Assembly: GCA_003671275.1 (NCBI GenBank)
Contig: QWPB01000027.1
Coordinates: 1 to 45,667 of the forward strand
From: Planctomycetota bacterium
Lineage (GTDB): Bacteria > Planctomycetota > Planctomycetia > Planctomycetales > Planctomycetaceae
DNA length: 45,667 nt
Reading direction: 5' to 3'
Shown here piece after piece: positions 1 to 45,667 of the stretch. Position numbers and translations under genes: made by a program. Every line of letters starts with the position of its first letter. Positions within the stretch are counted from its first letter, which is position 1. The notes beneath the pieces were generated by a model that made no database searches, was not told where the DNA came from, and saw only the letters and a list, made by a program, of their open reading frames with translations.

Positions 1-782
1 AATGTCCCGTCTCCGGCATTCAGATAAACGTGATCCGGCGCCGCAGCATATTGACCAGGGCCACAGTATCCGGGTCGCTTTTCGTACTCACAGATCTTCC
101 GATCCTCCAGGGTCATTTTCAGGTAGTTCACGACATAGAGGTCCAGCCATCCATCGCGATTCAGATCCAGCCACAAAACGCTGCTGGTCCAGGCAGGATC
201 TGCGACAGGGGCTAAGGTGGTGACGAGTGAAAACGTTCCATCTCCTTCATTCACATACAGCGAATTCGGTCCAACGTTTCCCACGTAGAGATCTGGAAAG
301 CCATCCGCGTTAAAGTCCCCTGCAGCGCTCCCTTGACCGTACCCTGTGTCTCCTGCGCCCAGTGACTCGTCGACCAGGGCAAAGGATGCCCCCACCTGCC
401 CCCGGTAGAGCCAGTTTCCGCGAATGCGGGGGCCGGCGGAGGGCTCAAGACGTGCTCCATTGGTCAGGTAAAGATCCAGCTGACCATCGACATCAAAGTC
501 GATCCATGTGGCTCCACCGCCCATGATTTCGGGGAGGAAATAACGCCCGGGAATGGTGTCCGTGTAGAAGGGGGCGTGGATCCCCATCTCGGCTGCCACG
601 TCCTGAAAATCCGGAAGGATCGCAATTTCTGATGAAGTGACTTCGGGGGGCGGTTGAGGAGATTCAACCACAGAACTCGCCCGATGAGTCGGTTCTGCCT
701 CGGGGCGGCATCCCACTCCACACAGAAGCACGATCCATAGGGGGATGCATCTCTCGAAGCAACCTGTGCTGATAGCGATCAT
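1..782 (-). CDS. FG-GAP/VCBS repeat lipoprotein (CRTAC1/UnbV-like), C-terminus outside window
   Basis: The gene enters the window at base 1, so only about 260 N-terminal residues are visible. The ATG at 782 gives a short hydrophobic leader ending in a lipobox-like GVGC, so a Sec-exported lipoprotein is likely. The rest shows repeated calcium-loop-like FG-GAP/VCBS units (DFDVDGQLDLYL, DFNADGFPDLYV, DLNRDGWLDLYV), which form beta-propellers. Spacing and wording match the planctomycete CRTAC1/ASPIC-UnbV-like proteins; the ASPIC/UnbV C-terminal domain would lie outside the window. The role is unknown, probably extracytoplasmic binding or adhesion. It lies downstream of the DUF1559 gene on the same strand, but a strong terminator sits between them, so it probably has its own promoter. 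No good Shine-Dalgarno sequence is seen. Confidence 0.85.
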   Translation of the reverse strand, partial: MIAISTGCFERCIPLWIVLLCGVGCRPEAEPTHRASSVVESPQPPPEVTSSEIAILPDFQDVAAEMGIHAPFYTDTIPGRYFLPEIMGGGATWIDFDVDGQLDLYLTNGARLEPSAGPRIRGNWLYRGQVGASFALVDESLGAGDTGYGQGSAAGDFNADGFPDLYVGNVGPNSLYVNEGDGTFSLVTTLAPVADPAWTSSVLWLDLNRDGWLDLYVVNYLKMTLEDRKICEYEKRPGYCGPGQYAAAPDHVYLNAGDGT

Positions 783-795
783 GCAGGCACCAATG

Positions 796-827
796 AAAAA
801 ACCCTGCTCGAATGACTTCGAGCAGGG
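796..827 (-). terminator. Rho-independent terminator of the DUF1559 gene
   Basis: A perfect 11-bp inverted repeat, CCCTGCTCGAA (802-812) and TTCGAGCAGGG (817-827), encloses a 4-nt loop. On the minus strand it is followed by six Ts (complement of 796-801). It lies 26 bp past the stop of the minus-strand DUF1559 gene and just before the start of the next minus-strand gene. Confidence 0.9.
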
Positions 828-853
828 ATCTCACACGTTCAGGCATCCCCCAA

Positions 854-1897
854 TTAGAACTCACCAACGGTTTCATTACCGTTACGAGTTCCGATTGAAG
901 CGTAGGTGTTGTAGTCGATGTTTTCACTGAGGAAACGAACTGCCCCGTCTCCCATCAAACCGTGAACCCCCCCGGTGTGATAGCTGGACGACGACATGGT
1001 CGTGCTACCACGCCAGTCTCCCTGATTCGTGGCAAAGCATGGCTTCTCATTGGGGTTCATGTTGTGCGAGTATGCGGAACCGAACCCAATGAAGGAGGAA
1101 GCCCAGGAGGATCCACGGCCATTGTGGCGTCCACAGTCACCGACATGGCCCACGTTGTTCAAGCAGTGTTGACGAACGAGGCGGTGCGGATTGGCTCCGC
1201 CCGGTTCAGCCCACGTGTGCATCTGCATGGACTTGCGTCCCGTACTGGATGGATCGCACGGTACCGATCCAAACTCGGAATACGCCACCGTATTCGATGT
1301 CCCATCCGACACATGGGCCATGCGCACCACAGAATCCGATTCACCAGGCCAGTTGGTGTAGCATGCGAATCCATTGTGCCGTGCGTTTGTTCCGCTGATG
1401 ACGTTGATATCATCCTTGGAGTAGTTGATCACCCCTACGTTGATTGCGTACGAGAACTCGCCGTTCGATCCGTTTCCGTTCGTGAACGCATTCGAAGGGC
1501 AGTTGAACACGGGAAGCCGAGAACTCTGCGGAAGATTGCTTCCCGTATTCCATGGGTTCCAGGGGAAGTCATTCCAGTTGGTCTGATTGTAGAGCGGTGA
1601 CTGATCCAGGTACGGCAGCATGTAGACCTTGTCTGAGAACGCCTGACGACGATCCCAGTCAGTTCCCGGATCAATCCGTCCCCAACTCATACTGATCGGA
1701 AAACAGTTGAATGTATCGTGGTAGTTGTGCAGTGCCAGCCCGATTTGCTTCAGGTTGTTTTTGCACTGAGAACGACGAGCCGCCTCACGTGCCTGTTGGA
1801 CTGCTGGCAACAGCAGCGCAATCAACACAGCAATGATGGCAATCACCACCAACAATTCGATCAGCGTAAATGCCGATCGAACAGCTCTAAGCAACAT
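854..1897 (-). CDS. DUF1559 protein with type IV pilin-like N-terminus
   Basis: A 347-residue member of the large planctomycete DUF1559 family. The N-terminus has a prepilin-type cleavage/methylation motif ([22 protein letters not shown]) and then the family signature QQAREAARR with [15 protein letters not shown]. The C-terminus has the family's H-x-GG...GDGAVRF motif. These proteins are thought to be exported, pseudopilin-like surface or secretion components, but none has a firm function. I chose the ATG at 1897 because AGGAG lies at suitable spacing upstream and the pilin signal follows directly; the frame stays open to 1987 but that part is not signal-like. A sigma-70-like promoter (1986-2014) and a terminator (796-827) make it a monocistronic unit. 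Confidence 0.93.
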
Positions 1898-1985
1898 GAT
1901 GACTCTCCTGGAAGATGAACGAGAACACGAAGACCAGAGAACGGTATGTGGTCTAATGGTTCGTAGACAAACCCATCGGAAGTTC

Positions 1986-2014
1986 ACGATATCTTTGGGA
2001 TTTTACATTGTCAA
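1986..2014 (-). promoter_or_regulatory. Sigma-70-type promoter of the DUF1559 gene
   Basis: On the minus strand there is a perfect -35 TTGACA (complement of 2009-2014), a 17-bp spacer and a -10 TATCGT (complement of 1986-1991, 4/6 match). The predicted start is near 1978, giving a leader of about 80 nt before the ATG at 1897. The region is AT-rich compared with its surroundings. Confidence 0.6.
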
Positions 2015-2151
2015 TGAGATTTATTCCCAATGTTGCGATCCGGAGGGATGTACTGACTTCCAGCGAGGACACGATCGGCTGCCACTGCCGGTCGGGGCTT
2101 GAGTTGTGGTACCATCGACCGCGTCATTCTTGCTCCGCCCTGGTCGCCCCC

Positions 2152-3654
2152 ATGATTGCTTGTCAGATTTCTCGGTCAATCTTCTTGGTTTGCGGCGTAT
2201 TGCTGGCCGGTGGGTGTGAAGACAACCCCTCGTCGCGGGACGCGACCGTTACCACCGCAGTCCAAGGCTCCAGCGTTCCGTCTCCGCGTGTTGCGCAATT
2301 CTGTGGGCATTGTCACGCGTTTCCCCAGCCCCACACCTTCGCTCGTTCCGAATGGCGGGCTGAAGTGGCGCAGGGCTTTCGTTTCTACGAGGTCGCCGAA
2401 AACCTCAAACTCGATGTCCCGACGGAAGACGAAGTTGTCGCCTTCTACGAGTCTGCGGCCCCGGAGAATATTCCCGAACCGTTGCCACAGGATGTCGAAG
2501 AATCCAGCATTTTCCGTTCGAAAGTCAGGGCGGATGATTCCGTCGCCATGTCGATTTCAGGGGTGTTTCCGGGAGCGCATGCGGGCGAACTCTGGGCTTG
2601 TGACATGCGAACTGCAACGATCTATCGGTCTGAGGAAACCGGTCGTTTTTCGGAGGCTGTCCGCCCGGTCGAGTGTGCCAACCCGTGTCGATTGAACTGG
2701 GCCGATCTGGACCGTGATGGCCAATCCGAACTTTTGGTGAGCGACCTGGGAAGTTTCTTCCCGCAAGACCATCTGAATGGAGCCGTCTGGAAGTTGGACC
2801 CGTTGGCCGACTGGAAATGTACGCCGGTCATTCAGGGGATTTCCCGTGTTGCCGATGTGCAACCCGGCGACCTCGACCGTGATGGCGACCTCGATCTGGT
2901 GGTTGCGGAGTTCGGCTGGCGGCGCACAGGTCGGCTGTTGGTTCTCTGGAATCCCGGTCATTCAGACTTCACGACCTGGAAGCAGGAGGTCATTGATCCC
3001 CGACATGGGGCCATCGATGTCCCACTGATCGATCTGGATGGCGATGGTCACCTTGACATTGTGGCTCTGCTCAGCCAAGAGTTCGAAATGGTGGTCGCTT
3101 ACCTCAATCGTGGCGAGGGGCAGTTCGAGCAGAAAGTCATCTTCGCGGCGAATGAGCCTTCGTTTGGATCCAGTGGCATTGAGATTGTCGATTTTGACCA
3201 GGATGGTGATTCCGATGTAATTCTCTCCAACGGTGACAGTTTTGATAGCAGCTATGTCAAACCATTTCACGGCGTTCGGTGGCTGGAGAATGTCGGTCGA
3301 TATCCGTTTGTGGCACACGATGTTGTGCGCATGGCCGGTGTCCATCGGACCGTCGCGGGTGACATTGATTTGGACGGAGATCTGGATCTGGCGTCGGTCA
3401 GCCTGCTGCCCCCGTCCGTCATGCAAAAGTGGAAGGGGCTGCCCTCAATCATCTGGATGGAGAATCAGGGGAACGACCAGTTCCTGTCCCATGTGATGGA
3501 GGTCGATGCCGCACATCACGCATCGTGTGAATTGAATGATGTGGATCAGGACGGAGACCTGGATATTGTGGCCACCAACTTTCGCTGGCAGGAAGAGACG
3601 GGCCCTCCAGTGACATGGTTCATCAACCAGAAGAGGTTGCCGCCCCCCCAATAG
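2152..3654 (+). CDS. FG-GAP/VCBS repeat lipoprotein with CxxCH motif
   Basis: A 500-residue exported protein. The ATG at 2152 is followed by a hydrophobic leader and a lipobox (LLAGGC, Cys22). At residues 51-55 is CGHCH, a c-type haem attachment-like CxxCH motif, in a short domain (to about residue 130) with conserved-looking aromatic residues. From about residue 150 to the end are at least seven FG-GAP/VCBS units with DxDxDGxxD loops (for example DLDRDGQSELLV, DLDRDGDLDLVV, DVDQDGDLDIVA), predicting a calcium-binding beta-propeller. Many planctomycetes carry such proteins; whether the CxxCH binds haem is unknown. The frame is open upstream to 2008, but the ATG at 2152 is chosen because it begins the signal peptide. 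Its divergent neighbour is the DUF1559 gene. Confidence 0.87.
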   Translation: MIACQISRSIFLVCGVLLAGGCEDNPSSRDATVTTAVQGSSVPSPRVAQFCGHCHAFPQPHTFARSEWRAEVAQGFRFYEVAENLKLDVPTEDEVVAFYESAAPENIPEPLPQDVEESSIFRSKVRADDSVAMSISGVFPGAHAGELWACDMRTATIYRSEETGRFSEAVRPVECANPCRLNWADLDRDGQSELLVSDLGSFFPQDHLNGAVWKLDPLADWKCTPVIQGISRVADVQPGDLDRDGDLDLVVAEFGWRRTGRLLVLWNPGHSDFTTWKQEVIDPRHGAIDVPLIDLDGDGHLDIVALLSQEFEMVVAYLNRGEGQFEQKVIFAANEPSFGSSGIEIVDFDQDGDSDVILSNGDSFDSSYVKPFHGVRWLENVGRYPFVAHDVVRMAGVHRTVAGDIDLDGDLDLASVSLLPPSVMQKWKGLPSIIWMENQGNDQFLSHVMEVDAAHHASCELNDVDQDGDLDIVATNFRWQEETGPPVTWFINQKRLPPPQ

Positions 3655-3770
3655 TCGGATGAACCTGAAAAACGCGGGACAGGCTGATGAGGATGTTCAT
3701 TCCTTGCATCCCCTCTCGATCAGGGAGACACTGCCTCCTGCGGACTCTCCTTCCCTCTTTACGATCCACC

Positions 3771-5051
3771 ATGTCACGTGACCTTGCCCAACGTCTGTTT
3801 CACGAACTCGAGCAGCTGGTCCTGATCGACCCGCACTCCCACATCAACCCTCATGCGGCGGCCTCCCGGACGCTGGCTGATATTCTTGGTTACCATTACT
3901 ACACCGAACTGGCCCACTCGGCGGGGCTGCCGAAAGACCGGATCGAAGAGCCCGGTATTTCGCCGAAAGAAAAGGTCGGGCGGTTGATTGAGAAGTTGAC
4001 CGAGATCGACAATACCGTCCAGCTGAGCTGGTTTCTTGATCTGGCCAAGTCGTTCTTCGGGTTTGAGCACGACGAGTTGACATTGCAGAACTGGGAGCGG
4101 CTGTACGACGGTGCCGAGAAGAAAATGGCCCAGCCCGACTGGGAGGACCAGGTGCTGAAGATCAGCAAACTCGAAGCGGTGTTCCTGACCAACGACTTTG
4201 ACGATCCGCTGACCGGGTTCGATACGAAGCGGTACATTCCCTGCCTGCGGACGGACGATCTGGTTTTTCATTTTGACAAGGCACCGACCCGCGAACGGTT
4301 TGCCAAGGCGACCGGGGTCACGCCGACCAATGCCGCTTCGATTCGGAATGGAATCGGTAAGCTGTTCACGCACTTCCAGTCGAAAGGCGTCAGGGCCTGT
4401 GCCATCTCGTTGCCGCCGGACTTCAGCCCGGCTCCAGTCCCCGCGGGCCCTGCCCTGGATGCCGCGCTGGCCAAGGTGCTTGGAGGGCAGGACTGTGCTG
4501 ACTCGCGGCGGTTGGTCTCGCAGTTCGTCTTTTGGACTCTGGCTGAGTTTTGCGTTGAGTTCAAGCTCCCATTCGATTTGATGATTGGCGTGAATCGCAA
4601 AGTCTACCCCAGCGGCGTTCACCAGGGCCAGGATCTGTTCGATAAGCGGGTCTCGTTGATCCAGTACAAGGATCTGTTCAATGCCTTCCCGACCGTGAAG
4701 TTTCCAATCTCGGTCCTGGGCCAGACCAGCAACCAGGAACTGGTCAGCTACGCCTGGATCTTCCCCAACGTCATTACCCATGGAAGCTGGTGGTACTCGA
4801 ATATCCCGAGCTACATCGAGTTAGACACCAAATCACGACTGGAAGCTGTGCCGCGCACGAAGCAGATCGGCTATTACAGCGACATGTACAAGCTGGAGTT
4901 TGGCCTTCCCAAATTTCGAATGTACCGCCGCATTCTGGCGAAGGTGCTGGCCGAGGACTTTGTCATTGGGCGGGGCTGGCTGGAGACACGGGCTCTCGAA
5001 CTTGGAAAAACGGTCCTGCGGGGCAACGTCGAGCAGATCTTCGGCGTGTAG
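3771..5051 (+). CDS. Glucuronate isomerase-like amidohydrolase superfamily protein
   Basis: A 426-residue predicted metal-dependent TIM-barrel protein. The N-terminus has an HxH metal motif (IDPHSH, His22/His24), as in uronate isomerase UxaC and other amidohydrolases. The C-terminal region (GSWWYSN, then QIGYYSDMYKLEFGLPKFRMYRRILAKVL) resembles the UxaC segment with the WWF, DSR and YFRRIL motifs. It is somewhat shorter than classical UxaC (about 470 residues), and no other uronate-pathway gene is nearby, so the substrate is uncertain. True UxaC converts glucuronate to fructuronate. The ATG at 3771 is preferred; the frame is open to 3687, but the added residues are basic and look non-coding. 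No Shine-Dalgarno sequence is visible. Confidence 0.72.
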   Translation: MSRDLAQRLFHELEQLVLIDPHSHINPHAAASRTLADILGYHYYTELAHSAGLPKDRIEEPGISPKEKVGRLIEKLTEIDNTVQLSWFLDLAKSFFGFEHDELTLQNWERLYDGAEKKMAQPDWEDQVLKISKLEAVFLTNDFDDPLTGFDTKRYIPCLRTDDLVFHFDKAPTRERFAKATGVTPTNAASIRNGIGKLFTHFQSKGVRACAISLPPDFSPAPVPAGPALDAALAKVLGGQDCADSRRLVSQFVFWTLAEFCVEFKLPFDLMIGVNRKVYPSGVHQGQDLFDKRVSLIQYKDLFNAFPTVKFPISVLGQTSNQELVSYAWIFPNVITHGSWWYSNIPSYIELDTKSRLEAVPRTKQIGYYSDMYKLEFGLPKFRMYRRILAKVLAEDFVIGRGWLETRALELGKTVLRGNVEQIFGV

Positions 5052-5173
5052 TGATCGCCGTGAGCCATCGGGTGTCTCGCCATGGGTGTCCCATGGGTGC
5101 TGGCGGGAAGTCTTGCCTCACCGAGCGGGCCGGTCTCAAAGTACGGCCCGTCGCTTACTTGCCCGGCTCCGTG

Positions 5174-5248
5174 TTTGCTCGATCACAGTTTGCTCGATCA
5201 CAGTTTGCTCGATCACAGTTTGCTCGATCACAGTTTGCTCGATCACAT
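5174..5248. repeat. Five-copy 15-bp tandem repeat
   Basis: Five head-to-tail copies of TTTGCTCGATCACAG (5174-5188, 5189-5203, 5204-5218, 5219-5233, 5234-5248). They are perfect except for the last base of the final copy. The array lies between two convergent genes, and its last unit overlaps the stop codon (5243-5245) of the minus-strand phosphatase. Because 15 is a multiple of 3, copy-number change would keep frame. Possible roles are a replication-slippage tract or a protein-binding array; nothing shows which. Confidence 0.95.
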
Positions 5249-7183
5249 TCGAATCGTCCGGGTTCCGACCGCTGATGATTCTCCAGCCGCTTGTCCCGTC
5301 AACATGATCTGATCAGGCTGGTCGGGACCGAGCTTGATCGTATAGAGACCAGCCGCGTAAACGCAGGGTTGAAATGGGGTTTCCCGAGGACGGACCGTGT
5401 AAAGAATCTCACCGGTTGATTCGGCGATGATCTGAACCACCGGAGGTCTTGCCCCCGCGAAATGGAGTTCCGGTAGCCAGTGCGTCGCCTGGCGTCCGTC
5501 GTTCGCTGATTGCGTCACCGTGATCGGCCAACCGGGGAACTGAGATTGGTCGCCTTGTGAGCTGTCGCTGAACCGTGGCCAGCACTCGAATTTGATTTCC
5601 CGTGTCGAGCGGTTGAACCGCACCAGGCCATACCCATCGGCCCGCTGCTTCTCGTCCTGAATCTTCGGTGGATTGGCATAGGCCAGCATTGAGATGCGGT
5701 TGCCCAGCCCATCTCGGAAGTCGCCGGTCCAGGGGAGCGGGCTGTCCTTCACCGGGTGAGGTCCGGGCTGTTCGTCGAGCGGGTGCCACCAGCGGCCATA
5801 GATCGTGTTGACGAGGGCGGGGCTGGTGAACCCGTAGGGGCCATCGCCAAACTCATCGATCCCGTGTTTCACCACGACGGCCAGGTGCTGGTCACCGCAC
5901 AGGTGTACGGCCCGAGCCCGGCGGATCTCGACCAGTGCCTGGTTCCGTCCGGACTGTGGCCAGCCATTGCAGTCCAGGTCGGCCAGCAAGCGATCGTTCT
6001 CACCACCATGCATGTGGACCGCTCCGCAGAATGCGGTTTGCGACAGCACAGCTTTCATTTCAACGCCGGTCCAGTCCTGGCCCCAGTCGTGCAGGAACGT
6101 GATCTGTCGCTCGCCCAGCAACTGCAAACCAGGCAGGTCAATCGACTGGGGATCGTAGCTCGGGTCGTTGATGTGGTCGGGACGGGGCCCCAGCTGCGGG
6201 ATTTTCCCCAGCGGGCCCGATTTGAACTTGCGATCTTCGAGGATGGCGAAGTCGATGCCGCCGACTCGCATGCGGGTGAAGTAGACCGTGATTCCGCGTT
6301 CGACCGGTGTGGGGTCCACCGGGTCGGGCAGGTGCCAGGTCTGTTGCCGCTGCACCATGTTGACGTACTCGGCGGGGTAGAAATACCCGCCGTCCGCGTT
6401 CCCTTTGCGATCTGTGGACCGCTTGCCGTTCTCCCCCCACAGGTTCGGATGCCCGACATCGTGGTCATCCGGAATCGTGATTGTGGGGCGGTCTTTGAGC
6501 ACCTCGCGAAACTGCAGCCCGAACTCGATCCACCCCGCCGTGTGCTCAGTATGGCGGTAGGTCTGATCGCCCGCGAAGAACAGCAGGTCGGGGTCTTGTC
6601 GCTTGAGGTTCTCGATGATCTCGGGACGCAGACCAGTCGTGCGACTGGAGTTGCATGACATGTTGGCGATGACGATCTCATCCTTGTCGAGTGGATCGCG
6701 GCGGATCAGCCCCTCGAAAAGAGCGGTCTCGCCGTGCCGCACGCGATAGGGCATAGACTGTGTGGAATCCCATTCGCTGACCCGGAAGTGAGCACTCCAC
6801 CCCGGCAGGGAGACCGCGACGCGGGACACTTCTTCCCACTCTCCATTGCGTTCCAGTTCCAGTCGGACCATGCGGTCCTCGTCTGGCCTCAGCGGGTAGA
6901 GTTGAGCGGTGATCTTCAGCACCCCGCGTTCCTGTGTGTAAAGGGCAAACGCCACAACCTCATGGCGTGGGACATCCATCGGCGGCGGCGGGTTTGGTCC
7001 CTTCGGCTGAGGACGCTTCCACCAGTCACCGGTGGCGAGTGAATCGAGGTTTGGGAATTCCGGGCCAAAGTCCGGCACCCCCGCTGCGGGTACGGCCTGG
7101 ACTTGTGCGGAGACCGGTGGAGTCGGAGATCCACCGAGCAGCAACGAAGTAAATTTCAACCACCAGCGACGCGTGAGGCTCAT
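5243..7183 (-). CDS. PhoD-like phosphatase (alkaline phosphatase D family), Tat-exported
   Basis: A 646-residue predicted metallophosphoesterase. The N-terminus has a twin-arginine-like motif (LTRRWWLK) before a hydrophobic stretch and VSA cleavage-like site, as in Tat-exported PhoD enzymes. The PhoD-like catalytic core includes FAGDQTYRH (metal-binding D), IPDDHDVGH and LCGDQHLA, and it has an N-terminal beta-rich domain. The family hydrolyses phosphate mono- or diesters outside the cytoplasm. The ATG at 7183 has GGAG eight bases upstream and begins the signal peptide; the frame is open to 7204. The 3' end overlaps the 15-bp tandem repeat. It is divergent from the EVE-domain gene, and no phosphate-regulon gene is adjacent. 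Confidence 0.88.
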   Translation of the reverse strand: MSLTRRWWLKFTSLLLGGSPTPPVSAQVQAVPAAGVPDFGPEFPNLDSLATGDWWKRPQPKGPNPPPPMDVPRHEVVAFALYTQERGVLKITAQLYPLRPDEDRMVRLELERNGEWEEVSRVAVSLPGWSAHFRVSEWDSTQSMPYRVRHGETALFEGLIRRDPLDKDEIVIANMSCNSSRTTGLRPEIIENLKRQDPDLLFFAGDQTYRHTEHTAGWIEFGLQFREVLKDRPTITIPDDHDVGHPNLWGENGKRSTDRKGNADGGYFYPAEYVNMVQRQQTWHLPDPVDPTPVERGITVYFTRMRVGGIDFAILEDRKFKSGPLGKIPQLGPRPDHINDPSYDPQSIDLPGLQLLGERQITFLHDWGQDWTGVEMKAVLSQTAFCGAVHMHGGENDRLLADLDCNGWPQSGRNQALVEIRRARAVHLCGDQHLAVVVKHGIDEFGDGPYGFTSPALVNTIYGRWWHPLDEQPGPHPVKDSPLPWTGDFRDGLGNRISMLAYANPPKIQDEKQRADGYGLVRFNRSTREIKFECWPRFSDSSQGDQSQFPGWPITVTQSANDGRQATHWLPELHFAGARPPVVQIIAESTGEILYTVRPRETPFQPCVYAAGLYTIKLGPDQPDQIMLTGQAAGESSAVGTRTIRM

Positions 7184-7379
7184 CCAATCGACTCCGAATT
7201 CCATTCAGCGGTCCACGAATTGTCAGACGGTAACGATAATTGTCATCGCAACCAATCGCGACCATCGTTTTGTGGAGGGATCTGTCACCCCACGTCAGTG
7301 AGACACCGTGTCCGTAAGGAGGCTGTTCGCGAGAGGGAGAGCGGCATGATTCTGGATTCACGGACATCGGTCACAGGTC

Positions 7380-7434
7380 CAGGCGACGTTGGCCCAGAAT
7401 CCCCTAGTGATTGGCTCTGGGGCCACGTCGCCTG
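7380..7434. repeat. Long imperfect inverted repeat upstream of the EVE gene
   Basis: The arms CAGGCGACGTTGGCCCAGA (7380-7398) and TCTGGGGCCACGTCGCCTG (7416-7434) pair at 17 of 19 positions around a 17-nt loop. The element ends 40 bp before the EVE-domain ATG at 7475. There is no following T-run, so it is not a classic terminator. A weak promoter-like pair (TTGGCT 7411-7416, TACATT 7435-7440, 18-bp spacer) overlaps the right arm, so an operator or structured leader is possible. Confidence 0.75.
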
Positions 7435-7474
7435 TACATTATGTATGCATCTCCCGTCGTCCCCGGATTCCCAC

Positions 7475-7978
7475 ATGGCCAAAATCGCCGCCAAAGCTGC
7501 CACCAAATCACGCCATTATTGGCTTTTCAAGTCAGAACCGGAGGCCTACTCGATCGACGATCTGGCTCGCGACGGTACGACGTTTTGGGATGGTGTGCGC
7601 AATTATCAGGCTCGGAATATTCTGCGAGATGAGATTCGCGTGGGGGATCGCGTACTGTTTTACCACAGCAACGCCGAGCCGATGGCGATTGTTGGAACGA
7701 TGGAAGTCTGCAAAACTGGTTACGGCGATCACACCGCTCGCGATAAGAAAAGCGATCACTACGACGCCAAGTGCACCGTTGAAAATCCGATCTGGTTTAT
7801 GGTTGACGTCAAATTCCGCAAAAAATTTGCCACGGTAGTCACCCGCGAGATGCTGGCTGGTGATCTCGAAACCAAGGGAATGGTGGTCATGGCCAAGGGA
7901 TCGCGGTTGTCGATCCAACCGGTGACTACGGAAGAGTGGCGAGCTGTACATCTGCTGGCTGGGGAAAAACCCGACTGA
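7475..7978 (+). CDS. EVE domain-containing protein
   Basis: A 167-residue protein almost entirely made of an EVE domain (PUA-like fold; Pfam PF01878, formerly DUF55, as in human THYN1). Matching motifs are HYWLFKSEP near the start, TFWDGVRNYQARN, VGDRVLFYHSN and the C-terminal RLSIQPVTTEEW. EVE domains are thought to recognise modified bases in DNA or RNA, and some are fused to defence enzymes; stand-alone copies like this are common and have no settled function. The ATG at 7475 begins the conserved part, although the frame is open to 7103. It lies 89 bp before dnaE on the same strand, so co-transcription is possible. Confidence 0.9.
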   Translation: MAKIAAKAATKSRHYWLFKSEPEAYSIDDLARDGTTFWDGVRNYQARNILRDEIRVGDRVLFYHSNAEPMAIVGTMEVCKTGYGDHTARDKKSDHYDAKCTVENPIWFMVDVKFRKKFATVVTREMLAGDLETKGMVVMAKGSRLSIQPVTTEEWRAVHLLAGEKPD

Positions 7979-8067
7979 CAGCGGGTTCCGTTCCAATTGG
8001 GAAACGCGGCCAATTGGGAAACGCAGTCCTTGAGTCTCTCGCCCCAAGACCGGACAATGCGGCGATC

Positions 8068-11000
8068 ATGAGTGATCGCCCGTTTGCCCATCTGCACTGC
8101 CATACCCATTACTCGCTGCTCGACGGAGCCAGCAAGATTCCGGACTTGATCAAGAAGGTCAAGGAACTGGGGATGAACTCGTGCGCGATCACGGATCACG
8201 GGAATCTGTATGGGGCGCTGGAGTTCTATACCAAGGCCAAGGACGCCGGGGTCAACCCGATTCTGGGGTACGAGGCGTACATCGCTCCGGGGGCGCGGAC
8301 TGATCGGACCGCAGCCCGGATGAAGGATGCTTCGTTTCATCTGACCTTGCTGGCGATGAATCGACAGGGGTTTCAAAACCTGGTGAAGCTTTCGTCGAAG
8401 GCGTTCCTGGAAGGATACTACTACCGACCGCGGATCGATAAGGAGATCCTCGCCCAGCACCACGAGGGGATTATTTGTTTGTCGGGGTGTGCTTCGAGCG
8501 AACTCTCGCGACTGCTCTTGGCGGAGGAAAAAGAGAAAGCCGAGAGCTTGGTCCACTGGTTTTCGAATCTGTTTGGCGACCGGTTCTATCTCGAAATCCA
8601 GGACGGCGGGGTCGAGATTCAGCAGTCGTGTGCCGAGGCCACGATCGATCTCGCCAACCGGATGGGATTCCCGCTCGTGGCGACCAACGATGCGCATTAT
8701 CTCTGCCAGACCGATTCGGCGATGCATGATGTGCTGCTGTGCGTGAACACGAAGTCGCAGCGCAGCGATGAGAAACGGATGAAGATTGACACCGATCAAC
8801 TCTTCATTCGGTCGCCGGAGCAGATGTACGCTGCCTTTCCGAAGCAGGCGGAAGCGGTGGCCCGGTCGCAGGAGATTGCGAATCGGGTCGACATCAATCT
8901 GGATCTGAAGACACGGCACTTTCCGGTCTTCGCCCCGCCGCCAGGGAAGACTGATATTCAGCACCTCAAAGAGGTGGCTCTGGAAGGACTGAAGTGGCGG
9001 TACGGCGCTGAGCCGGAGCAGAAGTACCATGACCGGCTGAACTTCGAGTTGGGTGTGATCGAGAAGATGGGATTCGCCAGTTACTTCTTGATCGTGTGGG
9101 ATTTTGCTCGGTTTGCCCGCGACAAGGGAATCCCGTGTTCCGCGAGAGGGTCGGCCTGCGGAGCCATCGTGGCCTTCGTCCTCGGCCTCTCCGATGTTTG
9201 CCCGATCAAGTACGACTTGTTGTTCGAACGATTCCTCGACCCGAACCGGACCGAAGCGCCCGATATCGATATCGACTTCTGCCAGGAACGCCGCGAACTG
9301 GTGATCCAGTACGTGAAGGAGAAGTACGGGTACGCCAACGTGGCCCAGATCGGGACGTTCGGCACCTTGAAGGCAAAGGCGGCGATCCGCGATGTGTGCC
9401 GGGCGCTGGGGGTGGACCTGAAGCGAGCGGATCAGATTGCCAAGATGGTCCCCGAAGAGCTGAACATCAAGCTCAAGGACGCTATCGAGAAGAGCCCGGA
9501 GCTCAAGGCCGAGTACGAGCGGGATGAGCAGATCAAGGAGGTTCTCGACTTCTCGATGGCCCTCGAAGGGCTCGCCAAAAGCGCGGGCACGCATGCCGCA
9601 GGAGTCGTGATCGCGGACCGCCCACTGGACGAGTATGTCCCGCTGCAGAAGATCACCGGCAAGGATGACATCCTGACGCAGTGGACCGAGGTCGAGAAGG
9701 CCGGTCTGCTCAAGATGGACTTCCTCGGGCTGCGGAACCTGACCATCCTCGACCGCGCGGTGAAGAACGTGAAGCGACATCGCGGTGTCGATATCGTGCC
9801 GAAAGACTTGCCGCTCGATGACAAGCCGACGTTCGCTCTGCTCCAACGCGGCGAATCGAAAGGGATCTTCCAGCTCGAGTCCGGCGGGATGCGGGATCTG
9901 CTGACGAAGATGAAGCCCGACAAGTTCGAGGACATCATCGCCACGTCGGCCCTCTATCGACCGGGGCCGCTGGAAGGGGGCATGGTCACGACCTATGTCG
10001 AGTGCAAAAACGGTCGCCAAGCGGTCGCCAAGATTCATCCTATCGTGGACCCGGTGCTGGCGGAGACCTACGGCGTAATGGTCTACCAGGAACAGGTGAT
10101 GCGGATTCTGAACCGCCTGGGCGGGATCGAACTGGCGAGTTCGTATAAGTGCATTAAGGCGATCTCGAAGAAGAAACTCGATGATATCGCCAAGTACAAG
10201 GGCGAGTTCATCGAAGGAGCCAAGAGCAACGGCATGTCCGAGGAGCAGGCGACGGAGCTGTTTGGCCTGATCGATAAGTTCGCGGGCTACGGGTTTAACA
10301 AAAGTCACTCGACCGCCTACGGAGCGATCGCCTATCAGACGGCGTACCTGAAAGCGCACTACCCTGGCGAGTTCATGGCCGCCCTGCTCTCCTGCGAGAT
10401 GGAGAGCAGCGAGCGGATCGCCGAGCATGCCGATGATGCCCGGCGGATGGGACTCGATCTGCTGCCGCCGAATGTGAATATCAGTGATGTGGAATTTACG
10501 GTGGTGGAGGAAGTGGTCGATGAGAAAGTTACCAAGGGCCAAGGGGCCAGTACCAAGGGGAAGAAGAAGCCGACGGGCCAGAGTCTAGAGCCAAGAGCCA
10601 GAGGGAATGAAGCGGGCACCAATGACCAAGGACTAATGACCAAGGACTCATCCCAGCCCAATGTTGGGCTGACGCTATCCCACTCACCTGATACTTCTTC
10701 CCCTCAACGCCTCTTTCGCAAAATCGCTTTCGGCATGGGAGCCATTCGCGGTGTGGGCGATGCTCCAGTGCGAGCCATTATGGAGGAGCGACAGAAGAAT
10801 GGCCCCTTCAAAGATATCTTCGATCTGACTGAGCGGATTGACCCGAAGGTGCTGCAAAAAGGGTCGCTCGAAATGCTCATCAAAGCCGGGGCGCTCGACA
10901 CCTTTGGCCCCAACCGGGCTCAGCATCTCGCCGCCGTTGATCGCGCGGCCCAGGCCGCGGCCAATAAATTCCGCGACAAGGCCAAGGGCCAGCGCAGCTT

Positions 11001-11853
11001 GTTCGGTGGGCCTCCGAAGGCGGGGGCCGAGCCCCTCGCCGATCTCGATGTGACGCTGCCGCCCCTCGAAGATATGCCGCACAGCCAAAAACTGGCGCTG
11101 GAGAAGGAAGTTCTGGGTTTCTATCTGACGTCACATCCGTTGACTGAGTTTGGCGCCCAACTCGGGGCGTACACCCAGCACCAGATCAAAGACTTGCGAG
11201 ATATGGAAGACGGCAAGGAAGTTTTCCTGGGCGGCATGATTGGAGCCATCAAACCCGCAGCCACCAAGAAACCCAGCCGCAACGGCAACAGCAAATACGT
11301 GAACTTCGATCTGGAAGATTCGACCGGCGTTGTCCGCTGCATCATGTGGCCGGACGACTTTGCCAATCATGGTGAGAAAGTCAAGAAGGAGGCGATCGTC
11401 CTGATTCGCGGACGCATTGATGCCAAAAGCCGCGAGCCCAATATCATCATTAACAAACTGATGACGCTGGAGCAGGCCGAAAAAGAGTTCACGAAGCGGC
11501 TGCTGGTGAAATTCAAACGCGGTTATCACACCGGGGACGAGATGAAGCGCGTTCGCGATGCTCTCTTTCGCTACCCGGGTAAGACGCCCGTTGTGCTGGT
11601 GCTGGAAACGTGGGAGGAGACCGCGAACAGCAACGGCAATGGACCTGATCGCAACGGAGATCCCCACGATCACGCTCACGGGGCGGGGACCGCGACGCGG
11701 ACGCCACTGAAATGTCTACTGACGATGGGAACGACCGTGGCTGCGGGAGCGGATCTCAAGCGAGAGCTGTCGATGTTGCTAGGGAGCGACGGTTTCCGCT
11801 TTGAAGCCGGATCAGCGACCTCAGCGGGTGGCCCTCCACCGGACAACTACTAA
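8068..11853 (+). CDS. dnaE: DNA polymerase III subunit alpha
   Basis: The 1261-residue replicative polymerase catalytic subunit. In order it has a PHP domain (HLHCHTHYSLLDGAS at residue 7), a polymerase palm with PDIDIDF (Asp401/Asp403) and KMDFLGLRNL (Asp551) as the catalytic aspartates, fingers (VYQEQVM, GYGFNKSHSTAYG), a helix-hairpin-helix region, an OB fold (VFLGGMIGAI...YVNFDLED) and a C-terminal tail. It is about 80-100 residues longer than typical DnaE. Much of the excess is an abnormal low-complexity insertion at about residues 815-880 (10510-10710), described separately. The ATG at 8068 begins the conserved region. Reading frame and catalytic residues are intact, so it should be functional. 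The convergent neighbour is the protease/SirB1 gene. Confidence 0.97.
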   Translation: MSDRPFAHLHCHTHYSLLDGASKIPDLIKKVKELGMNSCAITDHGNLYGALEFYTKAKDAGVNPILGYEAYIAPGARTDRTAARMKDASFHLTLLAMNRQGFQNLVKLSSKAFLEGYYYRPRIDKEILAQHHEGIICLSGCASSELSRLLLAEEKEKAESLVHWFSNLFGDRFYLEIQDGGVEIQQSCAEATIDLANRMGFPLVATNDAHYLCQTDSAMHDVLLCVNTKSQRSDEKRMKIDTDQLFIRSPEQMYAAFPKQAEAVARSQEIANRVDINLDLKTRHFPVFAPPPGKTDIQHLKEVALEGLKWRYGAEPEQKYHDRLNFELGVIEKMGFASYFLIVWDFARFARDKGIPCSARGSACGAIVAFVLGLSDVCPIKYDLLFERFLDPNRTEAPDIDIDFCQERRELVIQYVKEKYGYANVAQIGTFGTLKAKAAIRDVCRALGVDLKRADQIAKMVPEELNIKLKDAIEKSPELKAEYERDEQIKEVLDFSMALEGLAKSAGTHAAGVVIADRPLDEYVPLQKITGKDDILTQWTEVEKAGLLKMDFLGLRNLTILDRAVKNVKRHRGVDIVPKDLPLDDKPTFALLQRGESKGIFQLESGGMRDLLTKMKPDKFEDIIATSALYRPGPLEGGMVTTYVECKNGRQAVAKIHPIVDPVLAETYGVMVYQEQVMRILNRLGGIELASSYKCIKAISKKKLDDIAKYKGEFIEGAKSNGMSEEQATELFGLIDKFAGYGFNKSHSTAYGAIAYQTAYLKAHYPGEFMAALLSCEMESSERIAEHADDARRMGLDLLPPNVNISDVEFTVVEEVVDEKVTKGQGASTKGKKKPTGQSLEPRARGNEAGTNDQGLMTKDSSQPNVGLTLSHSPDTSSPQRLFRKIAFGMGAIRGVGDAPVRAIMEERQKNGPFKDIFDLTERIDPKVLQKGSLEMLIKAGALDTFGPNRAQHLAAVDRAAQAAANKFRDKAKGQRSLFGGPPKAGAEPLADLDVTLPPLEDMPHSQKLALEKEVLGFYLTSHPLTEFGAQLGAYTQHQIKDLRDMEDGKEVFLGGMIGAIKPAATKKPSRNGNSKYVNFDLEDSTGVVRCIMWPDDFANHGEKVKKEAIVLIRGRIDAKSREPNIIINKLMTLEQAEKEFTKRLLVKFKRGYHTGDEMKRVRDALFRYPGKTPVVLVLETWEETANSNGNGPDRNGDPHDHAHGAGTATRTPLKCLLTMGTTVAAGADLKRELSMLLGSDGFRFEAGSATSAGGPPPDNY
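10515..10710. repeat. Repeat-like insertion inside dnaE
   Basis: This stretch encodes a roughly 65-residue low-complexity segment between the conserved DnaE motifs NVNISDVEFTVVE and FRKIAFGMGAIRGVGDAPV, which are normally separated by only a short linker. It contains related phrases (ACCAAGGGCCAAGGGGCCAG, GAGCCAAGAGCCAGAG), a perfect tandem 14-bp repeat AATGACCAAGGACT (10621-10634 and 10635-10648) and a palindrome AGCCCAATGTTGGGCT (10655-10670). Composition and structure resemble a dispersed intergenic repeat that entered the gene in frame. Confidence 0.7.
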
Positions 11854-11899
11854 CGGTGAGCGTTACGGTAGTCGATGAGGGGAGGACTGCCGCTGGCGT

Positions 11900-14137
11900 T
11901 CAGCGGGCCATGCGTTGTTCGATTGACCATTGCAGACGTTGCACGCGATCCAGCAACACGTCCGGAGGGCGATTCTTCAGGATCAGCTGGGTCGCGGCCA
12001 GGGCTTCATCCAATCGGTCGGTGTTGAAGCATAGAACCGCTTTCATCACCAGATCTCCGGACGACTCGGGGTCGAGCGTCAGGATTGTTTCGGTGTACCG
12101 CAGGGCAGCCTCGGCATCGCTTGCATCGTTGGCCAGCGCCAATAGATTCCGCATGATCCGGATAACAATCTGCTGAGCCGTCTGCGGAGTCAGGGCGGTT
12201 TCGTCCCATGTGCGGCCCGACTCCGTGACGAGTGATTGTGCCGATTCCAGGGTTAACTGCCTTCCCCGGTCAAAGGGATCGATGAGCACTGGATCGCCGG
12301 CCATCGGCACATAGCGAACGATGAAATGTCCCGGCAGGCCGACGCCCTCGACTTTAAGCCCCACCCGCCGGGCCAGCGTCATATAGACCACCGACAGCGT
12401 TATCGGCAGCCCCTCACGGTCGTCGATGGTCTCATTCAGATAACTGTTCGACGCGTTGTAGTAATTGACCCGGCTGCCATGAAACCCCTGCTCTTCAAAC
12501 AGACATCGATGAAATACCGCCAGTTTCTCAGCATCCGTTCCCTCCGTCGGAAGTGCCGCTTTGATTTCGCCGGCCAGATCATCCAGCGTGGCCAGCGAGT
12601 CCTCCACTCGCAACTCCCGATTGTCGAGCGCGGCAATCAGCAGTGCCGCCCGCGCCAGGTCGATCTGTTCCTCCGGCCCGGTCAGGGCCTGCTGCAGGGC
12701 CTGGCGAGTTCGCGTTTCGTGAACGGCCAATGACAGCTGTCGCAATCGCTTGGCCGAGTCTTCCAGCTGGCGGGCTTCGATCTCCAGTGCCTCATGCAGA
12801 TTGGAAGGTTGCTTCAGCAGGTCATCGACCACAGCAGCGGTCGGCGGACGGTGAGCGAGTTTCGCGGTCTGGGCTTCCGCCAACTGCTGAATCGCGGGAT
12901 CGGGAACATGAGAGGGCACTTCCGCTCCCAGAATAAATTCCTTGAAATCGGCTGTGGTGTGGCGGAACTTAGCGAGCCCCGCAGTCCCCGACCGCAGATC
13001 ATCATCGAACTCTTCGTGGACCAGTTGATCATTGCAATAACACTTGAGACGGTCCGCTTCGACGCGGATCTTCAGATGGTTCCACTCGCCCTCACGGTAT
13101 TCCGGGCGGGCCTCTTCCCACAGCACCTGCCATTCGTAAACTGTGGGGCCATCGAATCGAGTGAACCGAAGTTTTCCGCTGGAGGGATAGAACCCATAGT
13201 GCGCGTCTCCCTGGTGAAACAGGACCAGCCCGGCAGCGCCATCCGCAGGATCGATTTTTACGGAGACGCCCACTTCAAAAGGAATGTTGGGAACGGCTTT
13301 GGTTGACAGGCACAAGCTACGACCGCCAAAGCCTGTCCCCTGCCCTTGCACGCGAATCCGCCCGGCTCGCTGGGTCCAGCGAACATCACCGGGTACTGTC
13401 CAGTGTCGGGGGTTCACGGCCCCGATCGTTAACCACTGGGACATTGTGACCGGGTTCGGCTTCTCCAGGAGCGGTTTCAATGAATTGATTGTGACGGCAT
13501 ACCCCAAATTCTGCGTCACCAGCGATTTCAGGGTCAACAACCCCTGAACCCGGCCTTCCAGATCGACCAGGGGGCCACCGCTATTCCCCTGCTCAATGGG
13601 CATCGCCAGCTGGATCATTGACATCCCTTCGACATCCTGACGTAATCCGGAGACGACCCCCGCGACCACGCTGTGTTCCAGACCCAGCGGATTTCCAAGG
13701 GCCACCACCGGCTGTCCCTGTACCAGCTTGTCCGAGTCACCCAGCTCCAGCTTTGGAAGGCCGGATGCATTGATTTGTATCAAAGCCAGATCGAGGGACT
13801 TTTCATGGGCATAGATCGTCTCGACCGGGTATGTGGTCCCATCGAGCAGTCGGACCTGAATGGCGCGAGCTTCTCCCAGTACATGGAGATTTGTAGCAAT
13901 CAGACCGTCTTCACGGACGATGAATCCGCTACCAAACCCTTGTGTCTTGCCGTCTCGGTCACTGAAGGAAACCACAACGACCGACTTTTTGACCCGGTCC
14001 GCCAAAGCCGCCACATTCTCCGGAGTCATGGGAGTGACCATGTCCGCCATTTCGACCAGGGGCTGTTCTTCGGCTGCCGTGAAGGCCGCACCCAATGTCA
14101 GCACCATCAACCCGACCCAGGTCCGCAGAACAGCCAT
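11900..14137 (-). CDS. HtrA-like serine protease fused to concanavalin-like and SirB1/transglutaminase-like domains
   Basis: A 745-residue exported multidomain protein. After a signal peptide (to about residue 22) comes a trypsin-like S1C protease with the triad His85 (TNLHVL), Asp116 (SLDLALI) and Ser186 (GNSGGPL). No PDZ domain follows. Residues about 240-400 form a beta-sandwich-like region (WNHLKIRVEADRLKCYCND), similar to LamG/DUF1080-type domains. From about residue 480 is a SirB1/transglutaminase-like domain (VNYYNASNSYLNETIDDREGLPITLS, GHFIVRY) with TPR-like helices at the C-terminus. The ATG at 14137 has GAGG eight bases upstream; an in-frame ATG lies at 14155. A periplasmic protein-processing role is inferred. 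It is convergent with dnaE. Confidence 0.85.
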   Translation of the reverse strand: MAVLRTWVGLMVLTLGAAFTAAEEQPLVEMADMVTPMTPENVAALADRVKKSVVVVSFSDRDGKTQGFGSGFIVREDGLIATNLHVLGEARAIQVRLLDGTTYPVETIYAHEKSLDLALIQINASGLPKLELGDSDKLVQGQPVVALGNPLGLEHSVVAGVVSGLRQDVEGMSMIQLAMPIEQGNSGGPLVDLEGRVQGLLTLKSLVTQNLGYAVTINSLKPLLEKPNPVTMSQWLTIGAVNPRHWTVPGDVRWTQRAGRIRVQGQGTGFGGRSLCLSTKAVPNIPFEVGVSVKIDPADGAAGLVLFHQGDAHYGFYPSSGKLRFTRFDGPTVYEWQVLWEEARPEYREGEWNHLKIRVEADRLKCYCNDQLVHEEFDDDLRSGTAGLAKFRHTTADFKEFILGAEVPSHVPDPAIQQLAEAQTAKLAHRPPTAAVVDDLLKQPSNLHEALEIEARQLEDSAKRLRQLSLAVHETRTRQALQQALTGPEEQIDLARAALLIAALDNRELRVEDSLATLDDLAGEIKAALPTEGTDAEKLAVFHRCLFEEQGFHGSRVNYYNASNSYLNETIDDREGLPITLSVVYMTLARRVGLKVEGVGLPGHFIVRYVPMAGDPVLIDPFDRGRQLTLESAQSLVTESGRTWDETALTPQTAQQIVIRIMRNLLALANDASDAEAALRYTETILTLDPESSGDLVMKAVLCFNTDRLDEALAATQLILKNRPPDVLLDRVQRLQWSIEQRMAR

Positions 14138-14360
14138 CGCGTGATCCTCTGTCATGGAATAAGCCGTGCGACGGCGAAGTCAGCGGACGCGCGGCGTGAA
14201 TATCATAACCATCCCACGACAGGCGATGCAGTCGAGACTTCATAATGAGATGACATGGGGGGGGAGTCCCGTTCTCATGGCACCCGCGCGGGTTCACTGC
14301 TCACTGGAAGCCGGAGAAAAGGCCAACGTGTCTGTCAGACCGGAAGAAGAGGTGCCGTCC

Positions 14361-14376
14361 GTCCGCTTTAGCGGAC
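14361..14376. terminator. Small hairpin at the end of the HTH-EIIA gene
   Basis: GTCCGC (14361-14366) and GCGGAC (14371-14376) form a perfect 6-bp stem around TTTA and overlap the TAA stop (14368-14370) of the minus-strand EIIA gene. No clear T-run follows, so termination is only a possibility. Confidence 0.3.
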
Positions 14377-15069
14377 AGCTGCTTCCGCTTCGCGAATCCG
14401 CAGATAAGCGGTCTCGCTATCTTCCGCATCACGCAGCGACTGTGTGAACCCGGGCAGCTGCAGCATCCGCCCCAGCCGTGCCAGCACCCGCAAATGAGTC
14501 TTGGTGTCGAGGCAGATGACCAGAAAAAACAGGTCGGTCAATGAGTTGTTGGCCGCCCCGAAGATAATCGGCGACGATGTCCGGCCAAAAGCCACCACGG
14601 AATCGCCGATCGAACCGGTCAGCGTCTGCCGGGGGTGAGGCATCGCCACCCCGTTGTCGAAGGCCGTCGACATCAGCTCTTCACGTTCGAGCACCGCCTT
14701 CAGCACTGTGGCAGGCTCCCAGATCTGGTAGGTCCGACCAGCGACCTCCACCAGTCCTTCCAGCACGGAACGCTTGGTGCGACCTTCAAGCGGCACCTGT
14801 ACCGTATCCAATGACATCAGACTGGTGACGGGAACATCCGCATCGTCCTCCAGAGAGCGATGCGAGTTCTCCAGAGCCGCCAATTCAGGCTCGGAGAAGG
14901 TCCGCATCTCCTGTTCGAGCCACTGGGTCACTTCCGTTGCTTGAAAGGACCATTCGCCGGCTCGCTTATGCCCAGGGATGCGTCCGCGGTTCACGAGTTT
15001 TTCGACTTCGCGAACATCACGTCCCAATTGCAGGGAGAGCTCATCAAGTGTGAACCAGTCATGGGCCAT
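14368..15069 (-). CDS. HTH-EIIA fusion (PTS fructose/nitrogen-type EIIA domain)
   Basis: A 233-residue cytoplasmic protein. Residues 1-60 resemble an excisionase/MerR-like helix-turn-helix (WFTLDELSLQLGRDVREVEKLVNRGRIPG...WSFQATEVTQWLEQ). Residues about 85-233 are a PTS EIIA type-2 domain of the PtsN/FruA class. The phosphorylatable histidine is in NGVAMPHPR, followed by the typical FLVICLDTKTHLRVLARL. No EI, HPr or permease is nearby, so a regulatory role is more likely than sugar uptake: a phosphorylation-controlled DNA-binding or partner-binding protein. The ATG at 15069 begins the HTH; the open frame continues upstream to 15291 without conserved sequence. The next upstream gene on this strand is the TIM-barrel gene, 98 bp away. 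Confidence 0.87.
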   Translation of the reverse strand: MAHDWFTLDELSLQLGRDVREVEKLVNRGRIPGHKRAGEWSFQATEVTQWLEQEMRTFSEPELAALENSHRSLEDDADVPVTSLMSLDTVQVPLEGRTKRSVLEGLVEVAGRTYQIWEPATVLKAVLEREELMSTAFDNGVAMPHPRQTLTGSIGDSVVAFGRTSSPIIFGAANNSLTDLFFLVICLDTKTHLRVLARLGRMLQLPGFTQSLRDAEDSETAYLRIREAEAAVR

Positions 15070-15167
15070 GATGCACAGGCGGACTGAGGAGCGAACACGG
15101 AGGACAGCCACAGGCAGGGCCCGCATTCCCACACCTGCGCGACCGGCTGTCGTCGCGTGGAGGGGAT

Positions 15168-16082
15168 CTACCGGAGGGCGACGGGCGTCGCGACCGGGAT
15201 CAAAGACCCCACAGATTGCTGGCAACGGCTCATTAGAGTAGCCGCGTCCTGTTTCCACAAGTCCCGCGACCAGACTTCCAATTCGTACCATCCGCGATAA
15301 CCGGCGGACTCCAGTGTGGTCACAATCTCGGCCAGCGGCAACGTCCCTTCACCCGGCAGATGACGATCACAATCGGACTGCGTTTCGACCCAGTCCGCCA
15401 GCTGAACCGAGACCACACGGGACGCGACATCCGTCAGCCGCCGCATCAAGTCATTCTCGTGACCGAGGTGATAGGTCCCCAGCGCCAAACCGCACTCTGC
15501 GGCGGGTAACTCCGCCAGCACGGCCATGGTCTCGTCGAGTGTGTGCAGGAACGACCACTTGTGAAACTGGGGAGCCATCGGCTGCAGGGCGAGCTGAACC
15601 CCATGATGTCGGGCGATCGGTACCAGTTCCCGCAGACCGCCGATCAATGTCCGCCGGGCCTGTGCCCGGATGTGCGTTCCCATGGGCCCGCTGACCACTC
15701 GGACCACGGGGGCCCCCACGGTGGCTGCCAGCCGGATTAACTCGATTCCCTCCCGCACGGCATCGTCCGATGTGAAGCCGTTGAAACGGGTGAATCCCCC
15801 GGCGATTCCCACGCTGGAGACAGACAGGCCGCGTTCTTTCACGGCACAACTGATCGCCTGGGGAGACCAGTCCGCCGATTTCAAACCACACAGACCAATT
15901 CCCGCAAAACCCGCCGCCGGGTAATTATCGAGATCCTGTTCGAGGGTGTGGCGTCGCGTTGTGGTCTGGTGAATCGCGATCCGCGATTTCCAGCTCACCG
16001 AACGGTGGCCTGTGGAAACTGTCGCCGGGGCACGAGAACCACGTGGCGATAACCAACTCAACAAACGTTGCCGTAGCGACAC
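15168..16082 (-). CDS. Sugar phosphate isomerase/epimerase-like TIM barrel protein
   Basis: A 304-residue protein of the xylose-isomerase-like TIM-barrel superfamily (AP endonuclease 2 family). Supporting motifs are RIAIHQTTTRRHTLEQDLDNYPAAGFAGIGL near the start, VVRVVSGPMG, LALQPM (family usually LxxEPM), LALGTYHL and VQLADW near the end, with the closing GYRGWYELEV strand. Metal-ligand positions are only partly conventional: Gln replaces the usual Glu in QPM, so activity is uncertain. The start codon is GTG at 16082, since no upstream ATG exists in frame. Such genes often act in sugar or inositol metabolism; here the neighbours (DUF3500 and HTH-EIIA) do not specify the pathway. Confidence 0.85.
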   Translation of the reverse strand: MSLRQRLLSWLSPRGSRAPATVSTGHRSVSWKSRIAIHQTTTRRHTLEQDLDNYPAAGFAGIGLCGLKSADWSPQAISCAVKERGLSVSSVGIAGGFTRFNGFTSDDAVREGIELIRLAATVGAPVVRVVSGPMGTHIRAQARRTLIGGLRELVPIARHHGVQLALQPMAPQFHKWSFLHTLDETMAVLAELPAAECGLALGTYHLGHENDLMRRLTDVASRVVSVQLADWVETQSDCDRHLPGEGTLPLAEIVTTLESAGYRGWYELEVWSRDLWKQDAATLMSRCQQSVGSLIPVATPVALR

Positions 16083-16147
16083 GCGATGACTCCGAGGGTA
16101 TGAAGAAGGACTCTGGCGGCACTACCGCCGGGCCACTGCAGCCCCCC

Positions 16148-17203
16148 CTAGCCCACCGCGTTCAGTTTCACATCCGGGCTATCAGCCACATTCACCCACA
16201 CATGCACGTGCGGAGCCCCTCGGAAATACCAGACAAACGAGGGCCCTTCGATCCGCCAGTTGTCCCAGACTTGATCTTCGCCGACATCTTCCCACTGGAA
16301 GAAGGCCAGCGAGCAGCGATCAAGGCCCCCCTGCTTTTCCAGGCACTTCACCACCTCGTCTTTATCCGACTGGCGGTACGGTTCGATCAGACTCTTGAGG
16401 ACATCCTGGGCGACGGTCTTCTGGTCGGCGGTCATTTCCCCGATCGGCAGCCCCGGGAACATCCCCTTCTCACCCTGAAAGGGCACTTCGCTTTCACTCG
16501 GCAGATCCTTAATCAGGGCCTTTTCCCGTTGCTTGCCATCCAGAATGTTACAGAGGGCATTGGCCTTGAGAGCTTGTGGCCAGAAAACATTACCGGGATG
16601 CGTCTTTTCCTCGTTGAAGCCCTTGGCGGCATGTCCGTAGAAAATCGGCCCACCGAATGCGACATGATCCGATGTATTCCCGTCGCACCGAATGGTCAGG
16701 TGTCGTCCGGTCATCACAAATTCGAATTTGCCCTTGCCGGGTTCACCAAAGATGGCAATGGCCTGTGCCTTACCGTAACCGCCCGCGTCGTCCTTCAGTT
16801 GCTGACGAATGCGGTCATGCCATTCCGGGTTGTACAGACCGAAGAAGATCGCCTCGATCATGTCCCGCTGATCGGCGGTAAAGAAGTCGCCTCCCACTTT
16901 CAGTTTGTCGCGATCCGTAATGCTCCAGTTGTTGGAAACGTGGGTTCGTAGCAGCCCTCGATCATCGGTGTGATCCCAGGGAAAGCAGATCCTGGCGCGC
17001 TGCGTCTCATTCAGCGAATGGTACAGCTTCTCCACCAGTGTCTCGGGCTCGGGACGGGATACGGGCTTCTCCTCGCCACGAGCCAGACCGCCCGTCAATA
17101 CGCCAGCGGCCACAGCGCTGGTGGCTCCGACCTTCACGAAGTCACGGCGATTCAGCGGACGCCCCGAAGAATCACAATCAGGACAGGAGGACGTGAGGAA
17201 CAT
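16148..17203 (-). CDS. DUF3500 domain-containing Tat-exported protein
   Basis: A 351-residue protein with a twin-arginine signal (NRRDFVKVGATSAVAAGVLTGGLARG) after a short leader with CPDC. The body matches DUF3500: FPWDHTDDRG early, then FGEPGKGKFEFVMTGRHLTIRCDG, FGGPIFYGH, and two-fold repeats of QR/DQK-containing helices. The C-terminus has HVHVWVNV. The function of this family is not established; it is exported folded in many planctomycetes. The ATG at 17203 has GGAG six bases upstream and begins the Tat leader; the frame remains open to 17293. It is divergent from the OmpR-type regulator across a 438-bp gap and 65 bp upstream of the TIM-barrel gene, with which it may be co-transcribed. 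Confidence 0.85.
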   Translation of the reverse strand: MFLTSSCPDCDSSGRPLNRRDFVKVGATSAVAAGVLTGGLARGEEKPVSRPEPETLVEKLYHSLNETQRARICFPWDHTDDRGLLRTHVSNNWSITDRDKLKVGGDFFTADQRDMIEAIFFGLYNPEWHDRIRQQLKDDAGGYGKAQAIAIFGEPGKGKFEFVMTGRHLTIRCDGNTSDHVAFGGPIFYGHAAKGFNEEKTHPGNVFWPQALKANALCNILDGKQREKALIKDLPSESEVPFQGEKGMFPGLPIGEMTADQKTVAQDVLKSLIEPYRQSDKDEVVKCLEKQGGLDRCSLAFFQWEDVGEDQVWDNWRIEGPSFVWYFRGAPHVHVWVNVADSPDVKLNAVG

Positions 17204-17641
17204 CCGCAACTCCAAGTGAAGAAGAACTGAGTGAAGAGGGAATGACGAGGGCCATACGGCTGTAGTATGCGCACGCTCTCCTCCAAACGACAAGATGGGA
17301 GAAGTCAGATTTTTTGGCTCTTTCCGGAACTTTGTGGTCCGGGACGGGGATCACGCTCAGCCCCCGTGTCTCTGAGGTGAAGTGAATGCCGGGCCGCGTG
17401 GGCGGCCTTCCACTACGAAGTTTTGCGAAGCACCGATTTTTTCATGAAGCCGCAGAGTCGACTGGGTCCATGGGGGTGAGAGAAATCGGTTGGGACGGGG
17501 CCATCGGGAGGCTTCACCTTCCCAGGATTAGAAATGGCTTAACGTCTGCCTGTTGCTCAATCCAATTGATCCGGCTCTTCGCCTACATTATATCAGTGTC
17601 GGTGTTCTTCGGTGAAGGTCTTCCTCATTGAATTGGAAGTG
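17204..17641. other. Intergenic region between DUF3500 and the response regulator
   Basis: A 438-bp divergent gap. It holds two hairpins: ACGGGG (17344-17349) with CCCCGT (17362-17367), and GGCCGC (17392-17397) with GCGGCC (17402-17407). A candidate promoter for the plus-strand operon is listed separately. An 81-codon open frame at 17386-17631 is not convincing as a gene. Confidence 0.6.
17566..17594 (+). promoter_or_regulatory. Candidate promoter of the OmpR-type operon
   Basis: TTGATC (17566-17571), a 17-bp spacer and TATATC (17589-17594), each matching 4/6 of the sigma-70 consensus in a locally AT-rich patch about 48 bp before the regulator ATG. The match is moderate. Confidence 0.35.
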
Positions 17642-18316
17642 ATGACAAATCTGCTTCTCGTTGAAGATCATCGATCGCTCCTGCGAAGCCTGCAGACAGG
17701 TCTTGAGGAAGAGGGCTACCGCGTCCTGACGGCCACGAGCGGAGTCGAAGGCAAACTGATCATTCAGCGTGAACCGCTGGATGTGATTATCTTGGACCTC
17801 CAGTTGCCCGATGGCGATGGCCTTCAGCTTCTGCGAGAGATCCGGAAGGATCGTCGGACCGTTCCGGTTATGATCATGTCGGCTCGGGATTCACTGGAAG
17901 ATCGAGTTCTGGGGCTCGACTCGGGGGCGGATGATTATTTGGTCAAGCCGGTCGCCTTTGCGGAACTGCTGGCTCGCTTGCGTTCGCTGTTGCGACGCAA
18001 TGCCTCCTCCGAATCGGTTCTGCACTGCGAGGCGATGCAGCTCGACCGGCTCTCGCGGCGTGTGACCCGGCATGGAGAAGTGATCGAGTTGACGCGACGG
18101 GAGTTTGAGCTGCTGGAGTACCTGCTCCGTCACCAGAGCGAGATCGTGACCCGACAAATGCTGGCCCGCGATGTCTGGAAAGCGTCCACTGCCACGTGGA
18201 CTAATGTGATCGAAGTTCAAGTCAACTCGCTGCGTAAAAAGATCGAGCGACCCGAATGGCCGCGTTTACTGCACACGATTCGCGGCGCAGGTTACACCCT
18301 GGGAGGGCCCCCATGA
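17642..18316 (+). CDS. OmpR/PhoB-family response regulator
   Basis: A 224-residue two-component regulator. The receiver domain (residues 1-115) has acidic residues in LLLVEDH, the phospho-acceptor Asp52 (VIILDLQLPDGDG), Ser/Thr in MIMSARD and Lys in DYLVKP. The C-terminal winged helix (about 130-222) carries LTRREFELLEYLL, VWKASTATWTNVIEVQVNSLRKKI and IRGAGYTL, typical of OmpR-type DNA binding. The ATG at 17642 follows a GGAAG. Its TGA overlaps the ATG of the downstream histidine kinase (ATGA, 18313-18316), so the two are translationally coupled and surely partners. The controlled genes probably include the DUF1559 gene at the end of this operon. Confidence 0.95.
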   Translation: MTNLLLVEDHRSLLRSLQTGLEEEGYRVLTATSGVEGKLIIQREPLDVIILDLQLPDGDGLQLLREIRKDRRTVPVMIMSARDSLEDRVLGLDSGADDYLVKPVAFAELLARLRSLLRRNASSESVLHCEAMQLDRLSRRVTRHGEVIELTRREFELLEYLLRHQSEIVTRQMLARDVWKASTATWTNVIEVQVNSLRKKIERPEWPRLLHTIRGAGYTLGGPP

Positions 18317-19758
18317 ACTCCTCCCGATGGTCGATTCGATGGCGTCTGACGGTCTGGAACACCGGTGTCCTGACCGTTCTTTTCGGTTTTATCTGTCTGG
18401 TCATCCTTCTGGCTCTGCATAACCACCTGCGGTATCTGGCCGACCAGGATATGACCGAAGAGCTGCAGGAACTGATCGAAGAACTTCGGATCGATCAGAA
18501 TGAGGCTGCGCTGGTGACCCAATTGACGCCGCGCTATTCGGTGCATTCTCATTTCCACTTTCAGATTCTGGATGAATATTCACGGGTGATCTTTCGGAGT
18601 CGTTTTCTTTCACTGGTCACCCTGCCGCCGATTTCGCTTCAGGACTTTCGCGGTTACCGGTTCGAGGACGTGGACCTGGGGTCTGCCGGTGAATTCCGGT
18701 TGCTGTCGACTGCGATCCGGGATTCGCATTCCCGTCCCCTGCTGTTGCAGGTGATCTCTCCCCAGGCGGCCTTGCAGCAGGAGTTTCAGTGGTACGTGGG
18801 AGCCTTGCTGACGGCCTTTCCATTGGTGGTACTGCTGTCGCTGTTAACGGGCTATTTTCTGGCAAGGCGAGCGCTGCGGCCGCTGGAGCGAATGGCCCTG
18901 GCCGCCGAAAGGATTTCTGCCGAGCGGCTGGACCAGCGGCTTGATGTCGGGAATCCGCACGATGAACTAGGGATGCTGGCGACGACGTTGAACAAGATGT
19001 TCGATCGCATTCAGTCCTCGATCGTGCAAATGCGACAGTTCACGTCCGACGCCGCCCATGAGCTGCGTTCTCCGATCGCGGCTTTGAGAACACAATCCGA
19101 GGTGGCGCTGCGGGCCCCGCGTACGTTAGAGGTCTATCAGGAGGTCGTTCGCGAGGCGCTGGAAGAAACGACCCGGATGAGTGATCTGGTAGATCAGCTA
19201 CTGATGTTGTCCCGTCACGATTCGGGACAGCTGTCGGTCCTCTTTGAGGAACTGCCGGTCGATCAGTTGTTGCTGGATGTGATAGATCGTTTTCAAAGTG
19301 TGGCCGAGGATCGCGGGATCGTCCTGCAATGGACAAGTTTTATCGGTTGGGTCGTGCAGGGTGACGATGTCTGGTTGAGCCAGCTCTTCTGGAACTTGCT
19401 GGACAATGCCAGTAAGTACACGCCGCGCGGAGGCACCGTGGAAATCACCACTCGGGTGAACGGACTCTTCTGGGAGTGTTCCGTCAGCGACAGCGGGGTG
19501 GGGATTGCTCCGGAGCACCTGCCCCGAATCTTTGATCGGTTCTATCGTGTGGATCACTCACGAACCCGACATACCGGAGGAACTGGACTGGGATTGGCCC
19601 TCTGTAAATCGATTGCGGAAGCCCATGCTGGGCAGATCACGGCCACCAGCCAGGTCCAGGTCGGATCGGTATTTACGGTCGCTCTTCCCGGACATCCGGC
19701 AGTCATCGATCCAGCGGCATCGGAAGATTTCTCCTCTGACTGCGCGGGGGCTCCATGA
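18313..19758 (+). CDS. Membrane sensor histidine kinase
   Basis: A 481-residue kinase. The first membrane helix (residues about 13-36) and second (about 164-188) flank a periplasmic sensor of about 125 residues. Then come a HAMP linker ([17 protein letters not shown]), an HisKA dimerisation helix with the phospho-accepting His249 ([17 protein letters not shown]), and an HATPase domain with N box ([16 protein letters not shown]), G1 (VSDSGVGIA), F (FDRFYRVD) and G2 (GTGLGLAL). It phosphorylates the upstream regulator, to which it is joined by an ATGA overlap. A second ATGA overlap (19755-19758) joins it to the DUF1559 gene. The periplasmic signal is unknown. Confidence 0.95.
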
Positions 19759-20762
19759 AGCTCTCACGCGGATTCACAGTGGTCGAACTGCTTGTGGTGA
19801 TTGCGATCGTGGCGATTCTGCTAGGGTTGATTTTGCCCGCCGTGCAGCAAGCTCGCGAGGCCGCACGTCGTACCCAATGCCGGAACAACTTGAAGCAGAT
19901 CACGCTCGCGCTGCATAACTACGAGCAATCGAACCACCGCTTTCCCATGGCGTGCGCTTTTTCGCTGGACGGTTCCTGGTCAATTCACGGGCGACTTCTG
20001 CCCTTTCTGGATCAGAGTAATTCCTATGGGCAGATCGACCTCCATCGGGAGTGGGACGATCCCGTGAATCTGCTCACAGGAATCCAGAAACAGTTCATTC
20101 CTGTCTATGCCTGCCCGAGTGATCCTCATTCCGATGAACTCTACCTGGACGATCCCGATGAGGGGCCCGTCAAGCCCGTGAACTACGGGTTTAACTATGG
20201 GACGTGGTTCGTCTTTGACCCCACCACGGGGCGAGGGGGTGATGGTTGTTTCTTTCCGAACAGCTCGCTCGGACCGCATTCGATCACCGACGGAATGTCG
20301 AATACCCTTGCCTGCTGCGATGTCAAAACGTTTCAGCCCTATTTCTGTAACACCGTCACGCCCAGTCGCCAGCCCCCGGTCTCCCCGTCGGATCTCGCTC
20401 CGTGGGCCGTAGCCGCCGTATTCAGGCTGGGCCCCAGCCTGCAGAACAATGGCGGTCACAACGAATGGTGCGAAGGCTCGGTGCATGAAAGCGGTTTCAC
20501 GACCGTCTTTCCTCCGAACTTTCGGGTGACCTACCAGCATTCGGATGGTCGCACCTATGACATCGACTACAACTCCCGCTACGAAGGGACCAGCCCGACA
20601 GAACCGACCTACGCAGCCGTCACCGCCCGCAGCTTCCATGTCGGGATGGTGCATGCCGCGATGATGGATGGTTCGGTGCGGAGCGTTTCGGATTCGATTT
20701 CCCTGGAGACATGGCGAGCATTGGGGACGCGACAACAAGGTGAGATTCCCGCCGAATTCTGA
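19755..20762 (+). CDS. DUF1559 protein encoded in a two-component operon
   Basis: A 335-residue DUF1559 protein with a prepilin-like N-terminus ([23 protein letters not shown]), the QQAREAARR and [15 protein letters not shown] signatures, [15 protein letters not shown] in the middle, and the C-terminal H-x-G...[13 protein letters not shown] motif. The start ATG (19755) overlaps the kinase stop, so translation is coupled to the sensor kinase. Compared with the copy at 854-1897 the middle segment is quite different, as usual in this family. The coupling suggests it is either the output or a co-sensor of the signalling pair. No clear terminator is visible in the 165 bp after it. Confidence 0.93.
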
Positions 20763-20927
20763 TTCCACGGTGATACAAAGATTTCATGACGACAGATTCG
20801 TGAGAATTTCCTTATCTACGGAAGTACGTCTCCGAAGCCAAACAGGGCGTTTGATAGAACCCATTCATTCCGCGTTCGCCTGGAGTGTAGTTGCCAGGCT
20901 AGGCTGACTCGCAAGGATGCGAAAACG

Positions 20928-21593
20928 ATGCCTCCATCGGTGATCCAGTTGGACGACGCTTTGGCGAAAATCGGCTTGTCATCCCCCGTTTCGGAGGACC
21001 CCGCCAGGTCGGTGAAATCGTCATTTGTTTACCGAAACCGGATGATTGTCACGGGGATCAGCATCGGTGCCGGTCTGGTTCTCCTGTCGTTCCAGCGTCC
21101 GTGGCCCCGGCAAAACCCAGCGTTGGAATGGTGTGTAGAACTGATTGGCTGGGTGTTGTTCTGGTCTGGCGCGATCATCCGGATCTGGGCGTCGACGTAT
21201 ATTTGTGCCAGCAAGAGTCGCAGCGTTGTCAGTACTGGACCGTATTCGCTGTGCCGTAATCCCCTGTACTGGGGAACCTTTCTGATGCTCAGTGGCTTCC
21301 CCTTTCTGATCCGCAATCCGTGGCTGGCGCTGTTCCTTGTCCCACCGATTGGGTTGTATCTGTGGGGAGTGGTTCCCGTGGAAGAACTGGTCATGAAGAC
21401 CATCCATGGGGCGGAGTATGAGGCGTATTGTCGTAAAGTCCCACGCTGGTGTCCGCGTTTTTCCGGCTATGCTCGAGGCGAAGCCCTCGATGGCCATGCC
21501 GTGGGGTATTACCGGGAATGTCTACGGCTGTTCTGGTGGCTGGGATTTGCCATCACGTTGGATTTGTTGTTCCGTTACCTGGAAATATCCTGA
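20928..21593 (+). CDS. Isoprenylcysteine carboxyl methyltransferase-like membrane protein
   Basis: A 221-residue protein with four or five membrane helices. It resembles the ICMT/PEMT family of phospholipid or isoprenyl methyltransferases: VSTGPYSLCRNPLYWGTFL is the characteristic GPYxxxRNPxY motif, and the C-terminal GAEYEAYCRKVPRWCPRF corresponds to the E-Y-x-x-Y-x-x-x-VPR-x-x-P motif. These enzymes use S-adenosylmethionine at the membrane; the acceptor cannot be told from sequence. The ATG at 20928 is preceded by AAGGATG further upstream but by no strong Shine-Dalgarno. It stands alone between the DUF1559 gene and the CHAT-STAND gene. Confidence 0.83.
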   Translation: MPPSVIQLDDALAKIGLSSPVSEDPARSVKSSFVYRNRMIVTGISIGAGLVLLSFQRPWPRQNPALEWCVELIGWVLFWSGAIIRIWASTYICASKSRSVVSTGPYSLCRNPLYWGTFLMLSGFPFLIRNPWLALFLVPPIGLYLWGVVPVEELVMKTIHGAEYEAYCRKVPRWCPRFSGYARGEALDGHAVGYYRECLRLFWWLGFAITLDLLFRYLEIS

Positions 21594-21729
21594 TCGACGG
21601 GAGACGCTCTCTGGTCGAGCAGGCTCCCCGCTCGCGATTGGTGTGATCGGTTGACATACTCTCATCGGTTGATTGGTGCCCACTCTGAGTCAGAGGCCAC
21701 CTCCAATCAGAGCTGTTGAGAGTATTGCA

Positions 21730-23574
21730 ATGCCTGTTGCGAGTTCATCTGAAGCCCCCGGCAGCCCGGTGATTTTGGCGGCATTTTCCAATGACCATCA
21801 GGATGCCGCAAATTATTTGCGGAATCTGTCCGAGGAAGCCCGACGCATTCAAGCGGTGCTCGAACCGGCAGTAGAACTGTGCCCACTGGTATTGTTACCC
21901 AATGCCACCCTTGACGAGATCCTGGATGCCTTTCAGAAGTATCGCAATCGAGTTGTGGTATTTCATTATGCCGGGCATGCCAATGGTTTCGAATTGTTAC
22001 TGGAGTCAGCCTCCGGCGGGGTCCACCATGTCGGAGCCCAGGGGCTTGCGACCTTCCTGGGGCAGCAGCAGGGGCTGCAGCTGGTTTTTCTGAATGGCTG
22101 TTCAACGGAACAGCAGGCAGAAGCGCTGCTGAATGCCGGGGTCGGATGCGTGATTGCGACGACCCAGTCGATCGATGATGCCGTGGCCACCGATTTTTCG
22201 TCGCGGTTCTACAAGGGGATCGTCACCGGGGCCCCGCTGCAATCTGCATATGCCGAAGCAGCCGGTTCAGCTCAGGCCGCAAGCGGTGGTTCGATCGATC
22301 GATTGATCCGCCATAAAGAGGACACCGTGCGTCCGGTCGTCGCCAGCCGCTGGCCTTGGCTATTGAAGTTCAAGCCAGGCGCGGAACGGGTGGCCCAATG
22401 GAGCCTGCCGGAAGCTGCGGGAGATCCGCTGTTCGGTCTGCCCACCGTTAAGAGACGGGATCTGCCCGAATCGCCGTATCGCCATCTGTATCGATTCGAG
22501 GAGCCGCATGCCGAAATCTTTTTTGGGCGTGGTCGTGAAGTTCGGGAACTGTATCAGCGAGTCACCGCGCCGGACTCGCCACCTGTGGTGCTGTTTTACG
22601 GACCGGCGGGAGTGGGTAAGTCGTCGTTGCTCGATGCGGGGTTGATTCCGCGACTCGCGGGCCCGCATGAAGTGCGTTACCTCCGTCGCGAGATGGAGTT
22701 GAACCTGGGGGAGTCGTTGCGAATGGCCTTTGCGCCCGAGTTCCGTAACCTGTCGCGGCGGGACGCCTGGATAGCAACCGAGAAACAACTCCAGCGTCCA
22801 CTCGTCATTGTCCTGGATCAGGTCGAAGAAGCGTTCACCAAACCCCACCCGCAATTCCCCGATGAATTGGCTGAGTTTACCCAGCTATTGCGGCGAATCT
22901 TTCATGCTCCTGACAATCGCCCCCGGGGACGTTTGATTCTCGGTTTTCGTAAGGAGTGGTTTGCGGAGATCGACGAACGTCTGGCCGATGCCCAAGTACC
23001 ACGCTCACGCGTCTTCCTCGAAAGGCTGACTCGCCGGGGGGCCATGGAAGCCATTACCGGACCGGTCGATGACTTGCGGCTCGCAACGCATTACAAGCTG
23101 ACGGTCGAGCCGGGATTACCCGATCTGATCGCGGATGATCTGCTGGCCGATCCGGAAACACCGGTGGCTCCGACGTTGCAAATTCTGCTGACCCGCATGT
23201 GGTCCGAGGCGTGCCGCATCGATCGCGAACACCCGACATTTGATACCGATCTGTATCAGTCGCTGCATCGGCGGGGAATCATGCTGAATGACTTTCTCAA
23301 TCAGCAGACGGAGATGATCCAAAAGCGATTGTCCCATGCGGTGGATAGCGGTTTTCTGCTGGATCTTCTGGAGTTTCACACGACCCCCATTGGAACCTCC
23401 CGTGACGAAGCTGGAGAAGATCTATTCCCGACAGGCTCAATCTGGGTTGCTGGCCCAGACTCTTCAGCTTTGCGAGGAGGCGTACTTGTTAACGTTCTCC
23501 GCTGCCGAGGGAACCGCTCGCTCGACTCGACTACTGCACGACACCCTGGCCCCCTTGATTCGCGCGCGCCATGA
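21730..23574 (+). CDS. CHAT protease-STAND ATPase, N-terminal part of a frameshifted gene
   Basis: Residues 1-190 form a CHAT (caspase-like) protease domain with the dyad His83 (HYAGH) and Cys124 (LNGCST). Residues about 265-555 form a STAND-type P-loop ATPase with Walker A GPAGVGKS (291-298), Walker B LVIVLDQVEE (Asp363) and the C-terminal HTTPIGTS segment. After about residue 560 the frame stops making sense, and the expected continuation appears in the next frame (second part, 23336-25888). Dropping one base near 23410 restores GTSRDELEKIYSRQ, the usual family wording, and would give one protein of about 1385 residues. The ATG at 21730 has GAGAG upstream; TTG at 21673 is a less likely start. 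Proposed role: a regulated protease switch in a conflict system. Confidence 0.82.
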   Translation: MPVASSSEAPGSPVILAAFSNDHQDAANYLRNLSEEARRIQAVLEPAVELCPLVLLPNATLDEILDAFQKYRNRVVVFHYAGHANGFELLLESASGGVHHVGAQGLATFLGQQQGLQLVFLNGCSTEQQAEALLNAGVGCVIATTQSIDDAVATDFSSRFYKGIVTGAPLQSAYAEAAGSAQAASGGSIDRLIRHKEDTVRPVVASRWPWLLKFKPGAERVAQWSLPEAAGDPLFGLPTVKRRDLPESPYRHLYRFEEPHAEIFFGRGREVRELYQRVTAPDSPPVVLFYGPAGVGKSSLLDAGLIPRLAGPHEVRYLRREMELNLGESLRMAFAPEFRNLSRRDAWIATEKQLQRPLVIVLDQVEEAFTKPHPQFPDELAEFTQLLRRIFHAPDNRPRGRLILGFRKEWFAEIDERLADAQVPRSRVFLERLTRRGAMEAITGPVDDLRLATHYKLTVEPGLPDLIADDLLADPETPVAPTLQILLTRMWSEACRIDREHPTFDTDLYQSLHRRGIMLNDFLNQQTEMIQKRLSHAVDSGFLLDLLEFHTTPIGTSRDEAGEDLFPTGSIWVAGPDSSALRGGVLVNVLRCRGNRSLDSTTARHPGPLDSRAP

Positions 23575-25888
23575 GGATTCCGACCTGCCCGGCCAACGGG
23601 CCCGCCGGATTCTCAATAACCGAATCGTCGACTGGTCCGACGGTCAGGTCGGAATTCCCCTCGATGCAAAAGACCTGAAAGAAATCGAGAACGCGATCGA
23701 AGGCACTCGGGAGTGGTCCGCGGATGAACAACGCCTGATCCGGGTCAGCCAGGAGCAGCGGTCATCGAATTTGCGCTGGCGGCGGATCTTCAAAGCATTG
23801 GGGCTGGCCGCTGTCGTGCTGATCGCGATTTCGGGGGGAGTGGCTTTCTGGCAGAGAGGTGTGGCCATCGCACAGAAAAAGTATGCCGACGCAAAAGCAT
23901 CGGATGCTGCCAAGGAAGCCCAGAATGCCCGCACGGCAGAAGCGATCGCCAAATCTGAAAAGGCAAAAGCCGAGGAAGAACGAGGAAAGGCCCAGGTGGC
24001 CCGGCAGGAAACGCGGGGACTCCTGGCCAGCAACCACTCACGCAGTGCCGCGACCGCTCGGGATTTGGAGAAGGATTTGCTCAAATCGGCCCACCACTTC
24101 GCCGCCGCCGCCGAAGCCGAGGATCTCCTATCGCCTTCCGACACCAGTGGGCCTCCTGAAGTGCCCCCTTCCGCCAGAATCTGGACCTTTGCAGCGGGGC
24201 ATTCCATGGGAGATGTCCAGCTGGTCGATTCGCTCACGCATAAGAACTATCCCGTTCATGAAGCCTGGCTGCTTCGATCGGGGAAAATCGCAGTCTGGTA
24301 TGGAGATCTGGGCACCTGTGAGATTAGTCTCTGGGGACCGAACGGGATTGAGCGGGGCATGACCCTGAAAGGGGCGGATCGCGTCGTATTGACGCCCGAT
24401 GAATCCGCGTTACTGGTGGACCCCAATCATTGGGAAGAAGGAGTGTCTCCTGGGGAAGTGTTGTCGATCGACACGCGGACGTGGGAGAAGACTCTCTTGA
24501 AGGATGTGGCCACCGAAACGTGGTCGAAGCCGGTACTGTACGGAACTGAAGTGGAGTCTCAGTTGGAGAAAGAGAACTGGAGATCGTTGGAATCGGCCGT
24601 GAAGGGGCTGCATGGGACGGATATCCGAGGACTCGAATTCTCTCTGGACCATTCACGCGTCCTGGTCTGGACTGCTAAATATGTGCATCCGCCGTCATCC
24701 ACCGTGGGAGTCGTCGATAACCCTCCCGGGATTGTTCAGGTCTGGGATCTGCGTGCGCGGGCCCCGGTCACTCCGCCATTGAAAATCGGTTCGGAGCTAC
24801 GAGGCGCCAAGTTTGCAGACAACCACCAGAAGGTTCTGATGTGGGGGGACAATGGACGTGTGTTGCTCTGGGACATTTCGCGGTGTCAGCGCATCCGTGA
24901 CATCCAGGTGAGCCCTGATGCGTTTCCCAGGTCTCCTGAGCCGATGTGGTCTGAAGACGGAAATCATTGGGTCAACATCGACGCCGGGCGGCAGCTGACC
25001 TGGGACTCGACAGGGTGGGGGATCGAATTGCAGGGAAAACGGGATTCCACAAAACCTCATCCGCTGCGAGGTATTCGGGAGATGCGTGCGGTGGACGGGA
25101 AGTGGGTACTCGGCTGGGGGGGATCATCGGGGGCCCCGGGAACCGGTAGCGGGGGATTCGCAGCCCTGTTTCATGGTCAATCCGGGGAATTGGCCTTCCC
25201 CCTCTTCCGGCATCCAGAGGAAGTGGCCATGACGCAGATTTCCAAGAATTCAGAACTGTTGCTGACGACCACCAACATCTCCGCACCCGGCAATCTGCTT
25301 CCAGCGGGGGTCCATCTATGGCATATCAGTACGAACACCGAACTGCTTCCGCCGATTCCGATCTTCAATAACATCGAGTCGCATTCGAATATGGACTTTG
25401 CGCAGCAGATATTGACGGTTCGGACACAATCCGGATCCAGTTCATGGGATAGTCCGATTCAATACATTACTTATCAGTGGGATCTCTCCGTGGACCCGAA
25501 TCTCGTGGTGGAAGATCCGCGTCTCGACATCGTCATTCGGACGGGAACCTATCTGGACAGTTTTGGCACAGTGACTTTTCTGCCCCGTGCCGTTTGGAAG
25601 AAGCTGAAAGACAATCCGGTTCGCCCTGCCTATGAAGACTGGTTACATTCTGTCGAGAACCCTGTTTCCGTGGTGAGTGAGCGACCCTCGCGGGTCGTCC
25701 CGAATCGTTCGGCGACCTCCATCGTGGGCGACCGCTTGCCGGGAAAAAGACGCATGAAACAAGAGAGGTCTCAAGACCAGCGGGAGGGGGGCCCAGCGAA
25801 TGCGGCGAACGAACTGTCAGAAAGTTCCCAACCTCCCGCGAAGACTCCCTCTCTCGAATCGCAAGCAACCAGGACTCCCCAGGACTGA
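23336..25888 (+). CDS. WD40-like C-terminal half of the frameshifted CHAT-STAND gene
   Basis: This frame continues the ATPase gene: from 23411 it reads LEKIYSRQ, then LLTFSAAEGTARSTRLLHDTLAPLIRAR, the typical end of STAND ATPases. Next come a membrane helix (FKALGLAAVVLIAISGGVAFW, near 23790-23850) and a charged coiled coil (KYADAKASDAAKEAQNARTAEAIAK), then about 550 residues of WD40/beta-propeller-like sequence (VQVWDLRARAPVTPPL, VLLWDISRCQRIR, GVHLWHISTN). The tail is long and polar. An ATG at 23336 could start it alone, but the 25 residues before the join are out of register, so it is best seen as the second half of one gene. A glycosyltransferase gene follows after 6 bp. Confidence 0.8.
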   Translation: MRWIAVFCWIFWSFTRPPLEPPVTKLEKIYSRQAQSGLLAQTLQLCEEAYLLTFSAAEGTARSTRLLHDTLAPLIRARHEDSDLPGQRARRILNNRIVDWSDGQVGIPLDAKDLKEIENAIEGTREWSADEQRLIRVSQEQRSSNLRWRRIFKALGLAAVVLIAISGGVAFWQRGVAIAQKKYADAKASDAAKEAQNARTAEAIAKSEKAKAEEERGKAQVARQETRGLLASNHSRSAATARDLEKDLLKSAHHFAAAAEAEDLLSPSDTSGPPEVPPSARIWTFAAGHSMGDVQLVDSLTHKNYPVHEAWLLRSGKIAVWYGDLGTCEISLWGPNGIERGMTLKGADRVVLTPDESALLVDPNHWEEGVSPGEVLSIDTRTWEKTLLKDVATETWSKPVLYGTEVESQLEKENWRSLESAVKGLHGTDIRGLEFSLDHSRVLVWTAKYVHPPSSTVGVVDNPPGIVQVWDLRARAPVTPPLKIGSELRGAKFADNHQKVLMWGDNGRVLLWDISRCQRIRDIQVSPDAFPRSPEPMWSEDGNHWVNIDAGRQLTWDSTGWGIELQGKRDSTKPHPLRGIREMRAVDGKWVLGWGGSSGAPGTGSGGFAALFHGQSGELAFPLFRHPEEVAMTQISKNSELLLTTTNISAPGNLLPAGVHLWHISTNTELLPPIPIFNNIESHSNMDFAQQILTVRTQSGSSSWDSPIQYITYQWDLSVDPNLVVEDPRLDIVIRTGTYLDSFGTVTFLPRAVWKKLKDNPVRPAYEDWLHSVENPVSVVSERPSRVVPNRSATSIVGDRLPGKRRMKQERSQDQREGGPANAANELSESSQPPAKTPSLESQATRTPQD

Positions 25889-25894
25889 CAACTC

Positions 25895-26839
25895 ATGGCC
25901 GACGTTGGACTCTATCACTGGCTCTCCCGTTCTCCACAGATACTGTGGCACTCTGCCTCCCGGGAAGAGGATGTGGGGCACTATCTGCCCGACGAGCGGA
26001 TCTATCGTCTTGTGATGAATCTGTGGCATCAGTCTGCGGATGAAATTGAAGCCTATTTCTATCACTGGCGGGCCCTGCGACCAATGCACCGGTTGCTCCA
26101 TCTCGTCAATGACCAGCCGATCTGTGAGGATCTACAGTCACGCGGGATTCCGGCGATCTTTGTGAATCAGAACTGTTTTCTAGATGAATCGATGTTCTCG
26201 ATTCAGCCTGAAATCCCCAAGAAGCATGATGCCGTGTATAACGCCCGAATGGCCCCGTTCAAACGGCATCATCTGCTTGCTGAGGTGGCCGCTCCGCTGA
26301 TCATCGGAGGGATCATTTCCTATGATGATACGCAGGAGTATTTCGATCGTGTTCGGACCCTGCTGCCGCAGGCCACGTTTACTCACGCCGATGCTCCCCG
26401 CAAGCAGATGAACCCCTTCGAGGTTTCGAAGATGCTGAATTCCGCCCGCGTCGGGATCTGCCTCTCGGAAACTGAAGGTACCATGTTCGCAGCCACCGAA
26501 TACTTGCTGTGTGGCCTGCCGGTCGTCTCCACGCCCAGTCATGGGGGACGTGAAACCTGGTTTGAACCACGGTTTTCCCGGATCGTCCCCGCCGATCCCA
26601 CTGCCGTGGCAGCTGCCGTACGAGAGTTAGTCACGATACAGTTTTCTCCGGAGTTAATCCGGAACGCGACGATTGCTCGTATGTCGGAACACCGTCACCG
26701 GTTCACCTCCGCGGTTCAGAGAATCCTGACGCATGAAAATTCTGGTCGTGATTTTGCCCGCGAATTCTACGGGAAGTTTCGGCACAAATGCGGTGAGTGG
26801 CGAGCCAACCGAGATGTGATGCACTATCGTCCCCAGTAA
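25895..26839 (+). CDS. Glycosyltransferase family 1/4-like protein
   Basis: A 314-residue protein resembling GT-B glycosyltransferases of the GT4/Glycos_transf_1 type. The C-terminal domain has the conserved acceptor/donor segment (SARVGICLSETEGTMFAATEYLLCGLPVVSTPSHGGRE), with the E-x7-E-like pattern of the nucleotide-sugar site. The N-terminal half is short for a full GT-B enzyme and reads MADVGLYHWLSRSPQILWHS at the start. It begins 6 bp after the WD40-like gene (ATG 25895), so it is probably translated from the same mRNA as the CHAT-STAND pair. The acceptor is unknown; modification of a protein, lipid or surface sugar is possible. Confidence 0.78.
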   Translation: MADVGLYHWLSRSPQILWHSASREEDVGHYLPDERIYRLVMNLWHQSADEIEAYFYHWRALRPMHRLLHLVNDQPICEDLQSRGIPAIFVNQNCFLDESMFSIQPEIPKKHDAVYNARMAPFKRHHLLAEVAAPLIIGGIISYDDTQEYFDRVRTLLPQATFTHADAPRKQMNPFEVSKMLNSARVGICLSETEGTMFAATEYLLCGLPVVSTPSHGGRETWFEPRFSRIVPADPTAVAAAVRELVTIQFSPELIRNATIARMSEHRHRFTSAVQRILTHENSGRDFAREFYGKFRHKCGEWRANRDVMHYRPQ

Positions 26840-26904
26840 TATCCGGAGACGAGTGGGACGCCGTCCCGTCGCGCGCGCTCCATTCCTTCGGCGGGGCGGG
26901 CGAG

Positions 26905-28038
26905 CTATGGGGGCCGCGATTCGAGAACTTCGTCCCCCAGAAATCGGGAGGCTCGGCGAACTCCCACGGCCCGCGAATGTTCCCAGATCGTACTGACATC
27001 TCCCAAGTGCTGTACGAGGCTGGGAGTCGGGAAATAGACCGGGACTTCGCAACGGGCAGCCCAGTCTCCGATCAGCATGCTGAGTCCCCCGGAAGGATTA
27101 TCAGTCCGCGAATCACAAGCCGTCTTCATCGCGGAGTCATGGACAAAACGCTCTGCGGCATCGCGGGAAAAGATGAAGACCACCGCGCCAAATTTCCACG
27201 GGGTTTTTCGGTGATGCCAGCCCGCGACATCGCAGGTGTCATCGGTGCAGCACCACCCCGAAACCAGCCCCGGTACATCCCCTGGCCAGAGAGCCTGCTC
27301 CAGGTACTCCCGAACAGGGAGCGAGCCGGGCCAGTAAGCATCATCCTGCACCAGCATCACTGCATCCGCCTCGGGGTGACGTTGCAGTAGCTCGACGACC
27401 GCCAAGTAGTAACTCTGCCTTGCTCCGATTGCTGGCTGGCGGTACGTCCGAGGTAACTCCGTATAGGGCGCGGGGAGATCCACCGCACCATCGATGAACA
27501 GATGCGGCTCCGCCCAGCCAGCGGCTATCAAACTCTGCAAGCAAGGGAGCAAGGTTGCAGCCCGGCGGGGAGCGGTCGTCACTCCTACGGCCCATTGCGT
27601 GACACGCCCCACTCGCTGGCTCGGCAGTGGGAGTACACTGACAATATCTTCGATTGTCCGGGAACCGTCCGGATCACTCGCTCCCGTCGATGTCAGGGGG
27701 AGATCTTCTTCATCAGGCAATACCGGGGGCAGACATCTTTCAGCCTGCATCATCAGCTGCATCCAGTGATCGTGATCGGGCTGCTGATCGTTGGAGGCCG
27801 AGAGCATTTGCTCGGCACAACTCCAGACCCGTGACGCAATCACAGGGTTCCAGTCGCGAACGGTGGGCAGAAAGCTTCGACAGCAACCGGAGCAGACATC
27901 CGCCGACACCTCAGCGGTATCGGCGGGACCGCCGGACAGTAGCTGCGACAACAAATCACACACCACTGACGCGTCACGGGATGTTGTGAGGCGTAGCGGG
28001 CAAGATTCCGGAGACCGGAGCGAAAGTCCCTCAATCAC
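26905..28038 (-). CDS. Glycosyltransferase-like protein with N-terminal cysteine motif domain
   Basis: A 377-residue protein. The C-terminal region resembles a GT-A glycosyltransferase: WAVGVTTAPRRAATLLPCLQSLIAAGW, then AVMLVQDDAYWP (DxD-like) and WKFGAVVFIFSRDAAERF. The first ~100 residues share a pattern with the N-terminus of the glycosyltransferase at 33111: a Cys-x-LL-x-Q segment, then CxxC (VCSGC), a conserved P and a terminal HW...AE. I prefer GTG at 28038, just after the TAA of the upstream small gene. The alternative ATG at 28161 would add an unlike, proline/arginine-rich stretch that overlaps that gene. Its convergent neighbour is the GT gene ending at 26839. Confidence 0.75.
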   Translation of the reverse strand: MIEGLSLRSPESCPLRLTTSRDASVVCDLLSQLLSGGPADTAEVSADVCSGCCRSFLPTVRDWNPVIASRVWSCAEQMLSASNDQQPDHDHWMQLMMQAERCLPPVLPDEEDLPLTSTGASDPDGSRTIEDIVSVLPLPSQRVGRVTQWAVGVTTAPRRAATLLPCLQSLIAAGWAEPHLFIDGAVDLPAPYTELPRTYRQPAIGARQSYYLAVVELLQRHPEADAVMLVQDDAYWPGSLPVREYLEQALWPGDVPGLVSGWCCTDDTCDVAGWHHRKTPWKFGAVVFIFSRDAAERFVHDSAMKTACDSRTDNPSGGLSMLIGDWAARCEVPVYFPTPSLVQHLGDVSTIWEHSRAVGVRRASRFLGDEVLESRPP

Positions 28039-28045
28039 GGGAGAG

Positions 28046-28273
28046 TTAAATTGCGGATTCACGGGTGGCCACAACCACGCTGGGCATCGCGCGGATCTGA
28101 CCGGCAAATAATCCGGGAACCTTGGGGGCGGCACTGGGGCGAGCACCGGGCGAGGAAGCATCCTTCTTGAGCTTCCAGGTCACTCCGGTGAATTCCCACA
28201 AGGAGTACCCCATAGGGATGCTCCGTCCTACGCAGCAAAAGCTCATCTGAATGTCTTGACTGTGATTCTTCAT
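28046..28273 (-). CDS. Small hypothetical protein
   Basis: A 75-residue predicted protein with no family recognised. It starts at ATG 28273 with GAGAG about five bases upstream, reads MKNHSQDIQMSFCCVGRSIP at first, then aromatic and lysine-rich, and ends six bases before the GTG at 28038. It lies in the gap between the large kinase gene and the glycosyltransferase, on the same strand as both. The overlapping frame of the glycosyltransferase in this interval has a shadow-like composition, which supports this small gene as the real one. An adaptor or inhibitor of the kinase/glycosyltransferase system is conceivable, but there is no direct evidence. Confidence 0.5.
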   Translation of the reverse strand: MKNHSQDIQMSFCCVGRSIPMGYSLWEFTGVTWKLKKDASSPGARPSAAPKVPGLFAGQIRAMPSVVVATRESAI

Positions 28274-28378
28274 GGCCGCTCTCGGTAAAGGTTGAAACTC
28301 CGACACTGAGTTTAAGCTAGCAGGACTGTACTCCTTTCGCAACTGTTACTGATGGTCATCTCCATTTGAATTGAACAA

Positions 28379-31300
28379 TCAGGGTTTCGATGGAACGCCG
28401 GGCGAAATCGTTCGTGCGATACGATAGCCCAAGGAGTCAAACTCCGTGTTAGTCGGTGTCGACCGAGGATCTTTGAGCTTTAGCATATGATGCTCATAGG
28501 TGCAGTTTCCCCCGACGACGAATCGCTGCAGGGCACTGGAGGGGCCATCGAAAGTCCATTCCATGGCATTTCCCCAGCAATCAAACAGGCCAAATGCATT
28601 GGGCAGGAGTAGCCCCACGGGACGTGAGACGGGATTCCGATAGCCACTCGATGTCATCTCGCGTGAATTGTTATAGTGCCAGGCGTAGGCAGGCATGAGT
28701 TGGGGGCTGTTTCCGAAATACCATTGGGATTTCGTTTCGGCGCAACACGCGAACTCCCACTCGGCAAGTGTTGGCAAACGGTAACCCTCCCGATCTAGGT
28801 AAGCAGGATCGTTTCCCGGTTCCCAGCTATATAACCGCTGTAACTGCTGGTCGTAAGATTCCCCGCTCTCCCCGGGGGGCGTGCAAAACTGGTCACGGGA
28901 CAGTCCGTGTCGCGCAGAAAGCCAGTCAGAGTACATCATCGCTTCGGGCCACTTCACAATATTAATGGGACAATCGATCTGGGGAGCCCGTGTGATGGAA
29001 TAGTGCTTGAACGGCTGAAAGTCGAGGAATTGTCGAACCGTCACTTCGGTGGCACAGATCTCATAGACCCGACCAATTCCGGGCTCATTCGTGCCATCGA
29101 TCCGGACCATCAGGTGACCTTCAGGGGTCAATCGCCATTTCCGGTCCGTCAGTCCAGCGACCCCCGGGGTGGTAATCAGGGGGGTATTGCGGGGGATGTC
29201 ACATTTGCGCATTAACCAGTCGGCGGCAGAATGGACTCCCGCATCCGGATGGGTTTCGTAGAGGATTCGGACTTGCTGGCGTGTCAATTCCTGCAACCGA
29301 GTGGCGACCTGAGGATACTGTCCAATCGCCATGATCAGCCCGCTCAGTATCCCGGAATCGCCCTGTTCGTTTCGGGCGACCTCCTGCTTCAGGCGGGATT
29401 CCGCGAATTCCAATCGGGCTCCCAGTTGAGCCATTCGATCAATCACCAGTGCGCGCACTCCCGGTTGGGGATTCCGGGTGAGCAATGCCCAGCTTTCTTC
29501 CCGAGAAGCGATTGACAACAGTAGTGCTGCCGCTGCCGAGATCTGATGCTCCCAGCGAATCTCCGCCTCCTGAGAACTTGTATTGCGGGGGGTTTGCAGC
29601 ACCCCGAGAAGCCACTTCTCCGGCAGCGACTTGATCAAGGGACGCAAATCGTCCCATTGCCAGGGGGCCCCCTGAATTACCAACTCTGCGAGTGCCTGAT
29701 CGTCGTTTTCGTAGTACGTTCGCAAGAACGTTATTTTGGATCGCGCCCGGTCATCGACAACTGTTTGCCCTAGGACTTGCGCCATTGTCGGACGCAGCAA
29801 TTCCGCTACGGGACGTGTTCCGTCCACGAGGGCTCGGAAATTATCCGGATTTCGCAGTGCCCGATCCACGGTCTCGTCGGTGAGGAATCGAGAAACATCA
29901 GGGATCGCCAGCCAGCGTTGTTGAGCCTCCGTGTTCCTGGGAGGGTCCAGACGAGCCAACAGGATCGCAGCCCGGAATGCCTGCTGTCGCTGTGCATCAT
30001 TCGATTGAGGAGCTGCTCCCGCCGCCAAGGACGTCCAGCATATGGCAAGACACTGTTCGCGGCGGGAAATCAGGGCTTCACGAATCACCAGCAGTTCCGA
30101 GGGGCTTGCCAGATGCATTGCCCAATTCAGCAACGGTTCGATGGCAGAGGTGTCCCATGTGAGCTGGGCCAGTCGCAGATTGAGCGCGGCATTGGAATCG
30201 GGAGGAACCAATGCCAGGGCTTCGTTCAGCTGGGACTCTGCAAATCGCCGATGAGGCTGAAGCTGTTTGATGATCGAGGGCGTGCCCTCGGCGTTCATCG
30301 TTTGCAACTGGGCCACCAGAGCGTGCCCCCGGCTCCAGCTGCGATAGCCCTGGAATCCGACGACTGCGAGTACGAACAAGAGTATGCCCATCACCGTTTG
30401 TGCGATGAGTTGACGGTCAGCGGCACGCAACATGCGACGTTCGGGTTCGGTGAGCGATGCCGAACGCAGCAACAGCCGATATTGAATCCAGTCTCGCCAG
30501 AGTGGCAGATTGCGTCGTGCGGGTTGGCTATTCCAGATGGCGGACCGCTCGGAGAGCATCAATCGGCAGCGTCCGGAATACGTCTTGCGCTGCTCGGAGT
30601 AGAGCCATTCCCGAATGGAGGGGACCAGAAAGTCGTGTGACAACTGGTAATGCAGCTCCGTGTCCTTCACTTCCTGAACGGATCGGGAATGCTCCAGGGC
30701 ATCCACGGGACAGATCAGCTTCAGCTGTCCTTCGAGGATGTTCATCAGCCCTTCAAAATGCTTCAGATCGTCTCCATAACCGGACAGCACATGGAGTTCG
30801 TGATAGGTCAGATGGCGGGTCTTAATTTGCGTGCCGACATCCGGCAGTAATCCCCCCAAAAGTCGACGGACCCCGTCTTCATGAATCCGATGCCCCACAG
30901 GGGCATGGGCCGCAGAGAATGACTCGCGAAGGAATTGCACGCCAACTCCAACGGCTCCTCCCAGCTGTGACAAAGTCGCGGGGACCCAGTCGCGGGCTTT
31001 GACCATTTCGGCAAAGAGCGACAGATGGACCGGGAATACTTTGCCATCCTTGGTCAGGTAGTCCACGGCCATGTCGATGAACTGCCGGGCTTCTTTCGAA
31101 AGCGGTGTCTCTCCCGAGGGCAGTCGGTCATACGCCTGGCCAAGCAGCGTCAGAACAGCTCGGGCATGAGGCAGGTCGAATAGATCGACCATTCGGACAT
31201 TCTTCCCCACGATGAGCGGTGTTTCCACCGATTCCATAAAGCGATTCAGGGCCATCCAGAAATCGTCGCGAACCAGCACAATGCATTGCAGCCGGTGGCC

Positions 31301-32887
31301 ATCGCATTGCCGCAGCGCGCGAATCAGTTCCGGTTGGTCCCGTTCATGAACCGAGTGCAACCACTGCTCGAATTGATCGATCACGATCAGGAGTTTCTGG
31401 CCAGCGGGCAGTCCCTTGCCACGTCGCACGGCTGTCAGTTTGTCGGTCAGTGTCGTCTCTGATTCCAGCCCCGGAAAACGGTTCACCAACAAGGTCGAAA
31501 GCTGCTGCTCGGTATTGTCGATGGTGGCTTCAAAGATCAGCGTCGAGACCTCCACCTTGCCAAGCAGTGGGGCCAGCCCTGCCCGCATGAGCGAAGATTT
31601 TCCACACCCCGATGGACCCGCCAGCACCCCAATTCGGTGCAATTCCGGCTGGTCATCCGGCTGCTGAACCCAACGAACCCAATGGCTGATGCTTTCGGGA
31701 AGTCCAGCTCGATCGAATGGCCCGGCCAGCAGTCGTAGAAAAAAATAGGCGTCATGCCGATCGTAGGACCGCAATCCTCGAGGAATGAACTTACCTGGAG
31801 TGTCGGACTTTCCCGCCCGGACGCCCAGCATCTGACGAGAGATCGCCGAGTCTCTGTCCTGACTGGTTTGTTCCGACAGGAAACACCGCAAATCATCCGC
31901 AAGTTCGCGCCCGCTGGAGTAGCGATCGCTGGCCCGCTTTGACAGAAGTTTCAGACAGATCCAGTTCAGTTCGATCGGAATTGCTGGTTTGTGTGTCAGC
32001 AGCGAGAGCGGCTGATCTTCGACTAGCTTGCGACGGGTCTCGTCAAAGTTGGCCCCTTGAATGGGGCGGACCCCGGTCAGCATCTCGTACATCACCGTTC
32101 CGAGGCTGTAGAGATCGGTTCGGAAGTCGATGCGATGCCCTTCCCCGCCCGCTTGCTCCGGGCTCATGTAGCTGGGAGTTCCAGCTCCTGCCCGGTGCAT
32201 CAGCACATCCGCTTCATGCAGTGCCAGTCCAAAGTCGGCCACGAAAATTCGATCCGATTGATCGATCAGCAGATTGCTGGGTTTGATGTCACGATGAATT
32301 AATTTGTGGCTGTGAATGTAGTCCAGGGTTTCGGCGACCGACACTAGTAGTTTGATGCTGTGTTCAATGGTTAATGATTCACTTCCCAGAATCTGGGCCA
32401 GATTGCGACCATCGATCAGTTTGGAGACGACAAAACAACGACCATCCGAAAGGACACCGAAGTCATATACCGGCACGATTCCCGAATGATCGAGTTGGGC
32501 AACGGTCTGAGCTTCCTGGAGATACTGTTGTCGTTCCGCGTCCGTCTGCACGCGGTGCTTGTGCGGAACCTTGATGGCAACGAAGCGATTCAGCTGCTCA
32601 TCCCGGGAACGATAAACGACTCCAAACCCGCCATTTCCCAGATATCCCTCAATCACATACCGTCCGAGATGGGTGGGGGCTCCCGGGTCCGCATAATACT
32701 GGGTTTGAGAGGAATCCACGGTCAGGATATCACCCAATTGAAAGGGGGATACCGCACTGGAATTTGCCGGTGCAACGACTTCGTCAGACGTGGATTCTGA
32801 TCGATTGTCCAATTGATCGCTCAAAACTGAATTCCCGCAGAGGAAGGGCCACTCTCGTGACGGTATTCTGTCATGCCTCGCGAGCAT
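28379..32887 (-). CDS. Ser/Thr protein kinase-STAND ATPase-FGE-sulfatase fusion
   Basis: A 1502-residue multidomain protein. Residues about 76-336 are a Hanks-type kinase with Lys106 (VAIKV), catalytic Asp200 (HRDIKPSN), DFG Asp218 and a GTPSYMSPEQ activation end. Next is a STAND ATPase (about 370-800) with Walker A GPSGCGKS (424-431) and Walker B LLIVIDQFEQ (499-508), then a membrane helix (about 831-850), a helical HEAT-like region, and a C-terminal formylglycine-generating-enzyme-like domain (about 1260-1495: RLPTLAEWEFACCAE, NAFGLFDCWGNAMEW, LGYRIART). The ATG at 32887 is chosen, leaving a divergent gap with the GT gene; the frame is open to 33004. It probably senses a signal and drives the linked effectors; the N-terminal kinase is predicted to be active. 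Confidence 0.9.
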   Translation of the reverse strand: MLARHDRIPSREWPFLCGNSVLSDQLDNRSESTSDEVVAPANSSAVSPFQLGDILTVDSSQTQYYADPGAPTHLGRYVIEGYLGNGGFGVVYRSRDEQLNRFVAIKVPHKHRVQTDAERQQYLQEAQTVAQLDHSGIVPVYDFGVLSDGRCFVVSKLIDGRNLAQILGSESLTIEHSIKLLVSVAETLDYIHSHKLIHRDIKPSNLLIDQSDRIFVADFGLALHEADVLMHRAGAGTPSYMSPEQAGGEGHRIDFRTDLYSLGTVMYEMLTGVRPIQGANFDETRRKLVEDQPLSLLTHKPAIPIELNWICLKLLSKRASDRYSSGRELADDLRCFLSEQTSQDRDSAISRQMLGVRAGKSDTPGKFIPRGLRSYDRHDAYFFLRLLAGPFDRAGLPESISHWVRWVQQPDDQPELHRIGVLAGPSGCGKSSLMRAGLAPLLGKVEVSTLIFEATIDNTEQQLSTLLVNRFPGLESETTLTDKLTAVRRGKGLPAGQKLLIVIDQFEQWLHSVHERDQPELIRALRQCDGHRLQCIVLVRDDFWMALNRFMESVETPLIVGKNVRMVDLFDLPHARAVLTLLGQAYDRLPSGETPLSKEARQFIDMAVDYLTKDGKVFPVHLSLFAEMVKARDWVPATLSQLGGAVGVGVQFLRESFSAAHAPVGHRIHEDGVRRLLGGLLPDVGTQIKTRHLTYHELHVLSGYGDDLKHFEGLMNILEGQLKLICPVDALEHSRSVQEVKDTELHYQLSHDFLVPSIREWLYSEQRKTYSGRCRLMLSERSAIWNSQPARRNLPLWRDWIQYRLLLRSASLTEPERRMLRAADRQLIAQTVMGILLFVLAVVGFQGYRSWSRGHALVAQLQTMNAEGTPSIIKQLQPHRRFAESQLNEALALVPPDSNAALNLRLAQLTWDTSAIEPLLNWAMHLASPSELLVIREALISRREQCLAICWTSLAAGAAPQSNDAQRQQAFRAAILLARLDPPRNTEAQQRWLAIPDVSRFLTDETVDRALRNPDNFRALVDGTRPVAELLRPTMAQVLGQTVVDDRARSKITFLRTYYENDDQALAELVIQGAPWQWDDLRPLIKSLPEKWLLGVLQTPRNTSSQEAEIRWEHQISAAAALLLSIASREESWALLTRNPQPGVRALVIDRMAQLGARLEFAESRLKQEVARNEQGDSGILSGLIMAIGQYPQVATRLQELTRQQVRILYETHPDAGVHSAADWLMRKCDIPRNTPLITTPGVAGLTDRKWRLTPEGHLMVRIDGTNEPGIGRVYEICATEVTVRQFLDFQPFKHYSITRAPQIDCPINIVKWPEAMMYSDWLSARHGLSRDQFCTPPGESGESYDQQLQRLYSWEPGNDPAYLDREGYRLPTLAEWEFACCAETKSQWYFGNSPQLMPAYAWHYNNSREMTSSGYRNPVSRPVGLLLPNAFGLFDCWGNAMEWTFDGPSSALQRFVVGGNCTYEHHMLKLKDPRSTPTNTEFDSLGYRIARTISPGVPSKP

Positions 32888-33110
32888 CGTCGATCCCTGT
32901 GGGGATATTTGCTCGAATCGTAGCCTTAGAGATCTCGTTCGCTCTTGGGAGCCACCTCGATGATGGCGTCTCCCCGCCACGTTCCCAGGTCGAGAGTCCG
33001 CCACGATGTCGCAACATCGTGTTCCGCGGCTTAAACTGATGCGACAACTGGGGACGAGTGCCCCTTCTCACGTTTTGTACAGCCTTTGCGACGATCAGCG
33101 GAGCCAACCG

Positions 33111-33854
33111 ATGGGTCAGACAGTCTCTTGTGAAAGTGAAGATGAACTGGAAGCTTGTGTCTATCGGAGTCCCTCGCCGGTGGATGGCCCCGACCGACCG
33201 TCGGAATGCCGACTCCTGGCCCAAATCCTGAGCTTGCCATCGACTCAATGCCCGGTCACCCCGGCGATGTGTCGGCTTTGTCGTGAGCATACGGGAACCC
33301 GACTATTTGCCGAGCATCCCCTATTTCCGTCGTTGGCTTATCAACGGGCGTCCGAGCAACTGGTTGAGGCGACAACACCCAGCGAACAGGAACATTGGGA
33401 AGCATGGCAGGAACGGGCGGAAGCGGCTCTCCTGCGACAGTGTGATTCGCTTCCGAGTACCAGTCATCCGCACTGTGCGTGTGATGTCGTCCTCTGTGTG
33501 TCGGTGGATAGCGAGTCACTGCGAGAATCGATAGACAGTATCCTGGAGCAGCAGGAAGTTAGTCCGATCTTGCATCTGGTGGAAACCGGAGCGGAGTCGA
33601 TCGACTGGGGTGAACTGACGGGCCGCTGGAACGTTCAAATTCACCGCCTGCCCGGAGAAAAGTCCCCGCTGAACGCGGCGGAACAGATCGCCGCAACGCT
33701 CCGCACTCCCTACTTGGCGGTCCAGCATCCACTCTGCCCCACTCTGCCCCAGCCTGCCCTGGCGACTCGCCCTGTCGATCCGCACGCTGCTCGATCAGGG
33801 GGCGGAGTTATTCGTTGGCAGCCTGGTCGACGAGGACTCGTCGGACAGTCATGA
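33111..33854 (+). CDS. Glycosyltransferase, N-terminal part (frame broken by 10-bp duplication)
   Basis: The N-terminal ~100 residues form the cysteine-motif domain shared with the GT at 26905-28038 (ECRLLAQILSLPSTQC...MCRLC...EHWEAWQERAEAAL). After it is a GT2-like but degenerate domain (CDVVLCVSVDSESLRESIDSILEQQEVSPILHLVETG). At 33731-33750 a perfect 10-bp tandem duplication, ACTCTGCCCC twice, shifts the frame, and translation then runs on in a wrong frame to the stop at 33852. Removing one copy joins it in frame to the next feature. The ATG at 33111 has GGAG eight bases upstream; ATG 33006 is an alternative. If undamaged, the whole gene would encode about 614 residues with two GT2-type domains. 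Confidence 0.7.
   Translation: MGQTVSCESEDELEACVYRSPSPVDGPDRPSECRLLAQILSLPSTQCPVTPAMCRLCREHTGTRLFAEHPLFPSLAYQRASEQLVEATTPSEQEHWEAWQERAEAALLRQCDSLPSTSHPHCACDVVLCVSVDSESLRESIDSILEQQEVSPILHLVETGAESIDWGELTGRWNVQIHRLPGEKSPLNAAEQIAATLRTPYLAVQHPLCPTLPQPALATRPVDPHAARSGGGVIRWQPGRRGLVGQS
33731..33750. repeat. 10-bp tandem duplication that breaks the GT2 gene
   Basis: ACTCTGCCCC occurs twice in tandem (33731-33740 and 33741-33750). Deleting one copy restores the frame of the following GT part, with the reading ...AVQHPLCPSLPWRLALSIRTLL. A tandem unit that is not a multiple of three could revert by slippage. Confidence 0.92.
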
Positions 33855-33882
33855 CGACGCCCCGAATCATACCCTGCCTGAT

Positions 33883-34962
33883 TTGGTGCCATGGTCACTA
33901 GTGATCCGCCGGGCCACGCTGGCGGACCTGAATGGCTCCTGGTTTGGAGACCACGAGGGATGCGGACCTTTGATTCAGGAGGCAGCTCGCCAAGGGCGTG
34001 CGATGGCAATCAGCCCCAGACCGGTGCTGGATGCTGCCTTAACCATGGAGGAACGGATCAGCGGGATCATCCGCCGCGTTGCCCCCCCTCCGTCGTCAGT
34101 CCATCAGTACCGTCCGCAGCAGATCACGTCAGCTCCCGTCCCCTGCGATGTGGTGCTGCCGTTTAAGGGGCAACTGGATTACGTACGAGAGGCACTTGAC
34201 AGCCTGTTGAACCAGCAATTCGTTCAGCCCATCATTCATCTGATCGACGATACGACGGAATCTGATACCACTGATTTTCTCAATGAATGGGCCCGGCACC
34301 CGCAGTTACGGGTTTATCGCAATCGTGAGAATGTGGGACAGTTCCAGTCCTTTAACAACGTGGCCCCCTACTGGGAAACGGACCTTGTGGCTGTTCAGGA
34401 TGCGGATGACATCAGCTTGCCACATCGTCTGCACTGGGCAATTCAGATGCTTCAGGCGAGCGGTGCGGACTATTTCGGCGGAGCTGTTGAACTGTTCGGA
34501 GACGAAGACCTGATTCGTCCGGTGATGTCGGAGACGACGGAGTTGGCGCGGATGCGTCGGGCGGACTATCGGCGATCATTTTATCCGCTGTGGTCAAAGA
34601 CGGACTACTTTCTGGAGAACCCGACGGCCGTGTTTCGGACCGCGATGTTCCGGGAGATGGGAGGGTACGCGGACTTTGGCAGCCGGTTGATGAATCGCAC
34701 GAGTCTGGACACCGAGTTTCAGTTACGTTGCCTGTACCGGGGGGTACGTTTTGCGATCACCCGGGAGATCGTCACTCGCTATCGGGTCCACCCGGAATCG
34801 GCAACACAGAATCGGCAGACCGGCTGGGGGACCACGCCCCGCGCTGCTTCGATTCGCCAGCTGGAAGAACGCTGCCGGATCTTTCGGAGTGGGAATTTCG
34901 ATCCCCGATTGTTTGGCGCTCTGGGCCGTTACACTCATTTGACCGAGCGATGGAACGGATGA
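33883..34962 (+). CDS. Glycosyltransferase family 2, C-terminal part
   Basis: A 359-residue open frame with a full-looking GT2 domain: CDVVLPFKGQLDYVREALDSLLNQQF, then NRENVGQFQSFN and the DxD-like AVQDADDISLPHRL, then LENPTAVFRTAMFREMGGYADFG and the usual C-terminal TEFQLRCLYRG. It lacks its own N-terminus: the same frame extends upstream to about 33751 without a stop (SLPWRLALSIRTLLDQGAELF), and the expected start lies in the first part before the duplication. A TTG at 33883 or GTG at 33886 could start a partial product. Its sugar and acceptor are not predictable. Confidence 0.8.
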   Translation: MVPWSLVIRRATLADLNGSWFGDHEGCGPLIQEAARQGRAMAISPRPVLDAALTMEERISGIIRRVAPPPSSVHQYRPQQITSAPVPCDVVLPFKGQLDYVREALDSLLNQQFVQPIIHLIDDTTESDTTDFLNEWARHPQLRVYRNRENVGQFQSFNNVAPYWETDLVAVQDADDISLPHRLHWAIQMLQASGADYFGGAVELFGDEDLIRPVMSETTELARMRRADYRRSFYPLWSKTDYFLENPTAVFRTAMFREMGGYADFGSRLMNRTSLDTEFQLRCLYRGVRFAITREIVTRYRVHPESATQNRQTGWGTTPRAASIRQLEERCRIFRSGNFDPRLFGALGRYTHLTERWNG

Positions 34963-35035
34963 ATGTTAGCATCCCGCGTTTTTTTCGAAAAGATTTCGTC
35001 GATGTTGGTCCTTCTTTCGGTGTCCAGTGCCACTC

Positions 35036-38000
35036 ATGTCGCCCCCCCTCTACGCTCTGCTGATCGGCGTCAATCGGTATCAGGCCGAGTTCATCCCACC
35101 CCTTCAGGGGTGCCGAAACGATGTGGAACTCATGGCCTCGATTCTCCGGTCGCGTTTTAACCTGGAAGAAAACCATCTGCGAATCCTCGTTGATGAGCAG
35201 GCCACGCACGCGGGGATCGAGCGGGCCTTTCGTGAACACCTGATTGACCGGGCTCGTGCGGCGCAGTCCTCAGGGGAGGCGTCCCCGGCTTTTCTGCTGC
35301 ATTTCAGCGGGCATGGTTCTCGGGCCGTTGATGCCCGTGGGCAAAAAGTGGCTGGCGTCGATGAGACCATGGTCCCGTATGACAGTCGACAAGCGGGAGT
35401 GCTCGACATCAAGGATTGGGAACTGGGAGGCTGGCTCGAAGAGCTGGCCCAGTATTCGCAGAACATTACCGTCGTTCTCGACTGCTGTCACTCGGGGTCC
35501 GGCACACGCGATATCGAAGTGGCAACGCGACAATGCCCGCCGGATTATCGCCCCCAGCCCACGCGTTCGACGACGATCACACCGGGAACTCGGAGTACCG
35601 GAGACGAAGGCGAAAAGCCGCTGCGGCATGTCCTGTTAGCTGCCTGTAGTCACACCGAATCAGCCAAAGAGTGGAAAGATCAGACGCCCGAGGGTGAGCG
35701 GCTCTATGGGGCTTTTACGTTCACGCTGGCCGAAGAACTGAGCAAGACGCCTGCCGATAATGCCACGTACCGCGAGCTTCATCAACGCGTTGTGCGGCGC
35801 ATCATCCAGCGGGGAATTGCCCAGACACCCCAGTGCGAAGGCGAACGGGATCGCACTCTGTTTGGTGGTACTTGTGCGCCGCGTGCGCATTGGATCTGTG
35901 TCATCGAGCAGCAGGGCCAACGCGTTCGGATCGATGCGGGAAGTGTTCATGGCCTGGCCGTGGGAAACGAGCTATTGGTCTTTCCGCCGCGAACGGGAGC
36001 CCAGGCCCAATCGCCGTCCGAGTCCTCCCCCCCATTGGCCCGGCTCAGGGTCGTCGAACGCGGTGCGGTGATGAGCTGGTGTCAGATCGTCGATGGCGAA
36101 TGCTCTCTGGAACCGGGGTGCGGGGTCCAGCCGCTACAGTTTGGCTCTCAGCTGCTCCGGACAGTATCACTGGCCCGAACCAGCTCGGCTGCGAGTCAGA
36201 TGCTGGAGCAGTCCCTGTCTCAACCAGAATTTGCGGGACTGATTCAGATCACTCAAGAGGGGGTGGCTGACCTGTCGGTGGTTTCGTCGCCTCTAGGAGA
36301 GGGGCTGTTTGACAATACGGAACAGCCGCTGGAATCACCCGTCTGGACCACCGACCGGGAGCAACTGGTGCGGTCGATTCGCAAGTGGGCTCGGCATCTC
36401 AACGCCCTGCGAATTGAGAACCCGTCACCCGATTCAAAGCTGCGTGGGCAAGTGGGCATTGAAATCCAGCTCTCCGGTGGTCTGACGATTGCGCAGTCCG
36501 GACGGATTGTGGAGGCCGGTGAGCAGCCAGTCGACATGCAACTGGTGATTACCAACCGATCGGACGAGCCGCTGTATATGAACGTGCTGGCCTTTGGATA
36601 TGACGGCTCGGTGGGGCTGGTCTGGCCGATGGACGGTGAGAAGGTGGCTGTCCCCGCAGGCAAGTCCAAGACGATCCATGATCTCCAGCTGTCATTTCCG
36701 GGCGGACGTGATCGGACTCAGGTTCGTGAATCGATCAAGGTGTTTGCGACGCGGTCACCGACTGAGTTCGATCTGCTGACGATGAATGCCGATGGACAAC
36801 ATGCTGCTTCGGGAACTCGATCGAGTGCTGAGATATCATGGACTGGACCACTGGGCGAATTGCTGGTGCAGGCCGCACAGGGGGCCGGAACGCGATTGAT
36901 TCAGCCGAAGACGGTCCGCGCCGAGGAAGACTGGGCCACGGTGGAACTGATCTACCAGCTCGTCCGTCCGCGACATGAATGCGAACAGACCATGCAAGGT
37001 GGTTTGTCTGTCGCTGTTCCCGGAACCGGCAGTGTGGTGGCTGCTCCGGCAGGATTTATGGGGACTCTGCGAGCCATCACACGGACGCCGATGTCGAGTA
37101 CGGGCGAGGTCACGCGGGCCAGCACCGTCGCTGATCCGTTTCTGGAATCACTGGAGATCGTGGGGCAGCGGACAGAGTCCTTTGAGCTGGATGCGGACAA
37201 TGTCGCCCGTGCTCAGATTACCCCGCAGACTCCGCTGCGAGTGGAGTGGGGGCCCGCTCAACGCGGCCAGGGAGCAGAGGGCGAGGAACTGATTCTGGCC
37301 ATGGCGCTGGATGGAGAGCTGTGTTATCCCGTGGGATATGCGGCAGCCACCAGCCCGACCTTGGATATTACGTGGTTGCCTCCCCAGGCAGAGGCCCCTT
37401 CCGAAGGGGTGGGTACCCGTAGCGTGGCAGGATCGCTGAAGCTCTACTTCTATCGCTGTATGAAGTGGGAATCGGGATCGCTTGGCCTGCAGAGGGTCCG
37501 CTGGTTGCCGCTCGAACAGTGTGTGGCGGCTCCTTGGGAACCGGGGGAGAAGATTCGCCGTACCGCCACGGGCGAAGTCCGCAAACGTCCCCTCAATCCC
37601 CAGGAAGTCCGTCCTCAGCACAACATCCTGCTTTTGATTCACGGCGGACTGGGGGATGTCGAGTCGATGCTGACCGAAGTCGGTCCCTTGGTGGAACGAT
37701 CCCAGAGGACGTACGACCATGTGTTGGCGTTCGCCTATGAAACCATCGGTACCCCGCTACTGGAAAGTGCGACCCAACTGGCCCAGGCATTGGCGGGACT
37801 CGGACTCGTGGCCGGGAACCGGGTGGATTTGATGGCATCCGGGATGGGAGCGCTCGTTGCCCGCTCAGCGATTGAAATGCTGGGGGCTGATCAGCGTGTC
37901 AGCCGGTGCCTGCTGGCAGGGCCACCCAATACAGGAACGTTCCTGGCCAAGTCCCAGAACCTGATTCAGTGGCTGGGAACATTGGCAGCCGTACAGTCAC

Positions 38001-38422
38001 TGCTGACCTCGTCGGGGTTGTCCCCGACGTTGGCCCATGCCGCCAGCCTGCTCCAGATGGGAGCGATGGGGGCCATCAATCAAGCGTCAGCCGTGCGCGA
38101 TCTGCAACCACAGTCGGAGTTCCTTAAGGCCCTCAACGCCTCGAATCCACCTCGACAGGTGCCCTACACGATCCTGGCTGGAGTCGCGGAATTACCGCCC
38201 GCAATGGTCGGTCTGGCTCGCCGAATGGCTGACTCGGCCCTGTCGATGATATTTGATGATGAACATGACATGTTCTGCAGCCAGACCAGCATGCGGACCC
38301 TGCGTAACGGTCATTTTCCGATCGACTGTCTGCAAATCCAGACGGTCCAGGCGGACCACTTCACCTACTGGACGGAACCGGCAACCGCCGAACACGTGAT
38401 CGAATGGATTCGAGGAGCCTAA
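35036..38422 (+). CDS. Metacaspase-like protease with DUF4384-like and degenerate alpha/beta hydrolase domains
   Basis: A 1128-residue protein. Residues 1-250 are a caspase-fold (peptidase C14, metacaspase-like) domain with His93 (HFSGHGS) and Cys151 (LDCCHSG). The middle contains beta-rich segments, one resembling DUF4384 (about 515-545: NVLAFGYDGSVGLVWPMDG). The C-terminal ~270 residues resemble an alpha/beta hydrolase: NILLLIHGGLGD, an elbow-like DLMASGMGALVARS and a final DHFTYW histidine. Aligned to the usual GxSxG elbow, the nucleophile Ser is Gly936, so lipase/esterase activity is doubtful. The ATG at 35036 begins the conserved domain; GTG at 35027 is an alternative. It ends the accessory block and is likely its effector protease. 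Confidence 0.87.
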   Translation: MSPPLYALLIGVNRYQAEFIPPLQGCRNDVELMASILRSRFNLEENHLRILVDEQATHAGIERAFREHLIDRARAAQSSGEASPAFLLHFSGHGSRAVDARGQKVAGVDETMVPYDSRQAGVLDIKDWELGGWLEELAQYSQNITVVLDCCHSGSGTRDIEVATRQCPPDYRPQPTRSTTITPGTRSTGDEGEKPLRHVLLAACSHTESAKEWKDQTPEGERLYGAFTFTLAEELSKTPADNATYRELHQRVVRRIIQRGIAQTPQCEGERDRTLFGGTCAPRAHWICVIEQQGQRVRIDAGSVHGLAVGNELLVFPPRTGAQAQSPSESSPPLARLRVVERGAVMSWCQIVDGECSLEPGCGVQPLQFGSQLLRTVSLARTSSAASQMLEQSLSQPEFAGLIQITQEGVADLSVVSSPLGEGLFDNTEQPLESPVWTTDREQLVRSIRKWARHLNALRIENPSPDSKLRGQVGIEIQLSGGLTIAQSGRIVEAGEQPVDMQLVITNRSDEPLYMNVLAFGYDGSVGLVWPMDGEKVAVPAGKSKTIHDLQLSFPGGRDRTQVRESIKVFATRSPTEFDLLTMNADGQHAASGTRSSAEISWTGPLGELLVQAAQGAGTRLIQPKTVRAEEDWATVELIYQLVRPRHECEQTMQGGLSVAVPGTGSVVAAPAGFMGTLRAITRTPMSSTGEVTRASTVADPFLESLEIVGQRTESFELDADNVARAQITPQTPLRVEWGPAQRGQGAEGEELILAMALDGELCYPVGYAAATSPTLDITWLPPQAEAPSEGVGTRSVAGSLKLYFYRCMKWESGSLGLQRVRWLPLEQCVAAPWEPGEKIRRTATGEVRKRPLNPQEVRPQHNILLLIHGGLGDVESMLTEVGPLVERSQRTYDHVLAFAYETIGTPLLESATQLAQALAGLGLVAGNRVDLMASGMGALVARSAIEMLGADQRVSRCLLAGPPNTGTFLAKSQNLIQWLGTLAAVQSLLTSSGLSPTLAHAASLLQMGAMGAINQASAVRDLQPQSEFLKALNASNPPRQVPYTILAGVAELPPAMVGLARRMADSALSMIFDDEHDMFCSQTSMRTLRNGHFPIDCLQIQTVQADHFTYWTEPATAEHVIEWIRGA

Positions 38423-38450
38423 CCACTGGTTGCCACTCGACCACAGTGGT
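38422..38450. terminator. Possible terminator between the caspase and SulP genes
   Basis: ACCACTG (38422-38428) and CAGTGGT (38444-38450) are exact inverted repeats in the 44-bp gap between two convergent genes. The loop is 15 nt and no T-run follows, so the terminator role is tentative. Confidence 0.35.
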
Positions 38451-38466
38451 CTCTACGAGGTCACTG

Positions 38467-40377
38467 TCAGGCCGGAATGACATCGGGCTGGCGAGCCTGT
38501 GCCATGGTATGCAGTGAACGCCAATCGATGGCGACTGTTCCCCCGGTGGCTTCGTGCTGGACCGACCAGTTCTGAAGGAGGTCCAGACACGCATGGTCCA
38601 CATAGTCGAGTTGCTCCAGATTCACATGAAGATGCACACCCCGGGGGACCGACTCGATGGCCTTGGCAAACTGCGGAAGCCTTACAAATGTGGCGGAACC
38701 GATCAGAGACAGAGTCGCGGACTTTCCGTCAGCGTTGTAGACCAGTTTGGTCTCCAGGTGCGAGAACGTGTACAGCAACTTGACGATCGCTAGTCCGAAG
38801 CCCACCATGACTCCCGACAGCAGATCTTTGCAGACGATGACCAGCACCGTGGAGAAATAGATCCCGACTTCGCTCCATCCAAACTGCCGCAAGTTCTTGA
38901 TGGTTTTGAGGTCGATCAGTTTGAAACCGGTGTAAACCAGGATGGCCGCCAGGCATGCGGTGGGGATCATTTTCAAGAGCCAGGATAGCCCGACGATAAA
39001 GACCAGCAGCCAGACGCCGTGCAGGATCGCGGACAGACGGGTTTTCCCTCCCGCCTGAATGTTGGCTGTACTCCGAACGATCACCCCGGTCATTGGAAGC
39101 GCACCGTAAAGGCCGCACAGGAAGTTTCCCAGTCCCTGCGCGACCAGTTCCTTGTCGTACTGCGTGCGGGGGCCGTTTTGCACCTGATCGACAGCAGTAC
39201 AGCACAGAAGTGTCTCGGCGCTGGCCACGACCGCCATCAGAATTGCAGCCGGAATCAATTCTCCCCACGGGGCGGTTTCCAGCATCGACCATTTGGGGAA
39301 TCGGATCTCATCCACCATCGAAGCTGGAACATCGACGTACAGGATCGGCATAACCAGAAACACGGCCAGCCCGGTCCCGGCGATTACGGCGATCAGCCCC
39401 GGAGGAATCAGCTGTAATTTCTTGGGGGCCAGGGATTTCCATCCGGCAAGAACGAGTATCGTGACGATTCCCACGCAGGCCGCCAGGAAGTGGTTTTTCA
39501 CGCCGCCGAACAAGGTGTCGAATCGGGAATTGACGGCCGCGAGCGCTGCGGCCGCATCATCATGATGGTTCGATCGCAATGTATGCTCGGCTTGCCGGGC
39601 GGTCTGGATGGTCTCGTCAAGCATCGTCTTGAGGCTGACGACTCGTGCCTGATTGGAAGCGTAGGACGTGGAGAGCGCTGCGGAGGTGGATTGCAGCTCC
39701 GCCACGATGAGGGCCTGTTCATCGGCCATCGTTGAGAGGTTAACTTCACCTGTTCCGGAGGCCGTAAGTCGATCGAGGACATTCACTCGCAATGTCTGCT
39801 GGCGTCGTTGAAGCTGACGCATTGCCGAAATCTGAGCCTTCTGCGAGCCACGCTCAGCACTTTCTGGAAAGCCAACGGCTCCCAGACTTTGCATGATTGT
39901 TCGCGGCATGGCGATGAGGTTTTTAATCCCGCTGCTCTCGGGGGCCTTGTCAAACATCACGTGAAACTGGCTGGCCAGAATCAGGACACCAATTCCCGCC
40001 AGCATCCCTCGCACCACTGCCGGTGATACAGCCCGGAACCACGTGCCGACTTTCATCAGACCCGCAAGAATTTGAATGATCCCGGACATCAGCACGATCA
40101 CGCCCAGCATGTCCAGACCGTATTTCTGGACCGCCTGATAGACGATAACCGTCAATCCTGCGGCTGGTCCGCTGACCTGAAGTGGACATCCAGCCAGCGC
40201 TCCCACAACTAGCCCTCCGATGATCCCGGTCACCAATCCCGCACTCACCGGAACACCCGAGGCGATTGCAATCCCCATGCACAGGGGAAGGGCCACGAGA
40301 AACACGACCACGGACGCCAGAATGTCCTGTTGGACTGTTCCCGGCTGTGAAGGTGTTATCAGCTTGGGCGTGGTCAT
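38467..40377 (-). CDS. SulP-family anion transporter with coiled-coil-like insertion and STAS domain
   Basis: A 636-residue membrane transporter of the SulP/SLC26 family (sulfate, bicarbonate or other anions). Motifs include VVVFLVALPLCMGIAIASGVP, SGPAAGLTVIVYQAV and GLGNFLCGLYGALPMTGVIVRSTANI, and a C-terminal STAS domain (about 555-636). Between residues about 172 and 292 is a hydrophilic, heptad-like insertion (QISAMRQLQRRQQTLRVNVLDRL and MLDETIQTARQAEHTLR); the neighbouring SulP protein has only a short loop there. The ATG at 40377 has GGAG six bases upstream. A sigma-54 promoter lies upstream (40427-40441). The ion transported cannot be fixed from sequence, but bicarbonate or sulfate uptake is likely. 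Confidence 0.9.
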   Translation of the reverse strand: MTTPKLITPSQPGTVQQDILASVVVFLVALPLCMGIAIASGVPVSAGLVTGIIGGLVVGALAGCPLQVSGPAAGLTVIVYQAVQKYGLDMLGVIVLMSGIIQILAGLMKVGTWFRAVSPAVVRGMLAGIGVLILASQFHVMFDKAPESSGIKNLIAMPRTIMQSLGAVGFPESAERGSQKAQISAMRQLQRRQQTLRVNVLDRLTASGTGEVNLSTMADEQALIVAELQSTSAALSTSYASNQARVVSLKTMLDETIQTARQAEHTLRSNHHDDAAAALAAVNSRFDTLFGGVKNHFLAACVGIVTILVLAGWKSLAPKKLQLIPPGLIAVIAGTGLAVFLVMPILYVDVPASMVDEIRFPKWSMLETAPWGELIPAAILMAVVASAETLLCCTAVDQVQNGPRTQYDKELVAQGLGNFLCGLYGALPMTGVIVRSTANIQAGGKTRLSAILHGVWLLVFIVGLSWLLKMIPTACLAAILVYTGFKLIDLKTIKNLRQFGWSEVGIYFSTVLVIVCKDLLSGVMVGFGLAIVKLLYTFSHLETKLVYNADGKSATLSLIGSATFVRLPQFAKAIESVPRGVHLHVNLEQLDYVDHACLDLLQNWSVQHEATGGTVAIDWRSLHTMAQARQPDVIPA

Positions 40378-40391
40378 GAGGAACTCCGCAT

Positions 40392-40425
40392 GGGGAATGA
40401 ACGGACGTTGGGCCGTTCATTCCCC
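40392..40425. repeat. Perfect 13-bp inverted repeat at the SulP start region
   Basis: GGGGAATGAACGG (40392-40404) and CCGTTCATTCCCC (40413-40425) pair perfectly around an 8-nt centre. The repeat lies just downstream of the -12 element of the sigma-54 promoter (40427-40441), so it spans the expected start site (near 40415) and the SulP leader. It may be an operator or, in read-through RNA from the upstream SulP gene, a strong intercistronic hairpin. Confidence 0.9.
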
Positions 40426-40426
40426 C

Positions 40427-40441
40427 GCAATGCGCATGCCA
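40427..40441 (-). promoter_or_regulatory. Sigma-54 promoter of the SulP gene at 38467-40377
   Basis: On the minus strand: TGGCATG-CGCA-TTGC, matching the -24/-12 consensus TGGCACG-N4-TTGC at 10 of 11 fixed bases and with correct spacing. The expected transcription start is near 40415, about 38 nt before the ATG at 40377. The same core appears at 42526-42540 and 44233-44247. Confidence 0.82.
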
Positions 40442-40475
40442 TGTGACCAAAATACTTGACAAGACCTTTCGTCCG

Positions 40476-42446
40476 CTAGTGGGTGGCCGACAAGTTCTGG
40501 AAACTCGCGGCGTTCTTCCGGGCCCCGAATGAGATCCCATGCACTTTTTCAACGGTGGCCGACAGCCCGCTGGCTGGCATCGCCTCCTGAGACAGATAGC
40601 CGAGCATCATCCGGGTGATCCGTTCCGAAGTCAGCATTTCGATCTGAACACGCTGGACACGACGCATGGACGCCGACTCTTCCCCAGGAATCATCACGAC
40701 GGTGCAGGGGGTGATCCGGGATTCTCCACCGCCGAATTCGTGAAACTGGCGGAGCACGCGCAGCTCATGCGCCAGATCGATCATCACCGTGAGGCGGACG
40801 ACCTTGGGCAGCACCAACCGCCGCGTCGCCAGCCAGTGTTCCGATTCGGACTGATGAGCCCCCAGCCCGCGGATTTCCAGTTTCAATCCCTGCGACACGA
40901 AGTCCGCTTGGAGCGAGTGAAGTTTCTCCATGACGCTGTGATCGACCACATGCGACTGTGAAAGATCCACCACCACATGATTCCTCAGTTCCATGCCGTA
41001 GTGCATGATCTGGCTTCGCAGAGGGATCCAGTTACTGAAGACCGCCGGATTTTGGGTTCGAATCACACAGGGGCCTTCCGGGCTGTGCTCGACGTCTACC
41101 GAAACACTAAACAGCGAGCGGAGAGGGACTTCGTGGTAGAGATGGAACAGGAAGTTCACGACGATCCCAATCGCAATTCCGATCAACAGGTCCGTCGCCA
41201 GCACCCCGATGAGGGTCGAAACAAAGATGACCAGCTGTTCGCGACCGATATGTGCCACATGGGCAAACTCTTTCGGCGAAGCCAGGCGGAAACCCGTGTA
41301 GACCAGCATGGCAGCCAAAGCGGCCATTGGGATCTGATGAATGAACCCCGGCAGCAGCGCCACAAAAGCCAGGATGCACAATCCGTGCGTCACACCAGCC
41401 AGGCGGGTTCGGGCTCCGTTGTCGATATTGGCTTTGCTGCGGACGATCTCGGAGATCATCGGCAAGCCCCCCAGGCTCGCCGCGATGGTATTGGCCACGC
41501 CAATCGCCAGCAGATCCTTGTTCATATTGGTCTTGCGTTTCAGGGGATCCAAAGTGTCGATAGCCTTGGCACTCAGCAGCGATTCCAGGCTACCAATCAG
41601 GGCGAACATCAGGACCCACTTCCAGGCGGCCATCAGTTCCAGGGCTCGAAAATCAGGGCTGGTGAGGGCCTTGATCAGATTGGCGGGGACGCTGACCAGG
41701 AACTGTTCACCCAGCGGGTACTCATGCTGTCCCAGCGTGTAGTTGCCGTTAGCGGAAAAATGCATCCAGGAGCCCATGAGCATGGCCACGATGATGACCA
41801 CCATCTGGGCCGGAATTCGTCGGACCCATTGCTGTTTCATGAGCGGTAATCCAAACAATACCGCCAGGCTGATTCCACCAATCAGTGCGACACGGGGATT
41901 CATTCGCAGCAGGGAACTGGGGATCTGAGACAAGAGGTACAGTGGTTCCCCTTTGACATCCATCACGCCTACGGCGACATGAAACTGCTTGGAAATGATG
42001 ATGATGCCGATCGCTGCCAGCAGTCCGTGAACTGCCGATGAGGGGAAGAATTCACCCAGGATTCCCGTTCGCAATAACCCGAATAGAATCTGAATGACCC
42101 CCGACGCTACGCCGACAGCCAGCATCATCCGGTAGGCCTGGTATTCGTCGAAGCCCATCCCTTTGAATTCGTTCACAGCTCCCAGCACGATGACGATCAG
42201 CCCGGCAGCGGGCCCCTTGATTGTCAATTCGGAATCACTGATCAGGGCACAGACCAGAGAACCGACAATGGCTGTCAGCACTCCCGCGACTGCGGGAACT
42301 CCACTGGCCAGCGAGATTCCCAGGCACAGCGGTAGTGCGATCAGAAACACCAGGAAACCCGAGAAGAGATCCTTCCCCAGTCGCTCACCAAGACACGTGG
42401 GCTCGGCCATCATGCCACTGGGGATCGGCAGCAATGCTTCAGACAT
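40476..42446 (-). CDS. SulP-family anion transporter with STAS and C-terminal PII-like domain
   Basis: A 656-residue SulP transporter. Membrane motifs include VFLIALPLCLGISLASGVP, IKGPAAGLIVIVLGAV and ANTIAASLGGLPMISEIVRSKANI, followed by a STAS-like segment (about 440-545: NHVVVDLSQSHVVDHSVMEKL). The last ~105 residues are an extra domain with an apparent beta-alpha-beta-beta-alpha-beta order (VVRLTVMIDLAHELRVLRQF, CTVVMIP, VQRVQIEMLTSERITRMMLGYL), similar in order and spacing to PII-type signal proteins. This assignment is an inference. The ATG at 42446 has GGAG eight bases upstream; GTG at 42473 is an alternative. The gene has its own sigma-54 promoter and is divergent from the NtrB-like kinase. 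Confidence 0.88.
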   Translation of the reverse strand: MSEALLPIPSGMMAEPTCLGERLGKDLFSGFLVFLIALPLCLGISLASGVPAVAGVLTAIVGSLVCALISDSELTIKGPAAGLIVIVLGAVNEFKGMGFDEYQAYRMMLAVGVASGVIQILFGLLRTGILGEFFPSSAVHGLLAAIGIIIISKQFHVAVGVMDVKGEPLYLLSQIPSSLLRMNPRVALIGGISLAVLFGLPLMKQQWVRRIPAQMVVIIVAMLMGSWMHFSANGNYTLGQHEYPLGEQFLVSVPANLIKALTSPDFRALELMAAWKWVLMFALIGSLESLLSAKAIDTLDPLKRKTNMNKDLLAIGVANTIAASLGGLPMISEIVRSKANIDNGARTRLAGVTHGLCILAFVALLPGFIHQIPMAALAAMLVYTGFRLASPKEFAHVAHIGREQLVIFVSTLIGVLATDLLIGIAIGIVVNFLFHLYHEVPLRSLFSVSVDVEHSPEGPCVIRTQNPAVFSNWIPLRSQIMHYGMELRNHVVVDLSQSHVVDHSVMEKLHSLQADFVSQGLKLEIRGLGAHQSESEHWLATRRLVLPKVVRLTVMIDLAHELRVLRQFHEFGGGESRITPCTVVMIPGEESASMRRVQRVQIEMLTSERITRMMLGYLSQEAMPASGLSATVEKVHGISFGARKNAASFQNLSATH

Positions 42447-42525
42447 CGAATCATCTCCCGGCAGGGTTTTCACGGAAGACCATGGAATTGTGGTCCAGTG
42501 CGGGAAACCTGCGGACGCGACTTAG

Positions 42526-42540
42526 GCAACTCCCATGCCA
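42526..42540 (-). promoter_or_regulatory. Sigma-54 promoter of the SulP gene at 40476-42446
   Basis: On the minus strand: TGGCATG-GGAG-TTGC, a 10/11 match to the sigma-54 consensus with correct -24/-12 spacing. The predicted start is near 42514, about 68 nt before the ATG at 42446. Two copies of CTTTGGTGC (42556-42564 and 42612-42620) lie upstream and may be parts of activator sites. Confidence 0.82.
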
Positions 42541-42640
42541 TTGTCGGAAGTGATCCTTTGGTGCGATAATCCCTAGGAAAAAAACTCATTTCTTGTGACG
42601 ACCGCTCTTCGCTTTGGTGCCGGAACACACAGGCTGGCAT

Positions 42641-42668
42641 TTCGACGACCAGACGCAGCCGGTATAAG
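42641..42668 (+). promoter_or_regulatory. Possible promoter of the NtrB-like kinase gene
   Basis: A good -10-like TATAAG (42663-42668) lies 33 bp before the ATG at 42702. The -35 candidate at 42641 (TTCGAC, 16-bp spacer) is poor. Offered only as a weak candidate. Confidence 0.25.
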
Positions 42669-42701
42669 ATCGAGTCGGCATTGAACGCGACCGAGGGCAA
42701 C

Positions 42702-44141
42702 ATGACGCATCGATTTCATCTCATCTGGCCCTTGGTGGCGTTGAGTCTGGCGCTCGCGATTTTGAGCGGGTATGCCGCCTTTGGTCTGGTACGGGAACAA
42801 CGGGATGCGGCCGCCGATCTACGGGGCGAGGTCGAGCAGCACCGCTCGGTAGCTGAACTGGAAGAGTGTTTCATCGAGCTGATTGCGCTGGTCAAGGATC
42901 GCGTCCGTAAGATCGAATCTATTCACGAACGGGCCGATAGCCTGCTGAGGGAGAGCCGAAGTCGCCTGACGGATTCCAATGACCGCAAGCAGCTGGAGGC
43001 CATTGATAACGCATTTCACCAGCATCTGGCGGCATGGGATGCACTCCCCGAGGACGAGTCGGCCATCGATACTTCGGTGGTCTTTCGGCTGGCAGATCGC
43101 ATGGATCGGGAATTGGTCCGCCCGAGCCATCAACTGGAAACGGCCTGTTCCTTACGGTTGCAGCAGACGGCGGAAGCGCATTCTCAGCTGTTGCGGAGGA
43201 CCACCTGGGGGCTCGTGCTCGTGGGGGGGATTGGCGGGGTTGCGGGACTGGTGTTCGGGTTCGGGGTCTCGCAAGGGGTGTCTCGATCCATCCACCGGCT
43301 GCAGGTTCAGGTCCGTGACGCCGCTGGCAAGCTGGACCCTACCGCCTCGGAGATTGTGCTCACCGGGAATGGAAACGTGGTGGCCTTGCATGACGAGATG
43401 GACTCGCTGAGCGTCCGGATTGAACAGTTCGTGGCCAAGCTGCAACAACGGGATCGCGAAGTCCTGAGGTCGGAACAACTGGCCGCGCTGGGGCAGCTGG
43501 CAGCGGGCATGGCCCATGAAGTTCGCAACCCGTTGACCTCCATTAAATTGCTGGTGCAGTCGGAACTGGAATCGAGCAGTCCCGGGGGGATGGCCACGGA
43601 AGACCTGCGGGTAATCGTCAGTGAAGTCCTGCGAATGGAGCGTTCTCTTCAGCATTTTCTGGACTATGCCCGCCCCCCTTCCCTGGAGCGTCGGCGAATT
43701 GATCTGGGGACCGTGGTGCAGAGTGTCATGGGGTTGATTCGCGTCCGTGCCGCGAATCAAAAGGTCGACATGCAGCTGGTCGTGCCCGAGGTTGGAGTCG
43801 AAATCTCCGCCGATGAAAGCCAGATGCAACAGGTGGTCTTGAACCTGTCGTTGAATGCGCTCGATGTCATGCCCCGGGGGGGCCAGCTCATGTTCACTCT
43901 TCGTCGAGAGGGGGGCTGGGCCGAGTTGCTGGTTTCCGATACCGGTCCGGGGATTGCCATCGAGATTCAGGATCGACTGTTCCAGCCGTTTGCGACCAGC
44001 AAGGATACCGGGCTGGGGTTGGGGCTGGTCATTACGCGGCGGATCGTGGAGGCACACGGTGGGCAAGTGGGGGTTTTGCCAATGGAACCACCGGGAACCA
44101 CGATGAAAGTGACTCTGCCCGCCGAGTTCTCTGGCCGGTGA
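42702..44141 (+). CDS. NtrB-like membrane sensor histidine kinase
   Basis: A 479-residue kinase. It has an N-terminal membrane helix (about 10-30), a periplasmic helical segment (about 30-165), a second glycine-rich membrane helix (about 168-195), a HAMP-like linker, an HisKA domain with His272 (LAAGMAHEVRNPLTSIKLLVQ) and an HATPase domain (QQVVLNLSLNALDVMPRGG, VSDTGPGIA, FATSKDTGLGLGL). The MAHEVRNPL form is typical of kinases paired with sigma-54 activators. The ATG at 42702 has GAGG at suitable distance; TTG 42681 is an alternative. The activator gene begins 177 bp downstream behind its own sigma-54 promoter. It is probably the sensor of the anion-transport circuit. Confidence 0.94.
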   Translation: MTHRFHLIWPLVALSLALAILSGYAAFGLVREQRDAAADLRGEVEQHRSVAELEECFIELIALVKDRVRKIESIHERADSLLRESRSRLTDSNDRKQLEAIDNAFHQHLAAWDALPEDESAIDTSVVFRLADRMDRELVRPSHQLETACSLRLQQTAEAHSQLLRRTTWGLVLVGGIGGVAGLVFGFGVSQGVSRSIHRLQVQVRDAAGKLDPTASEIVLTGNGNVVALHDEMDSLSVRIEQFVAKLQQRDREVLRSEQLAALGQLAAGMAHEVRNPLTSIKLLVQSELESSSPGGMATEDLRVIVSEVLRMERSLQHFLDYARPPSLERRRIDLGTVVQSVMGLIRVRAANQKVDMQLVVPEVGVEISADESQMQQVVLNLSLNALDVMPRGGQLMFTLRREGGWAELLVSDTGPGIAIEIQDRLFQPFATSKDTGLGLGLVITRRIVEAHGGQVGVLPMEPPGTTMKVTLPAEFSGR

Positions 44142-44232
44142 CGAGGAGGGAGATCTGTTTCCGAGGGCGACGAGTGCTACTGAACGCGCGGTGATCCCTC
44201 CCTCCACTTTGCCAGTCTGTTACCATGCGGGC

Positions 44233-44247
44233 TGGCATGATGGTTGC
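44233..44247 (+). promoter_or_regulatory. Sigma-54 promoter of the NtrC-like activator gene
   Basis: TGGCATG-ATGG-TTGC, 10/11 match to TGGCACG-N4-TTGC with correct spacing. The predicted start is near 44259, about 60 nt before the ATG at 44319. Because this gene encodes a sigma-54 activator, autoregulation is likely. Confidence 0.82.
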
Positions 44248-44318
44248 ACTACACACTTGCTTCAGGGGCTCTCCGCGTGCTGGCGGGTGGTCCCGCATGG
44301 CCTTTCAGGATTCAACGC

Positions 44319-45667
44319 ATGCGCCCCCGGTTATTGGTGATCGATGACGAGCCCGCGATCCAGCATGCCTTTGCGCGGGCCTATCGCGATCTGGATTTTG
44401 AGCTGACGCAGGCCACGAGTGCTGCCGATGGTGTGGAGAAGTTTCAGTCCTGCCAGCCGGATGTGGTGGTGCTGGATGTGCATCTGCCTGACGCGACGGG
44501 ACTCCAGACCTATCACCGCCTGCAGGCACTGGACGCGCGCGTTCCGGTCATTCTGATCACGGGACACGGTACGACCGATCTGGCGATTCAGGCGATCAGC
44601 GAAGGGGCATTCGAGTACCTGCTGAAGCCGCCCGATCTGCCCGTATTGAAGGATGTCATTGATCGCGCCTTGCGTGCCAGCCGACTGATGCGGGAGCCCG
44701 CAGCGATGGCCGAGGTCGAGCCCACGTCTGAATCTGTCGACATGCTGATTGGACGCTGTCCCGCCATGCAGGAGGTGTACAAGGCCATTGGCCGCGTCGC
44801 GAAACAGGATGTGACGGTCATTATTCGGGGAGAGAGCGGAACGGGCAAAGAGTTGGTTGCCCGCGCTCTCTACCAGCACTCGCGACGAGCCGACAAACCG
44901 TTCATGGCGATCAACTGTGCCGCGATCCCGGACCAACTCCTGGAAAGTGAGCTGTTTGGTCACGAAAAAGGTGCCTTCACCGGGGCGGACCGTAAGCATA
45001 TCGGACGATTCGAGCAGTGTCATGGCGGGACGATCTTCCTTGATGAGGTCGGTGATATGAGCCCCATGACGCAGGCTAAAATCCTGCGGCTGATTCAAGA
45101 GCAACGCTTCGAACGGGTCGGCGGGACCACCGCGATTCAGACGGATGTTCGGCTGATTTCCGCGACGAATGCCGATCTGGAAGCCATGTCTGAGGATGGC
45201 CGGTTTCGTCGCGATCTGTACTTTCGGCTCAATGTATTCACGATTCCCCTGCCTCCATTGCGTGAACGGGGGGATGATTTGCAACTGCTGATTCAACATT
45301 ACCTGCGGCGGTTGGGGCGAGAGCTGGGGCAACCGGACTCCCAGATCGCAGACAGTGCCCTGGAGGTGCTTCGCAATTACCAGTGGCCAGGAAACGTACG
45401 TGAGCTGCAAAGCGTGCTCAAGCAGACATTGCTTCAGGCGAACGGAGCTGTCTTGCTGCCGGATTTCCTGCCGGAATCCGTCCGAATGGGGGGAAGCCGC
45501 TCCGAAGCGGGCGGGCTTCTTCCCACAGCAGGTTCGACGACCGACTGGGACACTTTTGTCCAGCAGCGGATCGACCAGAACAGCGAGAATCTGTATGCCG
45601 AAGGGTTGGAACTGATGGAGCGGGAATTACTCCTGCGAATTCTGCGACATACTGATGGAAATCAGGT
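44319..45667 (+). CDS. NtrC-like sigma-54-dependent response regulator, 3' end outside window
   Basis: The first ~449 residues of a two-component activator. The receiver domain has LLVIDDE, phospho-acceptor Asp53 (VVVLDVHLPD), ITGHGTTD and YLLKPPD. The AAA+ domain (about 140-380) has Walker A GESGTGKE, the sigma-54 contact loop GAFTGA (residues 218-223), Walker B GGTIFLDEVGD and arginine fingers in RFRRDLYFRL. A C-terminal helix-turn-helix of the Fis type starts (ELLLRILRHTDGNQ) and is cut by the window end. AGGA lies about eight bases before the ATG. Together with the upstream kinase it is the likely activator of the three sigma-54 promoters here. Confidence 0.95.
   Translation, partial: MRPRLLVIDDEPAIQHAFARAYRDLDFELTQATSAADGVEKFQSCQPDVVVLDVHLPDATGLQTYHRLQALDARVPVILITGHGTTDLAIQAISEGAFEYLLKPPDLPVLKDVIDRALRASRLMREPAAMAEVEPTSESVDMLIGRCPAMQEVYKAIGRVAKQDVTVIIRGESGTGKELVARALYQHSRRADKPFMAINCAAIPDQLLESELFGHEKGAFTGADRKHIGRFEQCHGGTIFLDEVGDMSPMTQAKILRLIQEQRFERVGGTTAIQTDVRLISATNADLEAMSEDGRFRRDLYFRLNVFTIPLPPLRERGDDLQLLIQHYLRRLGRELGQPDSQIADSALEVLRNYQWPGNVRELQSVLKQTLLQANGAVLLPDFLPESVRMGGSRSEAGGLLPTAGSTTDWDTFVQQRIDQNSENLYAEGLELMERELLLRILRHTDGNQ

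Follow-up and report, generated by a model that had tools for sequence, protein, structure and literature searches.

How an essential replication gene comes to hold a stretch of repeat-like DNA, and what its protein makes of it, is the question raised by the dnaE gene of this planctomycete. The window analysed here, 45,667 nucleotides long, corresponds to contig C168 in a draft genome of 5.03 Mb and 198 contigs. The initial annotation had proposed that positions 10515-10710 are a dispersed intergenic repeat that landed in frame in dnaE. Our analysis makes it likely that this segment is one copy of a modular repeat that is dispersed in the genome and composed of a heptamer array and a tail block; the copy now sits in a variable loop and is translated.

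The DnaE linker

The dnaE gene occupies positions 8068-11853 of the plus strand and encodes the alpha subunit of DNA polymerase III. Its reading frame stays open through the segment and its protein passes the DnaE equivalog model (NCBIfam PRK05673.1) with 1286 bits against a cut-off of 1002, so the insertion is tolerated, as had been claimed. A 450-aa fragment of the protein has a single match in its own genome (G000) at E ≤ 0.001; many relatives have a second, more distant match to the fragment.

The segment (10515-10710, plus strand) codes for most of an 84-residue linker flanked by the DnaE motifs PPNVN...F and KIAFGMGAIRG. We describe it as a repeat-derived in-frame linker segment on the basis of its lag-7 periodicity, the linkers of relatives and a modelled disordered loop. 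In an alignment to the alpha subunit of PDB 2hpi, from Thermus aquaticus, query residues 816 and 885 both pair with residue 886, and 2hpi has zero extra residues at the linker point. In a structure model of the dnaE region, built on 43 sequences and with a mean pLDDT of 80.6, the segment forms the loop that joins the two strands of a predicted beta hairpin, and most of this loop has a pLDDT below 50. The insert is predicted to be a disordered loop, and the repeat DNA is probably translated as a floppy one. The segment does not look like an intein: the whole linker has 84 residues and is disordered in the model, and the NCBIfam matches to DnaE comprise only polymerase models and one weak phosphatase model, with no splicing domain among them.

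Composition of the segment

The segment is periodic at 7 and 14 nt, with z-scores of 4.3 at lag 7 and 4.7 at lag 14, neither reached by any of 1000 shuffles; a repeat run gave 4.1 (reached by 1 of 1000 shuffles) and 4.9. The stretches of dnaE flanking it on either side show no 7-nt or 14-nt periodicity signal. The tandem 14-bp repeat noticed initially is AATGACCAAGGACT, present twice at 10621-10648 with a 100% match, and none of 50 dinucleotide-shuffled windows gives a tandem 14-mer. It can be described as a degenerate heptamer array, AAKGACY, with four units at 10621-10648 and a preceding ACC (10618-10648, plus strand), read as TNDQGLMTKD. Its tandem degenerate 7-nt units (lag-7 z 4.3, rerun 4.1) place the segment among heptanucleotide (STRR-like) repeat arrays.

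Other blocks of the plus strand accompany the array. Before it lies a CCAAGGG-type block (10531-10560), whose part from 10533 to 10560 matches site 1 of uvrA in 27 of 28 bases. The word AGGGAATGAAG (10602-10612) recurs in the leuS insert, a short match (E 0.04) that may be chance. Behind the array are the hairpin AGCCCAA-TG-TTGGGCT (10655-10670) and the tail block GGGGCTNAYGCYRYCCCRCTCRCC (10665-10688, one mismatch), which also follows the array in uvrA site 1 and in an oxidoreductase gene. The hairpin had been read as a 16-base palindrome; 14 of its 16 positions are self-complementary, giving 7-bp arms and a 2-nt loop, a form that occurs eight times in the window with this copy included, or 0.03 times per 196 nt. 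The description of the segment as low in complexity applies only partially, with a G+C content of 0.56 compared to 0.585 for dnaE. The segment folds no better than shuffles (z -0.4 and -1.4), and an Rfam search of 10300-10900 gave no matches at E ≤ 1. An inverted repeat, AGGGGAAGAAG / CTTCTTCCCCT (10556-10566 and 10694-10704), has an arm length reached by none of 200 shuffles. It was not adopted as the ends of the element because both arms lie, by eye, where the congeners have similar sequence.

Linker length among relatives

Linkers delimited by tblastn anchors were compared in 30 of 36 genomes. The linker has 84 residues in the window, 59 in both genomes of the same genus and 14-38 in the other 27, of which 20 have 14-16. 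Among the best 80 of at least 586 DnaE loci, taken from named genomes and possibly omitting records very near the window's own genome, 79 linkers could be measured, one locus having no second anchor. In this set, where the left anchor shifts by a few residues between rows, 48 linkers have 14-16 residues and 74 fall within 13-32, with four in-frame linkers of 42-53 residues and one out-of-frame row (L099). The closest of these 80 loci belongs to a Planctomyces sp. metagenome genome, at 83% in its best segment. Periodicity and linker length together confirm a repeat-like insertion in frame, and the 2hpi alignment and the relatives' linkers agree that it separates motifs otherwise only a few residues apart; the linker itself is not conserved. 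As a separate observation, dnaE of the nearest named relative is interrupted in frame by some 450 codons at a GFNK/SHSTAY motif (L031:5227-6585); this insertion resembles an intein by its motifs and is absent from the window's dnaE.

The 59-residue linker of the congeners contains GCCAAGGGCC, and the AAKGACY array is missing from dnaE of both. Since that linker is already 59 residues long, array and tail amount to a net gain of 75 nt in a previously lengthened loop. An adaptive role, for example as a partner-binding linker, would fit the location in an essential enzyme and a linker that is long in all three genomes seen of the genus. However, its length and sequence vary within the genus, it is predicted to be disordered and the same material is found in unrelated proteins, so that we regard such a role as very improbable. 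Most likely the loop has no specific function and is neutrally tolerated.

Copies of the array and tail elsewhere in the genome

Searched with the segment, the own genome gives 25 matches at E ≤ 10, nine of them (self included) below 1e-3. A first array search gave 4 matches compared to 0 for the control. With a 15-base AAKGACY pattern and at most one mismatch there are 46 overlapping matches, compared to 12 for the reversed control, and exact matches lie also on C42, C45, C91, C134, C163, C182 and C191. A 20-base pattern gives 30 matches compared to 0 for the control, and 0 in both congeners, whose genomes as searched are 71% and 66% complete. The two words singled out by the initial annotation differ in this respect: the array has copies across the genome, but the palindrome has a single one at up to one mismatch and was rejected as a dispersed repeat. 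The segment is thus not conserved in all relatives, its array being absent in the congeners, nor is it free of other copies.

We counted periodic arrays in a sample of 444,667 bases, made up of the window and 20 non-random stretches, mostly large contigs. There are 11 lag-7 arrays, compared to 0, 1, 1 and 0 at lags 5, 8, 10 and 11, and five shuffles of the sample give 0-2 lag-7 arrays. Lags divisible by three count against this to some degree, with 5, 3, 6 and 8 arrays at lags 6, 9, 12 and 15, as would be expected of coding DNA. The thresholds behind these counts were relaxed after a stricter first scan had given zero lag-7 runs in the sample, and were applied alike to other lags, other genomes and shuffles.

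Facing arrays on C163, C42 and C191 fold into long hairpins (z -7.3, -7.7 and -7.6, respectively), and ORF calls place the inverted arrays of C163 and C191 between large ORFs or at their edges. By rough automatic ORF calls, four of nine array entries in fetched stretches are wholly inside ORFs. One of these four, in L255, looks like an ordinary coding repeat, and two others belong to an HrpA-type and a UvrD-type helicase gene, identified by Pfam (L265:2112-2139 and L257:18178-18212); the former has a lag-7 z of 3.5, reached by 1 of 1000 shuffles. The term intergenic repeat describes the copies between genes, but not those in frame inside other conserved genes.

The 24-bp tail occurs at six genome sites at up to two mismatches, compared to 0 for the reversed control. 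Array and then tail, in the same order, are present in dnaE, uvrA site 1 and a molybdopterin oxidoreductase gene, and slippage by itself would not produce such an order. This bears on a local origin, in which heptamers arose in an unconstrained linker and grew by polymerase slippage with nothing copied in. Slippage at heptamers was proposed by Mrazek et al. 2007, according to the introduction of PMC4679880, and the congeners' long linkers, with GCCAAGGGCC, are weakly periodic at lag 7 (z 2.2 and 2.4). Slippage makes no shared non-repetitive sequence, however, and the tail block and the 28-nt block, which are common to other genes in the same order, therefore count against a purely local origin. 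We consider it unlikely and retain the view that a dispersed repeat was copied into dnaE.

In-frame copies in other genes

Besides dnaE, ORFs span arrays in uvrA (two sites), the molybdopterin oxidoreductase gene, leuS and PSD1 (DUF1553). The lag-7 z-scores of these inserts are 4.7 and 6.0 for uvrA, and 3.7, 6.0 and 9.3 for the oxidoreductase, leuS and PSD1, respectively. For the oxidoreductase, the nearest models are nitrate/formate enzymes, all listed ones scoring below cut-off. AAKGACY arrays are in frame in four genes, dnaE, uvrA, the oxidoreductase and PSD1, whereas the inserts at uvrA site 2 and in leuS are made of other heptamers. A U32 peptidase gene (L019) was not counted as a further insert site, its match being weak (E 0.47). 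Repeats of this kind in loops of some repair and protein-synthesis enzymes, as in DnaE, suggest that loops of this sort are tolerated landing sites.

The reading frame stays open through the inserts of dnaE, of uvrA at both sites, and of the oxidoreductase, leuS and PSD1 genes, six in all. At the position where T would make an in-frame TGA, all four coding AAKGACY arrays have G, compared to 12 G and 22 T in the units of six loci taken as non-coding. The G is only suggestive of selection against in-frame stops, because the four coding arrays are possibly of common origin and one array counted as non-coding, with four units that all have T, overlaps an ORF end in the other orientation. The open frames also bear on whether the insert could be an artefact of the draft assembly, in which 198 contigs and repeats, a known source of misjoins, would leave room for one. 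We hold this to be extremely unlikely in view of the six open frames and of arrays in both uvrA loops of a genome assembled as a single contig.

The same loops in other species

That single-contig genome (G003) has 31 lag-7 arrays in 400 kb, compared to 2, 1, 0 and 2 at lags 5, 8, 10 and 11, so that heptamer arrays cannot in general be put down to assembly. The heptamer of its uvrA loops, GGGYTTC, has no dimers in the 400 kb sample. We surveyed the uvrA loops in the best 30 of 41 family genomes, counting a lag-7 signal where no more than 2 of 500 shuffles reached the value. With the own genome included, a signal is present in 8 of 25 site 1 loops of at least 45 nt and in 3 of 30 site 2 loops; the remaining 17 and 27, respectively, failed the test. 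The heptamers differ by eye from genome to genome, and two loops with a lag-7 signal also show one at lag 8 (z 4.3 and 3.2). A few loops have long inverted repeats without a lag-7 signal, for example with 27- and 23-nt arms, and most others have neither.

Earlier comparisons across species, of eight genomes each, gave a similarly mixed picture. Both uvrA loops of G017 contain other heptamers, and its oxidoreductase loop has a 16-nt inverted repeat with z 1.1 at lag 7 and 4.6 at lag 8. The samples of G017 and G006 gave just 2 and 1 lag-7 runs, despite the arrays in the uvrA loops of G017. The leuS loop of G002 again has other heptamers, and leuS of G001 has an inverted repeat that resembles the tail block by eye (10-nt arm, reached by 1 of 200 shuffles). 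In the congeners, uvrA gave no match covering both sides of a loop and the oxidoreductase no close match. As for dnaE, the linker of an Opitutae locus (L087) consists of heptamers in an inverted array, with a lag-7 z of 6.8, a 12-nt arm and a fold z of -6.0, and that of L073 has a different heptamer (lag-7 z 4.9).

A wider reading, which we put forward tentatively and lean slightly against, is that in Planctomycetota, and perhaps the PVC group, fixed surface loops of replication, repair and translation enzymes keep exchanging unrelated, genome-specific repeats, and that inverted heptamer arrays form an unnamed class of non-autonomous mobile DNA. If so, DnaE, UvrA and LeuRS would in each species receive that species' own intergenic repeats, always in the same loops. 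Related genomes have different repeats in the same loops, so uvrA and dnaE might preserve a natural record of the repeats active in a genome. Such records could also show how these repeats are copied, a process that lacks an explanation for bacterial heptanucleotide repeats.

Mechanism and relation to known repeats

For the spread of the copies, we would give about an even chance, against other mechanisms, to copying associated with replication or repair, that is, template switching or slippage at hairpin-capable arrays. A copy would land or grow in a loop and be translated, and purifying selection would retain only insertions that lack a stop, have a length of 3n nucleotides and lie in permissive loops.

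Rickettsia palindromic elements offer the nearest parallel. In the available text of PMC3767692, RPE-4, RPE-6, RPE-7 and extended RPE-4 are in-frame insertions of 68-192 bp (its Table 1), their host genes include those for DNA polymerase III alpha, IleRS, PheRS and UvrC, their positions are solvent-exposed, and one site can hold different RPE groups in different species. The dnaE segment resembles them as an in-frame insertion kept in a conserved gene; its own position is a predicted disordered loop between strands. It appears to differ in that RPEs are palindromic families, whereas we find heptamer arrays with a tail, and the dnaE copy has no strong hairpin. The dnaE case thus works like an RPE though it is built from other material. 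REPs ending in GTAG or CGTC are likewise described in replication and repair genes, including dnaE of R. conorii, and both uvrA genes of O. terrae carry two REP inserts each, according to the sections of PMC3733652 at hand.

Could the segment then belong to a known REP or RPE family that a RAYT-type transposase mobilises? Published REPs in dnaE, uvrA and helicase genes (PMC3733652), the presence of three Y1 transposase-like (Y1_Tnp) matches in the own genome and a minus-strand CGTC adjoining the 16-nt hairpin would agree with this. What defines a REP, however, is a short stem-loop with GTAG or CGTC at its end, for which the same paper gives a stem of 8-9 bp and a loop of 4-5 nt in the CGTC families, whereas the hairpin here is single-copy, has a 7-bp stem and a 2-nt loop, and has no GTAG end. 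The search for a mobilising enzyme was negative, the 3.2-3.3 kb loci of the three Y1_Tnp matches containing no heptamer arrays, and mobilisation by a RAYT is unsupported. We therefore think a known REP or RPE family improbable. The inverted repeats that surround two of the Y1_Tnp matches (L304 and L305) contain GTGCCACTGGCG or GGGTGCCACGGCTCTG, and the word GGGTGCCACTGGCGG is also seen in G014, in its uvrA site 1 loop (L309).

In material, the dispersed repeat proposed here resembles published heptanucleotide repeats, which are dispersed degenerate 7-nt arrays, mostly intergenic with some in ORFs. Examples are TAACTGA of Beggiatoaceae (PMC4679880), and GGGAATC of Xanthomonas and GGGGAYT of Nostoc (PMC4692102); in Nostoc, 68% of the repeats are intergenic. 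TAACTGA is reported in an ORF like RNA polymerase beta', and its ORF copies are mainly at protein ends (PMC4679880), in contrast to the internal array of dnaE. The parts of these two papers that are available describe neither an array-tail composite nor a comparison of one internal loop across species. Among the matches listed from open-licence papers, we found none that reports heptamer arrays within genes of planctomycetes. For RPEs and REPs, in-frame repeats are already known from DnaE, UvrA and tRNA synthetases (PMC3767692 and PMC3733652). What is new is the kind of repeat, a heptamer array with a tail, and the phylum in which it occurs. Insertion of repeats into essential genes, of which Rickettsia and the REPs are the best-known cases, is thereby extended to heptamer arrays and to another phylum.

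Elsewhere in the window, a 15-bp unit, GTTTGCTCGATCACA, is repeated perfectly in tandem, with five copies at 5173-5247, at the 3' end of a minus-strand ORF (5243-7204).
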